Assembly (NCBI GenBank): GCA_943787295.1
Contig: CALSLW010000003.1
Span: forward strand, 1 to 64,000
Length of the DNA: 64,000 bases
Direction: 5' to 3'
Source: an uncultured Flavobacteriaceae bacterium
GTDB lineage: Bacteria; Bacteroidota; Bacteroidia; Flavobacteriales; Flavobacteriaceae
Part shown: positions 1 to 64,000 of the stretch, piece by piece
How positions within the stretch are numbered: position 1 is the stretch's first letter
Layout: every line of letters begins with the position of its first letter
Notes under the pieces: model-generated
Databases searched by the model: none
What the model was told of the DNA's origin: nothing
What the model saw: only the letters and a program-made list of their open reading frames with translations
Translations under genes and position numbers: made by a program

Positions 1-1313
1 GCATCACAGTTTTCTTTTGAAAAAATCGTATCGTTTAATTCGATGCAATTTTCGGTAAATCCATCCGGAACATAGGGAGTTATCTTATGAGGTGGAGGAG
101 GGAGAATACAGCGGTTATTAAATTGATTTTTGATTATATTTTCTTCTAATCTTTTTCCCTCTGCCCCAACTAAAATCGTATATGTGTCTTTAAATTCAGA
201 AAAGCTTGCAATATACCGCGCACTCGAAAACAATAAGGTAATTTCCTTATTTTGATGTATAAACGATTTAATTGAATCCAGATGTTTAAGTGTAGAATTT
301 CCTCCACCAATAATTAAAATAGAAGCATTACTATTTTTAGCATTTAATTTAGGGTAGCTTTTTTTAGTCGCTTCATTTTCTGATTTAAATCCAAGGTATT
401 TGATAGCGTTATCGATGCTGTAATAGCGTCTAGTAATCAAATTCATCACTTCTTTTTGCGGAATAGAATTGGCTCCAGAGACCATATAGGCAAGGTTATT
501 TCCCCATTGATAAGTGGCTTGTAGTCCCTCAAATTGATTGACCAATGCATCGAGATGCTCAAAATTGACTTCTTTCAAGTTCTCTGCAGCAAGATAAGTA
601 AGGAGCAATTCGGTTTTTAGATTTCCTGCTCCCCTACCCATCCCAGTAATAGAAGCATCGATAATTTCGACTCCGTGTTCAATCGCTTTTAGGGCATTGA
701 TTAATCCCATTTCTAGGTTGTTATGTCCGTGGTAACCTAACTTTACAGAAGTAATTGATTTAAGCTTCTTTACCGTTTTTACAATATAATCTGGTAAAAC
801 CGCTCCGTATGAGTCGGCCATATACAAATAGTCGATGTGGTTTTCAATCCCTTTAAACTGATCAAAAAAATCATCATATTGATCCCATTCAGAGAGATAC
901 ATAATATTAAGACCTACTTCAAATCCTGCTTTTTTGATCTTCTTAGCAAGAGCAATTCCCTGGGAGATGCGATTAGGTTTTGTTGCAATACGAAACATTT
1001 TTGCTTTCCCTATACAGGGTTGTATCATCGCTTCTACTTCTCCAATGGGAGTGTTGATTTCATCGAGCATCAAGACGAGTTGATCACTAAATTCTGCCCA
1101 TTGATCTAAAATGGGTAATGGACAGTAAAAATATTTTCCTCGGTATTCTTTTTGAACCAAATTGCGGTACCCTATCTCGATATAATCGATGGGGAGATTC
1201 TTGATTTTGTCTCGGTAGTGTTCGACAAAGCCTTCTTCAAAATCCCAATTGTTATAATATCCACCGTCACGAAGGGAGCAGTCAAGAAGAGTAATTTGAT
1301 TATTTAAGTTCAT
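1..1313 (-). CDS. HMGL-like aldolase (4-hydroxy-2-oxovalerate aldolase-like catalytic domain) with extra C-terminal domain; 3' end truncated by window edge
   Basis: Reverse-strand translation from ATG at 1313: MNLNNQITLLDCSLRDGGYYNNWDFEEGF...; LLDCSLRDGG and GYHGHNNLEMGLINA motifs; no stop before base 1, so absent from the ORF track. Confidence 0.8.
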   Translation of the reverse strand, partial: MNLNNQITLLDCSLRDGGYYNNWDFEEGFVEHYRDKIKNLPIDYIEIGYRNLVQKEYRGKYFYCPLPILDQWAEFSDQLVLMLDEINTPIGEVEAMIQPCIGKAKMFRIATKPNRISQGIALAKKIKKAGFEVGLNIMYLSEWDQYDDFFDQFKGIENHIDYLYMADSYGAVLPDYIVKTVKKLKSITSVKLGYHGHNNLEMGLINALKAIEHGVEIIDASITGMGRGAGNLKTELLLTYLAAENLKEVNFEHLDALVNQFEGLQATYQWGNNLAYMVSGANSIPQKEVMNLITRRYYSIDNAIKYLGFKSENEATKKSYPKLNAKNSNASILIIGGGNSTLKHLDSIKSFIHQNKEITLLFSSARYIASFSEFKDTYTILVGAEGKRLEENIIKNQFNNRCILPPPPHKITPYVPDGFTENCIELNDTIFSKENCD

Positions 1314-1433
1314 TGGGAAAGATGTCTTTTACAAATATAATCTAAATTTAGGCAAATTTTCAGGAATATAAATCCTAGAATAAACCCAAAGAAGTTTAAT
1401 TGATTTAAGAAACCCGTTATATTTGTTCATTAG

Positions 1434-2342
1434 ATGAAGATGACTTTCTCCTTTGTTATACCCACAAAAAATAGGCCCATAGAACTGGCGACCGTCTTTG
1501 ATGCTATTCTTGCCCAAAGCCGCCTGCCAGAACAAGTCATTATCATTGATCAAAGCAGCCCAGATAAAGTCATCAAAGACCAATTAGCACCACAAGCAAA
1601 AAAAGCAAACATTAGATTAGATTACATTCACGACGAAAGCATTAATGGTTTAGTAAAAGCGAAAGCCGCTTCAATACAATACAATCAATGCGATTATATT
1701 TCTTTTTTTGACGACGATATAGTTCATCAGCCCGACTATCTAGCAGAAGTCGAAAATGCCCTAATCGCACACCCAGAAATGATAGGATTGAATGGTGTTA
1801 TCTTAAATACGCCCAATGAAGGATTATTAAAACGCTTTATTTTTCGTTTGACACACTTTGGGCTATATAAAGATAACCGACAAAGCGTGATTCGTTCTTT
1901 AACCCCAAAAACTGAATTGCCTCAAGCGGTGGATGCTTTGAGTGGAGGACTCTCTACCTGGGAAAAAGAAGTGTTTGAAAAAGTTTCCTTCGACACAAAA
2001 AACAATTTTCATGCTTATGAGGATAAAGAGTTTTCTATTCGAATTGAGCGGACCTTCCCCAAACAAATGTTTATCGTTCCTCAAGCTAAATTATATCATT
2101 ATCACGCAGCTGGAAATAGACAGTCTCTGTTGAGAAGAACACAAAATGATGTGATCGAGGTGTGGAAGCTTTTTAAAAAGAACGGAAATTACAATTGGCT
2201 AGGTCTTGACTTTATTGTTTTACTTTTGGGCCTCTTAATAAACGCCCTAATATTAAGTTTAAAGCACTTAAACATTAACTTTCTTCTACACTATCTTAGA
2301 GGATTTAATCAAGGGCGTAAAAGCCAAATTTTAAGCGAATGA
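1434..2342 (+). CDS. GT2-family glycosyltransferase
   Basis: FSFVIPTKNRP N-terminus, DDDIVHQPDYL motif, C-terminal hydrophobic segment. Confidence 0.85.
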   Translation: MKMTFSFVIPTKNRPIELATVFDAILAQSRLPEQVIIIDQSSPDKVIKDQLAPQAKKANIRLDYIHDESINGLVKAKAASIQYNQCDYISFFDDDIVHQPDYLAEVENALIAHPEMIGLNGVILNTPNEGLLKRFIFRLTHFGLYKDNRQSVIRSLTPKTELPQAVDALSGGLSTWEKEVFEKVSFDTKNNFHAYEDKEFSIRIERTFPKQMFIVPQAKLYHYHAAGNRQSLLRRTQNDVIEVWKLFKKNGNYNWLGLDFIVLLLGLLINALILSLKHLNINFLLHYLRGFNQGRKSQILSE

Positions 2343-3589
2343 AACCTTCAATAGGGATAATTGGATTAGGCTATGTTGGACTCCCATTAGCACTTGCTTT
2401 AGCAGAAAAACACACTGTGCTGGGCTATGACACCAATAAAGAGCGGGTGGCTTCTTTGCAAAGGGGGGTAGATAATACACAAGAAATTCCTACCGAAGAA
2501 ATCCAAGCCGTTTCGATTCAATTCTTCGATCAACCTCAAGCATTAAAACAATGCTCCATTTATATTGTCACTGTTCCCACCCCTTTAAAAGAAGACAATT
2601 TACCCGATTTTAGCTATTTAGAAAGTGCCTCTACTGTTATTGCTCAACTCTTAAAAAAAGGGGATATCGTGGTTTATGAATCTACCGTTTATCCTGGTGC
2701 TACAGAAGAGATTTGTTTACCACTTTTAGAAGCCTTCTCTCTAAAGGTTGATATAGATTTTTCTTTGGGATATAGCCCAGAGAGAATTAATGTGGGTGAT
2801 CCACACAATACCTTTAAAACCATTCCAAAGATTGTTTCGGCCTCCAATAAAGATGCCCTTGATACACTTTATATTCTTTATCAGTCTGTGCTTAGTGCAG
2901 AAGTTTATAAAGCTCCCTCAATAAAAGTAGCCGAAGCGGCTAAAGTGATTGAAAACACCCAGCGGGATGTCAATATTGCTTTTGTAAACGAACTCGCCAT
3001 GATGTTTAATGCCATGGGATTAGACACCAACGAAGTTTTAGCAGCTGCTTCTACTAAATGGAATTTCCTTCCTTTTTGCCCAGGATTAGTAGGAGGACAT
3101 TGTATAGGGATCGACCCTTATTACTTAGCCCATCAATCTCAAGCTTTGGGCTATACCCCAGAATTACTCCTTTCTGCTCGAAAAATAAATGAAGCACTCC
3201 CTCGTTTTATTGTAAAAGACATTTTAATTAAACTTGAAACTCATCAAATAGACAAAACAAAAGCAAAAGTTTTATTACTAGGTGCTACCTTTAAAGAAAA
3301 CACAGCAGATATTCGTAATTCTAAGGCGATTACCCTAGCCCAAGAATTACAAGAAGAAGGTTTACACCTGACCCTCTTTGATCCTTATTTAATCAAAAAT
3401 AACCCACTCACAACATCCTTAGCTTTAACCAGCAGTCTTTCTAAGACAGAAAAATTCGATGTGATTATTCTAGCCGTGGGACACGATCAATTTGCAACAA
3501 TAGATCCCTTGAAATCATTGACTGATAAGGGCTTTGGCTATGATATCAAAGCCTATTTTGATGCTCACCCTCGTATTTATCGGTTATAA
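2339..3589 (+). CDS. Nucleotide-sugar dehydrogenase (UDP-glucose/GDP-mannose dehydrogenase family, TviB/WbpA-like)
   Basis: IGIIGLGYVGLPLALALAEKH Rossmann motif, GGHCIGIDPYYL active site. Confidence 0.9.
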   Translation: MKPSIGIIGLGYVGLPLALALAEKHTVLGYDTNKERVASLQRGVDNTQEIPTEEIQAVSIQFFDQPQALKQCSIYIVTVPTPLKEDNLPDFSYLESASTVIAQLLKKGDIVVYESTVYPGATEEICLPLLEAFSLKVDIDFSLGYSPERINVGDPHNTFKTIPKIVSASNKDALDTLYILYQSVLSAEVYKAPSIKVAEAAKVIENTQRDVNIAFVNELAMMFNAMGLDTNEVLAAASTKWNFLPFCPGLVGGHCIGIDPYYLAHQSQALGYTPELLLSARKINEALPRFIVKDILIKLETHQIDKTKAKVLLLGATFKENTADIRNSKAITLAQELQEEGLHLTLFDPYLIKNNPLTTSLALTSSLSKTEKFDVIILAVGHDQFATIDPLKSLTDKGFGYDIKAYFDAHPRIYRL

Positions 3590-4713
3590 GAAAGCTGTTT
3601 CTTATAAAAGCTTTCCCACTCTTCTAACAATCGTTTTTCACTAAAATTAGCTTCGACATAGGTTCTTCCTGCTTTGCCCATTGCGTGCATCTCTTTAGGG
3701 TGATTTAGCGCAAAGCTCAACTGATCTTTGAGGTGTTCTACATCTCCCACGCGATGTCGTAAACCGGTTTCTCCTTGTATAATCGTATCAGCTAATCCAT
3801 AAGCATCACTACAAATTATGGGTTTTTCTAAAGCACTAGCCTCAATAACAGATAGCCCAAAACCTTCCCGGTAACTGGGTAAACAAAAATTGTCACATGC
3901 TTGAAGTAATTCTTCGGGTTTTTTTTCAAAAGGAATAAAGTGAATTTTAGAAGAGATATGTTGAAAACGCGCTTTGATTTGGTCTTCATCATGTCCCACT
4001 AGAAAGAGAGAAGAAGCTTTTTCAGATTGATCTAATTGCGCAAAAGCTTGAATTAGATCAATAACCCCTTTGTCTTTATTAAGCCTTCCTAAAAACATAA
4101 AGACCCATTCGTTTTCTTCTAGTTTTAGTGTTTTTCTTCGCTGTTCTCTAAGAACAGCGGAAGGGGCAAACCGTGTAAGCGAAACCCCGCAGATTGATCC
4201 TTTTCCCAGCACTTGAGCGGCTGGCCCTATCACGCCATGTTCTTTTAAAAATCGCAGTTGTGATTTACCATCGACTAACACTTGGGTAGCACAAAGGGCA
4301 ATCAAGCGATCTATCGATTTCAATAATAAGCGGAATATCCCTTTTTTATTTGCCCACACTTGTCCTGTAAAAGTATGGGTGCGCAAGGGAACATTTGCAA
4401 TAAGGCCTCCTAGCATGGCTATTAAACCTGCCTTTGGAGAAACGCTATGTAGCGCATCAAATTGTTGTTTTCTTAAAAAGCGCACCATCGAAATTAGACA
4501 GTTGAGGTCTTTGATGGGGTTAATCCCGCGTTCAATCGCTTGGACATGAACTCCTTTAAGAGGTAATTCTGCCAGCAGGGTCGTCACATCTGTGGTATTA
4601 ACAATAAGGTGTAAAGCGTAATGTTTCGATAAAGTTTGCATGGGACCTTTTAAAAAGGCCATGGCTGTGGCTGAAGAAGAAACGACAAAGCAAAGTTTTT
4701 TCATCGGGTACAA
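3577..4713 (-). CDS. GT4-family glycosyltransferase
   Basis: FLGRLNKDKGVIDLIQAF, PSYREGFGLSVIEASALEKPII motifs. Confidence 0.85.
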   Translation of the reverse strand: MYPMKKLCFVVSSSATAMAFLKGPMQTLSKHYALHLIVNTTDVTTLLAELPLKGVHVQAIERGINPIKDLNCLISMVRFLRKQQFDALHSVSPKAGLIAMLGGLIANVPLRTHTFTGQVWANKKGIFRLLLKSIDRLIALCATQVLVDGKSQLRFLKEHGVIGPAAQVLGKGSICGVSLTRFAPSAVLREQRRKTLKLEENEWVFMFLGRLNKDKGVIDLIQAFAQLDQSEKASSLFLVGHDEDQIKARFQHISSKIHFIPFEKKPEELLQACDNFCLPSYREGFGLSVIEASALEKPIICSDAYGLADTIIQGETGLRHRVGDVEHLKDQLSFALNHPKEMHAMGKAGRTYVEANFSEKRLLEEWESFYKKQLSYNR

Positions 4714-5627
4714 TTTACATACTCTTTTAAAAAGCTGCGGTAGTCTGCTTTAAATTCAAAATCAAGTTCTGTTACTATTTTATTCGACGAGATCTTAGTG
4801 GTGTTAGAGAAAAAGGCCACTCCATCTTCACTAATTGATATTAGCTTTATAAAGCGAAAGAATTTTAAGAGTTGTTGGAACAATCTAGCCGGTATTGGAA
4901 TGCTATTCTTAACCTTTAATTCTTCTTCTAAGAAAGATAAAAATTGAGATAGAGGCAGATCATGAGAGAAGTTATATTGTTGGCCAATGGCTTTTTTGGT
5001 ACTTCCTAAAAGCAACAAAGCATCAACAACATCAGTGGCAAGAACAAAATTAGCCATAACCTTTGGGGCAACCCTTAGGCGAAGTTTCTTTTGACAAAGT
5101 CGAACCAACTGTTCTAAAAGTCCAGATTTCATGTTTTGTCCTAAAATAATCGACGGGCGTAAAATAACCGACTTAAACCCGGCTTTATTTCGGATAATCT
5201 CTTCTGCAGCTAATTTGCTTTTTTCATACTCATTTTGTGGCTTGAATAAACTGTCTTCATGGATAGTGTTTCCTTGATTAAAGTCAAAAATCCCAATACT
5301 CGATAAGTAAACTAACGTGGTTTTTTTTGGGAGTGTATTCACAATCGCTTGTGTCCCAACGACATTAGTGGCGTGCATCGATAAAGGGTTATTCAATTCT
5401 GCCGCAAGGTGATACAATACATCTAAATCATGTGTAAACTTTGCGATAACTTCTGGTTTGGGCTGACTTAAATCTGCTTCAATAACGGTCACAGAAGATT
5501 GATGTTCCAACTTTTTTGCAGAACGGCTAAGCAGCACTAAATCATGTCCTTGAGCAGAAAGGAGGCGAACTAATTCTTGTCCAATAAAGCCAAATGCCCC
5601 GGTAATTCCTATTCGAAGTTGTTTCAC
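4701..5627 (-). CDS. NAD-dependent epimerase/dehydratase (extended SDR)
   Basis: GITGAFGFIGQELV, YEKSKLAAEEII motifs. Confidence 0.85.
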   Translation of the reverse strand: MKQLRIGITGAFGFIGQELVRLLSAQGHDLVLLSRSAKKLEHQSSVTVIEADLSQPKPEVIAKFTHDLDVLYHLAAELNNPLSMHATNVVGTQAIVNTLPKKTTLVYLSSIGIFDFNQGNTIHEDSLFKPQNEYEKSKLAAEEIIRNKAGFKSVILRPSIILGQNMKSGLLEQLVRLCQKKLRLRVAPKVMANFVLATDVVDALLLLGSTKKAIGQQYNFSHDLPLSQFLSFLEEELKVKNSIPIPARLFQQLLKFFRFIKLISISEDGVAFFSNTTKISSNKIVTELDFEFKADYRSFLKEYVNCTR

Positions 5628-5725
5628 AGATTGAATTTCAAGTTTAAATATAAAAAACGCTAGACCTAATAACGCTAATTATTTTCTAAATTTGACTTTA
5701 GATAACTAAAAGCACAGATATAACT

Positions 5726-6331
5726 TTGTTCTACCCAATCCTAAAGCATTTTTTCGATAAAGTATTTGCGCTAGCTGCTCTAATGGTTTTATCTCCGCTT
5801 GTGCTATTGATTGGGATTATCTTATTTTTTGATCTTAAGGCATGGCCTGTTTTTGTTCAAAAGCGGCCGGGCTATCAACAGAAGATTTTTGCTGTCTATA
5901 AGTTTAAAACCATGCGAGATACCACAGACGAAAAGGGGGCTTTATTACCCGATTTTGAACGTATTACTCCCCTAGGGAAAATCATTCGTAAATTATCTCT
6001 AGACGAACTCCCACAATTGATCAACGTTTTAAAAGGCGAAATGAGTTTTGTAGGACCCCGTCCTTTATTACCAGAATACTTACCTTTATATTCTAACGAA
6101 CAAAACAAAAGACACGAGGTCAAGCCCGGGATAACTGGCTGGGCTCAGGTCAATGGAAGAAATACTTTGAGCTGGCAGGATAAATTTAAGCATGATGTGT
6201 ATTATGTGGAAAACCAAAGCTTTTTTTTAGACCTTAGGATTTTAATCAAAACAGTTGGTAAAGTTCTTCTTCCAAAAGATATTAACGCAACAGAGCAATT
6301 AACCATGGAACCGTTTAATGGAAAAAACTAA
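5726..6331 (+). CDS. Bacterial sugar transferase (PglC/WcaJ C-terminal-like phosphoglycosyl transferase), TTG start
   Basis: KRPGYQQKIFAVYKFKTMRDTTDEKG, LSLDELPQLINVLKGEMSFVGPRPLLPEYLPLY. Confidence 0.9.
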   Translation: MFYPILKHFFDKVFALAALMVLSPLVLLIGIILFFDLKAWPVFVQKRPGYQQKIFAVYKFKTMRDTTDEKGALLPDFERITPLGKIIRKLSLDELPQLINVLKGEMSFVGPRPLLPEYLPLYSNEQNKRHEVKPGITGWAQVNGRNTLSWQDKFKHDVYYVENQSFFLDLRILIKTVGKVLLPKDINATEQLTMEPFNGKN

Positions 6332-6929
6332 ACTTATCTTTCTTGGAGCAGGAGGTCATTCAAGAGTACTTGCTAGCGCGGTAGAATCTACTGCAGCAAA
6401 ACTAGTGGCCGTCTTTGATCCAGACCCCACAAAAAAAGATTTAGATGGGGTAGAAAATATGGGAGATTACAAGGCTGATGTTCATCCAGAAGCAAAACTT
6501 TTAATTGCCATTGGCGACAATTCAGTTCGCAAAAAAATTAGTGCTACCGTTTCACATGACTTTGGACAAGTGATCCATGCGGCAGCTCAAGTCGATCGTT
6601 TGACGCACTTATCTCCCGGAGTACAAGTTATGCCGGCTGCTGTCATTAACCGCGGTACAGCGATTGGTCAACACACCATTATCAACTCAAATGCTACGGT
6701 AGAACACGACTGCAAAATTGGGGACTTTGTCCATATTGCGCCGGGCGCAACTATTTGTGGCGGAGTAACAGTGGGCGAAGGGACTTTAATCGGTGCAAAC
6801 GCAACAGTTTTACCGCAATGTGTTATTGGACAAAATGTTACTGTTGGGGCAGGTGCAGTAGTCACAAAAAACATCCCAGATAATGCTATCGTAACAGGTG
6901 TTCCTGGTAAAATTATTTCAAATGGATAA
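6318..6929 (+). CDS. Sugar O/N-acetyltransferase, PglD/NeuD-like (left-handed beta-helix)
   Basis: LGAGGHSRVL N-terminal motif plus hexapeptide repeats. Confidence 0.85.
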   Translation: MEKTKLIFLGAGGHSRVLASAVESTAAKLVAVFDPDPTKKDLDGVENMGDYKADVHPEAKLLIAIGDNSVRKKISATVSHDFGQVIHAAAQVDRLTHLSPGVQVMPAAVINRGTAIGQHTIINSNATVEHDCKIGDFVHIAPGATICGGVTVGEGTLIGANATVLPQCVIGQNVTVGAGAVVTKNIPDNAIVTGVPGKIISNG

Positions 6930-8055
6930 ATCCAAAATATACCTCTCTTCCCCCCATATGGGAGAAGAAGAACTTTTGAATGTTCAAGAAGCTTTTGCGA
7001 CCAATTGGATTTCCCCCGCAGGGCCATTTATACCACAATTTGAACATGATCTAGCCACTTATTGCGGAACTAAAGGGGCTGCTGTGGTTCAATCAGGAAC
7101 AGCTGCTATACATTTAGCCTTACGCTTATTGGACATACAACAAGGGGATTTGATTCTTTGCCAATCCTTTACTTTTATAGGCTCTTCTAATCCTATCTTA
7201 TACGAAAAAGCGACCCCTGTTTTTATTGATTCTGAAGCGGCAACTTGGAATATGTGTCCTCAAGCACTAGAAGAAGCCATTGTCGATTTAGAGAAAAAGG
7301 GAAAACGCCCTAAAGCCATTATTGTCGTTCACCTTTATGGGATGCCTGCAAAGATGAATGAGATTATGGCCATTGCAAATCGTTATAATATCCCAGTGAT
7401 AGAAGATGCTGCAGAGGCACTGGGTTCTTATATCGATGGTAAGGCGTGTGGTTCTTTTGGAGATTTTGGGATTTTGAGTTTTAACGGAAATAAAATCATC
7501 ACCACTTCTGGCGGAGGTGCTTTATTATCTGATAATATCGATGCGTTACAAAAAGCGCGTTTTTTGGCCACACAGGCCAAAGAAAACACCCCCCATTATG
7601 AACACCTCGAAATGGGTTACAATTATCGCATGTCGAATATCGCCGCGGCCATAGGAGTAGGACAATTAAAAGTTTTAGACAAAAGGGTAGCAGCTAGAAG
7701 AGCCAATCACGATTTTTATTTCGAGCTACTTTCGGACATTAAGGGCATACAATTTTTAGAAGAACCCACAGGTTATTTCAGTAATCGCTGGTTGAGTTGT
7801 ATTACAATTGACCCACTTATTACTGGAGTAAGTAGAGAAGATCTGCGACTAGCTTTAGAAAAAGAAAACATTGAAAGTCGACCATTGTGGAAACCCATGC
7901 ACATGCAACCCTTGTTTGAAAGCTGTGATTATTATGGAACAGACTTTAGTGAAAAACTCTTTCAAGATGGAATCTGTCTTCCCTCTGGCAGTAATTTAAC
8001 ACCACAAGAAAAAGAGCGAATTTCAAGTCAATTGAAAGTAGTATTTTCGTGCTAG
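6922..8055 (+). CDS. DegT/DnrJ/EryC1/StrS (PglE-like) aminotransferase
   Basis: IYLSSPHMGEEELLNVQEAF, IEDAAEALGS, GNKIITTSGGGALL; ATG at 6922 preferred over GTG at 6898. Confidence 0.9.
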   Translation: MDKSKIYLSSPHMGEEELLNVQEAFATNWISPAGPFIPQFEHDLATYCGTKGAAVVQSGTAAIHLALRLLDIQQGDLILCQSFTFIGSSNPILYEKATPVFIDSEAATWNMCPQALEEAIVDLEKKGKRPKAIIVVHLYGMPAKMNEIMAIANRYNIPVIEDAAEALGSYIDGKACGSFGDFGILSFNGNKIITTSGGGALLSDNIDALQKARFLATQAKENTPHYEHLEMGYNYRMSNIAAAIGVGQLKVLDKRVAARRANHDFYFELLSDIKGIQFLEEPTGYFSNRWLSCITIDPLITGVSREDLRLALEKENIESRPLWKPMHMQPLFESCDYYGTDFSEKLFQDGICLPSGSNLTPQEKERISSQLKVVFSC

Positions 8056-8056
8056 T

Positions 8057-9889
8057 ATGTTTGAAAGAATCTTTAAATATCATTATTCAAATAAATTCGC
8101 TTACGCACTAGATGCGATTTGCATCTTTATTGCTTTAGAAGCCATCCTTTTCCTCAACGGTTCTGTATTGATTATTCGATCACAACTAGATAAACCTGTA
8201 TTTATAGCGTTAGCCTTGGGCTGTATTACCCTCTTTCGAGGCTATAAGATGGTATTGCGATTTACCACCTTTATCGACATAGGGAAAATAACCTCTGGAC
8301 TCATCCTTACCATTGCGATATACGCTTTGTATATTAAAGCAGATACACGTGGGCATTACAACTACTTATTGTTATTGTTTTATTTCAGTTTATCCCTTCT
8401 TTCTCTCTACCGACTGGTGATCAAATTGCTTTATGCACGAGTGACTAAAGAAGAAAAATTATTAAACACTTTACTTTTTGGCGCTGGCGCAAATGGCTTA
8501 AGAACAAAAAGAGCCTTAGACGACAGTAACGCTGTCAATGTTTTAGCGTTTATAGACGAAGCCCCTGGAACGGTAGGGAGAAGCATTGAAGGTTTATCTG
8601 TAATGCGCTTAGACGAAAAGCTTGAAAAGTTCATTGAGAACAAAAATGTCCAGCAGATCATCATTACCACAGAACAAATTGGTCAAAAAAAGAAAAATGA
8701 ACTCTTTCAATTTTTCAAGAATAAGGGCGTAAAAATATTTACAGTACCTGCCATTGATAAATTAGCCAGTAATGAGGGTATTGTAAGTAATCTTACGCCT
8801 ATCAAAATTGAAGACCTTTTAAGGAGAGATCAAATCAAAATTGACCTAGAGAAGAACAAATCCCAATATAAGCACAAAACTATTTTAGTAACCGGTGCAG
8901 CTGGGTCTATAGGGAGTGAAATCGTTCGTCAATTACTTCCCTTTGAACCAGAGCAAATTATTTTATACGATCAAGCAGAAACCCCTTTGTTTGATTTAAA
9001 AAATGAATTAGCCCAAAAAGGAACCAAAGTAAAACTACATTACTATTTGCAAACAATCACAGACAAAGCTGCTTTAGAACAATGCTTTAAAGCATTCTCT
9101 ATCGATGTCGTTTTTCATGCCGCTGCTTATAAACATGTATTTATGACAGAGGCGATCCCTAAGGCTGCCATTGTCAATAATATTTTAGGCACTAAAAATG
9201 TTGTTGATGTCGCTTTGGAAAACAAGGTTGCCCATTTGGTGATGGTGTCAACAGATAAGGCGGTTAATCCTTCTAATGTGATGGGAGCGTCTAAACGTAT
9301 TGCTGAAATGTATGTCGCGCAGGCCGCAGAAAACACAAGCACACAAATCATCACGACTCGCTTTGGGAATGTGTTAGGGTCAAACGGTTCTGTTGTCCCT
9401 ATTTTTAAAGAGCAAATTGCCAAAGGCGGCCCGGTAACGGTAACCCATCCAGACATCACCCGTTATTTTATGACCATTACAGAAGCCTGTCAATTGGTAC
9501 TTGAAGCTGGAGCAACCGGTGAAGGAGGGGAGATTTATGTATTTGATATGGGAGAACCAGTGAAAATCGCTGATCTCGCAACAAGCATGATTCGCTTATC
9601 TGGTTTAATCGAAGGGCAAGACATTGAACTAGTTTATAGTGGACTAAGACCCGGGGAAAAACTCTATGAAGAACTACTCACCGATAAAGAAAACCTTAAA
9701 CCTTCTCATAATGAGTTGATTTTTATCGCTGAAAAGGAAGTATTCTCTACAAACCAACAAGAGCAAATTCTCGCTTTAATAGATAGTGCTGCTAAAGGGG
9801 TGAAGGAAGATATTCTTGTCAAGCAAATGAAAGCAATCGTTCCAGAATACAAATCGATGAATTCGACTTATACCGCTCTTGACAATTAA
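8057..9889 (+). CDS. Membrane-anchored nucleoside-diphosphate-sugar 4,6-dehydratase (PglF/WbpM/CapD-like)
   Basis: N-terminal TM helices, ILVTGAAGSIGSEIVRQLL, HAAAYKHVFMTE, VMGASKRIAEM. Confidence 0.92.
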   Translation: MFERIFKYHYSNKFAYALDAICIFIALEAILFLNGSVLIIRSQLDKPVFIALALGCITLFRGYKMVLRFTTFIDIGKITSGLILTIAIYALYIKADTRGHYNYLLLLFYFSLSLLSLYRLVIKLLYARVTKEEKLLNTLLFGAGANGLRTKRALDDSNAVNVLAFIDEAPGTVGRSIEGLSVMRLDEKLEKFIENKNVQQIIITTEQIGQKKKNELFQFFKNKGVKIFTVPAIDKLASNEGIVSNLTPIKIEDLLRRDQIKIDLEKNKSQYKHKTILVTGAAGSIGSEIVRQLLPFEPEQIILYDQAETPLFDLKNELAQKGTKVKLHYYLQTITDKAALEQCFKAFSIDVVFHAAAYKHVFMTEAIPKAAIVNNILGTKNVVDVALENKVAHLVMVSTDKAVNPSNVMGASKRIAEMYVAQAAENTSTQIITTRFGNVLGSNGSVVPIFKEQIAKGGPVTVTHPDITRYFMTITEACQLVLEAGATGEGGEIYVFDMGEPVKIADLATSMIRLSGLIEGQDIELVYSGLRPGEKLYEELLTDKENLKPSHNELIFIAEKEVFSTNQQEQILALIDSAAKGVKEDILVKQMKAIVPEYKSMNSTYTALDN

Positions 9890-10884
9890 TTACCCCCAGG
9901 AACGATTTTAAGATTTCTTATACAAACACTAAAAGGATAACGCTGTACACCTGCACTATTCAATACAGAAGGATGTTTGTCAAAGCTTAAGCGAAAATCA
10001 GGAATGATAGGTAAGGGCACAACAACCTGTCTAAATTCTGTCACATTATAACTAGAATCTGACCACAACTCTCCCGGTTCAATGGTTACACTCCCGCTGC
10101 CAGAAACAATCGGAACATAGCCTAGTGATATTTTTACATTTTCATCGGGATTATTCGGTAGGACTAAAAACTCCATTTTGTATTCAAATACTAAATTTTT
10201 TGGCGCTGTCCCAAAATTGGAAAATTCTTTTGATATAGTAGTAATTTCATTTTCTCCTGCACCATTAGCGATATAATACCCCACCATAGCATTTTCGCAA
10301 GGCGAAAAAGTTACGGTTGAATTTTCCGAAGGTCCAAACCAACCATCTTGCGGATTTTCCCAACCCCAAGTCACACTTGCGGTTTTCATTTGCAAATCAT
10401 CCTGATACTCAGCGGTAACATAGTCATTAATAGAAACAACATCAAAGCTATTCGCATTCGCGACGGCGTGTTGCATGTTGTATTTACCAAAAATATTGTT
10501 GTATTCTACTAAGACGGCAATTTGAGCATTAGTTTGTGGGTCATTAATATCTCCTTCTACTGTCGTGGTTCCACTTACAGTAGTAGTTGAGCCTACACTT
10601 GTTGTTCCCCCTTCAAATACCCATTTAAAAATGTCAAAGTTTTTTGAAGTGGTTACATAAGATACCCTAAAAACAGCATTATCAGGCATCATACTATTGG
10701 TCACTGTAAAACTGTGCTCTGAAGATAAAAAAGAAGCTTCCACCTCTCCGGTACGTCCGTTAGGATCTTCTGTTGGACGTATAATTGCATTAGCATCCTC
10801 TTCTAAAAGTGATTCAGGAACAAATTCTGGAGTGCAGGAACAGACCACGATTAAAAAACCAAAAAATGCAACGTTAAGCCTCAT
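9886..10884 (-). CDS. Hypothetical lipoprotein
   Basis: Signal peptide with lipobox (FLIVVCSCTPE); beta-rich sequence, no clear family. Confidence 0.6.
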   Translation of the reverse strand: MRLNVAFFGFLIVVCSCTPEFVPESLLEEDANAIIRPTEDPNGRTGEVEASFLSSEHSFTVTNSMMPDNAVFRVSYVTTSKNFDIFKWVFEGGTTSVGSTTTVSGTTTVEGDINDPQTNAQIAVLVEYNNIFGKYNMQHAVANANSFDVVSINDYVTAEYQDDLQMKTASVTWGWENPQDGWFGPSENSTVTFSPCENAMVGYYIANGAGENEITTISKEFSNFGTAPKNLVFEYKMEFLVLPNNPDENVKISLGYVPIVSGSGSVTIEPGELWSDSSYNVTEFRQVVVPLPIIPDFRLSFDKHPSVLNSAGVQRYPFSVCIRNLKIVPGGN

Positions 10885-11028
10885 AAAATAAAAATAGTTT
10901 ACAAAGATAAAGAAAACGCATTACACATTATTAAATAAAAACGCATTCCTTTACCTATTAACGTGCTAACACAACTTATAGTATTGCAATCATTGTATAA
11001 TTTCCCTTGTATAATGTTAAAAATTAAG

Positions 11029-11036
11029 TACATTTG
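11029..11036 (+). promoter_or_regulatory. Bacteroidetes-type -7 element TACATTTG upstream of rplU, with TTG at 11007-11009
   Basis: Match to TAnnTTTG with TTG about 19 bp upstream. Confidence 0.6.
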
Positions 11037-11056
11037 CAATCCAAAAATTAACAAAA

Positions 11057-11584
11057 ATGTATGCAATCGTAGAGATAGCAGGGCAGCAATTTAAAGTTGC
11101 AAAAGACCAGAAAGTGTTTGTACACCGTTTGGCACAAGACGAAGGAAGCAAAGTTTCTTTTGATCAAGTGTTCTTATTAGACGATGGAAAAGCAGTTACC
11201 CTTGGCGCCCCGGCTATAACTGGAGCTTCGGTAGAAGCAAAAGTAGTAAAGCACTTGAAAGGAGACAAAGTAATTGTCTTTAAAAAGAAAAGAAGAAAAG
11301 GATACCGTGTGAAAAACGGTCACCGTCAAGCATTAACAGAAATTCTAATCGAAGGAATCTCTGCTAAAGGTGGCGCTAAGAAGGCTGCGCCAAAAGCAAC
11401 AGCGGAAAAAGTAAAAGCTAAGCCAGCGGCTAAAAAGGCTGCCCCTAAAAAAGAGGCACCAAAAGCACAAGTGGATCTGAGCGGAAAAACAGTAGCTGAA
11501 TTAAAAGAATTAGCTAAAGCAAAAGGGATTACAGGTATTTCTTCTATGAAGAAAGCCGATTTAATCGCTGCTTTACAAGCATAA
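11057..11584 (+). CDS. rplU: 50S ribosomal protein L21 with Ala/Lys linker and Rho_N-like C-terminal extension
   Basis: MYAIVEIAGQQFKV...KKKRRKGYRVKNGHRQ; C-terminal VAELKELAKAKGITGISSMKKADLIAALQ. Confidence 0.95.
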   Translation: MYAIVEIAGQQFKVAKDQKVFVHRLAQDEGSKVSFDQVFLLDDGKAVTLGAPAITGASVEAKVVKHLKGDKVIVFKKKRRKGYRVKNGHRQALTEILIEGISAKGGAKKAAPKATAEKVKAKPAAKKAAPKKEAPKAQVDLSGKTVAELKELAKAKGITGISSMKKADLIAALQA

Positions 11585-11604
11585 TAATTTAAAACGATAC
11601 AACC

Positions 11605-11865
11605 ATGGCACATAAAAAAGGAGTAGGTAGTTCGAAGAACGGTAGAGAATCAGAATCGAAACGATTAGGTGTAAAAATCTTTGGTGGACAAGCTGCACGC
11701 GCAGGTAACATTATCGTGCGTCAACGCGGTACTGCTCACAACCCAGGAGAAAATGTGTATTTAGGAAAAGATCATACCCTTCACGCAAGAGTTGACGGGG
11801 TGGTACAATTCGTTAAAAAGAAGAACAATAAGTCGTATGTTTCTATTGTTCCTTTTGAAGCCTAA
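11605..11865 (+). CDS. rpmA: 50S ribosomal protein L27
   Basis: [29 protein letters not shown]. Confidence 0.97.
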
Positions 11866-11889
11866 ACACTTTTAAAGTAAAAAAAACTA

Positions 11890-11916
11890 AACCCACTCAT
11901 TGAGTGGGTTTTTTTA
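11890..11916 (+). terminator. Rho-independent terminator after rpmA
   Basis: AACCCACTCATTGAGTGGGTTTTTTT. Confidence 0.85.
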
Positions 11917-11919
11917 TGC

Positions 11920-13137
11920 CTAATCTTTTAGCGCACCATAAACAGCGCGGTTTAAAGCAATAATATATTCGTTAGTATTAGGAATTTTTTGGGTCATAAA
12001 AATGGCAATGAGTTCTTCGGTTGGATCGATAAAAAAATGCGTTTTAAAATAACCACCCCAGTAGATTTGACCTGTGCTGACTGGACTAGGATCTTTGGTT
12101 GCATTATACAAAACCCCAAACCCAAGACCAAAACCACGGCTAGGACCCAGCAATTGACCCACTTGGTTTTTTGTCATTTCAATTACAGAGGCTTCTGACA
12201 AAATGCGTTTTCCTTTATAACTTCCTTTATTGAGTATCATCTGACAAAAATGTAAATAATCTTCTGTAGAAGAAAAAAGACCATAAGTTCCCCCATAAAC
12301 GGTATTTCCACTTGTTTTAGCTTGAACAGGACTATTAACCAACTGTCTCTCTTCAGTAATCAAGTGCACTTGCATAACACGGTCGAGGTTTTCTGTCGCT
12401 ACATTATAATCTGTTTCTGTCATCTCAAGAGGAAGCAATATATTTTCCTTTAGATACTCATTAATAGGTTGCTGAGTGATCTTTTGCAAGATTAAGGCTA
12501 AAATGTCTGGTGCAGCACTGTAATACCACTGTTCCCCAGGTTGACTTATGAGTGGGACCTCTAATAACTTTGCGACTGGTTCTTCTAATTTTTTGTACAC
12601 AGCGGGATCAAACAAGTCGTTGTACATCAACTTAAAGAGTTGTTGATCAAAAAGACTTTCTCCTAGTCCATGGGATAATCCTGCTGTGTGGGTTAATAGC
12701 TGTTGTATGCTAATAGGCTGTTTTGCAGCAACTGTTGGTCCATCTATCCCGGTTGAGACATCTTCGATTACCCTAAGTTTTGCCAATTCTGGGAGGTAAT
12801 CTTGTGCTAAATCATCTAAGGACAAAAGGCCCTTTTCAATCAGTTGCATAATGGCAACGCTCATGATGGGTTTTGTCATTGACTGGATAAAGTAGATGCT
12901 GTTTTTTTCAAGCGGTGCCTTTGTTTGAACACTGTTATGTCCCAATGCTTTATGCCATACTTTTTCTTGACTGTGATAAATTAAGACTTCGGCTCCCGCA
13001 ATTTGACCCGCGTCAATTTCAGTTTTTAGGTAGTTTTCAAAATCAGAAAGTTGATCTACATCAAACTGTTTTTGCGCTTCAAGACTTACTCCAATACTGA
13101 AGAAAACACCAAAAAGAAGAAAAGACAGATGTCGCAT
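11920..13137 (-). CDS. Serine hydrolase (beta-lactamase class C / penicillin-binding-like)
   Basis: QSMTKPIMSVAIMQL (SxxK), YYSAAPDIL; signal peptide. Confidence 0.85.
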   Translation of the reverse strand: MRHLSFLLFGVFFSIGVSLEAQKQFDVDQLSDFENYLKTEIDAGQIAGAEVLIYHSQEKVWHKALGHNSVQTKAPLEKNSIYFIQSMTKPIMSVAIMQLIEKGLLSLDDLAQDYLPELAKLRVIEDVSTGIDGPTVAAKQPISIQQLLTHTAGLSHGLGESLFDQQLFKLMYNDLFDPAVYKKLEEPVAKLLEVPLISQPGEQWYYSAAPDILALILQKITQQPINEYLKENILLPLEMTETDYNVATENLDRVMQVHLITEERQLVNSPVQAKTSGNTVYGGTYGLFSSTEDYLHFCQMILNKGSYKGKRILSEASVIEMTKNQVGQLLGPSRGFGLGFGVLYNATKDPSPVSTGQIYWGGYFKTHFFIDPTEELIAIFMTQKIPNTNEYIIALNRAVYGALKD

Positions 13138-13168
13138 AAAAGTATTTTTAAGACAATATAATTAAATA

Positions 13169-13196
13169 AAAAAGCCGAGCAATTGCCCGGGCTTTT
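13169..13196 (-). terminator. Rho-independent terminator after ahcY
   Basis: Minus-strand AAAAGCCCGGGCAATTGCTCGGCTTTTTT. Confidence 0.75.
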
Positions 13197-13215
13197 ATTT
13201 TATAATCAGAATCTT

Positions 13216-14532
13216 TTAGTATCTGTAATATTCTGGTTTGAATGGCCCTTCAACAGTTACCCCGATATAATCGGCTTGATCTTTAGACAGCTCTTCTAAC
13301 TCAACTCCTAAGTGTTTTAAGTGCAAAGCAGCTACTTTTTCATCTAAGTGTTTTGGCAACATATACACCTTGTTTTCATATTTTTCTGGGGTATTCCACA
13401 GTTCAATTTGCGCAAGGGTCTGGTTAGTAAAAGAGTTACTCATGACAAAACTAGGGTGTCCAGTAGCACAACCTAAGTTGACTAAACGACCTTCTGCTAA
13501 AACGATCAATTCTTTCTCGTCTTCTAAGGTGTATTTATCTACTTGAGGCTTGATCTCCACTTTAGTATTCCCATAGGTGTCGTTTAACCAGGCCATATCG
13601 ATTTCATTATCAAAGTGACCAATGTTACAAACGATTGCTTTGTCTTTCATTTGTAAAAAGTGCTCCCCAGTAAGAATGTTTTTATTTCCTGTAGCGGTAA
13701 TCACAATGTCCATATTATCAACGACAGAATTGATTTTCTTCACTTCATAGCCGTCCATTGCTGCTTGCAGTGCACAGATAGGATCAATTTCAGTAACAGT
13801 AACAATGGCGCCAGCTCCTTTAAAAGAGGCGGCAGTTCCTTTTCCTACATCACCATATCCAGCGACTAAGACACGTTTTCCAGCTAACATTACATCGGTT
13901 GCACGACGCACAGCATCCACCGCACTTTCTTTACACCCGTATTTATTGTCAAACTTTGACTTTGTAACAGAGTCATTTACATTTATCGCAGGCATCGGTA
14001 ATGTGCCATTTTGCATACGCTCATATAAACGGTGAACCCCTGTAGTGGTCTCTTCAGACAAACCATTAATGTTTTCTACTAATTCTGGGAATTGATCTAA
14101 CACCATATTGGTTAAATCTCCCCCATCATCAAGAATCATGTTTAAAGGTTGTCGATCTTCTCCAAAGAAAAGCGTCTGTTCGATACACCAATCAAATTCT
14201 TCTTCATTCATCCCTTTCCAGGCATAAACAGGAATACCTGCAGCAGCAATGGCCGCAGCAGCATGATCTTGTGTAGAAAAAATATTACAAGAACTCCAGG
14301 TGACATCTGCCCCTAAAGCGACTAAGGTTTCAATTAATACGGCTGTTTGAATGGTCATATGTAAACAACCTGCAATACGCGCTCCAGCAAGGGGTTGCTC
14401 CTCGGCATACTCTTCGCGAAGGGCCATTAATCCGGGCATTTCTGCTTCGGCTAATTCGATTTCTTTACGACCCCAGTCGGCTAGACTAATGTCTTTTACT
14501 TTGTAAGGAAGAACGTTTGTTTTCTCTTTCAT
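13216..14532 (-). CDS. ahcY: Adenosylhomocysteinase
   Basis: [21 protein letters not shown]-terminal KPEYYRY; start taken at [11 protein letters not shown]. Confidence 0.95.
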
Positions 14533-14586
14533 AATGGGTTTGTTAACTTTACGCTGCAAAAGTACAATCTTTCTTATCAAATCCCT

Positions 14587-15228
14587 ATGCCGTTAACAAA
14601 TCATTTTTCAGTAGTAAATAATTACAACTTAGCGGTTTGGAAGATTGATGAATCAGAAGAAAGCTTAAAGAATGAGCTGCTTTTAACCCCTAAACAACAT
14701 CAAGCCCTAACAGAAAGGAAGACCGTTAATGGGAGGCAAGGCTATTTAGCGGTTCGTTCTGCTTTGGTAAGTTTAGGGATTTCTTTAGAGGACTTATCGG
14801 TCAATGAGATAGGGGCGCCCCAGTTGCCAAAGGGCTATTGCTCCTTATCGCATACCAATACGCATGCGGCAGCGGTTTTCGCCCAGAATAATGTGGGCAT
14901 TGATCTAGAGGCCTATCGGCCAAAAATTTCACGAATTGCTTCAAAATTTGTCCATCCAAACGAGCAAGCCTTTTTACCGCAACTAGAAGAAGTCAAAGCT
15001 TTAACGCGGCTATGGACTGCCAAAGAGGCGATTTATAAAGCATTAAAAATCGCCGGATTATCCTTGCGTCAACAGATCGAACTGATGCCCTTTGACTTAA
15101 GCGATACCAGCGGAAGTGCTAAGGTGTATTTGACAGAACAGTCTTGTACTGTTCAATTGGAATTCTGTACTTTTGATCAACACGAACTAACTATCGCCCA
15201 CAACATTCAACATGAAAGTATCCATTGA
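14587..15228 (+). CDS. 4'-phosphopantetheinyl transferase superfamily protein
   Basis: [38 protein letters not shown]. Confidence 0.85.
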
Positions 15229-15472
15229 GATTACCTTAGCTCCCTTAGAAAAGGAGTATGAAACACCCATTAAGAATTTTATCCGGGTGTTGCGTTCTTC
15301 TCCTTTTGAAATTCAAGAGAATCCGTTAAGCACTCAGATCTATGGAGAATATCACGCTTTAATGAACTTTTTAACCCCCGCTATTGCCGACTCTTTTGAT
15401 GCAATTACCGCCGGAATGATTCATTTAAAAATCGTAAAAAGTGATCGCAGCGATTATCAACCCTTTATCTGA
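15212..15472 (+). CDS. Putative thiamine-binding (MTH1187/YkoF-like) small protein
   Basis: 86 aa; [19 protein letters not shown]...ENPLSTQIYGEY pattern; context with PnuC-like transporter and TPP riboswitch. Confidence 0.5.
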   Translation: MKVSIEITLAPLEKEYETPIKNFIRVLRSSPFEIQENPLSTQIYGEYHALMNFLTPAIADSFDAITAGMIHLKIVKSDRSDYQPFI

Positions 15473-16085
15473 TTTTTTCTTTGGGCAGTATGCCCTCTAT
15501 AGTCTTCAAGACATAGCGCTGGAAGTTACTGCTGTTTTCTTGGGTTTAGCCAGCGTTTGGTATGCCAAAGAAAATAAAATTGCTGTCTATCCTACGGGGA
15601 TGATATCCACCGCCATTTTTGTCTACTTATTGTGGAAGTGGCTCTTACTGGGAGATATGTTGATCAATGCTTATTACTTTATCATGAGTGTTTATGGCTG
15701 GTATTTTTGGATCCAAAAAAAAGGAGAACAAAGCCTGCATCCCATTGCCCGTATTAGTCAACAAGAAACCGTCATCAGTGTTGGCTTATTTTTATTTTCG
15801 ATTATCGGAGTTTATCAAGTTTACCAGTATTTTGAGATGTGGACCAGTTGGACTGCCTATATCGACACCTTTACCACCGCCATCTTTTTTGTAGGGATGT
15901 GGTTGATGGCGAGAAGAAAAATGGAGCATTGGATATTTTGGATCATCGGGGATATTATTTCTGTACCCTTGTATTTTTATAAAGGTTTGACCTTGACTAG
16001 TCTTCAATATATTATTTTCACTTTTATTGCCATTTATGGCTACCGAGCATGGAAACAGGAACTCAAACTTCGTCTGGCTGCCTAA
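15441..16085 (+). CDS. PnuC-family vitamin transporter (candidate PnuT, thiamin)
   Basis: Multi-TM; GVWYAKE-like, NAYYFIMSVYGWYFW, WIIGDIISVPLYFYKGL motifs; GTG start. Confidence 0.8.
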   Translation: MIAAIINPLSDFFFGQYALYSLQDIALEVTAVFLGLASVWYAKENKIAVYPTGMISTAIFVYLLWKWLLLGDMLINAYYFIMSVYGWYFWIQKKGEQSLHPIARISQQETVISVGLFLFSIIGVYQVYQYFEMWTSWTAYIDTFTTAIFFVGMWLMARRKMEHWIFWIIGDIISVPLYFYKGLTLTSLQYIIFTFIAIYGYRAWKQELKLRLAA

Positions 16086-16606
16086 GGGTGGTATTGTATG
16101 GTCCAGAGAGTACTGGGAAAACAACTTTGGCAAAGGCTTTAGCTGCGCATTATAAAACACCCTGGGTGGAAGAATTTGCGCGCCCTTACCTACAAGAAAA
16201 ATGGGAGAAGGAAAAAAGTGTTTGCACCCTTGAGGACTTACCCATCATAGCACAGGGACAACTTGATGCAGAAAATAAGGCCATCAAACAGGCGAACAAA
16301 TTGATCATTTGCGATACTAATATCTTAGTCACTAAAGTGTGGTCTGAAACCCATTTTGACGGCTATTGTGCGCCAGAGCTCGAAGCTATTTTAGCGAATA
16401 CCCACTATGATTTGTATTTGCTTACTTCCATAGATGTCCCTTGGGAAAAAGATGACTTAAGAGATCGTCCTAACGATCGCGAAGCCATGTTTACTTATTT
16501 TAAAGCACAATTAAATGCGTATAATTTTCCCTACCTAGTGCTGGAAGGAAATCCACAACAGCGCTTAGATAAAGCCGTTGCTGCAATTGAACAATTGCTC
16601 GATTAA
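16049..16606 (+). CDS. NadR-like P-loop kinase (AAA_28 family)
   Basis: VVLYGPESTGKTTLAKALA, VEEFARPYL, CDTNILVTKVW. Confidence 0.8.
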   Translation: METGTQTSSGCLRVVLYGPESTGKTTLAKALAAHYKTPWVEEFARPYLQEKWEKEKSVCTLEDLPIIAQGQLDAENKAIKQANKLIICDTNILVTKVWSETHFDGYCAPELEAILANTHYDLYLLTSIDVPWEKDDLRDRPNDREAMFTYFKAQLNAYNFPYLVLEGNPQQRLDKAVAAIEQLLD

Positions 16607-16643
16607 ATTCAATTAAATTACAAGCAGATTCTTTAAAAAGAAG

Positions 16644-16651
16644 TACTTTTG
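16644..16651 (+). promoter_or_regulatory. -7 element TACTTTTG upstream of TPP riboswitch
   Basis: TAnnTTTG consensus just before the aptamer. Confidence 0.5.
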
Positions 16652-16656
16652 TGCAT

Positions 16657-16733
16657 GCTCAAAGGGGTGCTCTAAAACAAGAGCTGAGATCAGACCCTAT
16701 GAACCTGGGCGGGTAATGCTGCCAAGGGAAATA
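16657..16733 (+). ncRNA. TPP riboswitch (THI element)
   Basis: Conserved GGGGTGCT...GCTGAGAT...ACCCTATGAACCTG...GGGTAATGCTGCCAAGGGAA. Confidence 0.95.
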
Positions 16734-16795
16734 GTAATAATTTAATTTAATTGTAACCAGAATAGTTACCCCTTTTATTCGTAAAATTTTTTCGA

Positions 16796-18985
16796 ATGAA
16801 AACAACTGTTTTTTTCTGTGTTTGTGCCTTAGGCATATCGTCTTTAAGCGCGCAAGAAGAACAAGCGAAAGATTCGCTTAACACTTCCCTTATTTCTCTA
16901 GAAGAAGTAAGTGTTGCCGGCCTAAGGGCTAATGACAAGCAACCGATTCCTTTTTCTGAAGTGACAAAAGCCGATTTAAAAAGCCGTAACCTGAGTCAAG
17001 ATTTGCCTATTTTGCTTAACTTTTTACCTTCTGTCGTAACAACTTCAGATGCTGGAGCTGGAATTGGTTATACAGGCATTCGTGTACGTGGTAGTGATGC
17101 TACCCGCGTGAATGTAACCATCAACGGGATTCCCTATAACGATGCAGAGTCACAAGGTACCTTTTGGGTGAATTTACCTGATTTTGCCTCTTCGGTTGAG
17201 AGCATTCAACTACAAAGAGGGGTAGGGACTTCTACAAATGGCTCGAGTGCCTTTGGCGCTAGCCTTAATATTTTAACCGATGCTGCTGCACCTGCAGCTT
17301 ATGCTGAAATCACTAATGCGGTAGGGAGCTTTGGAACCCTGCGCAATACTTTAAAATTTTCTACCGGTTTATTGAACGATCGCGTTGAATTCTCTGGACG
17401 TTTAGCGAAAATCGCTTCAGATGGCTACATTGACCGCGCGTCTTCTGATTTAAAATCCTATTTCTTACAAGGCTTATATAAGGACGAAAACACTTTAATC
17501 AAGGCTCTGACCTTTGGGGGACACGAGGTGACCTATCAATCTTGGTTTGGGGTAGATCCTTACACCTTAGAGAATGATCGTACCTATAACTTTGCCGGAG
17601 AGATTTACAATGAAAATGGAGACTTAACAGGCTATTATGATAATCAGGTCGACAACTATCGCCAGGATCATTATCAATTGCACTGGAATCAAACGTATAC
17701 CAATAATTGGTCTTCTTCTGTAGGATTAAATTACACCTATGGCCGTGGCTATTATGAAGAATATAACAACGATGCTAGTTTAGCAAATTTACGTCTAGAT
17801 GATGTCGTTTTAGGTGGGGCAACACAAAGTGCCACAGATGACATTACTCGCAAGTGGTTAGATAACGACTTTTATGTTTTAACGGCAAATGCACAATACA
17901 ATGTCGCTGAAACAAATTTAGTATTAGGGGGCTTGTACAGCACCTATGATGGGGATCATTTTGGGAAACTTATCTGGGCGCGCTTTGCCAGTAATGCACA
18001 GCCTAACCATGAGTTTTATCGCAATAAAGGAGAGAAGACAGAGGTCTCTTTCTTTGGAAAATTGACCCAAAAGATCAATAATAAATTATCGGGATATGTC
18101 GATTTACAATTCCGTAATATCAACTATACAGCAACTGGCACAGTAAACGATTTAGGTACGATAGACATTGATGACAGTTTTAACTTTTTCAATCCAAAGT
18201 TTGGGTTGACCTATGCCGCAAGTGAAAATGCACAGTGTTATATTTCTTATGCTAAAGCGCAAAGAGAGCCTAATCGTACCGACTATGAAAACGGCAATCC
18301 TCGCCCTGAAGTCTTAAACGATTTTGAAGCAGGACTGCGAAAAAAATCTGCTCGTGCGCAATGGAGTGCAAACCTATACTATATGCGTTATAAAGATCAA
18401 TTGGTTTTGACTGGCGGAATAGACGATGTGGGAGCACCGATTCGCGAAAATGTAGGAGATAGCTACCGTTTAGGGATTGAACTAGACGCTAAGATTGCCT
18501 TAAACGATCAATGGTTATGGCAACCCAATTTAACCCTGAGCCAAAACAAAAACAAAGACTTTAATTTTGAACGCGATGGTCAATTAGTCAATCTAGGGGA
18601 CACCAATATTTCTTATTCTCCTAATGTAGTGGCGGGAAGTAATATTGTTTTTGTGCCTTCGACTCAGTTCCAAGTGGGCCTATTGTCAAAATTTGTCGGG
18701 GAGCAATACATGGGGAATATTGATGCAGACTTGTCTAAACTCTCCTCTTATTTCTTGAATGATTTAAACATACAATACAACTTAGGCCCAATAAGTTGGG
18801 CCAAAGGGATATCCTTTTATCTCCTAGTAAACAATCTATTCAACGTGCAATTTGAATCAAATGGATACTTTTATACCTATAATGATACTTGGTCGAGTTC
18901 TACCCAAGTAACCACCATCGAGGGAGTGGGGTATTATCCACAAGCGGGGACTAACTTCTTGCTAGGAGCAACCATTAGATTGTAG
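16796..18985 (+). CDS. TonB-dependent outer membrane receptor (probable thiamin uptake)
   Basis: Plug domain, GIRVRGSDATRVNVTINGIPYNDAESQGTFW; C-terminal beta-barrel; downstream of TPP riboswitch. Confidence 0.9.
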   Translation: MKTTVFFCVCALGISSLSAQEEQAKDSLNTSLISLEEVSVAGLRANDKQPIPFSEVTKADLKSRNLSQDLPILLNFLPSVVTTSDAGAGIGYTGIRVRGSDATRVNVTINGIPYNDAESQGTFWVNLPDFASSVESIQLQRGVGTSTNGSSAFGASLNILTDAAAPAAYAEITNAVGSFGTLRNTLKFSTGLLNDRVEFSGRLAKIASDGYIDRASSDLKSYFLQGLYKDENTLIKALTFGGHEVTYQSWFGVDPYTLENDRTYNFAGEIYNENGDLTGYYDNQVDNYRQDHYQLHWNQTYTNNWSSSVGLNYTYGRGYYEEYNNDASLANLRLDDVVLGGATQSATDDITRKWLDNDFYVLTANAQYNVAETNLVLGGLYSTYDGDHFGKLIWARFASNAQPNHEFYRNKGEKTEVSFFGKLTQKINNKLSGYVDLQFRNINYTATGTVNDLGTIDIDDSFNFFNPKFGLTYAASENAQCYISYAKAQREPNRTDYENGNPRPEVLNDFEAGLRKKSARAQWSANLYYMRYKDQLVLTGGIDDVGAPIRENVGDSYRLGIELDAKIALNDQWLWQPNLTLSQNKNKDFNFERDGQLVNLGDTNISYSPNVVAGSNIVFVPSTQFQVGLLSKFVGEQYMGNIDADLSKLSSYFLNDLNIQYNLGPISWAKGISFYLLVNNLFNVQFESNGYFYTYNDTWSSSTQVTTIEGVGYYPQAGTNFLLGATIRL

Positions 18986-18993
18986 TATATAAT

Positions 18994-19017
18994 ACCCGTC
19001 TGAGTAACTGGACGGGT
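18994..19017. terminator. Possible bidirectional terminator hairpin between convergent genes
   Basis: ACCCGTC-10nt-GACGGGT; weak T tract. Confidence 0.4.
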
Positions 19018-19475
19018 TAATTTGACAATTCTAGGGTGTTTCCTCTCAAAATCGCTTGATACATCACCATAGAATAAATCTCAGTTTGACCTTCGGCTGG
19101 GTTGAGTAACTGCCCAGTTGCGAGACTGTACTGATAATCTTCGCAAGAACATTGCGCTAAGACCCCAGTAATTTGGGTTTGAGAACAATCACTGGGTAAA
19201 TGATTGGGGCAACTAGCTTCCCATGCCAGGTAGCTATCCCCGTTGAGGTTAAAAACAATGATGCCTTTATGTCCATAATTGGGCAAAAGTATTGCCCCGC
19301 CAGCAAAACGCAAATTATCATATTGTGGCAAACTCAAATTGATCGGGATCGAAAAACGCATGGCGGGAAGAAATGGATTGCGCTCAAGAGCATCATTACT
19401 GCATCCGATTAAAATGAATAGCATTACGCCATAAAGACACTTCTTTTTAAAACCAATCGATAGATTCTTTTGCAT
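19017..19475 (-). CDS. Rieske-like-fold lipoprotein with non-canonical ligand residues
   Basis: Lipobox ILIGC; EASCPNHLPSDC and AQCSCEDYQYSLATGQ; start taken at MQKNLSIGF. Confidence 0.55.
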   Translation of the reverse strand: MQKNLSIGFKKKCLYGVMLFILIGCSNDALERNPFLPAMRFSIPINLSLPQYDNLRFAGGAILLPNYGHKGIIVFNLNGDSYLAWEASCPNHLPSDCSQTQITGVLAQCSCEDYQYSLATGQLLNPAEGQTEIYSMVMYQAILRGNTLELSN

Positions 19476-19494
19476 TTTTATATATTTGTAAGAC

Positions 19495-19520
19495 ACCCTT
19501 CGTTAAATGAAGGGTTTTTT
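19495..19520 (+). terminator. Intrinsic-terminator-like hairpin in the greA leader
   Basis: ACCCTTC GTTAAAT GAAGGGT TTTTT, 23 bp upstream of greA ATG. Confidence 0.7.
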
Positions 19521-19542
19521 ATTCTATTTAAACGAAAAGATT

Positions 19543-20019
19543 ATGAGTAAAGTATCTTATTATACCGAAGAAGGTCTAAAAAAGTTGCGCGAGGAACTCA
19601 ATCATTTAAAAGACATAGAACGCCCTAAAGCTTCTCAGGCAATTGCGGAAGCCCGAGACAAAGGAGATTTAAGTGAAAACGCCGAATACGACGCTGCCAA
19701 AGAAGCCCAAGGAATGCTAGAAATGCGTATCGCTAAAAAGGAAGAGACCTTGTCTAATGCTCGTATTATCAACGAGGCAGAACTCGACACCTCTAAAGTA
19801 TTGGTTTTGTCTACCGTAGAGGTGAAAAACAAAGCCAATGGGATGCAAATGACTTATACCCTGGTCGCACAAAGCGAAGCCGATTTAGCTTCTGGAAAAA
19901 TCTCTGTTGATTCCCCTATTGGAAAAGGTTTATTGGGGAAAAAAGTCGGAGAAGCAGCTGTAATCCAAGTTCCAAACGGCACCATTGAATTTGAAGTCTT
20001 ATCTATTAGTCGTTCCTAA
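19543..20019 (+). CDS. greA: Transcription elongation factor GreA
   Basis: YYTEEGLKKLREELNHLKDIERPKASQAIAEARDKGDLSENAEYDAAKEAQ. Confidence 0.96.
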   Translation: MSKVSYYTEEGLKKLREELNHLKDIERPKASQAIAEARDKGDLSENAEYDAAKEAQGMLEMRIAKKEETLSNARIINEAELDTSKVLVLSTVEVKNKANGMQMTYTLVAQSEADLASGKISVDSPIGKGLLGKKVGEAAVIQVPNGTIEFEVLSISRS

Positions 20020-20411
20020 TGAGCATTTTCGCTAAAATTATTGCAGGGGAAGTACCCGCATACAAAGTAGCCGAAAACGAACAACATCTCGCCTTTTTAG
20101 ACATTAACCCTAATGCCAAAGGACACACCCTTTGTATTCCTAAAAAAAAGACGGATAAACTTTTTGATTTATCGCAAGAGGAATACTACGCTTTAATGGA
20201 ATTTTCTCGCAAGGTCGCTCTGGGTCTTGAAAAAGCCGTTCCCTGTAAACGTATCGGGATGACTGTGATCGGTCTAGAAGTCCCACATGCACATGTTCAT
20301 TTGATTCCGTTGCAAACAATGGCAGATGCCACTTTTGGTAAAAAAGAAAGTCTTACTCCAGAAGAAATGCAAAGTTTAGCCACTAGTATTGCTGCTAAAA
20401 TAGATCACTAA
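20019..20411 (+). CDS. HIT-family protein
   Basis: SIFAKIIAGEVPAYKVAE, HAHVHLIPL. Confidence 0.93.
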   Translation: MSIFAKIIAGEVPAYKVAENEQHLAFLDINPNAKGHTLCIPKKKTDKLFDLSQEEYYALMEFSRKVALGLEKAVPCKRIGMTVIGLEVPHAHVHLIPLQTMADATFGKKESLTPEEMQSLATSIAAKIDH

Positions 20412-20420
20412 GTCAATAGG

Positions 20421-21587
20421 TTACTCTTGGCTTTTGGGCAGCATAATTTCAAAGGTTGTTCCCACGCCTAGTTTCGTTTCTTTAACGTGGATTAATCCTT
20501 GGTGATAATCGTGGACAATCCGTTTTGCAAGCGAAAGCCCTAGGCCCCAGCCGCGACTCTTGGTCGTAAAACCAGGGCGAAATATTTTTTTTAGCGCCTT
20601 CGACGTAATCCCACTCCCACCGTCACGAACTAAAATACGCACCTCAGCTTTTTTATCGATAATACGCACGCTAAGAGGCCCGATTCCCTTCATGGCATCT
20701 AGGCCGTTTTTAATTAAGTTTTCTAAGGTCCAACTCAGTAGCGATGCATTGAGCGGAAGGATAATTTCTTTGTCGGGGAATTCTAAGGTCCATTCTACCT
20801 GTTTCCCCGTTCGCTTTTGTAAATAGGCAACGGTCTCTTTGCTCACCCTAACGATATCTGCAGGGATTAACTCTGGCAGTGACCCTACTTTTGAAAAACG
20901 CTCTGTAATCACTTCAAGGCGTTCGATATCTTTTTGCATTTCTTCTAGCGAGGCAGGAGCAATATTTTCTTCTTTTAGCAAAGCAATCCACCCCATCAGA
21001 GAACTTAAAGGAGTACCAATTTGGTGGGCGGTTTCTTTGGCCATCCCTGCCCATAAACGATTTTGTTCTGAAGCTTTATTGGTTTGAAAGAAAAAGTACA
21101 ACAATCCTCCAAAAAGAAATAGGATTAAAAGTAAGGCCAGTGGATAATACTGGAGCTTCACTAATAAGGGCGCGTTACCATAATATAAATTCTGATTGAT
21201 CAAGTCTTTGTAAACGATCGGGATAGGGGCATTCACTGATTTTAGATGGGCTAGCTTCTTGAAAAGTTCAATAGAATCGGGATCGTTTGTTTTGCTCCAC
21301 TCAATATTTTTAAAGTCAACGATTTTCCCTTGTTCATCTACTTGGATCATAGGAGTAACCCCTATTTTCTGTAAAACATCAAAGGCGAGATTTCCATAGC
21401 TTATGCTTAAGTCAGAACTTTCTGCAATCTCTTGTTGCGCCATGGCCCACAGTTCCATTTTGACGCGCTCTTCTTTTTTGACGATTTTAAAAAGCACATT
21501 GGTGTTCCACATAATCAACACCACTATAGCAAATGCGCCATAGAGTCCCCAACTTTTCCATAAATGTTTAAACGATTGGAACACCAC
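20421..21587 (-). CDS. Membrane sensor histidine kinase
   Basis: ETAHQIGTPLSSLMGWI H-box, NLIKNGLDAM, DGGSGI, GWGLGLSLAKRIV. Confidence 0.9.
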   Translation of the reverse strand: MVFQSFKHLWKSWGLYGAFAIVVLIMWNTNVLFKIVKKEERVKMELWAMAQQEIAESSDLSISYGNLAFDVLQKIGVTPMIQVDEQGKIVDFKNIEWSKTNDPDSIELFKKLAHLKSVNAPIPIVYKDLINQNLYYGNAPLLVKLQYYPLALLLILFLFGGLLYFFFQTNKASEQNRLWAGMAKETAHQIGTPLSSLMGWIALLKEENIAPASLEEMQKDIERLEVITERFSKVGSLPELIPADIVRVSKETVAYLQKRTGKQVEWTLEFPDKEIILPLNASLLSWTLENLIKNGLDAMKGIGPLSVRIIDKKAEVRILVRDGGSGITSKALKKIFRPGFTTKSRGWGLGLSLAKRIVHDYHQGLIHVKETKLGVGTTFEIMLPKSQE

Positions 21588-21679
21588 GAAATTCTTAACG
21601 CTCTAAATTACCGATTATTATCGAAACCTCGGGGCTAAGACAAAGTCCTAGCTATTTTTCGTTTAGGGAAAAGGGGTAG

Positions 21680-21691
21680 TTCCCATGGGAA
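21680..21691. promoter_or_regulatory. Perfect 12-bp palindrome TTCCCATGGGAA upstream of DUF3127 gene
   Basis: Flanked by GTAg/TAC and 4 bp upstream of TATTTTTG (21696-21703). Confidence 0.4.
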
Positions 21692-21723
21692 TACTTATTT
21701 TTGCTTTCTAATTAAGTATAAAG

Positions 21724-22101
21724 ATGGAAGTATCTGGTAAAATCAAGTGGTTAGATGAAACCAAAACCTACGGAAACAACGGTTTTCGTAAACGCGAAGT
21801 TGTTGTAACAACAGAAGAGCAATACCCGCAGCACATATTAGTAGAATTTGTTCAGGATAAATGTGACTTACTCAACAATTTCCAATTGGGACAAAATGTG
21901 AAGATTGGGATTAACTTACGCGGTCGCGAATGGGTCAATCCACAGGGAGAAACAAAGTATTTCAACTCTGTTCAAGGATGGAGAATAGAAGCTGCCGGCG
22001 CTGCTGCTCCTTCACAAGAAATGCCTCCTATGCCACCAGCCTCTGCTTTTGAAGCAGCACCAGAAAAAGACAACGAAGTAGAAGACGATTTACCATTCTA
22101 A
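21724..22101 (+). CDS. DUF3127 domain protein (OB-fold-like)
   Basis: MEVSGKIKWLDETKTYGNNGFRKREVVVTTEEQYPQHI...; acidic EVEDDLPF tail as in SSB-like proteins. Confidence 0.85.
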   Translation: MEVSGKIKWLDETKTYGNNGFRKREVVVTTEEQYPQHILVEFVQDKCDLLNNFQLGQNVKIGINLRGREWVNPQGETKYFNSVQGWRIEAAGAAAPSQEMPPMPPASAFEAAPEKDNEVEDDLPF

Positions 22102-22210
22102 AGAAGAGCTCTAAGATGGTCTGTTAGATCGACTCGATTTAATCTGTGTATTTTGAAGGCTAAATTCTTAATTCATAATTATTTCAGTTGTCAATCAAAA
22201 ATTAATGTAG

Positions 22211-22218
22211 TACATTTG
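22211..22218 (+). promoter_or_regulatory. -7 element TACATTTG upstream of rplM, with TTG at 22188-22190
   Basis: TAnnTTTG with TTG 20 bp upstream. Confidence 0.6.
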
Positions 22219-22262
22219 CACCCCCATAGCAGGGGAACAAATAATAGATAAAACAATTTATT

Positions 22263-22718
22263 GTGGATACACTAAGTTATAAAACCATTTCGGCTAATGC
22301 CAACACCGTTGATAAACAATGGGTTGTAGTTGATGTAGCGGGAATGCCTTTAGGAAGAATAGCCTCAGAAGTGGCAAAATTAATTCGCGGGAAGCACAAA
22401 CCTAATTACACCCCTCACGTTGACTGTGGCGATAATGTTATCGTGATCAATGCTGAAAAGATTCAGTTAAGCGGTGAGAAGTGGAAGCAAAAAATCTACT
22501 TGCGTCACACTGGATACCCAGGTGGACAACGCGCCTTAAGCGCTGAGCAATTATATGCAAAAAGCCCTTCGCGTTTAGTAGAAAATGCTGTACGTGGAAT
22601 GTTACCAAAAAACAAACTAGGTGCCACGTTGTATAGAAATCTAAAAGTATTTAATGGTGCAGAGCATACTCATGCAGGGTTAAACCCAACCGCCATTCAA
22701 TTAAATAAATTTAACTAA
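22263..22718 (+). CDS. rplM: 50S ribosomal protein L13
   Basis: [39 protein letters not shown] start. Confidence 0.96.
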
Positions 22719-23104
22719 TGGATGTAATTCATACTATCGGTCGTCGTAAGACCTCTGTTGCACGTATCTTCTTAGGAAAAGGAAAAGGAAAGATCACCGT
22801 CAACAAAAAAGACTACACAGACTATTTCCCAACCCCAACTTTACAGTATAAGATTCAGCAGCCTTTTGCTTTGACAGAAACAGAAGGAAATTATGATTTA
22901 AAAGTGACTGTTGTAGGGGGTGGAACAAATGGACAAGTAGAAGCAGTTCGCCTCGCGATCTCTCGTGCTTTGTGTCAAATTAACGAAGAGCACCGTTTGG
23001 TTTTAAAGCCAGAAGGTCTTTTGACACGTGATCCTAGAATGGTAGAACGTAAGAAATTCGGTCAGAAGAAAGCCCGTAAGAAATTCCAGTTCTCTAAGCG
23101 TTAA
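22718..23104 (+). CDS. rpsI: 30S ribosomal protein S9
   Basis: [23 protein letters not shown]...[17 protein letters not shown]. Confidence 0.97.
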
Positions 23105-23113
23105 TATTTTTTT

Positions 23114-23136
23114 ACTCCTTTTTCAAAAAAAGGAGT
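23114..23136. terminator. 10-bp stem hairpin after rpsI
   Basis: ACTCCTTTTT CAA AAAAAGGAGT. Confidence 0.55.
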
Positions 23137-23165
23137 TGTTCATATATTTTTCAACCCGTTGCCCA

Positions 23166-23212
23166 CTCAGCTTGCTGAGATTTAGTTTAGCATCTAAATA
23201 GGAGAGGCCTAT
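23166..23212 (+). promoter_or_regulatory. Candidate structured rpsB leader (three consecutive hairpins)
   Basis: CTCAG-CTTG-CTGAG; TTTAG-8nt-CTAAA; ATAGG-agagg-CCTAT. Confidence 0.4.
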
Positions 23213-23261
23213 ATTATAGCCACTTTCTTATTGCTAACTACGGAACGTAAACTAACCAAAA

Positions 23262-24140
23262 ATGGCAAACACAGACGTTAAAGACCTGCTTGACGCAGGC
23301 GTACACTTTGGTCACTTGACCAGAAAATGGAATCCTAACATGGCGCCCTATATCTATATGGAGCGTAATGGAATCCACATCATTAACCTTTACAAAACTG
23401 CAGCTAAAGTAGACGAAGCGGCAGAAGCAATGAAGAAAATCGCTGCTTCTGGACGTAAGATCCTTTTTGTTGCAACAAAAAAACAAGCCAAAGATATCGT
23501 TGCAACCAAAGCGGCTGCAGCTAAAATGCCTTACATCACAGAGCGTTGGCCTGGTGGAATGTTAACCAACTTTGTTACCATTCGTAAAGCAGTTAAGAAA
23601 ATGGCTTCTATCGATCGCATGAAGAAAGATGGAACTTTTGAAACTTTATCGAAGAAAGAAAAGTTACAAGTAGACCGTCAGCGTGCGAAACTAGAAAAGA
23701 ACTTAGGTTCAATTACAGATATGACCCGTCTTCCGGGGGCATTATTTGTTGTTGACATTAAGCGTGAGCACATTGCCATCAAAGAAGCACAGAAATTAAA
23801 CATTCCAATCTTTGCCATGGTCGATACCAACTCTGATCCTCGTGATGTAGATTTCGTTATCCCTGCAAATGATGATGCTTCTAAGTCAATCGAAAAGATT
23901 TTAGGCATTGTAACTGAAGCAGTAAGCGAAGGCTTAACTACGCGTCAATCTGAAAAAGATGCGGCGAATAAAGGCCAAGAAGAAGCGAAAGAAGCTCCAG
24001 CAGCAGAAGCTCCAGTAGCAGAAGCAGCAGCAGAAGCTCCAGTAGCAGAAGCAGCACCGGAAGCTCCAGCAGTTGAAGCAACTCCAGAAGCACCAGAAGC
24101 ACCATCAGCAGAAAGCGCAGACGCAGCTAAAGACGCTTAA
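23262..24140 (+). CDS. rpsB: 30S ribosomal protein S2 with Ala/Glu/Pro-rich C-terminal tail
   Basis: LLDAGVHFGHLTRKWNPNMAPYIYMERNGIHIINL; tail EAPVAEAAAEAPVAEAAPEAP. Confidence 0.97.
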   Translation: MANTDVKDLLDAGVHFGHLTRKWNPNMAPYIYMERNGIHIINLYKTAAKVDEAAEAMKKIAASGRKILFVATKKQAKDIVATKAAAAKMPYITERWPGGMLTNFVTIRKAVKKMASIDRMKKDGTFETLSKKEKLQVDRQRAKLEKNLGSITDMTRLPGALFVVDIKREHIAIKEAQKLNIPIFAMVDTNSDPRDVDFVIPANDDASKSIEKILGIVTEAVSEGLTTRQSEKDAANKGQEEAKEAPAAEAPVAEAAAEAPVAEAAPEAPAVEATPEAPEAPSAESADAAKDA

Positions 24141-24226
24141 GCATCACATTTAATATTGAGTAAATTATCCATAGCGAATAAAGCTTTTCTTAGGAATAGC
24201 TTTTTCGTTTTAAATTCAAATAAACT

Positions 24227-25048
24227 ATGAAAATTACTGCATCAGAAGTAAATAAATTACGTCAAGCCACAGGGGCTGGAATGATGGATTGTAAAAAAGC
24301 TTTAGTTGAAGCCGAAGGAGACTTTGACAAAGCGGTAGAAAACTTACGTAAAAAAGGTCAAAAAGTTGCGGCTAATCGCGCTGATCGCGATTCAGCTGAA
24401 GGAGCTGTTTTAGCTAAAGTGAACGCAGACAATACCGCTGGTGTTGTTGTGTCAGTAAACTGTGAAACAGATTTCGTTGCTAAAAACGACCGTTACTTAG
24501 CCTTAGCCAATCAAATCCTTGATTTAGCTTTAGAAGCAAAAACAATCGAAGATTTACTTGCTGCAGACTTTGGTGGTATGAGCGTAGCTGATAAATTAAC
24601 CGAGCAAACTGGGGTAATCGGAGAGAAAATTGAAATCGGTGGTTTCAAAAGAATCGAAGGTCCTTTTGTAGGACACTACATCCACGCTGGAAATAAAATC
24701 GCAACCATCGTAGGTCTTTCTGCAAACGTAGAAGGTGGAGCAGAAGCAGCAAAGAATGTTGCCATGCAAGCCGCTGCAATGAATCCTATCGCCTTAAATG
24801 AAGAAGGTGTTGATGCAACCGTAATCGAAAAAGAAATCGAAATTGCCAAAGACCAACTGCGTCAAGAAGGTAAGCCAGAGGCTATGTTAGACAACATTGC
24901 CAAAGGAAAGATCAAGCGTTTCTTTAAAGACAATACTCTTGTAAACCAAGCGTTTATCAAAGATAGCAAACAAACCGTTACACAATATGTTCAATCTGTT
25001 AATGCAGATTTAACGGTAACAGACTTTGCTCGCCTAGCCTTAGTATAG
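24227..25048 (+). CDS. tsf: Elongation factor Ts
   Basis: VNKLRQATGAGMMDCKKALVEAEGDFDKAVE. Confidence 0.97.
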   Translation: MKITASEVNKLRQATGAGMMDCKKALVEAEGDFDKAVENLRKKGQKVAANRADRDSAEGAVLAKVNADNTAGVVVSVNCETDFVAKNDRYLALANQILDLALEAKTIEDLLAADFGGMSVADKLTEQTGVIGEKIEIGGFKRIEGPFVGHYIHAGNKIATIVGLSANVEGGAEAAKNVAMQAAAMNPIALNEEGVDATVIEKEIEIAKDQLRQEGKPEAMLDNIAKGKIKRFFKDNTLVNQAFIKDSKQTVTQYVQSVNADLTVTDFARLALV

Positions 25049-25088
25049 TCCGCTTATTGGGCAGAGATATAAGTCTCTCAATCAATTA

Positions 25089-25118
25089 AAATCCGTGCAT
25101 TGCACGGATTTTTTTTTG
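25089..25118 (+). terminator. Rho-independent terminator after tsf
   Basis: AAATCCGTGCATTGCACGGATTTTTTTTT. Confidence 0.9.
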
Positions 25119-25375
25119 CTCTAAAATTTCACTCAAAAAATGCATTAAAATATGTATAATATAATAAATAAATTTTAACTTTAATAATTAAAATTTATGG
25201 TTTGACTCGTTTACTGTCAGGATTTCCCCTTTTTTTACTTAAATCATCTTTTGCTCAAATTGGCCTTTATGGAGCACTACAATTCGCTTCAAGTGAAGTG
25301 ATTGCTCTCCGGACAAGGGGCTCAGGACAAGGCTCGAAGTGACTGTAGGGTCATTGCAATCACCCCCGTCCATTT

Positions 25376-25394
25376 CCTGCCTTCGGTAGGCAGG
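25376..25394. repeat. Palindromic hairpin CCTGCCT-TCGGT-AGGCAGG, followed by a diverged second copy (to about 25415)
   Basis: Perfect 7-bp stem, 5-nt loop; then CCATACCTTCGGCAGGCAGG. Confidence 0.8.
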
Positions 25395-25444
25395 CCATAC
25401 CTTCGGCAGGCAGGCGACCACCTTTGTCCATTTCGAGCGCAGTC

Positions 25445-25490
25445 GAGAAATCTACCGAAGTGGAGAAATCTACCGAAGCCGAGAAATCTA
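25445..25490. repeat. 18-bp tandem repeat GAGAAATCTACCGAAG(TG/CC), about 2.6 copies
   Basis: 25445-25462, 25463-25480, partial 25481-25490. Confidence 0.9.
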
Positions 25491-25496
25491 ACCATT

Positions 25497-25790
25497 ATGA
25501 CCAAGAACTACTACATCTACATCCTTACAAACAAGGCCAAAACGGTGCTTTACATCGGGGTGACCAATAACCTAAAAAGAAGGATTTACGAACATCGAAA
25601 CCCTGAGCCTAATTCAAAATCCTTTTCTAGCAGGTACAAAACGATTTACCTCATTTACTACGAACACTTTTTTAGTATCAGGAAGGCTATTCAGCGAGAG
25701 AAGCAGTTAAAACGATGGAGTCGTATTAAAAAAGAAAAGCTTATCGCTACCAAAAACCCTGAATGGAATTTTTTGAATGATACGATTTAG
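25497..25790 (+). CDS. GIY-YIG nuclease-domain protein (UPF0213/UvrC-N-like)
   Basis: YYIYILTNKAKTVLYIGVTNNLKRRIYEHRN...KAIQREKQLKRWSRIKKEKLI; ATG at 25497. Confidence 0.9.
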   Translation: MTKNYYIYILTNKAKTVLYIGVTNNLKRRIYEHRNPEPNSKSFSSRYKTIYLIYYEHFFSIRKAIQREKQLKRWSRIKKEKLIATKNPEWNFLNDTI

Positions 25791-25880
25791 AGACTTCTCC
25801 ACTTCGCCTCCCTATGGTAGGCTTCGGTCGAAGTGACCATGGAGTATTCGAAGGATGTCGAAGTGACTACAGGGATTATT

Positions 25881-26804
25881 CTACTTAAGTTTACGGATGA
25901 TAAAAGCGTCTGGTAATTCTTGAAACGCCCCAGAAAATGCTTGTCCTACTTCAATCGCTTTTCTTCTTAAGTAATCACCGTGAAGATAACTGTGATACAA
26001 GACATCAAAATCAATTTCGCCTTGCGAATTAATTACTTGATCCCCAGCAATGTTATAGACATATAAAGATGGATCTGTAGCATCCATAAAATCGCGATAA
26101 TCCACCGCATCTAAATCTGCTTGTGTGGGTTCTCCTCCATAAAAACTTAAGAAAAGTGTTTGTAAAAAGGGATTCATTTGTCTTAACCCATCTAAGCTAA
26201 AACCAGTGAAAACATTTTCCCATTCATAGAGGTCATAAGTACTTTGCGCGGCAATTGCGACAACACCTTGAACCTGGTCATTGAGGTTATTTTTAAACCC
26301 ATTCCACTGGGCGATTCCTGCACCAGCAGATGCCCCCGCTAGAATGATTTTATTGGAGGGGATATTCATTTGGCTTAAATGATTTTTAATAAAACTGATC
26401 GCTTCTGTTCCGTCTTCAAGGGCAGAAATTACCCCTTGGTTTCCGGTTGTAGTTAACAAGCTATAATTTGCAGAAACGATCGCAATGTCTTTTTCAAAAA
26501 CAGCCTGCATGGTTTCTAACAAAAGGTCGTCAAAGGCTTGTGCTTTGTCTCCCCCAGTAAAGCCTCCGCCGTGAAAAAAGATAACGACGCCTGAAGGGTT
26601 TGAATTTTCAGGGAGAAGAATGTCGAGTTGTTGTCGTTCTTGATCTCCATAATTAATGTCTTCAAAAAAGCGACCTTCTCCTATAGGGGAAGCGATTTGG
26701 GTTACGCCAAAAATACTTTCAAGATCAACAGTTGTTGTGGGATCGTCACTTTTGGCACATGCTAATAAAAGCAAAATAAAGGGCAGTGTAATTAACTTTT
26801 TCAT
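25881..26804 (-). CDS. Alpha/beta hydrolase (carboxylesterase-like) lipoprotein
   Basis: Lipobox LLLAC; VIFFHGGGFTGGDKA, LAGASAGAGIA. Confidence 0.85.
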   Translation of the reverse strand: MKKLITLPFILLLLACAKSDDPTTTVDLESIFGVTQIASPIGEGRFFEDINYGDQERQQLDILLPENSNPSGVVIFFHGGGFTGGDKAQAFDDLLLETMQAVFEKDIAIVSANYSLLTTTGNQGVISALEDGTEAISFIKNHLSQMNIPSNKIILAGASAGAGIAQWNGFKNNLNDQVQGVVAIAAQSTYDLYEWENVFTGFSLDGLRQMNPFLQTLFLSFYGGEPTQADLDAVDYRDFMDATDPSLYVYNIAGDQVINSQGEIDFDVLYHSYLHGDYLRRKAIEVGQAFSGAFQELPDAFIIRKLK

Positions 26805-26838
26805 AGGTAGGTTTTTTTTAAAGGTATTGTTTTTTGTC

Positions 26839-28047
26839 TTATTCTTCTAACCCCTCGGGGTAGAGAAAATGATTATAAGGAAAACGGGTGATGTGAATAT
26901 CGCGAATAGCCGCATAAGCGCGTTTTCTAAAATCTTCTAAGTTAGACTTATTTAGCGCTGAAATAAACAAGGCATTTCCGTTCATTTTTGCCATCCAGGT
27001 GTCTTCCCATTCTTCGAGCGTATAGTGCTTAGAGGTTCGTTCTGTGACTAGATCGTCTTCTTCAATCACCTCTGGAGCGTAAGCGTCAATTTTATTAAAG
27101 ACCATCAAGGTGGGCTTGTCCAGGCTGTCGATCTCTTGTAAGATTTGATTGACAGAGGCAATGTGCTCTTCAAAATTAGGGTGAGCAATATCGACAACAT
27201 GCAATAAAAGATCTGCTTCGATCACTTCGTCTAGGGTACTTTTAAAGGACTCGACTAATTGGGTGGGTAATTTGCGAATAAACCCTACCGTATCACTTAA
27301 TAAAAAAGGAAGATTTCCAATCACTACTTTGCGTACAGTGGTATCCAGGGTGGCAAAAAGTTTGTTTTCTGCAAAGACCTTACTTTTTGATAAAACATTC
27401 ATCAGGGTTGATTTCCCCACATTGGTATAGCCGACTAAAGCGACCCTAACAAGGGCTCCACGGTTTCCGCGCTGGGTAGCCATCTGCTTATCTATAATAG
27501 TCAATTTTTTCTTTAAGAGGGTGATTTTATCACGAACAATACGACGGTCTGTTTCTATCTCTGTTTCTCCAGGACCGCGCATCCCGATCCCTCCTTTTTG
27601 TCTTTCAAGGTGTGTCCACAATCCTTTTAATCTGGGCAATAGATATTGGTATTGCGCTAATTCGACCTGGGTACGTGCATAACTTGTTTGTGCGCGTTGT
27701 GCAAAAATGTCTAAGATTAAACCTGTGCGATCAAGGATCTTACACTTTAGGGTTTTCTCAATATTATTTTGTTGTGCAGGGGTTAATTCGTCATCAAAAA
27801 CTACCGTAGATACATCGTTCTCATGGACAAAGGTTTCCACTTCTGCTAACTTTCCACTCCCGATAAAGGTTTTAGGGTTAGGTAAAGCAATCTTTTGCGT
27901 GAAACGCTTTATCACTTTCCCTCCAGCTGTTAAGGCAAGAAAATCTAATTCGTCAAGATACTCTTTTGATTGATCTTCATCTTGTTGTGCATTAATGATG
28001 CCTACTAATACCGTGTTTTCAACAGCTAAGGTTTTTTTTTCTAGCAT
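26839..28047 (-). CDS. hflX: GTPase HflX
   Basis: FDDELTPAQQNNIEKTL, QKGGIGMRGPGETEIETDRR, VALVGYTNVGKSTLMN. Confidence 0.95.
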   Translation of the reverse strand: MLEKKTLAVENTVLVGIINAQQDEDQSKEYLDELDFLALTAGGKVIKRFTQKIALPNPKTFIGSGKLAEVETFVHENDVSTVVFDDELTPAQQNNIEKTLKCKILDRTGLILDIFAQRAQTSYARTQVELAQYQYLLPRLKGLWTHLERQKGGIGMRGPGETEIETDRRIVRDKITLLKKKLTIIDKQMATQRGNRGALVRVALVGYTNVGKSTLMNVLSKSKVFAENKLFATLDTTVRKVVIGNLPFLLSDTVGFIRKLPTQLVESFKSTLDEVIEADLLLHVVDIAHPNFEEHIASVNQILQEIDSLDKPTLMVFNKIDAYAPEVIEEDDLVTERTSKHYTLEEWEDTWMAKMNGNALFISALNKSNLEDFRKRAYAAIRDIHITRFPYNHFLYPEGLEE

Positions 28048-28050
28048 GGG

Positions 28051-28809
28051 TTATAAGGTCTTCCACGATTTAAGTTCGAGTGTTTTGCCATCAAAAACAG
28101 CATAGGTATAATGGGAAATCCAATCGCCTAAATTGATATATCGGGCTTGATCGATAGGAATATCTAAAGGGATGTGGCGATGCCCAAAGACGTAATAGTC
28201 TCTGGCTTTTTCTTGATTTTTTCTTTTGGCATATTGCGCTAACCACTCTTTTTCTTCGCCTAAAAAGACAGCGTCTTCTTCTCCAGAAATCATTTTGTTT
28301 TTGATCGATAAATGATGTCCTATACGCATGCCAAAATCTGGATGTATCCAGCGAAAACACCATTGAAAAAAGGAGTTAGTAAATACCTTTTTCATGCGTT
28401 TAAAGCCTTTGTCGTTAGGGCCTAAACCGTCTCCATGCCCTATAAAAAAGCTTTTGTTGTTAAAGGTGAATTCAGCTGGGGAATGATGCACAGTAATTCC
28501 GATTTCTTTTTCGAGATAGTCTAACATCCACAAGTCGTGATTTCCCACAAAAAAGTGAATGGGAACGCCTGCGTCGGCTAGCTCTGCTAGCTTTCCTAAT
28601 ACGCGTACAAAACCTTTTGGGACGACGGTTTTATATTCAAACCAAAAGTCAAATAAATCTCCTAATAAGAATAGTACCCCAACATCTTCTTTGATATGGT
28701 CAAGCCATTGTACAAAGATTCGCTCCCGGGGTGCGCTTTCTTCTGGTGTAGGAGCCCCTAAATGATTGTCAGAGGCAAAATAGATTTTCTTTCCTTCTGG
28801 AAGTTGCAT
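28051..28809 (-). CDS. UDP-2,3-diacylglucosamine diphosphatase-like metallophosphoesterase (LpxH-like)
   Basis: FASDNHLG, LLGDLFDFWFEYK, FVGNHDLWM, FGHRHIP. Confidence 0.85.
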   Translation of the reverse strand: MQLPEGKKIYFASDNHLGAPTPEESAPRERIFVQWLDHIKEDVGVLFLLGDLFDFWFEYKTVVPKGFVRVLGKLAELADAGVPIHFFVGNHDLWMLDYLEKEIGITVHHSPAEFTFNNKSFFIGHGDGLGPNDKGFKRMKKVFTNSFFQWCFRWIHPDFGMRIGHHLSIKNKMISGEEDAVFLGEEKEWLAQYAKRKNQEKARDYYVFGHRHIPLDIPIDQARYINLGDWISHYTYAVFDGKTLELKSWKTL

Positions 28810-28841
28810 GCGATAATTTCTAGTCTAAAGATACCATCTTT

Positions 28842-29993
28842 CTATTCAATGGCATGAGCGAGGTCATCAATCAAGTCTTGTGCATCTTCTATCCCCACAC
28901 TTAAACGAATAAGAGAATCAACAACTCCGCTCTTTTCGCGTTCCTCTTTAGGGATAGATGCATGGGTCATCGAAGCAGGGTGACCGGCTAAACTTTCTAC
29001 ACCCCCTAGTGATTCTGCTAGGGTAAAGAGTTTAAGGTTTTCGACGATTTTGATGGCTGCTTTATAGTCGGCTCCTTTTGGGATAAAAGATAGCATTCCG
29101 CCAAAGTCTTTCATTTGCTTTTTAGCAACAGCATGGTTAGGATGGGTGTCAAAACCAGGCCAGTACACTTTTTCAATTTTGGGGTGGGCGGCTAGATATT
29201 CTGCCACAGTTTTACCATTTTCACAATGGCGTTGCAAGCGAACGTGTAAGGTTTTAATTCCGCGAAGGGTCAAAAAACTATCCATGGGACCGGGTACAGC
29301 ACCACTGGCATTTTGTATAAAGGCCAAACGTTCATGTAAATCATCGTCGTTGACCACAAGAGACCCTAAGACAACATCTGAGTGCCCAGCAAGATATTTA
29401 GTAGCAGAGTGCATCACGATGTCTGCTCCAAAATTAAGTGGTTGTTGCAAATAAGGGGAAGCAAAAGTATTGTCAACGGCTAATAGTAGATTGTTCTTTT
29501 TAGTCAAATTTGCTACTGCTTCAATATCGACCACATTCATCATGGGATTAGTAGGGGTTTCTACCCAAATCAATTTAGTATTGCTATTGATGGCCGCTTC
29601 AACATTCGCCAAATCATTCATACCCACAAAGTGAAATTTTAGTCCAAAGCCTTCAAAGATTTTAGTGAACAAGCGGTAAGACCCTCCATAAAGGTCATTC
29701 GTTGAAATCACTTCATCGCCAGGTTGAAGAAGCTTCATCACAGCGTCCATAGCAGCTAATCCAGAAGCAAAGGCTAAACCGTGTTTCCCATTTTCTATAC
29801 TTGCCAAAGATTTTTCTAGGGCTTGACGGGTGGGGTTATGGGTACGGCTATATTCAAATCCTTTATGTCCACCGGGCGTGGTTTGCGCATAGGTAGAGGT
29901 TTGATAAATAGGGGGCATTACTGCGCCATAAGCTGGGTCTGGTGCTTGCCCTCCGTGGATGGTTGCACTGTTAAATCGCAATTTCTTTTTCAT
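28842..29993 (-). CDS. Cystathionine gamma-synthase/lyase (Cys/Met metabolism PLP enzyme)
   Basis: FEYSRTHNPTRQALEKSLA, HSATKYLAGHSDVVLG, ESLGGVESLAGHPASMTHASIPKEER. Confidence 0.92.
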   Translation of the reverse strand: MKKKLRFNSATIHGGQAPDPAYGAVMPPIYQTSTYAQTTPGGHKGFEYSRTHNPTRQALEKSLASIENGKHGLAFASGLAAMDAVMKLLQPGDEVISTNDLYGGSYRLFTKIFEGFGLKFHFVGMNDLANVEAAINSNTKLIWVETPTNPMMNVVDIEAVANLTKKNNLLLAVDNTFASPYLQQPLNFGADIVMHSATKYLAGHSDVVLGSLVVNDDDLHERLAFIQNASGAVPGPMDSFLTLRGIKTLHVRLQRHCENGKTVAEYLAAHPKIEKVYWPGFDTHPNHAVAKKQMKDFGGMLSFIPKGADYKAAIKIVENLKLFTLAESLGGVESLAGHPASMTHASIPKEEREKSGVVDSLIRLSVGIEDAQDLIDDLAHAIE

Positions 29994-30092
29994 GTGATCT
30001 TTTCAAAAATAGAATTACAAAGGTAAGAGATTCCCTTGATTTCTCTTTGCTTTGACTAATTTTGATTTACTTTGCATAAAAGGTGAAAATCA

Positions 30093-30440
30093 ATGCATTT
30101 ATTTTATTATTTAAGTAGCTGTGATACCTGCAAAAGGATCATGAAAACGCTAGCTTTAAGTAACGATGTTAGACAAATTGACATCAAAAAAAGACCTTTG
30201 ACAGCAGCACAACTCGAGCTTCTTTATCAGCATAGTGGTTCTTATGAAGCACTCTTAAATAAACGTGCTCAAAAATTAAAAGAAATCGATAAAAGCAGCC
30301 TAGACGAAGCGGCCATAAAAAGCTTATTACTCTCGCATTATACCTTTTTAAAAAGACCAGTTTTGTTGTATAAAGACAAGTTGTATATCGGCAATGCAAA
30401 GGCAACTGTTGCTAAAGCGAAAGAGGCACTCGATGGATAA
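30093..30440 (+). CDS. ArsC/Spx-family thioredoxin-like protein
   Basis: CDTCKRIMK, RQIDIKKRPLT, KRPVLLYKDKLYIG. Confidence 0.8.
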   Translation: MHLFYYLSSCDTCKRIMKTLALSNDVRQIDIKKRPLTAAQLELLYQHSGSYEALLNKRAQKLKEIDKSSLDEAAIKSLLLSHYTFLKRPVLLYKDKLYIGNAKATVAKAKEALDG

Positions 30441-31350
30441 GAGACTGCTCGCATTGCTTGCGGCAATCGGCGCCACCACCATTTATGGGCTTAATCACAC
30501 GATTATGAAGGTGATTATGCCAGATTATATTGGTCCATATGGTTTAGTACTTTTACGGGTTATTACTGCCAGTATCCTTTTTGGTGGGTTGAGTTTGTTT
30601 TATCCTACAGAAAAAATTGAGCGAGAAGATTACCTTAGAATTTTTGCTGCTACCGCCTTTGGGATGTGCCTTAATATGGTCTTTTTTATCCGTGGTTTAA
30701 GTCTCTCTACTCCCATTAACAGCTCAGTAATTATCACCATTATGCCCATTATAGTGATGTTACTCTCCTGGATGTTTTTAAAAGAAAGAATCACTTTAAT
30801 GAAGTTCATGGGGATCGTCTTAGGTTTTGGCGGAGCCTTAATCTTAGTATTATACGGCAGTTCCTTTACTAAAAATGCACCTAATATCCCGCTAGGGAAT
30901 GCCATGATGCTGATTAATGCTTTTAGTTATGGAGCCTATTTAGTCATTATGAAGCCCATCACAAAAAAGTATCAAGTCATTACCCTGATGAAATGGATGT
31001 TCCCGCTGGGGGTCTTAATGAATTTGCCCTTTGGTACAAAAGAATTATTAGCGGTTGAATGGCAGTTGTTGCCTTGGGATGCCCTGTGGAGAATTGGTTT
31101 TGTTTTGTTGTTTACGACTTTCTTTGCTTATTTATTGAATATGTATGCCTTAAGAGAAGTACCCCCTACAACCATTGGCGTCTTGACTTATGTACAGCCG
31201 ATTATTGCTATTTTTTATGCGACATTTACCGGGAATGATCAAATGGATTTTGTTAAATCGACAGCAACATTACTTGTGTTTGCAGGAGTGTATTTAGTTA
31301 CCAAAAGAGTGCAAGAAAGTAAACAGCTAGAAAATAAAAAGGGGTCTTAA
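30433..31350 (+). CDS. EamA/DMT-family transporter
   Basis: About 10 TM segments, duplicated EamA architecture; ATG at 30433 preferred. Confidence 0.85.
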   Translation: MDKRLLALLAAIGATTIYGLNHTIMKVIMPDYIGPYGLVLLRVITASILFGGLSLFYPTEKIEREDYLRIFAATAFGMCLNMVFFIRGLSLSTPINSSVIITIMPIIVMLLSWMFLKERITLMKFMGIVLGFGGALILVLYGSSFTKNAPNIPLGNAMMLINAFSYGAYLVIMKPITKKYQVITLMKWMFPLGVLMNLPFGTKELLAVEWQLLPWDALWRIGFVLLFTTFFAYLLNMYALREVPPTTIGVLTYVQPIIAIFYATFTGNDQMDFVKSTATLLVFAGVYLVTKRVQESKQLENKKGS

Positions 31351-31424
31351 AATCGTTTTCGAGGCTAATTGAAATGATATTCATCTCATTTTTGTAATTC
31401 TGCCTTTTAAGCCATTACATTTAG

Positions 31425-31922
31425 ATGAATAAATGCATTTTTATGAAAAAGATATTGACCTTTCTCTTCGTTTCAACATTGATTGCTTGTGGTTCTTCTA
31501 ACGAGAAAAAAGAAGATGGATTTAAATTTAATCGCACTAAAAAAGAAGAGACAAAGACTGTAAGCGAAAAAACAGCTACGCCCATTGATTTAAATAATAA
31601 AGGAATAGGCCCTGTAAAAGATTTAGTCTTTGACAGCGCTATAGATGACGCTTTAGTTGCGAATGGTGCCAAAGCGTTTAAACAAAAATGTACCGCTTGT
31701 CACAAACCAGTGGGCAAATTAATCGGCCCGGCGATGAAAGGTATTTATGAACGTCGTCATCCCGCCTGGGTAATGAATATATTGTTGAATCCCACAGAAA
31801 TGTTGAAAGAAGACCCTATTGCAAAAGCCTTGTTAGCAGAGTACAACAATATATTGATGATCAATCAAAACCTTAGTCAGGAAGAAGCAAGAGCGATTGC
31901 AGAATACTTACGCAGCTTATAA
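31425..31922 (+). CDS. c-type cytochrome lipoprotein
   Basis: Lipobox LIACGSS; heme motif CTACH; distal Met candidates. Confidence 0.9.
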   Translation: MNKCIFMKKILTFLFVSTLIACGSSNEKKEDGFKFNRTKKEETKTVSEKTATPIDLNNKGIGPVKDLVFDSAIDDALVANGAKAFKQKCTACHKPVGKLIGPAMKGIYERRHPAWVMNILLNPTEMLKEDPIAKALLAEYNNILMINQNLSQEEARAIAEYLRSL

Positions 31923-32564
31923 AGCCCACTTTTTCCCGCCGGTAGCTTCTTGCAAGTCAACGCAGCCTTTTTGTTGCCCAGGAACTGGAGCATAGGCAAG
32001 ATGTTCTGTAGCGATAATAGCATTTCCTTCAAAGGCGCGAACCGCTAAAGATCTCAGGTTGAATAAATAGCTTTGACACACTCCCTCAATTGGTGGAGCA
32101 CCAGCAGTGCCATCTTCTAGCCCAGCTAAATAATCGTTATAAGCTTTACCTCTTGTGGCTAAGTCTTTTGGGGTTGCACGTAAAAATTTGTTCAATTGTA
32201 CATCGATGTCCTCTGCAGTAAGATCGGCAGCATTGTCTTTTCCAGCGGCAGCTTGTACTACCCCCGCAAAAATTCCCGTTGCCATTGTGGCAAATTTTTG
32301 CTCTTCTGGACTAGTCACTTTTGCTAGATATGCGTCGATAAATTGAATTAAGTTTAAATCACTTGCTCCAGGAACAGTTGCAGTAGTGGGTAGCATTACA
32401 TCGATAATTTTAGTTACAAAACTCGCATCTTCTTGAGACAATAGTGAGGGGCCCCAACCTGCTTCTGTTGTTTGACAACTTTGCAATAAGCTGGCTACAG
32501 TAGGAGTTAAAGTAAGTGCTCCAAATGAGAGTCCTATATTCTTTAAAGCGGTTCTTCTTTGCAT
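31917..32564 (-). CDS. Gluconate 2-dehydrogenase subunit 3-like protein
   Basis: MQRRTALKNIGLSFGALTLTP Tat-like signal plus LLQSC lipobox; LSQEDASFVTKIIDVMLPTT...PGASD. Confidence 0.85.
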   Translation of the reverse strand: MQRRTALKNIGLSFGALTLTPTVASLLQSCQTTEAGWGPSLLSQEDASFVTKIIDVMLPTTATVPGASDLNLIQFIDAYLAKVTSPEEQKFATMATGIFAGVVQAAAGKDNAADLTAEDIDVQLNKFLRATPKDLATRGKAYNDYLAGLEDGTAGAPPIEGVCQSYLFNLRSLAVRAFEGNAIIATEHLAYAPVPGQQKGCVDLQEATGGKKWAL

Positions 32565-32575
32565 AATATTTTACT

Positions 32576-34318
32576 TTACAGATTGTTCTTTTTTAATTCT
32601 TCAACGGCAAAGTTTACTGCACGAGCAGTAAGGGCCATATAGGTTAAGGAAGGGTTTACATTTCCAGCAGAAGTCATACAAGCACCATCTGTTACAAAGA
32701 CATTAGGCACTTCGTGTAACTGGTTATTCTTGTTCAGGACAGAGGTTTTAGGATCACGTCCCATTCTAGCGGTTCCCATTTCGTGAATTCCTAACCCTAG
32801 ATGATATTCATTGTCATAGCCTTGAACATTTTTAAATCCGGCTTCTTCTAGCATTTTGACCGCTTGCTCTTTCATGTCTTTTCGCATGGCGAGTTCGTTG
32901 TCTTTAATATCAGCATCAAAAGTAACGGTAGGTAATCCCCACTCGTCTAACTTTTCATAATCCAAATACATTCGATTTTCGTGATATGGCAATACTTCGC
33001 CAAAACCGTTTAATCCCATATTCCATCCACCTGGATTCATTAAGGCTTCTTTAAATTCTGGGCCATAGGCCATTTCTTTGACGTTTTCTGTCCAAGAGCC
33101 GCGACCACCGCCACCTTGATACCCATAACCGCGTAAGAAATCTTTACGTTCAGTATCACCACCGATATTTCTAAATCGCGGGATATAGATTCCATTGGGT
33201 CTTCTTCCAGTAAAGTATTTATCGTCGAATCCATCAAATTCTCCATAAGCACCAACTTGGAAGTGGTGATCCATGATATTGTGACCTAGTTCTCCAGAAG
33301 CATTCCCCATCCCGTTCGGGAAATGTTCAGATTTAGATTGTAATAGGATAGAGGTAGAGGCAACTGCGGAGGCGCATAAGAAAACAACTTTGGCGTTAAA
33401 CACCATGCTTTCTTTAGTTTCTGTATCAATCACCCGAACGCCAGAGGCCTTCTTCGTTTCAGCATCATAGATTACCTCATGTACGATAGAATTTGGACGT
33501 AAAGTCATATTTCCCGTCGCTTCTGCCATCGGCAAAGTAGAAGAATTACTACTAAAATATCCCCCAAAAGGGCATCCTCTCATACAGCGATTTCTGTATT
33601 GACAATTAATTCTACCGGCTCCGGGTTTTGTTCCCTCGGTGATATGAGCAACTCGACCGATGGTTAACACCCGATCGGTGTATTTTTCTGCAATGGATTC
33701 TTTTAAGTGATCTTCAACACAGGTTAATTCCATTGGTTTAAGGTACTCTCCATCAGGAAAGTGATCTAGGCCTAATAACTCTCCAGAAATCCCGGCGTGT
33801 AGTTCAACATAAGAATACCATGGGGCAATGTCTTCGTAACGAATAGGCCAATCGACTGCAACGCCATCTTTTAAATTAGCTTCAAAGTCAAAATTACTCA
33901 AACGGTAGCTTTGTCTTCCCCACATAATTGAACGCCCGCCTACATGATAACCACGACACCAATCAAATTGTTTGTCCTCATTATAAGGATGCTTAATGTC
34001 ATCGACAAAAAAGTGTTTTGATCCCTCTCTAGTAGTGTAGCCTGTTCTACTTTGTTTGGGTTGTCTTTCTTTTGTCTCGTTAGTAATTACATTTCCGTGG
34101 GGGAACTCCCATGGATCTTTATTCATGGTAGGATAGTCTTCGATGTGTTTGACCATTCTACCCCGTTCTAGGACCAATGTTTTTAGTCCTTTCTCTGTTA
34201 ACTCTTTAGCAGCCCAACCGCCACTTATACCGGTCCCTACAACGATAGCGTCATACTGGGTTTCAAAATTAGCATTGCTCATTATTTGGGTAATTTTATT
34301 CTTTCTAAAATAGGACAT
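32576..34318 (-). CDS. GMC-family oxidoreductase (large subunit)
   Basis: YDAIVVGTGISGGWAAKEL FAD motif, C-terminal HEMGTARMG and VTDGACMTSAGNVNPSLTYMALTARA; likely start MSNANFETQYD. Confidence 0.92.
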   Translation of the reverse strand: MSYFRKNKITQIMSNANFETQYDAIVVGTGISGGWAAKELTEKGLKTLVLERGRMVKHIEDYPTMNKDPWEFPHGNVITNETKERQPKQSRTGYTTREGSKHFFVDDIKHPYNEDKQFDWCRGYHVGGRSIMWGRQSYRLSNFDFEANLKDGVAVDWPIRYEDIAPWYSYVELHAGISGELLGLDHFPDGEYLKPMELTCVEDHLKESIAEKYTDRVLTIGRVAHITEGTKPGAGRINCQYRNRCMRGCPFGGYFSSNSSTLPMAEATGNMTLRPNSIVHEVIYDAETKKASGVRVIDTETKESMVFNAKVVFLCASAVASTSILLQSKSEHFPNGMGNASGELGHNIMDHHFQVGAYGEFDGFDDKYFTGRRPNGIYIPRFRNIGGDTERKDFLRGYGYQGGGGRGSWTENVKEMAYGPEFKEALMNPGGWNMGLNGFGEVLPYHENRMYLDYEKLDEWGLPTVTFDADIKDNELAMRKDMKEQAVKMLEEAGFKNVQGYDNEYHLGLGIHEMGTARMGRDPKTSVLNKNNQLHEVPNVFVTDGACMTSAGNVNPSLTYMALTARAVNFAVEELKKNNL

Positions 34319-34466
34319 AGAATTGAGCTTTCCTCAAAAAACCACTTTATTTATCATTAAATATCAATTAATAACGTTTTCGTTTGAATAAATAATAAAC
34401 TCCAATCGCATTCATCTTGAGTTCTTTTAAGTATTATTACATTGTTTTAATTAAATTAACTTACTT

Positions 34467-35447
34467 ATGAAACGCAGAAAATTTATTCAAAATAGCTTAG
34501 CTCTAAGCATTGGAGCAACAGCAATAGGATCGCTATCAGCCCAAACATTAGTAGGGAACTATTTCAGCCCAAATCTCTCTGCTTCACCTTTTTTTAAACT
34601 CTCTCTAGCGCAGTGGTCTTTACACAAAGCCATTCAAGAAGGAGAACTAAACCCCTATGATTTTGCTGCTAAAGCAAAAGAATTAGGTTTTGAAGGAATT
34701 GAATATGTTAATCAGTTGTACAAAGATGTTACAGAAGCCAAAAACAAAAACGCTGCATTAAAACAATTTATCGCCCAGTCAAATACAAAAGCAATAGAAC
34801 ACGGGGTAGAAAATGTGTTGATAATGATTGATGGGGAAGGAGACCTTGCAGTGCCTACTATAAGCAAACGTAACAAAGCCATTGAAAATCACAAAACATG
34901 GGTAGAGGTCGCAGCGGCTATGGGCTGCCATTCTATTCGCATTAATCTTTTTGGAGAGCGCAACCCACAGGCGTGGAAAGCTCAATCTGCAGAAAGTATG
35001 CGCAAGTTAGGGGAATTCGCTGCTCCTTATAAGGTCAATATTATTGTAGAAAATCACGGATATCTTTCTTCTAATGCTTCTCTAGTGATGGAAATGTTAG
35101 ACGAAGTCAATCAAGCCAACTGTGGTACCCTGCCTGACTTTGGCAATTTTTGCCTAGAAAGAGAAAATGGTGAACGCTGGGGGGCTAAATGCGTGAAAGA
35201 ATACGACCGCTATAAAGGGGTAGAAGAATTAATGCCCCGCGCTTTTGCCGTTAGTGCAAAATCCCATGATTTTGATGCGCAAGGCAATGAAACTCACACC
35301 GACTATTTACCCATGTTAAAGCTGGTTAAATCTGCTGGATATACTGGCTTTATCGGGGTAGAATATGAAGGGGAAGTCCTGTCTGAAATTGATGGTATAC
35401 TCGCGACAAAAAACTTATTGCTAGAAAAAGGAAAACATATCGTTTAA
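34467..35447 (+). CDS. Tat-signal sugar-phosphate isomerase/epimerase family TIM-barrel protein
   Basis: MKRRKFIQNSLALSIGATAIGSLSAQ; LSLAQWSLHKAIQEG, GCHSIRINLFG, IVENHGYLSSN. Confidence 0.85.
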   Translation: MKRRKFIQNSLALSIGATAIGSLSAQTLVGNYFSPNLSASPFFKLSLAQWSLHKAIQEGELNPYDFAAKAKELGFEGIEYVNQLYKDVTEAKNKNAALKQFIAQSNTKAIEHGVENVLIMIDGEGDLAVPTISKRNKAIENHKTWVEVAAAMGCHSIRINLFGERNPQAWKAQSAESMRKLGEFAAPYKVNIIVENHGYLSSNASLVMEMLDEVNQANCGTLPDFGNFCLERENGERWGAKCVKEYDRYKGVEELMPRAFAVSAKSHDFDAQGNETHTDYLPMLKLVKSAGYTGFIGVEYEGEVLSEIDGILATKNLLLEKGKHIV

Positions 35448-35466
35448 TCAATCTCATAAACTAAAA

Positions 35467-36696
35467 ATGAATTCAACGACTAAATTTCAATTATCCTTTA
35501 TGATGTTCCTCCAATTTTTTATTTGGGGAGGGTGGTTTGTCACCTTGGGAACTTTTTTAGGAAACAATCTAGGGGCTAGTGGTGCAGAAACAGCCATGGC
35601 TTTTTCTACCCAATCATGGGGAGCGATTATCGCTCCGCTTTTTATTGGATTAATCGCCGATCGCTATTTTAACGCAGAACGGATCTTAGGCGTATTACAC
35701 CTTATTGGGGGTGGCTTGATGTATCTCATGTCACAAGCAGGAAATTTCGATACTTTTTATCCTTATGTTTTTGGTTATATGATAGTTTATATGCCAACTT
35801 TAGCTTTAGTTAATTCTGTCTCCTTTAATCAAATGAAAGATCCCGCTAAAGAGTTTTCTTTGATTCGTGTCTTTGGGACTATTGGATGGATCGTCGCTGG
35901 ATTAGTGATTAGTTACCTTAGTTGGGATTCCTTAGAAGCGATTGCTGCAGGAGCATTAGCTAACACCTTTCTAATGGTGTCTGGTGCTTCATTTATATTA
36001 GGACTTTTTAGCTTTACGCTACCTAAAACCCCTCCATCAAATACAGGAGCTGAAGCTTTGTCAATCGGTCATGTTTTGGGCTTTGACGCTTTAAAACTTT
36101 TGAAAGACCGCAACTTCTTAATGTTCTTTATTACTTCTATTTTAATCTGTATCCCTTTGGCTTTTTATTACCAGCAAGCCAATCCTTTTCTAGTAGAATT
36201 AGGTATGGAAAACCCTACCGGGAAAATGACCTTAGGACAAATTAGTGAGGTATTATTCATGTTACTTCTTCCGGTTTTCTTTAAAAAATTTGGTTTCAAA
36301 AAAACAATTCTAGTTGGAATGCTTGCCTGGGCAGTACGCTATACTTTGTTTGCCTATGGAAATACGGGAGAATTGACTTTTATGTTAATCATGGGGATTG
36401 CACTCCACGGGATATGTTATGACTTCTTTTTTGTTTCAGGGCAAATTTATACTGACTTTAAAGCTGGGGAAAAAATAAAAAGCGCCGCACAAGGCTTGAT
36501 TACTTTAGCCACTTATGGGGTAGGAATGCTCGTGGGCTTTTGGGTAGCAGGCAAAATCTCTGATACTTATTTACTTGATAACGGGTCCCACAATTGGGAA
36601 ATGATTTGGATACTTCCTGCTGCTTTTGCTATTGGAGTACTCGTATTATTTATGCTTATCTTTAAAGAAGAAAAAATAGAAATTCAAGAAGAATAA
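35467..36696 (+). CDS. MFS transporter (nucleoside:H+ symporter-like)
   Basis: About 12 TM; MMFLQFFIWGGWFVTLGTFL. Confidence 0.85.
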   Translation: MNSTTKFQLSFMMFLQFFIWGGWFVTLGTFLGNNLGASGAETAMAFSTQSWGAIIAPLFIGLIADRYFNAERILGVLHLIGGGLMYLMSQAGNFDTFYPYVFGYMIVYMPTLALVNSVSFNQMKDPAKEFSLIRVFGTIGWIVAGLVISYLSWDSLEAIAAGALANTFLMVSGASFILGLFSFTLPKTPPSNTGAEALSIGHVLGFDALKLLKDRNFLMFFITSILICIPLAFYYQQANPFLVELGMENPTGKMTLGQISEVLFMLLLPVFFKKFGFKKTILVGMLAWAVRYTLFAYGNTGELTFMLIMGIALHGICYDFFFVSGQIYTDFKAGEKIKSAAQGLITLATYGVGMLVGFWVAGKISDTYLLDNGSHNWEMIWILPAAFAIGVLVLFMLIFKEEKIEIQEE

Positions 36697-36697
36697 A

Positions 36698-37831
36698 TTG
36701 AGTCATAAAATACGTTTAGGAATTTTAGGAGGAGGTGGCGATTCTCTTATTGGCGCTGTTCACCGCATCGCCTCGAGTATGTTTGATCGCTATCAAATTA
36801 CAGCGGGATGTTTTAATCCTAATCCATCAGAAAACAAGGAGTTTGGAGCACATATTGGGCTGCCGTTAAATCGGGTTTACGATAGCTTTGAAGATTTGGT
36901 TGAAGCAGAGATGCGGCTTCCTCAAGAGGAACGCGTTGAGGTAGTTTCTGTTCTAACCCCTAATTTTCTTCACTTTCCAATGGCCAAAAAGTTATTGGAA
37001 AATGGCTTTAATGTTATCTGTGAAAAACCTTTAACCACTACCCATGGAGAAGCCCTAGAATTAGAGGCCATTCAAAAAAAGCAACAAGTTGTTTTTGCTG
37101 TTACCTATACTTATACGGGCTATCCCATGATTCGTCAAATGAAGCAAATGATTGCCGAGGGCGTAATTGGAGACGTACAAAAGGTCGATTTACAATACTA
37201 TCAAGGCTGGATCAATCCCTTTATGCATCAGCCAGATTTAAGAAAATCTATCTGGCGTCTAGATCCTGAAAAAGGAGGATTAAGCTGCTGCATAGGGGAT
37301 ATAGGCACCCACGCTTTTGACATGTTAGAATATGTCACTGGGATGCGGGTAAAGCAATTATTAGCCGACCTCAATTACCGCTATCCAGATAACCAAATGG
37401 ATGTTGACGGAACCATCTTAGTTCGTTTTTCTGATTATTGCAAAGGGGTTTTAAGGGCCTCACAAATCGCCACCGGAGAAGAAAACAACTTTACCGTTCA
37501 AATCTATGGACATAAAGGAAGCTTAAAATGGGGGCAAGAAAACCCCAATTATCTTACCTATTTACAAGAGGGAAAACCCATGCAGGTTTTAAAGCCTGGT
37601 CATGATTTCCACAGTACATTTGCGCAAGAAGCCACAAAACTACCTCCTGGACATCCAGAAGGACTTTTTGATGCCATGGGTAATATCTATAATGGCGTTG
37701 CCAAAGCGATACGCGGTGAAGCATTTATTCACGGCGCTTTTCCAGAGATGGAAGAAGGTGTTCGCGGGATGCTATTTATTGAAAAAGTAGTAGAATCACA
37801 CCAAAACGGCAACGTTTGGGTGAATTTATAA
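36698..37831 (+). CDS. Gfo/Idh/MocA-family oxidoreductase; TTG start
   Basis: RLGILGGGGDSLIGAVHRIA, VICEKPLTTT. Confidence 0.9.
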   Translation: MSHKIRLGILGGGGDSLIGAVHRIASSMFDRYQITAGCFNPNPSENKEFGAHIGLPLNRVYDSFEDLVEAEMRLPQEERVEVVSVLTPNFLHFPMAKKLLENGFNVICEKPLTTTHGEALELEAIQKKQQVVFAVTYTYTGYPMIRQMKQMIAEGVIGDVQKVDLQYYQGWINPFMHQPDLRKSIWRLDPEKGGLSCCIGDIGTHAFDMLEYVTGMRVKQLLADLNYRYPDNQMDVDGTILVRFSDYCKGVLRASQIATGEENNFTVQIYGHKGSLKWGQENPNYLTYLQEGKPMQVLKPGHDFHSTFAQEATKLPPGHPEGLFDAMGNIYNGVAKAIRGEAFIHGAFPEMEEGVRGMLFIEKVVESHQNGNVWVNL

Positions 37832-37843
37832 AAACAGGAACAA

Positions 37844-38896
37844 TTGAAAACGATTAAAGGACCCGCCGTTTTTCTGGCACAGTTTATCGATCAAAAAGCA
37901 CCGTTCAACAGTTTGGAAGGACTTTGTCAATGGGCCGCAGATTTGGGCTACAAAGGCATACAAATCCCCACCCTCGATAAATGGTTGATCGACCTTGATA
38001 CTGCTGCAGAAAGTCAAACCTATTGTGATGAGTTAAAAGGAAAAGTCAACTCCTATGGCTTAGAAATCACAGAATTGTCTACCCACTTACAAGGGCAGTT
38101 GGTGGCAGTACATCCAGCTTATGACAAGATGTTCGACAACTTTGCGCCAGAGGCTGTGAAAAATAATCCTAAAGCAAGAACAGACTGGGCGGTGGACCAA
38201 GTCAAAAAAGCCGGGATCGCCAGTCGCAGATTGGGAATTAGTGCTCACGCGACCTTTTCAGGATCTTTACTTTGGCCATACTGGCACCCATGGCCACAAC
38301 AACCCGATGGACTCATTGATCTGGGCTTTAAAGAACTCGCGAATCGCTGGCTGCCCATCCTTGATGTCTTTGATGAAAATGGGGTAGATGCTTGCTATGA
38401 AATTCACCCCGGAGAAGATCTGCACGATGGCGAAACCTTTGAACGCTTTTTAGCTGCCACAGGAAACCACAAACGTGCGAATATATTATATGACCCCAGT
38501 CACTTTGTTTTACAACAACTTGACTATATCACTTATATCGACCATTACCACGAGTTTATCAAAGCCTTCCATGTCAAGGATTCTGAATTTAAACCCAATG
38601 GGAAAAAAGGGGCCTTTGGTGGATACGGTGACTGGCGAAATCGCGCAGGACGCTATCGCTCTCCTGGCGACGGACAAATCGATTTTAAAACTATTTTTAC
38701 AAAATTAACAGAATACGGTTGTGATGTGTGGGCAGTAATGGAGTGGGAATGCTGCATTAAAAGCCCAGAGCAAGGCGCTAGTGAAGGTGCTGCTTTTATC
38801 AAAAACCATATCATTGAAGCGACTGAAAAAACCTTCGATGACTTTGCAGGGGGTGATATTGACCAAGCCCATTTAAAAGATATTTTAAACATATAA
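37844..38896 (+). CDS. Sugar phosphate isomerase/epimerase (cytoplasmic TIM barrel)
   Basis: LGYKGIQIPTLD, CYEIHPGEDLHDGETF, ILYDPSHFVLQQLDYITYIDHY. Confidence 0.88.
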   Translation: MKTIKGPAVFLAQFIDQKAPFNSLEGLCQWAADLGYKGIQIPTLDKWLIDLDTAAESQTYCDELKGKVNSYGLEITELSTHLQGQLVAVHPAYDKMFDNFAPEAVKNNPKARTDWAVDQVKKAGIASRRLGISAHATFSGSLLWPYWHPWPQQPDGLIDLGFKELANRWLPILDVFDENGVDACYEIHPGEDLHDGETFERFLAATGNHKRANILYDPSHFVLQQLDYITYIDHYHEFIKAFHVKDSEFKPNGKKGAFGGYGDWRNRAGRYRSPGDGQIDFKTIFTKLTEYGCDVWAVMEWECCIKSPEQGASEGAAFIKNHIIEATEKTFDDFAGGDIDQAHLKDILNI

Positions 38897-38900
38897 TATC

Positions 38901-39656
38901 ATGAAAAAACAACTACTGTTTCTTGCAGGAATAATTATTTTAAGTTCTTGCCAAAACCTTAACCAAAAGAAAAAAACACAGGAAGAAAAGCCTGCTGTAG
39001 AAGAAAAAACCACTGTTCAAGAAGAATGGATTTCACTATTCGATGGTGAAACACTTAATGGCTGGCATCAGTATAACGGTGACAAAATAGGAGAAGAGTG
39101 GAGCGTTGCAGATGGCGTTTTAACCTTTGACCCTAAAGAAGATAGAAAATGGGGCGATGGAGGTAAAAACATCGTGACCGATCAAAGCTTTACCAGCTTT
39201 GTCCTTTCTATCGAATGGAATGTTTCAGAAGTAGGAAATAGCGGGATTTTCTGGGGTGTACAAGAAGGAGAAGAATTTGGCGAGCCTTACATTACTGGTC
39301 CAGAAATTCAAATCTTAGATAACGAACGTCACCCCGACGCTAAAGCCAATCCAAAATTTCATCAAGCCGGCGCGCTCTATGATTTAGTGCAACCCACCGC
39401 AGATGTATGCAATCCAGCGGGAGAATGGAACCACGTTTTACTAACGGTTGATCACAACGCAAATAAAGGGAATGTTGTTTTTAACGGGACAGAAATCGTT
39501 CGTTTTCCTCTTAGTGGAGAAGCTTGGGACGAGCTTGTCAACAACAGTAAATTTAAAGGATGGAAAGGTTTTGGAGCTTTCAAAACAGGAAAAATAGGAT
39601 TGCAAGATCACGATGATAAAGTCTCCTTTAGAAACATTAAAATAAAAGAATTATAA
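38901..39656 (+). CDS. DUF1080 (3-keto-disaccharide hydrolase family) lipoprotein
   Basis: Lipobox ILSSCQ; EEWISLFDGETLNGWHQYNGDKIGEEWSVADGVLTF, GPEIQILDNERHPDAK. Confidence 0.92.
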   Translation: MKKQLLFLAGIIILSSCQNLNQKKKTQEEKPAVEEKTTVQEEWISLFDGETLNGWHQYNGDKIGEEWSVADGVLTFDPKEDRKWGDGGKNIVTDQSFTSFVLSIEWNVSEVGNSGIFWGVQEGEEFGEPYITGPEIQILDNERHPDAKANPKFHQAGALYDLVQPTADVCNPAGEWNHVLLTVDHNANKGNVVFNGTEIVRFPLSGEAWDELVNNSKFKGWKGFGAFKTGKIGLQDHDDKVSFRNIKIKEL

Positions 39657-39665
39657 AATAAAGAA

Positions 39666-40523
39666 ATGATAGTATCCATGACGGGTTTTGGGAAAGGTGA
39701 AACTCAATTTCAACACAAAAAAATCACCATAGAATTAAGAACACTTAACAGTAAAAATATTGATCTTAACTTTAGAACACCCCATTGCTACAGAGAACTA
39801 GAGCCTCAATTGAGGAATCAAATTAACAAGCAATTGACCCGTGGAAAAATTGATGTATCAATCTTTGTCGACAACTCTGGAAATGAAAATTCTAGTGTAC
39901 TCAATAAAGAGGTTGTTCAAAACTATCTCCAGCAACTAAAAGAAATCCACAGTGGTGACACAACCGAATTACTCAAAATAGCGGTGCGTTTACCAGATAC
40001 TCTAAAAACAGAAAAAGAAGCCTTAAGCGAGGCGGAAAAAGAAACTTTACTCGCCCTATTTTCTTCCACCCTGGGCAAAGTCAATCAGCACCGTCAAGAC
40101 GAGGGAAAGGCCTTAGCGGTAGATTTTGATAAACGTCTAACCAATCTAGCGCAACTGCTAGAAGACGCGATAGAGATTGATCCAGAACGCAAAGCTAAAG
40201 TCACCGAAAAACTTAACACTGCTCTTGAACAGTTAGCCATTGAAGTAGATCAAAACAGACTTGAGCAAGAGTTGATTTATTATCTCGAAAAATATGATAT
40301 CACCGAAGAAAAAGTGCGTTTAGCCAATCATATAGCCTACTTTAAAGAGATCATGGCGCAAGATCAAGCCAATGGGAAAAAATTAGGTTTTATCGCACAA
40401 GAAATGGGTCGAGAAATCAACACCATTGGATCTAAAGCTAATCATGCAGGTTTGCAAAAGATTGTCGTTCAAATGAAAGACGAATTAGAAAAAATCAAAG
40501 AGCAATTACTTAACGTTTTATAA
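39666..40523 (+). CDS. yicC: YicC-family endoribonuclease
   Basis: SMTGFGKGETQF, GKKLGFIAQEMGREINTIGSKAN. Confidence 0.95.
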   Translation: MIVSMTGFGKGETQFQHKKITIELRTLNSKNIDLNFRTPHCYRELEPQLRNQINKQLTRGKIDVSIFVDNSGNENSSVLNKEVVQNYLQQLKEIHSGDTTELLKIAVRLPDTLKTEKEALSEAEKETLLALFSSTLGKVNQHRQDEGKALAVDFDKRLTNLAQLLEDAIEIDPERKAKVTEKLNTALEQLAIEVDQNRLEQELIYYLEKYDITEEKVRLANHIAYFKEIMAQDQANGKKLGFIAQEMGREINTIGSKANHAGLQKIVVQMKDELEKIKEQLLNVL

Positions 40524-40525
40524 AA

Positions 40526-41095
40526 ATGGAAACCGGAAAACTGTTTGTATTTTCAGCTCCATCTGGGAGTGGAAAAACCACCTTAGTTCGCCATTTACTG
40601 CTGCAAAATCTTCCTTTAGGCTTCTCCATTTCTGCTACTTCTCGTCCTCCTCGCGGAGAAGAAAAAGACGGAGAAGATTATTATTTTTTAAGTGAAGAAG
40701 AGTTTCGCCAAAAGATTGAAGAAGACGCATTCATCGAATATGAAGAAGTCTATAAAGGTGCTTTTTATGGGACCTTGCGGTCTGAAGTAGAGCGGCTCTG
40801 GGCAAATGGTAAAAACGTTTTATTCGACATTGATGTCATCGGGGGGCTTAATGTAAAAGAACAGTACCCCGAAGAAACCTTAGCGGTCTTTGTACAACCC
40901 CCTTCTTTAGAAGAATTAGAAAAACGCTTGCGACAACGCAATACAGAGACAGAAGAGAAAATTCAACAGCGCCTTGACAAGTCGGCTACAGAATTAATCT
41001 ATTCACAAGATTTTGATGTGATTCTAGTCAACGATAATCTTGCTAAAGCAAAACAAGAAGTCGTTCGTTTAGTAAAAGAATTCTTGCGTTCTTAA
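40526..41095 (+). CDS. gmk: Guanylate kinase
   Basis: FVFSAPSGSGKTTLVRHLL, SATSRPPRGEEKDGEDYYFLSEEEF. Confidence 0.96.
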   Translation: METGKLFVFSAPSGSGKTTLVRHLLLQNLPLGFSISATSRPPRGEEKDGEDYYFLSEEEFRQKIEEDAFIEYEEVYKGAFYGTLRSEVERLWANGKNVLFDIDVIGGLNVKEQYPEETLAVFVQPPSLEELEKRLRQRNTETEEKIQQRLDKSATELIYSQDFDVILVNDNLAKAKQEVVRLVKEFLRS

Positions 41096-41104
41096 GCAAT
41101 TCGC

Positions 41105-41112
41105 TACCTTTG
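41105..41112 (+). promoter_or_regulatory. -7 element TACCTTTG, 4 bp before nadD ATG; TTG at 41084-41086
   Basis: TAnnTTTG; 18 bp between TTG and TA. Confidence 0.6.
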
Positions 41113-41116
41113 CAAC

Positions 41117-41698
41117 ATGCAGCAAATTGGTTTGTTTTTTGGCACGTTTAACCCTATTCACAATGGGCATTTAATTCTCGCGAATCACTTTGTAGAGCAC
41201 ACTAACTTAGATCAGATATGGTTTGTGGTGACCCCGCAAAATCCATTTAAACAAAAGCAGAGTATGTTGTCGAATAACCACCGTTTAGAGTTGGTTTATC
41301 GCGCGACAAAAGAGTACCCCGCAATGCAACCCTCGACCATAGAGTTTAATCTTCCTACCCCTAACTATACTTGCGATACCCTTATTCGATTAGAAGAAAA
41401 ATACCCCGATAAAAAATTTGCCCTTATCATTGGGGAAGATAATCTGGCTTCTTTTCATAAATGGAAAAACTACGAGGTTATTTTAGAACGTTACCCCCTC
41501 TATGTTTATCCTAGAAATGAAGCTGAAACTCCTTCTGAAGCATTGGCAAAGTACAAGAGTATCCATTTAGTCGACGCCCCTAAAATCGAAGTTGCTTCCT
41601 CTCAAATAAGAGAATGGATTAAAGCAGGGAAAAACGTTCGTCCTCTATTGCCTCAAGAGAGTTGGGAATACATAGACGAAATGAATTTTTATAAATAA
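41117..41698 (+). CDS. nadD: Nicotinate-nucleotide adenylyltransferase
   Basis: GLFFGTFNPIHNGHLILAN, VASSQIREWIKAGKNVRPLLP. Confidence 0.94.
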   Translation: MQQIGLFFGTFNPIHNGHLILANHFVEHTNLDQIWFVVTPQNPFKQKQSMLSNNHRLELVYRATKEYPAMQPSTIEFNLPTPNYTCDTLIRLEEKYPDKKFALIIGEDNLASFHKWKNYEVILERYPLYVYPRNEAETPSEALAKYKSIHLVDAPKIEVASSQIREWIKAGKNVRPLLPQESWEYIDEMNFYK

Positions 41699-41716
41699 GA
41701 GGGTAAGAAATTATAA

Positions 41717-42006
41717 TACATAAGCAGAGCTGTATTTGTCCTTTTATGGGGTTTACCCATTATTGCAAGTCTTCTCTATGCGCTTTTAAATCGTCTCCCA
41801 AAAAGATCAAGAATCCAACTAATCGAAAAGCAACGATTACATTGGATGCAATTGCTTATTCTTATAATCTTCACTTATATCCAACTTCAAACTTTCTTTG
41901 TTGCAGTCAATAAAAGTAATGGATTGGGAGCTGGCTTTTACCGGCAGCGATGATTGGTTTTTTAGCTCCTATTTTCTGGGTTATAAGAAAACAACAACAA
42001 TCTTAA
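41717..42006 (+). pseudogene. Frameshifted, ATG-less remnant of a small membrane protein
   Basis: Frame 1: ISRAVFVLLWGLPIIASLLYALLNRLPKRSRIQLIEKQRLHWMQLLILIIFTYIQLQTFFVAVNKSNGLGAGF, then -1 shift at T4 run, continuing LPAAMIGFLAPIFWVIRKQQQS*. Confidence 0.55.
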
Positions 42007-43280
42007 AAAAGAACTTCCCTGATGAGACGTTCTGTGAGTGCTTTTCTACTCCACTCAGAAAGATTTTCCATCTTATTTAATGGTGCTTTATCTGCTTCAA
42101 ATAAGCTTTGAATAAAGGCAACTATGGTCAGGTGATCGTCATTTTCGATCATTTTAGCACAAGTCCCTTTGGCGATAAATTCGCCTGCAGCAGAAAGAGG
42201 ATCGCCTAGAGAAAGCACGGGAACTTGGGTCGCAAAATACTCTAATAACTTCCCAGAAATCATTTGGGTAGTCGCCCCTGTGAAAATAAAATTCAGCAAT
42301 AAATGACCACTTTTCATTAATGCGATAGCGGTCGCATGGTCTAAATAACCGTGATCAACCACCTCAATATTAGGCAAAGCAGTACGAATTTCTACGAGGA
42401 TACTTTCAGGGATATTTCCCGCCAGAGAAAAACGAATGGGTCGGTTTCCTTTTAGTTGTCCTAAAGCTTTAAGGACAGCGGGATAGGCCTGGTGTTGGGT
42501 GAGTAAACCGGTATAAACGATGTGAAACGCATCTTCAACTGGGTTTGCAGTTATTGTTTCCATCAACGCTGCATCAAAACCATTGGCTAGTGCAATAAAG
42601 CTTTGTTGAGGGGCTTTTTCTTTTAAGTTGTTGTGCAGTTCCCCCCCTATAGTGGTGATTACTCCGCTGGCTTTTTGCAGTACGGTCTTTTCTAATTGCG
42701 CATCTTTGACTTGACTCCTTTGAGTACGCCTCATTTGTTTATTGTAAAAGATATCGTTCCAGGGGTCGCGAAAATCTACCCACCAATTGAGTTGAAACAA
42801 TTCACTCAATTGTAAACCCGCTAAATGAGTCGAATGCGGTGGTCCAGTGGTGATCAAGTGATCGATATTTTCTTCCTTTAGTAATTTTTGTGCTGCCTTA
42901 ACGGCAAAAGGCACCCAGCCTTTTCGTGCATCTGGTATAAAATAATTCCCACGGATATATGCGGCGATCTTCCCAAAAAAACTTTTGGTGTTCACCTCGC
43001 CTTGAGGGATTCCTTTTTGCGAACTTCCACTGGTTAAGCGAGCATATAAACGCAAGGGTTCTTGGGTGGAAGTTTTGATCACTCTAATGCTTTCCACTTC
43101 TTTTAAAAGACTTTTATCTAACTGTGGATAAGCGGCTTGCTTTTCATCTACCGTAATAACGATAGGTTCCCAGCCCAATTGCTTGAGGTACTTCGCAAAA
43201 TACATCCAGCGCTGTACTCCAGACCCACCAGAAGGTGGCCAGTAATAACTTAAAATCAGTACTTTTTTAGAAACAGACAA
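42003..43280 (-). CDS. Glycosyltransferase (GT4-like)
   Basis: ILSYYWPPSGGSGVQRWMYFAKYLKQLGWEPIVIT. Confidence 0.88.
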   Translation of the reverse strand: MSVSKKVLILSYYWPPSGGSGVQRWMYFAKYLKQLGWEPIVITVDEKQAAYPQLDKSLLKEVESIRVIKTSTQEPLRLYARLTSGSSQKGIPQGEVNTKSFFGKIAAYIRGNYFIPDARKGWVPFAVKAAQKLLKEENIDHLITTGPPHSTHLAGLQLSELFQLNWWVDFRDPWNDIFYNKQMRRTQRSQVKDAQLEKTVLQKASGVITTIGGELHNNLKEKAPQQSFIALANGFDAALMETITANPVEDAFHIVYTGLLTQHQAYPAVLKALGQLKGNRPIRFSLAGNIPESILVEIRTALPNIEVVDHGYLDHATAIALMKSGHLLLNFIFTGATTQMISGKLLEYFATQVPVLSLGDPLSAAGEFIAKGTCAKMIENDDHLTIVAFIQSLFEADKAPLNKMENLSEWSRKALTERLIREVLF

Positions 43281-43282
43281 GC

Positions 43283-43786
43283 TTACTTTTTATACAAAGG
43301 TACAGAAGAACAGGCTTCCCCATACATTAAGCTCTTGACATGGGGTTGTAATTTCTCCACCAAAGCTATAAATGCAGAAGGGGGAATGGCTTTTTCGGCG
43401 CAGCCTTTGATGATCACTGGCTTGTCTTTATAAGGTTCGACAGGAAGCGAATGCACTAAATCTTGAAAAATAGCATTTTCTAATTCTGCTAAAGAACCCC
43501 AAATCACTTTCTTGGCGAAGGGTTGAAGATAGGTGGTTACCAAAAGATTTGCCCATGCAGGTAAAAGGGCCTCTGTGGAACAATACAAGGCAACATAAGT
43601 GTCTTGATAGACCGAAAAGTCAACGTTTTTTAAGGCTGCTCTAAATTCTTTTTCGCGTAAAATAACGCCTTGTTCTAGCCACTGGCTAAGGTCTAAAGCG
43701 ACTCTCTTTCCTTCTGGATAGTGTTCTTCAAGATCAAAAGTGACCAGAGAACTTTTTGCCACGCGATTGACAATTTCGTGGGCCAT
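43283..43786 (-). CDS. DUF2480 family protein
   Basis: MAHEIVNRVAKSSLVTFDLEEHYPEGKRVALDLSQWLEQGVILREKEFRAAL; SUF-operon position. Confidence 0.75.
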   Translation of the reverse strand: MAHEIVNRVAKSSLVTFDLEEHYPEGKRVALDLSQWLEQGVILREKEFRAALKNVDFSVYQDTYVALYCSTEALLPAWANLLVTTYLQPFAKKVIWGSLAELENAIFQDLVHSLPVEPYKDKPVIIKGCAEKAIPPSAFIALVEKLQPHVKSLMYGEACSSVPLYKK

Positions 43787-43787
43787 C

Positions 43788-44114
43788 CTATAAGAATCCT
43801 AATTCAAGCTTCGCTTCTTCACTCATCAATTCCTGTGTCCATGGAGGATCAAAAGTAATCTCTACTTCGGCATCTTTTATTTCATTGAGGGATTTGACTT
43901 TTTCTTCTACCTCAACAGGAAGGGTTTCTGCTACTGGGCAGTTTGGAGTAGTAAGGGTCATCAAGATTTTCACCTCCTGATCTTCGTTGACAAAAACATC
44001 ATAGATCAATCCCAACTCATAAATATCTACTGGGATTTCTGGATCAAAAATGGTCTTGAGCACTTTGACGATTTTCTCGCCTAAGTCGTGTGTATCAATC
44101 GTTGTTTCTGACAT
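43788..44114 (-). CDS. MIP18/DUF59 family SUF assembly protein (SufT-like)
   Basis: TIFDPEIPVDIYELGLIYDV, LTTPNCPVAETLP. Confidence 0.92.
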   Translation of the reverse strand: MSETTIDTHDLGEKIVKVLKTIFDPEIPVDIYELGLIYDVFVNEDQEVKILMTLTTPNCPVAETLPVEVEEKVKSLNEIKDAEVEITFDPPWTQELMSEEAKLELGFL

Positions 44115-44116
44115 AA

Positions 44117-44539
44117 TTAGTTGAGTTGCGTTTGAAAAGCGATGGCGTATAATTTAATTTGTTTAATCATTGAGACCAAACCATTTGCACGTGTGGGTGA
44201 TAAGTGTTCTTTGAGCCCGATCTCATCGATAAAATCGGTATTCGCATCAAGAATATCTTTGGGGTGTTGATTGGAGAAAGCGCGAATCAAAATCGCAATG
44301 ATTCCTTTGGTGATAATGGCATCACTGTCTGCAGAGAATTGCAATTTATCTTGGTCTAAGGCTGCATGCACCCAGACTTTGCTTTGACAACCTTTAATGA
44401 TGTTGTCGTCTGTTTTAAATTCTTCTGGAATGAGCGGAAGGGATTTCCCTAGCTCAATCATATATTCATAGCGTTGCATCCAGTCTTCAAAAAGGCTAAA
44501 TTCTTCGATAATTTCTCGTTGGGTTTCTTGTATGGTCAT
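44117..44539 (-). CDS. sufE: SufE-family sulfur acceptor
   Basis: NIIKGCQSKVWVHA, ANGLVSMIKQIKLYA. Confidence 0.92.
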   Translation of the reverse strand: MTIQETQREIIEEFSLFEDWMQRYEYMIELGKSLPLIPEEFKTDDNIIKGCQSKVWVHAALDQDKLQFSADSDAIITKGIIAILIRAFSNQHPKDILDANTDFIDEIGLKEHLSPTRANGLVSMIKQIKLYAIAFQTQLN

Positions 44540-44558
44540 AGCCCTATAAAGATACGAT

Positions 44559-45785
44559 TTATTGCAACATCGCCATAGCGCGTTTTAGCGCTGCGATCAT
44601 GAGGTTGATTTCTTCTTTGGTATTGTAAAAAGAAAATGAGGCCCGCACTGTTCCCGGGATCTGGTAATAGTCCATGATGGGTTGTGCACAATGATGTCCC
44701 GTGCGAACCGCTATTCCCATTTTGTCTAAGATACTCCCGATATCATAAGGGTGAATCCCCTTGACATTAAAAGAAATTACGGCTGTTTTTTCTTTGGCTT
44801 CGCCATAAATTGCTACTCCATCAACCGCTTTAAGCTGAGCAGTTCCATAGTCTAGCAGCTCTTGCTCATAAGCCGCGATTGCGTCAAATCCAATGGCGTT
44901 CATATAATCTAAGGCTGCGCCAAAAGCAATACCGCCGGCGATATTAGGTGTCCCCGCTTCAAATTTATGCGGTAAGTCGGCATAGGTAGTTTTTTTAAAG
45001 GTCACCTCTGCAATCATTTCTCCACCTCCTTGATAGGGCGGAAGACTATTGAGTAAATCTTCTTTCCCATAAAGCATACCTACCCCTGTTGGGCCACATA
45101 ACTTATGGGCAGAAGTCACATAATAATCAATGTCTAGGGCTTGAACATCTGCTTTGATATGAGGTGCCGCTTGTGCACCATCAATCAATACTTTTGCGCC
45201 TACAGCATGGGCTTTTGTAATGATTTCTTCTATGGGATTAACCGTTCCTAAAGCATTTGAAACATGATTGACAAAGACGAGTTTTGTTTTTTCGTTTAAC
45301 AAAGTGTCATAGGTGTTCATCTCAAGTGTTCCCTGTTGGGTCATAGGAATCACCTTTAAGATCGCGCCTGTTTTTTCGCATAACATTTGCCAGGGAACGA
45401 TATTAGAGTGGTGTTCCATTGCAGAGACTAACAATTCGTCTCCTGCTTTTAAAAGAGAAGCATAACCCGAAGCGATGATGTTAATGCTGTGTGTTGTTCC
45501 AGAAGTAAGAATAATTTCATGTGCCTTAGCGGCATTGAAATGTTGTTGCACCTTTTGGCGTGCCTGCTCATACGCATCTGTGGCTTCTTGACTCAAGCTG
45601 TGCACCCCACGGTGAATGTTTGCATTGTATTGACTGTAGTAATCTACAATCACATTAATTACTTGTTGTGGCGTTTGCGAAGTAGCCGCATTGTCAAAAT
45701 AGACTAAGGGCTGCCCGTTTACCTCACGTTGAAGAATAGGAAAATCCGAACGGATTTTTTGAATATCTAAGGTTTTATAAGTCAT
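44559..45785 (-). CDS. sufS: Cysteine desulfurase SufS
   Basis: VYFDNAATSQTPQQVI, TSAHKLCGPTGVGMLYGK, VRTGHHCAQPIM. Confidence 0.95.
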   Translation of the reverse strand: MTYKTLDIQKIRSDFPILQREVNGQPLVYFDNAATSQTPQQVINVIVDYYSQYNANIHRGVHSLSQEATDAYEQARQKVQQHFNAAKAHEIILTSGTTHSINIIASGYASLLKAGDELLVSAMEHHSNIVPWQMLCEKTGAILKVIPMTQQGTLEMNTYDTLLNEKTKLVFVNHVSNALGTVNPIEEIITKAHAVGAKVLIDGAQAAPHIKADVQALDIDYYVTSAHKLCGPTGVGMLYGKEDLLNSLPPYQGGGEMIAEVTFKKTTYADLPHKFEAGTPNIAGGIAFGAALDYMNAIGFDAIAAYEQELLDYGTAQLKAVDGVAIYGEAKEKTAVISFNVKGIHPYDIGSILDKMGIAVRTGHHCAQPIMDYYQIPGTVRASFSFYNTKEEINLMIAALKRAMAMLQ

Positions 45786-47100
45786 GTCCTATTTCAACCC
45801 CTAATTTCATCGCAATCAATTTGTTGATTCTTGTTTTAAGTGCAGGAATAGCGACACTTTCCAAGACATTATTGGCAAAGGCATAGGTGAGTAAACCTTT
45901 GGCTTCCTTTTTAGGGATTCCACGCGTGCGAAGATAGAACAAGGCGTCTTCGTCTAATTGACCAATGGTACAACCGTGAGAGCATTTTACATCATCTGCA
46001 AAAATCTCGAGCTGTGGCTTGGTATTAATCGTGGCTTTATCGTCTAATAAAATATTGTTGTTTTGTTGAAAGGCATTGGTCTTTTGTGCGATTTGATCGA
46101 CATAGATTTTTCCGTTAAAGACCCCCACTGCTTTATCAGAATAAATTCCTTTATAGTCTTGATGACTTTCACAATTGGGTTGTTCATGATTTACCAAGGT
46201 ATAGTGATCGACATGTTGTTGATCTTCTATAATGGTAATTCCTTTCATAGTTGAATCAATATGTTCTCCTTTTTGATAGAAGTTCAAATTGTTTCGGGTT
46301 ATTTTTCCACCAAAAGAGAAAGTGTGGACTTTAACGTTGCTATTGCCTTGTTGTGCGATATAAGTATTATCCACAAGTGAGGCATCGTGACGATCGTTTT
46401 GGATCTTGTAATAATCGATAATAGCATTTTTATCCGCAAAGATTTCTGTCACAGCATTTGTCCAAACAGCGTGCTCTGCTAAACTTTGATGGCGCTCTAT
46501 GATTTGCACTTGTGCATTTTCTTCAGCCACAACAAGCGAACGCGGTTGTAACATAAAGTCTCCTTGCTCCCCAGTGGAGAAGTGAATGATCTGAATCGGC
46601 TTTTCTGCCACCACAGATTTAGGGATATAGATATAGGCTCCCTCTTTTGCAAAAGAGGTATTCAAGGCCGTTAAGTTTTCTTCTTTATCGGCGACTTGAT
46701 TAAAATATTTGTCAATGATCTTTTTGTATTTGGGCTTCGATAAGGCGGCTGAAAGTAAACAAACATCAATCCCATCATGAGTAGTGTCTGATAAAAACGG
46801 ACTGTAAACCCCATCGATAAACACCACTTTATAAGAGTCAATCTCGTACAAGAAATATTTCTTGACGTCTTTTAATTCGAGGGTAGTTTCCTTTTTAGGG
46901 AATAGGCTGTAGTTGTTTTTCAATAGCTTCGCCAAAGAGGTGTATTTCCATGCTTCAAGCTTATTAGTTGGAAAGCCTTTATCTTCAAAAGTCTTGAGGC
47001 TTTCTGAACGAATATCATGGACGGGAGAGCTCAAGTCTAAGTCTTGCTCAAGCACCATGAAAGAGGATAGCATTTTTTCTTTTAACTCCATCTTAGGCAA
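45775..47100 (-). CDS. sufD: SUF assembly protein SufD
   Basis: CSHGCTIGQLDEDALFYLRTRGIPKKEAKGLL. Confidence 0.95.
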   Translation of the reverse strand: MPKMELKEKMLSSFMVLEQDLDLSSPVHDIRSESLKTFEDKGFPTNKLEAWKYTSLAKLLKNNYSLFPKKETTLELKDVKKYFLYEIDSYKVVFIDGVYSPFLSDTTHDGIDVCLLSAALSKPKYKKIIDKYFNQVADKEENLTALNTSFAKEGAYIYIPKSVVAEKPIQIIHFSTGEQGDFMLQPRSLVVAEENAQVQIIERHQSLAEHAVWTNAVTEIFADKNAIIDYYKIQNDRHDASLVDNTYIAQQGNSNVKVHTFSFGGKITRNNLNFYQKGEHIDSTMKGITIIEDQQHVDHYTLVNHEQPNCESHQDYKGIYSDKAVGVFNGKIYVDQIAQKTNAFQQNNNILLDDKATINTKPQLEIFADDVKCSHGCTIGQLDEDALFYLRTRGIPKKEAKGLLTYAFANNVLESVAIPALKTRINKLIAMKLGVEIGHDL

Positions 47101-47842
47101 GCTCTTGTTTGATCCAGTCGTATCCTTTTGCTTCTAGTTCGTGCGCTAATTCTTTTGTTCCAGATTTAACAATACGACCATTGTACAACACGTGTACAAA
47201 GTCTGGCACGATATAATCTAATAAACGCTGGTAGTGTGTGATCACGACTACTGCATTGTCTTTGCTTTTGAGTTTGTTGACCCCATTCGCAACAATTTTC
47301 AATGCATCGATATCAAGACCAGAATCGGTTTCATCTAAGATGGCCAATTTAGGCTCAAGCATTGCTAACTGAAAAATCTCATTACGCTTCTTTTCTCCAC
47401 CAGAAAAACCTTCGTTTAAAGAGCGGGATAAGAATTTAGAGTCGATTTCTAATAAGGCCGCTTTCTCTCTGATCTTCTTGAGCATCTCGTTTGCAGGCAT
47501 ATCTTCTAAACCTTTAGCTTTTCGAGAAGCATTGATCGCTGTTTTGATAAAGTTAGTCACGGTTACACCAGGAATTTCCACGGGATATTGGAACGATAAA
47601 AAGATGCCTTTGTGGGCGCGTTCTTCCGCGTCGAGTTCAGCTAAGTCTTCCCCGTCAAAAAGAATATTTCCTTTTTCAACTTCATAATCTTCATGACCGG
47701 CAATTACGGTAGAGAGGGTGCTTTTCCCAGAACCATTTGGCCCCATGATCGCATGCACTTCCCCTGGATTTACTTGCAGGTTAATTCCTTTTAAAATTTC
47801 CTTTTCTTCTACACTAGCGTGTAGTTCATTTACTGTAAGCAT
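47093..47842 (-). CDS. sufC: SUF ATPase SufC
   Basis: AIMGPNGSGKSTLSTVIAGHEDYEVEKG, FSGGEKKRNEIFQLAMLEPKLAILDETDSGLDIDALK. Confidence 0.97.
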   Translation of the reverse strand: MLTVNELHASVEEKEILKGINLQVNPGEVHAIMGPNGSGKSTLSTVIAGHEDYEVEKGNILFDGEDLAELDAEERAHKGIFLSFQYPVEIPGVTVTNFIKTAINASRKAKGLEDMPANEMLKKIREKAALLEIDSKFLSRSLNEGFSGGEKKRNEIFQLAMLEPKLAILDETDSGLDIDALKIVANGVNKLKSKDNAVVVITHYQRLLDYIVPDFVHVLYNGRIVKSGTKELAHELEAKGYDWIKQELA

Positions 47843-47854
47843 ATAGTTGATCGA

Positions 47855-49300
47855 TTACCCTACTGATCCTTCGAGGGAGATTTCTAATAATTTTTGTGCC
47901 TCAACGGCAAATTCCATTGGAAGTTTATTTAAAACTTCCTTACTAAATCCATTGACAATAAGTGCAATGGCTTTTTCTGTATCGATACCGCGTTGATTGC
48001 AATAGAAGATTTGATCTTCTCCAATCTTACTGGTGGTCGCTTCGTGTTCTATTTGTGCCGAATTATTTCGCGCTTCGATATAAGGGAAAGTATGCGCTCC
48101 ACAATCGTTCCCCATTAAGAGGGAATCACACTGAGAGAAATTACGGGCATTTTTAGCTCTTGGATTAACTTGTACTAATCCACGATAGCTGTTTTGTGAT
48201 TTTCCGGCAGAGATTCCTTTCGAGATAATGGTAGAGCTGGTGTTCTTCCCTAGGTGCACCATTTTTGTTCCTGTATCTGCTTGCTGGTAGTTGTTTGTTA
48301 CTGCGATAGAGTAAAACTCTCCGATAGAATTATCACCTTTTAAAATACAAGAAGGGTATTTCCAGGTTACAGCAGAGCCTGTTTCTACTTGGGTCCAAGA
48401 AATCTTCGCGTTGGTGTGACAAATTCCTCTTTTCGTCACAAAGTTGAAGACGCCACCTTTTCCTTCTTTATCTCCAGGGAACCAGTTTTGAACCGTTGAA
48501 TATTTTATTTCAGCATCATCAAGTGCAATCAATTCTACGCAAGCTGCGTGCAATTGATTTTCATCTCTTGATGGAGCAGTACAACCTTCTAGGTAAGAAA
48601 CATAACTTCCTTCATCTGCAATCACAAGGGTGCGCTCAAATTGACCTGTTCCTGCTTGATTGATTCTAAAGTAAGTCGAAAGCTCCATAGGACACCTTAC
48701 CCCTTTTGGGATATAACAAAATGACCCATCTGAAAATACAGCTGAATTTAAGGCCGCATAAAAGTTGTCCTTGATTGGGATGACAGAACCAATGTACTTT
48801 TTAACCAATTCTGGGTAATCTTTGATCGCTTCTGAAATAGAGCAAAAGATAATCCCTTTTTCGGCTAGGGTATCGCGAAAAGTCGTCGCTACAGAAACAG
48901 AGTCCATCACGATGTCTACTGCAACTCCTGCGAGTTTCTTTTGTTCATCGATAGAAATCCCCAGTTTACTAAAAGTCTCTAATAACTCTGGATCCACCTC
49001 GTCAAGGCTTTCGTATTTGTCTTTCTTTTTTGGAGCAGAGTAGTAAGAAATCGCCTGGAAGTCGGGTTTTTTATAATGTACATTTGCCCATTCTGGCTCT
49101 TCCATTTGTTTCCATGCCGCAAAGGCTTCAAGACGCCACTGGGTCATCCACTCTGGTTCTTCTTTTCGTTTAGAGATGGCACGAACAATATCTTCGTTTA
49201 ATCCCACAGGAAAAGTATCAGATTCTATATCGGTATAGAAACCGTACTCATACTCTTTTGTTTCGAGCTCTTTTTTTAATTCTTCTTCAGTATATGCCAT
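47855..49300 (-). CDS. sufB: SUF assembly protein SufB
   Basis: [39 protein letters not shown]. Confidence 0.97.
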
Positions 49301-49313
49301 AACCTCCTTCTAT

Positions 49314-49643
49314 TTAGAGCGAAAAACTTTCTCCACACCCACAGGTTCTGTTGGCATTAGGGTTGTTAAATACAAACCCTTTTCCATTGAGACCGCCAGA
49401 ATATTCCAGGGTCGTCCCTACGAGGTAAAGTAAACTTTTCTTATCCACCACTATCTTAACATTGTTGTCTTCAAACAGCTGATCGTTATCTTGTTTTTCT
49501 GCGTCAAAAGAAAGGTCATAGGACAAGCCAGAACAACCCCCGCTTTTTACGCCAACACGAACATAAGCTGCGCTGGGATCAAAGCCCTCTTCCTGCATTA
49601 AAACAGATACTTTTTCTTTCGCTGATGATGCAACCTTAATCAT
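49314..49643 (-). CDS. IscA/SufA-type A-type carrier
   Basis: VGVKSGGCSGLSYDL, NPNANRTCGCGESF. Confidence 0.95.
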   Translation of the reverse strand: MIKVASSAKEKVSVLMQEEGFDPSAAYVRVGVKSGGCSGLSYDLSFDAEKQDNDQLFEDNNVKIVVDKKSLLYLVGTTLEYSGGLNGKGFVFNNPNANRTCGCGESFSL

Positions 49644-49732
49644 GGGTGAATAATCGTTTTCTAATTTTGCTACAAATATAGTTCATTTCGCCCATTAACA
49701 CTAGTGTTTAGCGATAGATAAAGCCAATAGGA

Positions 49733-51085
49733 TTATTCTGAAATAACATCCCATAAGGCGACAAAAATATCTTTGCCCCCTTGGTTGTTTTGAAAAAGCC
49801 CGTCTTGGCTTTCTGAAGACCCCACTACCAACAGTCTTCCATCCTCAAGCGGTAGAACAGCGTGGGCGATGTCAAGGGCGTTTCCGCCCAAATTGAAATG
49901 TTGTTGTGGGAATAAATTTTGATCTAGTTGTAAGATCGCTATGTCATTATCCCCAGCATTTGTTGAAAAGTCAATGTCCTCACTTTGGCTATAGCCTACT
50001 AACCATAAAGCACCATTAGGCGCAAAGGCTAAGTCACGCCCCACATCAAAACCAGAGCCGCCAAAGTTTCGCTCACTAAGTAAATCTCCGTTTTGATTTA
50101 GGGAAATCAACCACATGTCTGAATGGCCTAGCGGAGAAGAAATATCCTGATCTTCACTAAAGGTATTTCCGAATACATAAATGTTTTCTGTTTGATCTAA
50201 AACCACTGCATTTGCAGCGTCATATTCACTTCCGCCGAAAGAGCGCTCCCAGATCACTTGGCCTCTTTGATTTAATTTAATCACCCAGACATCATAGCCT
50301 CCACGAGGTTGCGAAATATCAACATCATCGCTTTCAGAGGTGCCAACTATAATATAATCTCCAGCATTAGTTTGAACGGCGTCATAAGACCGGTCATTAT
50401 TTGTCCCTCCAAAGTATTGTCGCCATTCTATGTCACCTGCTAGATTTATTTTATGCACCCAAAATTCTCCAACGCCGTGGCGGGCGCTACTACTGCCTTT
50501 TTGAAAGCTGGTGCCTTGTCCAGCAGAAGAAGTGACATCTAAAAAACCATTAAAAAGCAAGCCTCCATCTTGAGTAGCGATAATATTATAAGCGTGATCA
50601 TGTCCTGAAAACCCAAAACTTTTTTCCCATAATAATTGTCCAGAAGCATCTGTTCTAATGACCCAATTATCGTGCTGCCCTTGATTGACACTTGCATCCC
50701 CATCTTGGCTCATCGAATAGCCTAAAAGGGCATAGCCCCCATCTGACAATTGCACTAGTGAGTGTCCACGATCGTCTAAAGAGCCTCCATATGTCGCATG
50801 CCATTCTGGGGTTGCATCAGCCGTATATTTGATCAATAATAGATCTGAAACGGGAAGATTTTTTCCGTTAAGATCTCCATCAATACTTTTTGTATTGCCT
50901 AAAACCGCAAAGCCGCCATCTTGGGTAGCGATAATTGCATGGGCAATATCTTCATCACTTCCGCCAAAAAGCTGTAAGGATTGAAGGGCGTTGTTTTCTT
51001 GTTGTGGAAACGTGTTTTCTAAGCTAGATTTAGCGCAAGCGCCAAAAAAAAGAAGGCATATCAACGAAAAAAAACTCGACTTCAT
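49733..51085 (-). CDS. Lipoprotein with seven internal repeats (predicted beta-propeller)
   Basis: Lipobox FFGACAK; seven GGsxxDxAxxvxxxxdGgxxxxGxSxSxDxDxs units. Confidence 0.75.
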   Translation of the reverse strand: MKSSFFSLICLLFFGACAKSSLENTFPQQENNALQSLQLFGGSDEDIAHAIIATQDGGFAVLGNTKSIDGDLNGKNLPVSDLLLIKYTADATPEWHATYGGSLDDRGHSLVQLSDGGYALLGYSMSQDGDASVNQGQHDNWVIRTDASGQLLWEKSFGFSGHDHAYNIIATQDGGLLFNGFLDVTSSAGQGTSFQKGSSSARHGVGEFWVHKINLAGDIEWRQYFGGTNNDRSYDAVQTNAGDYIIVGTSESDDVDISQPRGGYDVWVIKLNQRGQVIWERSFGGSEYDAANAVVLDQTENIYVFGNTFSEDQDISSPLGHSDMWLISLNQNGDLLSERNFGGSGFDVGRDLAFAPNGALWLVGYSQSEDIDFSTNAGDNDIAILQLDQNLFPQQHFNLGGNALDIAHAVLPLEDGRLLVVGSSESQDGLFQNNQGGKDIFVALWDVISE

Positions 51086-52381
51086 CTAATTGCTTTTTTT
51101 AACTAAAAAGAGGCCGCGATTACTGTCGCTAATGGCGATTAAACCGCTTTCAAAAAAAGGATATACATTCCAAACTCCGTCAAAACTTGCATTGTTATTT
51201 GCTGGATAAGTATCGAAAAATCCAACCTCTTGCATTTGGCTTTCAACGATGCCAGAGATATCAATCTCGCGAAAACCTGCGGTATAGTTTGAAATAAACA
51301 AGCTGTTCTCTTTAACATAGGCATTGTGATCAATGGCTGCTGTTACCCCATCATAGGTATAATATAAAATAGGGTTGTCCAAATCACTCATGTCAAAAAC
51401 TAGGGTGCGGGTATTGTTTCCATAGCGAATCTCGTCGAGTTCGTCACCTAAATAAAAGAAGCGTTGATCAGGATCGACCCAGCCTTGATGGGTATAGCCT
51501 CCGTTGCCATAGGTTGTTTCAGAGATAAGACGTGGGTTATCCTTATTCGTAACATCTACAATAACAACCTTATTGTTTTCTCCTCCGTCGCTGTTGCTGC
51601 CAAACAAGATTTCTCGACCTTGATAGTCAACATCGGGTCCTTGATAGCTTACAATATGGGCATCGTGGGTATAAGAAGACCCCTCATAACCGCCTATTTC
51701 TTGCGGCATTGCAGGAGTGTTAATGTCAATAAAAACGGGCCCTCCAGAATAATAAGCTGCACTATTTTTTCTCGCCCCAACCACATAGGCAAAACCACTG
51801 TCCTCATTGATCGCGATATTGTGTGCCCTGCTAAAAGTGTTTAAAACAGCATCTGCAAAAAAGGTTTGAAATTCAGTTTGATTCCGTAGACGTGTTAGGT
51901 CAAAAACCTGCAATCCGTGAGCTGCAGCTTCACTTACTATGTAGGCGTGATTGCTGTACACTTTAATGTCTCTCCAGGTGCTTTCATCAGAAGCTGTGGG
52001 GAGTTTTCCGATATATCGTATTGCAGCAGGATCAGAAATATCAAGAAAAGCAACGCCGTTTTTTAAGCCTTGAAGCACATATTCTTTCCCTGTTACTGGA
52101 TCTGTCCATCCCCAGTTGTCGTTGGCAAAGACACTTCCTAGACTAGGTAGGCTAACCCAGTTAATCAAGTTGTAATTAGAACAAGGGTATTCGCCAGCAA
52201 AACCATTTTCACATGGAGTGACTTCTGCAGTAATGATAGGAATAGGTTGCCCTTGTGGAGTTGGGGTAGGAGTGTCTGGCACAATCACTTCAGGAATATC
52301 CATTGTGCTGTCATCATCAAGGGGGGTACATCCCACCAATAAAAAAGCAAATAAGTAAAGGGATGTAATTTTTTTTTTCAT
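51086..52381 (-). CDS. LVIVD-repeat / choice-of-anchor B family lipoprotein
   Basis: Lipobox LLVGCTPL; AFLDISDPAAIRYIGKLPT, YIVSEAAAHGLQVFDLTRLR, HNIAINEDSGFAYVVG; start at MKKKITSLY. Confidence 0.85.
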   Translation of the reverse strand: MKKKITSLYLFAFLLVGCTPLDDDSTMDIPEVIVPDTPTPTPQGQPIPIITAEVTPCENGFAGEYPCSNYNLINWVSLPSLGSVFANDNWGWTDPVTGKEYVLQGLKNGVAFLDISDPAAIRYIGKLPTASDESTWRDIKVYSNHAYIVSEAAAHGLQVFDLTRLRNQTEFQTFFADAVLNTFSRAHNIAINEDSGFAYVVGARKNSAAYYSGGPVFIDINTPAMPQEIGGYEGSSYTHDAHIVSYQGPDVDYQGREILFGSNSDGGENNKVVIVDVTNKDNPRLISETTYGNGGYTHQGWVDPDQRFFYLGDELDEIRYGNNTRTLVFDMSDLDNPILYYTYDGVTAAIDHNAYVKENSLFISNYTAGFREIDISGIVESQMQEVGFFDTYPANNNASFDGVWNVYPFFESGLIAISDSNRGLFLVKKSN

Positions 52382-52470
52382 TTTGCTATAGTTATTCCTC
52401 TGTAAACATAACAAAAATCTTACCAAAAAAGAGTCTTGCTATCACTAGAGTAATTCTGCTAAAAAGGCTG

Positions 52471-52478
52471 TATTTTTG
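52471..52478 (+). promoter_or_regulatory. -7 element TATTTTTG, 4 bp before thiL ATG
   Basis: TAnnTTTG; no good TTG at -33. Confidence 0.45.
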
Positions 52479-52482
52479 CAGC

Positions 52483-53538
52483 ATGTTCGAAGAAAAAAAA
52501 TCTAGTACAACGCCACTTTCCTCTTTGGGTGAATTTGGCTTAATCGAAAAAATAAAAGAAGGCTTTCCTATCGCTCAAGCTAGCTCAAAAGTAGGCATCG
52601 GTGATGATGCAGCTGTTGTCCATCACCCCGATCAAACGGTCGTTTCTACCGATATGCTGGTAGAAGGTGTTCACTTTGACTTGAGTTATGTTCCCTTAAA
52701 GCATTTAGGCTACAAGGCCGTGATGGTTAATCTTTCTGATATTTATGCGATGAATGCTCACCCTACTCAAATCACCGTGAGTATTGCAGTTTCTAATCGC
52801 TTTCCATTAGAGGCTATTGAAGAGTTGTATGCTGGAATTGGTCATGCTTGTACCCGCTATAAAGTTGATCTTGTAGGTGGGGATACCACTAGTTCTCAAA
52901 CAGGTCTAGTGATTTCTGTAACAGCAATGGGTTCAGTTAAAAAAGAAAAGATAAGCTATCGTTCTGGAGCAAAAGAAAACGACTTAATTGTTCTTTCGGG
53001 CGATTTGGGCGGAGCCTATACAGGTTTACAAATTCTCGAACGCGAAAAAGCAGTGTATAAAGTCAATCCGCAGTCTCAACCAGATTTATCGACTTATGCT
53101 TATGCGGTGGAACGTCAACTCAAGCCAGAGGCAAGAAAGGATATCGTCGAACTATTAGAAGAATTAAAAATTGTTCCTACTTCGATGATTGATGTAAGCG
53201 ATGGACTGTCTTCAGAGTTGCTTCATCTTAGTAAGGCGTCAAAAGTAGGTTGTCAATTATATGAAGATAAAATCCCTATTGATCCACAAGTATTAGCAAT
53301 TTGTAAGGAATTTACGATCAATAATACTACCGCCGCATTGAATGGAGGAGAGGATTATGAGTTGCTTTTCACTGTTGATCAGAGTCATTTTGAGGCCATT
53401 AAAAATCATCCTCTTTTGAGTATCATTGGGCATATTACAGATCAAGCTTCTGGCTGTAATCTCGTGACAGGATTAGGACAACAAATTGAATTAACGGCAC
53501 AAGGATGGACCAGTCATCCTGAAGAAGAAGAGCTTTAA
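52483..53538 (+). CDS. thiL: Thiamine-monophosphate kinase
   Basis: GIGDDAAVV, STDMLVEGVHFDLSY, VGGDTTSSQTGLVISVTAMG, NGGEDYELLFTV. Confidence 0.95.
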   Translation: MFEEKKSSTTPLSSLGEFGLIEKIKEGFPIAQASSKVGIGDDAAVVHHPDQTVVSTDMLVEGVHFDLSYVPLKHLGYKAVMVNLSDIYAMNAHPTQITVSIAVSNRFPLEAIEELYAGIGHACTRYKVDLVGGDTTSSQTGLVISVTAMGSVKKEKISYRSGAKENDLIVLSGDLGGAYTGLQILEREKAVYKVNPQSQPDLSTYAYAVERQLKPEARKDIVELLEELKIVPTSMIDVSDGLSSELLHLSKASKVGCQLYEDKIPIDPQVLAICKEFTINNTTAALNGGEDYELLFTVDQSHFEAIKNHPLLSIIGHITDQASGCNLVTGLGQQIELTAQGWTSHPEEEEL

Positions 53539-54350
53539 CCTAAGGCAACATCTAAACACATCATCACAATAAACCCACCAATAAAACCTAAGGTGGCTAT
53601 GTCTGTGTATTTATCTTGCTGGGTTTCTGGAATCACTTCTTCCACAACCACAAAAATCATTGCGCCTGCGGCAAAAGCTAAAGCATAGGGTAGAATAGGG
53701 GTGAAGAAAGTCACTGCTACCGCCCCAATTATTGCGGCTACTGGCTCAACTATGGCTGACAATTGCCCATACCAGAATGACTTAAAACGACTTATCCCCT
53801 GTCTTCTTAAAGGCATAGAAACGGCAATCCCTTCAGGAAAGTTTTGAATTCCAATCCCAATGGCTAGTATCACTGCACCTGCAATTGATGCTTCTGGAAG
53901 TCCAGCAGCAACTCCGCCAAAAAGTACGCCTACCGCTAAACCTTCTGGGATATTGTGCAGTGTAATTGCGAGTACTAAAAGCGTTGTTCTGTGCCAAGGG
54001 GTTTTAATTCCTTCACTCTCTTTAAAGTTAATATGCACATGAGGTAGGATTTTATCTAAGGCAAAAATAAATAATGCCCCTAGTCCAAAACCAATGGCAG
54101 CAGGCATCACCTTGACAAAACCTTCTCCTTGACTCATTTCAATTCCGGGGGCAAGTAAGCTCCAAAAACTCGCTGCGACCATCACCCCACCAGTAAAGCC
54201 CAACATCCCATCGAGTAAAGCGCGATTAAGGGATTTGACAAAAAATACCAAAGAGGCTCCCAAAGCGGTAAGCCCCCATGTAAATAAGGTCGCATACAAT
54301 GCTCCCAAAACCGGATCAGTATTTTCAAAAAAGGAAATGATGGCTTCCAT
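53535..54350 (-). CDS. ZIP-family metal transporter
   Basis: LAITLHNIPEGLAVGVLFG, GIQNFPEGIAVSMPLRRQG. Confidence 0.93.
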   Translation of the reverse strand: MEAIISFFENTDPVLGALYATLFTWGLTALGASLVFFVKSLNRALLDGMLGFTGGVMVAASFWSLLAPGIEMSQGEGFVKVMPAAIGFGLGALFIFALDKILPHVHINFKESEGIKTPWHRTTLLVLAITLHNIPEGLAVGVLFGGVAAGLPEASIAGAVILAIGIGIQNFPEGIAVSMPLRRQGISRFKSFWYGQLSAIVEPVAAIIGAVAVTFFTPILPYALAFAAGAMIFVVVEEVIPETQQDKYTDIATLGFIGGFIVMMCLDVALG

Positions 54351-54432
54351 AGGTCGTTCAAATTTGGTTTATTGCACAAAACTAAGGATTTATAAAACAA
54401 TCCCTACCCGCATCCAAAGCAATTCCTTATTT

Positions 54433-55593
54433 TTGATTGCTTTGAATAACGAAAATAATTTTGACATCATCATTTGTGGCGGTGGAGCAGCTGGTTTATT
54501 GTTCGCCCATGGACTAATTAGTGACCCTGCATTTGATCACCTTTCTATCGCATTAATTGAAAAAGAACAAAAGGATCAAAACGATCGTACTTGGTGTTTT
54601 TGGGAAGAAGGAAAAGGACCATGGGATCATTTAGTTAGTCGGCGCTGGGATAAAGCAATTTTCAAATCAAAAGCATTTTCTAAAAGTTTTTTAATGACCC
54701 CCTATCAATATAAAATGATAGAAGGCATTAATTTTTATAACTACCTCTATCCGCTGTTAGAAAAAGCGACTAATTTTCAATTGATTCGCGAAGAAATCAC
54801 CTCGATTACCTCTCTCAAAGAATCCTGCGAAGTAATGACCGCTTTGGCAACATATACAGCGAAGAAAGTGTTTTCAAGTTTAGTACAAAACCATTATAAG
54901 CGACAGGACAAATACCCTGTTTTACAACAGCACTTTATCGGTTGGTTTGTCAAAACAGAAGCGCCCATCTTTGATCAAGAAACGATGGTTTTTATGGATT
55001 TTGATGTGGCACAAAAAAACAACACCCGCTTTATGTATGTGCTGCCTTCTAGCCCAAACGAAGCCTTAGTTGAATACACCCTATTTTCTAAAGATCTTTT
55101 AGAAGATCGAGAATACGAAGATGAAATCACACAATACCTCAAGCAAAAAAAGGCAGGGAAAGTAAAGATCACAGCAACAGAAAAGGGGAGTATCCCCATG
55201 ACAGCTTATCATTTTGACCAACACAACAGTGCTAATCTAATGCATATCGGTACTGCAGGAGGATGGACCAAAGCGAGTACAGGCTTCACTTTTAAAAAGT
55301 CACAAGAAAAAATCAACGCTTTAATAGAATTTCTCAAGAAAGGACAGGCCCTGGATAAATTTCAGCAACGCAATAAGTTCAACTTTTACGATTTATTGTT
55401 TCTAGATGTATTGGCAAAATACAATGGTGAAGGAAGTCAATTGTTTAGTCGAATGTTTCAACGCAACAGCCCACAAAGAATCTTCCAATTTCTAGACGAA
55501 AAAACAAGTTATGGCCAAGAAGTATTATTAATGAGCTCTTTCCCGATAGGTCGATTTGTCAAGGCATTATTTAAGCGCGTTTTATCCTTATAA
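54433..55593 (+). CDS. Lycopene beta-cyclase-family protein (CrtY-like)
   Basis: FDIIICGGGAAGLLFAHGLI, RTWCFWEEGKGPWDHLV, GTAGGWTKASTGFTF; alternative start TTG 54433 or 54442 (ORF-track start 54235 is too early). Confidence 0.88.
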   Translation: MIALNNENNFDIIICGGGAAGLLFAHGLISDPAFDHLSIALIEKEQKDQNDRTWCFWEEGKGPWDHLVSRRWDKAIFKSKAFSKSFLMTPYQYKMIEGINFYNYLYPLLEKATNFQLIREEITSITSLKESCEVMTALATYTAKKVFSSLVQNHYKRQDKYPVLQQHFIGWFVKTEAPIFDQETMVFMDFDVAQKNNTRFMYVLPSSPNEALVEYTLFSKDLLEDREYEDEITQYLKQKKAGKVKITATEKGSIPMTAYHFDQHNSANLMHIGTAGGWTKASTGFTFKKSQEKINALIEFLKKGQALDKFQQRNKFNFYDLLFLDVLAKYNGEGSQLFSRMFQRNSPQRIFQFLDEKTSYGQEVLLMSSFPIGRFVKALFKRVLSL

Positions 55594-56562
55594 TTTTCGC
55601 TCCATCAAAGCTTTAGCAAATTGTTTAAAGAGGTCTTTCTTCTTCTTACTAACGGCGAATTTTTCTACTTCAAGTAATGCTTTATCGGTGTATTGTGCCA
55701 TCAATTGTTGAATGGCTAAATCTGCTTTTGTCGCTTTGAACAATGTTTTTACGGTCGCAATTTTATCCCTTGGATCTTGTGGCTGAGAAGAAAATAATTC
55801 TTCTAATTCTGCTTGTTGTACTTTATCCCCTTTTTCAAGGGCTAAGAGATATAAAAGCGTCTTTTTATTCTCAATGATATCTCCCCCTACTTGTTTTCCA
55901 AAGGTCAAAGGATCCCCAAAGGCATCCAAATAATCATCCTGTAATTGAAAGGCCAATCCCAATTCTATCCCAAAGTCATAAAAAGGCTGACTCTCCTCTC
56001 GGCTTAGCCCCCCAATCATGGCGCCCATTTGTAAAGAACAGCCCAAAAGAACCGCTGTTTTATTTTTAATCATATGGAGATATTCGGCTTGACTCACATT
56101 GTCTTGCTGAGGAAAATCCATATCGTATTGCTGGCCTTCACAAACCTCTTTTGCCGTCTGGCTAAACAATTGTGTTAGCTCCTTAAAGAGTTCTGCTGGA
56201 TACGCATCAAGACATTGATAGGCTTTGACAAGCATTACATCGCCTGATAAAATTCCTGTATTCGCATCCCATTTTTCATGTACCGTGGCTTTTCCTCTTC
56301 TTAAAGGAGCCTCGTCCATAATGTCATCGTGTACCAAACTAAAGTTGTGAAACACTTCTACTGCAAGTGCTGCAGGAAGGGCTTTTTTAATATCACCCCC
56401 TACAGCGTCTGCTGCAATCAAAGCTAATACTGGGCGAATGCGTTTCCCGCCCAATTCTAATATATACCGCATGGGGTTATAAAGCCCAGCTGGCTTTTCT
56501 TCTTTAAACTGAAGGGATAAGTAGTCAAGAAAAGTAGTTTGATAAGATGTAATCACAGCCAA
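55588..56562 (-). CDS. Polyprenyl synthetase (geranylgeranyl/farnesyl diphosphate synthase-like)
   Basis: GGKRIRPVLALIAADAVGG, LVHDDIMDEAPLRRGKATVH, FQLQDDYLDAFGD. Confidence 0.94.
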   Translation of the reverse strand: MAVITSYQTTFLDYLSLQFKEEKPAGLYNPMRYILELGGKRIRPVLALIAADAVGGDIKKALPAALAVEVFHNFSLVHDDIMDEAPLRRGKATVHEKWDANTGILSGDVMLVKAYQCLDAYPAELFKELTQLFSQTAKEVCEGQQYDMDFPQQDNVSQAEYLHMIKNKTAVLLGCSLQMGAMIGGLSREESQPFYDFGIELGLAFQLQDDYLDAFGDPLTFGKQVGGDIIENKKTLLYLLALEKGDKVQQAELEELFSSQPQDPRDKIATVKTLFKATKADLAIQQLMAQYTDKALLEVEKFAVSKKKKDLFKQFAKALMERKL

Positions 56563-56672
56563 TTGTTTTCACAAAAATAACCAAAATATAGCGCTAAATG
56601 TTTTTCCAATATAAACTTTGGAAACTTATTAGGTTTTTAAAGTTTCCTGATGTATTTTTGCAACAAATTGTG

Positions 56673-57281
56673 ATGAAAAAGAATATTGTAGAAAAAGCCA
56701 GTGCGCTTTTTAGTCTTCGAGGATTTAAAAGTGTTACCATGGATGACCTAGCTGAGGCGCTGGCGATTTCAAAAAAAACCCTTTACGCGCATTTTGAGAA
56801 CAAAGAGCAACTGGTTCGAGAAAGTTCATTTTTTGTGTTTGATAGTGTTTGTAGAGAAATTGAACTCATCAAAAACAAAGCAGCACATCCAATTGAAGAA
56901 TTATATACCGTTAAGTCTGCTGTTTTAAAACACTATCAAAACGAAGACACTTCGCCGGTATATCAATTACAAAAGTATTATCCAGACATCTATACCGAAT
57001 TAAAAGATCAAGAATACGGTCGATTAGGCATTATGGTTCAGTCTAGTTTAAAACTGGGAGTAAGCACGGGCTTATTTAGGCCAAACATCAATATTGATTT
57101 TGTCTCGCGACTCTATCTAAATGGCATGAGAGGGATTAGAGATATCGCTATTTTTCCCCCTTCACAATTTGACATGAAAAGCTTATTTGAAAGCTATCTT
57201 GAATATCACGCAAGAGCGATTGTCACCCCGAAAGGGCTGGGCATTTTAAATGAATTTATTGCAAATACAGATCAAAAATAA
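56673..57281 (+). CDS. TetR/AcrR-family regulator
   Basis: FSLRGFKSVTMDDLAEALAISKKTLYAHFENKEQLV. Confidence 0.9.
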   Translation: MKKNIVEKASALFSLRGFKSVTMDDLAEALAISKKTLYAHFENKEQLVRESSFFVFDSVCREIELIKNKAAHPIEELYTVKSAVLKHYQNEDTSPVYQLQKYYPDIYTELKDQEYGRLGIMVQSSLKLGVSTGLFRPNINIDFVSRLYLNGMRGIRDIAIFPPSQFDMKSLFESYLEYHARAIVTPKGLGILNEFIANTDQK

Positions 57282-58619
57282 ATGAAAAAAAATCTATTCT
57301 TAACCTGCTTAATGTGCGCCCTTTTCATCATTGGAAAGGCCCAAGACATCCCCGCTTCTTTTTCGCTAGAAGAAGCCGTTGAATGGGGAGTGGAATACAA
57401 CCGAACGCTCAAACGCGCTTCGCTTGAATACCAAAAAGCCCATAAAGAAAAATGGAAAACCATCTCCATAGGTTTCCCGCAAATCAATGCGAATTTGAAT
57501 TATCAAAACAATATTGAACAACCGGTGTCCTTAATTCCAGCGCAATTTTTTGGTGGAAATCAAGGAGAGTTTGCCGAAGTCGTTTTTGGAACAAAACAAA
57601 CTGCCATGGGAATGGTTGAACTTTCTCAATTGCTTTTTGACGGTACCTATATTGTAGGGGTTCAAGGAATTCGCCATTATATAGAAACAGCGGCAAATGT
57701 TCTTGAAAAGACTAGCCTTGAGGTGAAAAAAGCCGTGGCAACTTCTTATACCAATGTGCTTGTTGCTCAAGAAAATGTGGCTATCCTCACTAAAAATGCC
57801 GATGCGTTAAGTAAGAACATTCAAGAAACCCAAGCTTTATTTGACAATGGTTTTGTAGAAGAAGAAACGGTAGAGCAATTACAACTAACCCTCTCTAGTT
57901 TAAACATCCAGATCAACTATGCAAAGAAGTCTGTGGTTTTAGCAGAAAATGTATTGATGCTTTTATTGGGCATTGAGATCACTGAATCTCCAACCCTCTC
58001 AGAAGATTTAGCGACCCTTACTACCCGCCATCTCCTCACTCAAGATACTGTGTCAGACTACAGCAACAATATCGATATTCGCTTAGCAGAAAACAATGTC
58101 ACCTCAGAAAGTCTTTTGTATCGTCTAGAACGAGCAAAAGGACTTCCTTCCTTTAGCGCATTTCTCAATGGAATGTATATGGGAAACAGCAATGATTTTA
58201 CCTTTACAGAGAAAAGCCAAAAATGGTTTGGTTCTTCGGCCTTTGGCCTTAGAGTAAGAGTGCCTATTTTTAGCTCTTTAGGAAGAACCGCAGGATCACA
58301 AAAAGCTAAATTGAGTTTATTGCAAGCAGAAACCCAACTCATCGAGACTAAAGCACAGGTCTTTGTCGAGTGGCAAAATGCTCAAAATAATTTTGCCTTA
58401 GCCAAAGAAAACTATGCCAGTTCTCAAGACAATGTTGCTTTAGCAGAACGCATTGAACAAAAAAATACCACTAAGTTTTTTGAAGGCCTAGTAGGTAGTT
58501 TTGAATTGCGTCAAGCACAGTTACAATTGTATCAAGCACAACAAAACTTAATCCAAAGTATGCGCCAGGTCATTCTGGATAAAATCAACTTAGACACCAT
58601 TACCAACAACGAACAATAA
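57282..58619 (+). CDS. TolC-family outer membrane efflux protein
   Basis: SFSLEEAVEWGVEYNRTLKRA..., long helical repeats. Confidence 0.9.
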   Translation: MKKNLFLTCLMCALFIIGKAQDIPASFSLEEAVEWGVEYNRTLKRASLEYQKAHKEKWKTISIGFPQINANLNYQNNIEQPVSLIPAQFFGGNQGEFAEVVFGTKQTAMGMVELSQLLFDGTYIVGVQGIRHYIETAANVLEKTSLEVKKAVATSYTNVLVAQENVAILTKNADALSKNIQETQALFDNGFVEEETVEQLQLTLSSLNIQINYAKKSVVLAENVLMLLLGIEITESPTLSEDLATLTTRHLLTQDTVSDYSNNIDIRLAENNVTSESLLYRLERAKGLPSFSAFLNGMYMGNSNDFTFTEKSQKWFGSSAFGLRVRVPIFSSLGRTAGSQKAKLSLLQAETQLIETKAQVFVEWQNAQNNFALAKENYASSQDNVALAERIEQKNTTKFFEGLVGSFELRQAQLQLYQAQQNLIQSMRQVILDKINLDTITNNEQ

Positions 58620-58627
58620 ATCAAGCC

Positions 58628-59797
58628 ATGAAAAATAGTATTTACTTTCTTAGTCTCTTCCTTTTCATTCAATGTGGATCTTCCGATAAAAATACTACGG
58701 CAGAAATCATTGCGAGTAAAGATTTAGCGGCCATACAAACTAAAAAAGCCGAGGTAGTCAAATCCATGAATACCTTAAAACTAGATTTAGAAAGCCTTAA
58801 CGAGGCGATCGGGCAACTCGATATTGAGCAAAAGTTTTTATTGATCACAAGTATCGAGGCTGCAGTTGCTCCTTATGAGCATTTTGTAAGTTTTCAAGGA
58901 ACTGTAGAAACAGATAAAAATATTGTAATGTACCCAGAGATTCCTGGACAGTTAAAAGCGATCAAGGTAAAAGAAGGGCAAAAGGTAAGAAAAGGTGAAG
59001 TACTCGCTGTTATTTCAGACAGTGGTTTAGTCGATCAATTGCAACAGCTTGAAATTCAATTGGCTTTGGCCAAAACAACTTATGAACGCCAAAATCGTTT
59101 ATGGGAACAAAAGATTGGATCAGAAATGCAATTTCTTCAGGCAGAAACGCAGTACTTAAGCCTAGAAAAAAGCATTGCTCAAATGAAAGATCAGGTCGCT
59201 AAAACAACCATTAAGGCTCCTTTTGATGGTGTTGTTGATCATCTTTTAGCAGATGTGGGAAGTAATCTAGCACCCGGTATGACCCCAGTGGTTAGAATCA
59301 TCAATTTAGATGAGATGAAGGTGAGTGCACAAATTCCAGAGATCCACTTAAACAATATCAAAAAGGCGGCAAAAGTAGCGGTAAACGTGCCTGTATTAAA
59401 TAAGGAACTAGCGGCAGAGATTAGTGCAGTAGGAAACTTTATCAATCCTAATAATCGCTCTTTTCGTGTAGAAATTGCTTTAGACAATTCAACGGGGGAT
59501 TTAAAGCCTAATATGACCGTTTTACTCAATATCAACGACTATAAAAACGATGCAGCAATTTTAATTCCTTCCAAAAACATTTTAGAGAATCAAGCTGGAG
59601 CAAAATATGTTTATGTTCTCGAAACTGTGGAAGGACAAAAAGAAATGTACAAAGCCATCAAAACCTTTGTGAAAACAGGTGAAAGTTCTAATAATCAAAC
59701 CGAAATTCTCGAAGGTTTATCTGCGGGTGATCAATTAGTAGAAGAAGGAATTCGCCTGGTTAAAGATCAACAAATGGTGAAAATCATTCAATCTTAA
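58628..59797 (+). CDS. RND efflux membrane fusion protein (lipoprotein)
   Basis: Lipobox FIQCGSS; IPGQLKAIKVKEGQKVRKGEVLAVI, KTTIKAPFDGVVDHLLADVGSNLAPG. Confidence 0.92.
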   Translation: MKNSIYFLSLFLFIQCGSSDKNTTAEIIASKDLAAIQTKKAEVVKSMNTLKLDLESLNEAIGQLDIEQKFLLITSIEAAVAPYEHFVSFQGTVETDKNIVMYPEIPGQLKAIKVKEGQKVRKGEVLAVISDSGLVDQLQQLEIQLALAKTTYERQNRLWEQKIGSEMQFLQAETQYLSLEKSIAQMKDQVAKTTIKAPFDGVVDHLLADVGSNLAPGMTPVVRIINLDEMKVSAQIPEIHLNNIKKAAKVAVNVPVLNKELAAEISAVGNFINPNNRSFRVEIALDNSTGDLKPNMTVLLNINDYKNDAAILIPSKNILENQAGAKYVYVLETVEGQKEMYKAIKTFVKTGESSNNQTEILEGLSAGDQLVEEGIRLVKDQQMVKIIQS

Positions 59798-59809
59798 TCG
59801 CCCCATACA

Positions 59810-62800
59810 ATGAAAAAATCATCAGAACTTAAAGAATTTTCACTCTCTTCCTGGGCCATCGATCACGGCACAGTGATTTATGTTATCATTGGCTTGTTTT
59901 TTATTTTGGGAATCTCTTCTTATATGAATCTTCCGCGAGAGAATTATCCAGAAATCAACACCAATGAAGTCTTTGTCAGCTCAATTTACCCCGGTAACAC
60001 TGCCGAGGATATGGAGCGACTTATTACAGATCCATTAGAGGAACAATTAAAAGGAGTACCTAATTTAGTAGGGATCGAATCTACCTCCTTAGAAAATTTC
60101 TCTTTAATCACAGTAGAGTTTGATGAGAGCATAAGCAAAGAAAGTGCAAAGCTTAAGGTGCAAGATAAAATTGATGCAGTAACTTCTAGTGCAGACTGGC
60201 CCACCTTTAATAATGCAAAAGTAGAACCGACAGCTTTTGAATTTAGTCTTTCTGAAGAAATCCCGATCTTAAACATTGGGCTAAGCGGTGACTTACCCAT
60301 AGAAGAAATGAAATTCTATGGAGAACTACTGCAAGACAAGATTGAGCAAATGTCAGAGATCAAAGAGGTTGCTCTTAGAGGAGTGCAAGATTTTGAAATA
60401 GAAGTAGCTATAGACCTGCTTAAAATGAATGCCGCTACAATCTCTTTTGACGATGTGATTAACGCTATTAGACGTGGAAACAGTACGGTATCTGCAGGGA
60501 ATATTGAAGGTAATGGCTTAAGAAGAAACTTACGTGTAGTAGGGGAAATTGAACGCCCAGAAGACTTAGAAAAATTTGTCTTAAAAAACCAAAACGGTAC
60601 TGTTTATATGGGCGATATAGCCACCATCTCTTTTCATGAAAAAGAAAAAAATTCTTTTGCGCGTTCAGATGGTAAAAAAGCGATTGTACTAGACATTAAA
60701 AAACGCAGCGGAAAAAATTTGATCAGAACGGTTGAGAAAATTCGTGCGATTGTAAGCGATGTTCAAGCTAACGATTATCCTTCTACCATAGAAGTTGATA
60801 TTTCTAACGACCAATCAAACGCAACAAAAAACTTGGTTAGTGACTTAGCGAACAACATTGTTTTTGGAGTGTTATTAGTGATTACAGTACTGATGTTTTT
60901 CTTAGGCTTCCGCAACGCCCTCTTTGTTGGCTTTGCGATTCCTATGTCGATGTTTATGTCCTTTATGATACTTGGCTTTTTAGGTCAAACCATCAACACC
61001 ATGGTGCTCTTTGGCTTGATTATGGGACTGGGAATGCTGGTTGATAATGGGATTGTTGTCGTTGAAAATGCCTACCGCTTGATGGAAAAAGAAGGCATGA
61101 CTTCTATTGAGGCAGCAAAGAAAGGAATCGGTGAAATCGCTTATCCTATTATCATTTCTACAGCCACTACAATTGCCGCCTTTGTTCCCCTAGGTTTTTG
61201 GCCTGGAACCATTGGAGAGTTTATGATTTTTTTCCCAATCACCCTCTCGATTGTACTTGGATCATCTTTAATCGTCGCAATCTTCTTTAACTCTATGTTA
61301 GTGTCAAAGTTCATGGAAATCAAAGACAGAGAAATCAGTCAAAAAAGTTTATGGCGCATGACCTTTATCTTAGGAGGACTAGGGATTCTTTTGATCTTTA
61401 ATCAAGGAACCTTAAGAGGTTTAGGAACCCTAATGATTTTAACTACCTTATTATTCTGGGCCTATAAATTTTTCATCAAGAAATGGGCAACTTATTTTCA
61501 AGATGTTTCCCTAGTGCGTTTAGAAAAAAATTACACTAAAGTTTTGCGCTTTGCTTTAACCGGAAGAACCCCTTATGTCTTTCTATTAGGAACCATCGGT
61601 TTGCTCTTTTCGTCTTTTATTATTTTAGGTTTGGCTGCGCCAAAGGTGGAATTCTTCCCAGAGAATCAACCCCAACAGATTTTTGTGTATGCAGAGTATC
61701 CAGAAGGGACTTCCATCGATAAAACAAACGCTACTTCAAAATTAATCGAGGCTGAGGTTGCAAAGGTGATTAGCAATCCTAAATATATCGATGCTGGAGA
61801 AAACTTTATGATCGATTCTAATGTCACCATGGTAGGGCTAGGCGCCCAAAATCCTGAAACCGACAAAGGAGGAGATCAAGATATGCCGCACAAAGCTAAA
61901 ATCACCCTAACCATGGCAGAATTTAAATACCGCCGTGGTTTGTCCAGTGAGGCTATGCGACAAGAAATCCAGCAACAGCTCAAAGGGAAATTCGCTGGAA
62001 TAGCGATTTCTGTTGAAAAAGAAGCCGCGGGCCCTCCAGCGGGATATCCCGTCAATATAGAATTAAGCGGTGAAGATTATAGCGAGCTCATTCAAATTGC
62101 CGAAGAGCTTAAAAACTTTCTAAATAACGAAAGTATTCCAGGAGTCGAAGAGATAAAAGTCGACGTCAACAAAAGTAAACCTGGTTTAGTGGTCAACATC
62201 GACCGAAGAAAATCTGGGAGTTTAGGCATTGCTGCTGGACAAATTGGGCAGCAATTGCGTCGTGCCCTCTTTGGAGAAAAAGCAGGGATCTACAAAAAAA
62301 ATGGAGAAGATTATGACATCAATGTACGTTTTGATGAAAAAGACCAAAACGACACTGGCGTATTACTCGATCAGTACATTGTCTTTAGAGATCAAGCCAC
62401 AGGTAGAATCAAAGAAATCCCTGTAAGTGCAATGGTCGAAATTGAAAACGCGAATTCCTTTAGTGCCATTAAACACAAAGATTTAAGAAGAGTAGTAACC
62501 GTTTACTCTGCAGTATTAGCAGGCTACAATGCAAATGAAGTTGTGGATCACGTTAAAGAAAGTATCAGTGGTTTTGATGGCTTCCCTAGAGATGTCGATT
62601 ATAAACTCACCGGAGAAGTGGCCGAGCAAGAAAAGAATATGAGCTTCCTTTTAGGTGCTTTAGGGACTGCCTTAGGCTTGATTGTTTTCTTACTGGTTAT
62701 ACAGTTTAATTCTATCTCAAATCCACTTATTATATTACTTTCTATCTTTTTGAGTTTTACGGGAGTATTATACGGAATTAGTGTTTTCTCTATGCCTTTT

Positions 62801-63256
62801 GTGATCATGATGACCATGATGGGAATCATCTCTCTCTCTGGAATTGTGGTGAACAATGGGGTGGTCTTGATTGACTATACCCAATTATTAATTGCGCGAA
62901 AGAAAGAAGAATTAGGGATTCCCTTTGAACAAATGTTACCCAGAATAGAAGCAAGAGAAGCCATTGTTATGGGAGGAGCAGCGCGTTTACGCCCGGTATT
63001 ACTAACCGCCATAACCACCATTTTAGGTTTAATTCCACTAGCAACAGGCTTGAACATTAACTTCTTAACCCTGATTACAGATTGGGATGCAAATGTATAT
63101 GTAGGAGGAGATAATGTTATTTTCTGGGGTCCATTAGCTTGGACGGTTATCTTTGGATTGTCCTTTGCGACTTTCCTTACCCTAGTGATCGTCCCTGCCT
63201 GTTTTTACCTCGTTTACCGATTAAAATTGAGGATAAACGCCTGGAGAAACAAATAA
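59810..63256 (+). CDS. RND efflux permease (AcrB/AcrD/AcrF family)
   Basis: [41 protein letters not shown]-like motif, 12 TM architecture. Confidence 0.95.
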
Positions 63257-63296
63257 GAAGAAAGAACTTAATACCTTTGGAAAGAATTCACTTTCT

Positions 63297-64000
63297 ATGT
63301 TAAGAACAACTAATTGCGGGGCATTGACCCTAGCACAACTTGGAGAAGAAGTTACCCTCGCAGGATGGGTACAAAAAACAAGAAATAAAGGCTTTATGCT
63401 TTGGGTTGATTTACGCGATCGCTATGGCATCACCCAAATCATTTTTGATGAAGAACGCAGCCCTAAAGCAGTCATGGAACAAGCCCAAGACCTAGGCCGT
63501 GAATTTGTCATTCAAGTAACTGGAAATGTGATTGAAAGAGAATCTAAAAACCCAAAGCTCCCTACTGGAGAAATTGAGATTTTAGCCCAATCTTTGACCG
63601 TTTTAAATCAAGCGAAAACGCCTCCTTTTACCATTGAAAATGAAACCGATGGTGGAGAAGAACTGCGCATGAAGTACCGCTATCTAGATATTAGAAGAAA
63701 CCCAGTACGTGAAAATTTAGTTTTTCGTTCTAAGGTTAGTTTAGCCATTCGCAACTACCTTTCTGCACACGATTTTATCGATGTAGAAACCCCTTATTTA
63801 ATCAAATCTACTCCAGAGGGAGCACGAGATTTTGTCGTACCTTCTCGCATGAATGAAGGACAATTCTATGCCCTTCCGCAATCTCCACAAACCTTTAAGC
63901 AGTTGTTGATGGTAGGTGGAATGGACAAATATTTCCAAATCGTAAAATGTTTTAGAGATGAAGATTTACGTGCCGACCGTCAACCAGAATTCACCCAGAT
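63297..64000 (+). CDS. aspS: Aspartate--tRNA ligase, 3' end truncated by window edge
   Basis: [50 protein letters not shown]...[14 protein letters not shown]; open to the window edge. Confidence 0.96.

Follow-up and report, generated by a model that had tools for sequence, protein, structure and literature searches.

What is the gene for a small GIY-YIG nuclease doing among palindromic and tandem repeats in an intergenic interval? The locus lies in a stretch of 64,000 nucleotides (the window) of contig CALSLW010000003.1, from an uncultured Flavobacteriaceae bacterium. REPs are among the commonest repeats of bacterial chromosomes, and a preliminary description of the window had suggested that gene and repeats might form a mobile unit analogous to REP/RAYT, with a GIY-YIG enzyme replacing the Y1 transposase. 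The nesting of the gene and the genome-wide co-occurrence described below support that suggestion, cutting and movement of the repeats by the nuclease being putative. Our own reading, to which we assign a probability of about 0.7, is that the locus is a REP-and-nuclease unit, i.e., a GIY-YIG gene nested in outward-pointing REPs of the CGTC/TGTC class, whose product would act on the repeats and disperse them.

The nuclease gene and its flanking elements

The features of the locus, in window coordinates, are:

25331..25343, reverse strand: GTCACTTCGAGCC, partial left half of a repeat (pattern match; repeat family D2)
25376..25394, no strand: CCTGCCTTCGGTAGGCAGG, exact palindrome CCTGCCT-TCGGT-AGGCAGG, a GC-rich hairpin with a 7-bp stem (fold z -2.4)
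25395..25414, no strand: CCATACCTTCGGCAGGCAGG, diverged second copy of the palindrome (repeat/pattern search)
25426..25454, forward strand: upstream REP-like element, GTCC-ATTTC-GA-GCGCAGTC-GA-GAAAT-CTA, GTC end away from the gene (pattern match)
25431-25450: TTTCGAGCGCAGTCGAGAAA, inside the upstream REP-like element
25441..25490, forward strand: 18-bp tandem array, 2.8 copies, 90%, of repeated 3' arms (ACCGAAGNNGAGAAATCT) (TRF)
25456-25471 and 25791-25806: 16-nt inverted pair bracketing the gene, 94%
25497..25790, forward strand: GIY-YIG nuclease gene, 97 aa, conserved catalytic-type residues intact (PF01541; alignment)
25791..25837, reverse strand: downstream REP-like element, GTC-ACTTC-GA...GA-GAAGT-CT, GTC end away from the gene (pattern match)
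25828 and 25858: TCGAAGTGAC motifs downstream of the nuclease gene
25855..25867, reverse strand: GTCACTTCGACAT, partial left half of a second downstream repeat (pattern match)

The gene is preceded by tsf (24227-25048) and followed by a convergent hydrolase gene (25881-26804, reverse strand). The tandem array stops 6 bp short of its ATG, and the downstream REP-like element begins directly 3' of its stop codon. The ORF of the preliminary description is thus present at 25497-25790, encoding 97 rather than the 98 residues first given, and the palindrome, its diverged copy, the tandem repeat before the ATG and the related downstream motifs were all located in the region described. The protein matches Pfam PF01541 (E 2.1e-16) with 60.4 bits against a curated cut-off of 22.6, placing it in the superfamily, and shares the invariant Y, Y, G, R, E and N columns of an alignment of 23 diverse members. 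A 162-aa frame from 25302 is not credible as the gene, as it reads through repeats, and an Rfam search for an RNA reading of the locus gave no family. Elsewhere in the window, the 3' end of an rpsB-like gene carries a 27-bp tandem repeat of 3.9 copies (23998-24101) that encodes an Ala/Pro/Glu-rich tail.

The flanks of 29 same-family homologs share one pattern, GTC-A-n1n2n3n4 ... n4'n3'n2'n1'-T-C, whose four stem bases vary by lineage yet stay complementary (e.g., TTTC/GAAA, TTCT/AGAA, TGTC/GACA, TTGC/GCAA, TTAC/GTAA and CTTC/GAAG). The repeats fall into two classes, one with a perfect stem, usually of 8 bp (also the median), and one in which GA breaks up the stem on either side; a 3' GA was present in 85 of 141 elements with a 5' GA, as against 3 of 188 without it, and the interrupting GAs likely form tandem G.A pairs. 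When the grammar GTC(C)A-NNNN-GA...rc(NNNN)T-C was applied to the 64 kb of the window there were four matches, two of them bracketing the nuclease gene, compared with 0.32 in Markov shuffles, so that the matches around the gene exceed chance.

The window elements belong to the GA-interrupted class, with a 5-bp stem, the GA/GA interruption and CTA or CTC tails. Their tags are TGTC with an extra C (upstream) and GGTC (downstream); a congener copy reads CGTCATTTC. Folded as single strands, the upstream repeat did not surpass shuffles, and the downstream one surpassed them only modestly (z -2.0); these weak standard energies follow from membership of the interrupted class. Hairpin energy was dropped as a sole criterion, because standard parameters give this class weak folds even though conservation of its 3' GA is strong. 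The preliminary description had counted the CCTGCCT palindrome as part of the unit. It is probably a separate repeat and not a core part: a related CTACCTTCGGTAGG occurs 3' of tsf in a congener, where no GIY gene was seen. The feature should be delimited as about 25331-25867.

An AlphaFold model of a family member (pLDDT 92.5) had as its nearest solved structures the UPF0213 protein 1ZG2 and Slx1, a nuclease that acts on branched DNA. Small GIY-YIG proteins of the UPF0213 type (1ZG2, 1YWL), likewise single domains of about 95 aa, are the best sequence and fold match among solved structures, but the similarity is remote, at about 25% identity. The catalytic fold is also common to GIY-YIG homing endonucleases of the I-TevI type, which makes a mobile-element role conceivable; the window gene differs from these in being free-standing, a 97-aa single domain with neither an intron nor a DNA-binding extension, and its product scored 20.7 bits with the group I intron endonuclease model TIGR01453, whose cut-off is 56.

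Within its own 2.2-Mb genome, the 226-bp upstream region matched one other place at E<0.01. This second locus (C2:625876-625960) is a solo element lacking a gene, and its segment C2:625876-625908 is near-identical to the upstream REP-like element. The genome holds one GIY-YIG gene of the window kind and gave no PF01797 match for a Y1/RAYT transposase. The genome-wide search for the repeats that the preliminary description had proposed therefore yielded two loci, one of them holding the gene, rather than repeats scattered without linkage to it. With so few loci the system in this organism is small and probably decayed, degenerate or inactive.

Linkage and matching of repeats and nucleases

In 80 ten-kb loci around same-family homologs, together with the window, grammar repeats occurred at 2.84/kb within 250 bp of the genes, at 0.17/kb at 3-5 kb, and at about 0.1/kb or less in shuffles. 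Apparent exceptions among these loci, where read, mostly had the same tag with a longer stem, e.g., GTCATTCCTGCGAAGGCAGGAATC. A second sample, selected solely on protein similarity, comprised 80 relatives in about 15 phyla, on contigs representing one genome per species; the profile used was built on a closer set, a diverse alignment having given no conserved stretch. The groups covered were alpha-, beta-, gamma- and deltaproteobacteria, Chloroflexi, Omnitrophota, several Patescibacteria, Nitrospirae, Planctomycetota, Armatimonadetes, Calditrichaeota, Cloacimonadota, a Thermotogota-like genome and Bacteroidetes. A perfect [C/T]GTC-A..T-C(CA) hairpin, mostly TGTC or CGTC ... CCA, lay within 300 bp of the gene in 67 of these 80 relatives and was absent from that interval in 13. 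GTC-tagged hairpins reached a density of 7.5/kb within 100 bp of the genes in the 80 loci, falling to 0.11/kb at 2-5 kb (shuffles 0-0.07/kb), and when all 64 trinucleotides were ranked as hairpin tags, GTC came first and TGG, the complement of the CCA tail, second.

Outward-pointing hairpins stood on both sides of 38/80 GIY genes in the cross-phylum sample and 32/83 in the same-family sample (70/163 jointly), whereas among other ORFs of the same loci the counts were 1/321 and 1/421 (2/742 jointly). None of 20 Y1 transposase loci of the same family had a real repeat within 200 bp, a single match being chance-like. The association between GIY-YIG genes and repeats is, we are almost certain, real and specific.

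Some individual loci have features of their own. Truncated or stop-containing GIY-YIG copies, some of them partial and in tandem, lie beside intact repeats at L116, L098, L110 and L151, a form of decay typical of selfish elements. On Planktothrix agardhii plasmid p1 (L265), TGTC repeats bracket a GIY-YIG gene between an MmeI-type restriction enzyme and DISARM drmA. At L159 a second, UPF0213-like GIY-YIG gene (KCSDG type; 8090-8407) adjoins GTCAGGTCGAGCGCAGTCGAGACCTC, and another GIY subfamily may therefore pair with the GAGCGNAGTCGA repeat class. Two PLSDB "plasmid" records, L261 (Neisseria gonorrhoeae, 2.2 Mb) and L268 (Aeromonas caviae, 4.9 Mb), look like mislabelled chromosomes.

The sequence of the repeat also follows that of the protein. 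For 64 of 131 genes that had a repeat close by, the nearest protein from another genome was accompanied by the same five-base stem, compared with a permuted mean of 19.9 and a maximum of 33. When labels were swapped among paralogs of the same genome, stem matches fell from 13/29 to 5.7, and 0 of 500 permutations reached 13; because this swap destroys the match, shared ancestry of the hosts is not its explanation. Repeat type thus tracks nuclease clade, even between paralogs of one genome. The protein position most informative about the repeat corresponds to window residue 73 (z 18). Asn73 pairs with nCTYGAn loops (16/20 vs 5/111, p 6e-13), while Ala-Gly, Gly-Trp or Gly-Gly at this site pairs with the GTCANNNNGA class. 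Computed as it is on related sequences, residue 73 is a lead as a possible site of repeat specificity.

Co-occurrence was examined in 201 genomes, about one per genus, of which 110 had the nuclease and 91 did not. A genome counted as lacking the nuclease when a single query gave no match at E 1e-8; some absences may therefore be false, which would weaken the contrast between genomes with and without the gene rather than create it. Copies of the GTCATTCCTGCGNNNGCAGGAATC class numbered 299 in nuclease-bearing genomes and 3 in the rest, and at least two copies were found in 35/110 genomes with the nuclease as against 0/91 without it (p 6e-11). The more GIY genes a genome had, the more copies of the GAGCGNAGTCGA core it tended to have (Spearman 0.59, and 0.46-0.57 within genome-size strata), although 8 of the 91 genomes had at least 10 GAGCGNAGTCGA repeats despite no detected nuclease. 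Presence of a Y1 transposase showed no association with presence of repeats (odds ratio 1.18, p 0.69; 201 genomes).

Known REP systems and turnover at sites

The survey of Di Nocera et al. (2013) distinguished two super-families of REPs, GTAG and CGTC (PMC3733652). Members of the latter, which include Neisseria dRS3 and Rickettsia RPE-4/RPE-6, carry CGTC, TGTC or CCTC tags and CCA tails, have stems of 8-9 bp that start with A-T, and form head-to-head dimers; they "apparently lack a dedicated transposase", and no CGTC repeats lay at tyrosine transposases (PMC3733652). GIY-YIG is not mentioned in that survey (PMC3733652), and in the open-access literature we found no paper linking GIY-YIG to REPs or naming a CGTC-REP enzyme. 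The repeats beside GIY-YIG genes of other phyla have the same tags, A-T stems, CCA tails and head-to-head dimers. Of the organisms listed in the survey (PMC3733652), four, namely Azospirillum lipoferum, S. meliloti, Bradyrhizobium and Neisseria, proved to have such repeats close to GIY-YIG genes, the Neisseria gene sitting among dRS3-type units; in the loci examined, a fifth, Novosphingobium aromaticivorans, had no GIY-YIG gene with nearby repeats.

The window elements share the outward, head-to-head orientation of the GTC ends, but their stems are interrupted and of 5 bp, their tags are variants (GTCC, GGTC), and at two loci in the genome they lack the high copy number of CGTC-tagged REPs. 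The 8-9 bp stem and CCA tail are likewise missing from these elements, whereas stem, tail and high copy number are all found in relatives. The window unit would work like the CGTC-REP class, yet is a degenerate and not a textbook member, because its tags and stems depart from the definition and its copy number is minimal. With REP/RAYT systems (REPtrons, REPINs) it has in common short tagged hairpins, inverted dimers, a nested single-domain nuclease gene and a repeat matched to the protein clade; it differs in having a GIY-YIG enzyme where those have a Y1 HUH transposase, and the tag GTC where those have GTAG. Classical IS/MITE elements combine terminal inverted repeats with a target-site duplication; here there are outward inverted repeats, and in the Azospirillum comparison below no duplication was resolved.

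The preliminary description had looked to an empty-site allele to define the insertion. One was found in Azospirillum, for a unit homologous to that of the window. Between sufB and sufC, A. lipoferum 4B carries a block made up of a CGTC dimer, the GIY gene and a second CGTC dimer, and these two suf genes are joined by short, block-free spacers in A. ramasamyi, A. oryzae, A. sp. B510, A. thermophilum and A. argentinense. Dimers related to those of the block are scattered over other replicons of 4B. The empty sites show insertion; neither its exact ends nor a target-site duplication could be resolved, the flanking spacer having diverged. At the window locus, there was no clean empty allele among 13 congeners with tsf, because synteny downstream of tsf differs, the next gene being mostly polA or unrelated. 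Same-genus searches around another family member recovered a single genome.

In Bradyrhizobium, the GIY gene lies between two dimers of about 105 bp at one locus conserved across species, and because the locus is conserved it gave REP turnover but no gene-empty site. A gene so placed resembles a resident more than a hopping element, a point against dispersal. In the nearby spacer after an MFS gene (L212 6843-6957; also L192, L239, L189 and L231), a REP hotspot, the families differ by species and include CGTC types, an ATTGC type and a GTAG-like repeat, a sign of REP turnover. In a Bradyrhizobium MAG (L235 5001-5270) the GIY gene is reversed relative to the same neighbours in L189, L192 and L239, which suggests either inversion between repeats or an independent insertion.

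Possible mechanism and alternative explanations

GIY-YIG enzymes hydrolyse DNA with no covalent intermediate and no rejoining or strand-transfer step, while HUH enzymes cut and rejoin single strands. Because of this chemistry, dispersal of the repeats would need host repair or recombination. A likely course is that the nuclease recognises the REP of its own lineage, i.e., the GTC tag together with the hairpin or cruciform into which stem and loop fold, and nicks it at the recognition site; repair or recombination by the host would then copy REP singlets, dimers and occasionally a whole REP-nuclease-REP block to new intergenic sites, the scattered REPs being non-autonomous passengers. Binding, cleavage and dispersal are all putative activities, which we infer from the patterns above. 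Besides the conserved Bradyrhizobium locus, several observations count against this model: the near-absence of the repeat elsewhere in the window organism's genome and the weakness of its hairpins there, the 13 of 80 relatives that have no perfect hairpin within 300 bp, and the genomes rich in GAGCGNAGTCGA repeats in which no nuclease was detected.

A different role for the same enzyme would be that of a resident, structure-specific (Slx1-like) nuclease that trims or polices REP hairpins and cruciforms, with the nearby repeats serving mainly in self-regulation and nothing spreading. The likeness of its fold to Slx1, the single conserved gene locus across Bradyrhizobium species, and repeats that abut start and stop and could thus act on mRNA all fit this. 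A policing enzyme should also be found with repeats made in other ways, and repeats should be common where the enzyme is absent, whereas repeats at two or more copies are confined to nuclease-bearing genomes and the Azospirillum block is either there in full or missing altogether; we consider this explanation unlikely. It is still harder to credit that the gene is itself the passenger, carried along by recombination between REPs that something else spreads. REP-like sequences abound, and recombination could produce clusters of GIY-YIG copies and REPs such as the tandem partial copies at L116, but two-sided flanking is a property of GIY genes and not of other ORFs (2/742), the repeat type of a gene goes with its protein clade even between paralogs within a genome, and the repeats neither co-occur with Y1 transposases nor flank any of the 20 Y1 loci.

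These Y1 results also bear on mobilisation of the REPs in trans by RAYT/Y1 transposases, with the GIY-YIG link incidental. What favours this idea is the general link between REPs and RAYTs (PMC3733652, PMC8266576), but the window organism has no Y1 gene, the odds ratio over 201 genomes was 1.18 (p 0.69), 0/20 Y1 loci were flanked by real repeats, and the 2013 survey likewise saw CGTC repeats beside none of the tyrosine transposases (PMC3733652), making it very improbable. Least of all do we believe that ordinary intergenic repeats, i.e., terminator or mRNA-stability hairpins, lie by chance beside a small gene: hairpins are common near gene ends and the window copies are degenerate, yet two-sided outward nesting at 70/163 GIY genes as against 2/742 control ORFs, and the specificity of the GTC tag, speak against it.

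Beyond the window, and rather less firmly than our reading of the locus, we think it probable that GIY-YIG nucleases are the missing enzymes of the CGTC-REP superfamily, which would amount to a multi-phylum, HUH-independent system for transposition- or homing-like dispersal of tagged hairpins by a hydrolytic nuclease, about 95 aa long, whose short specificity patch would lie around residue 73. The GTAG class of REPs has a known enzyme, RAYT, while the CGTC class was left without one by the 2013 survey (PMC3733652). A nested gene, a subtype that predicts the sequence of the repeat, and multi-copy repeats unseen without the gene make the question of the CGTC enzyme directly testable, with a GIY-YIG nuclease as a strong candidate. 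If this is true, REP-type dispersal would have evolved twice, via unrelated nucleases.
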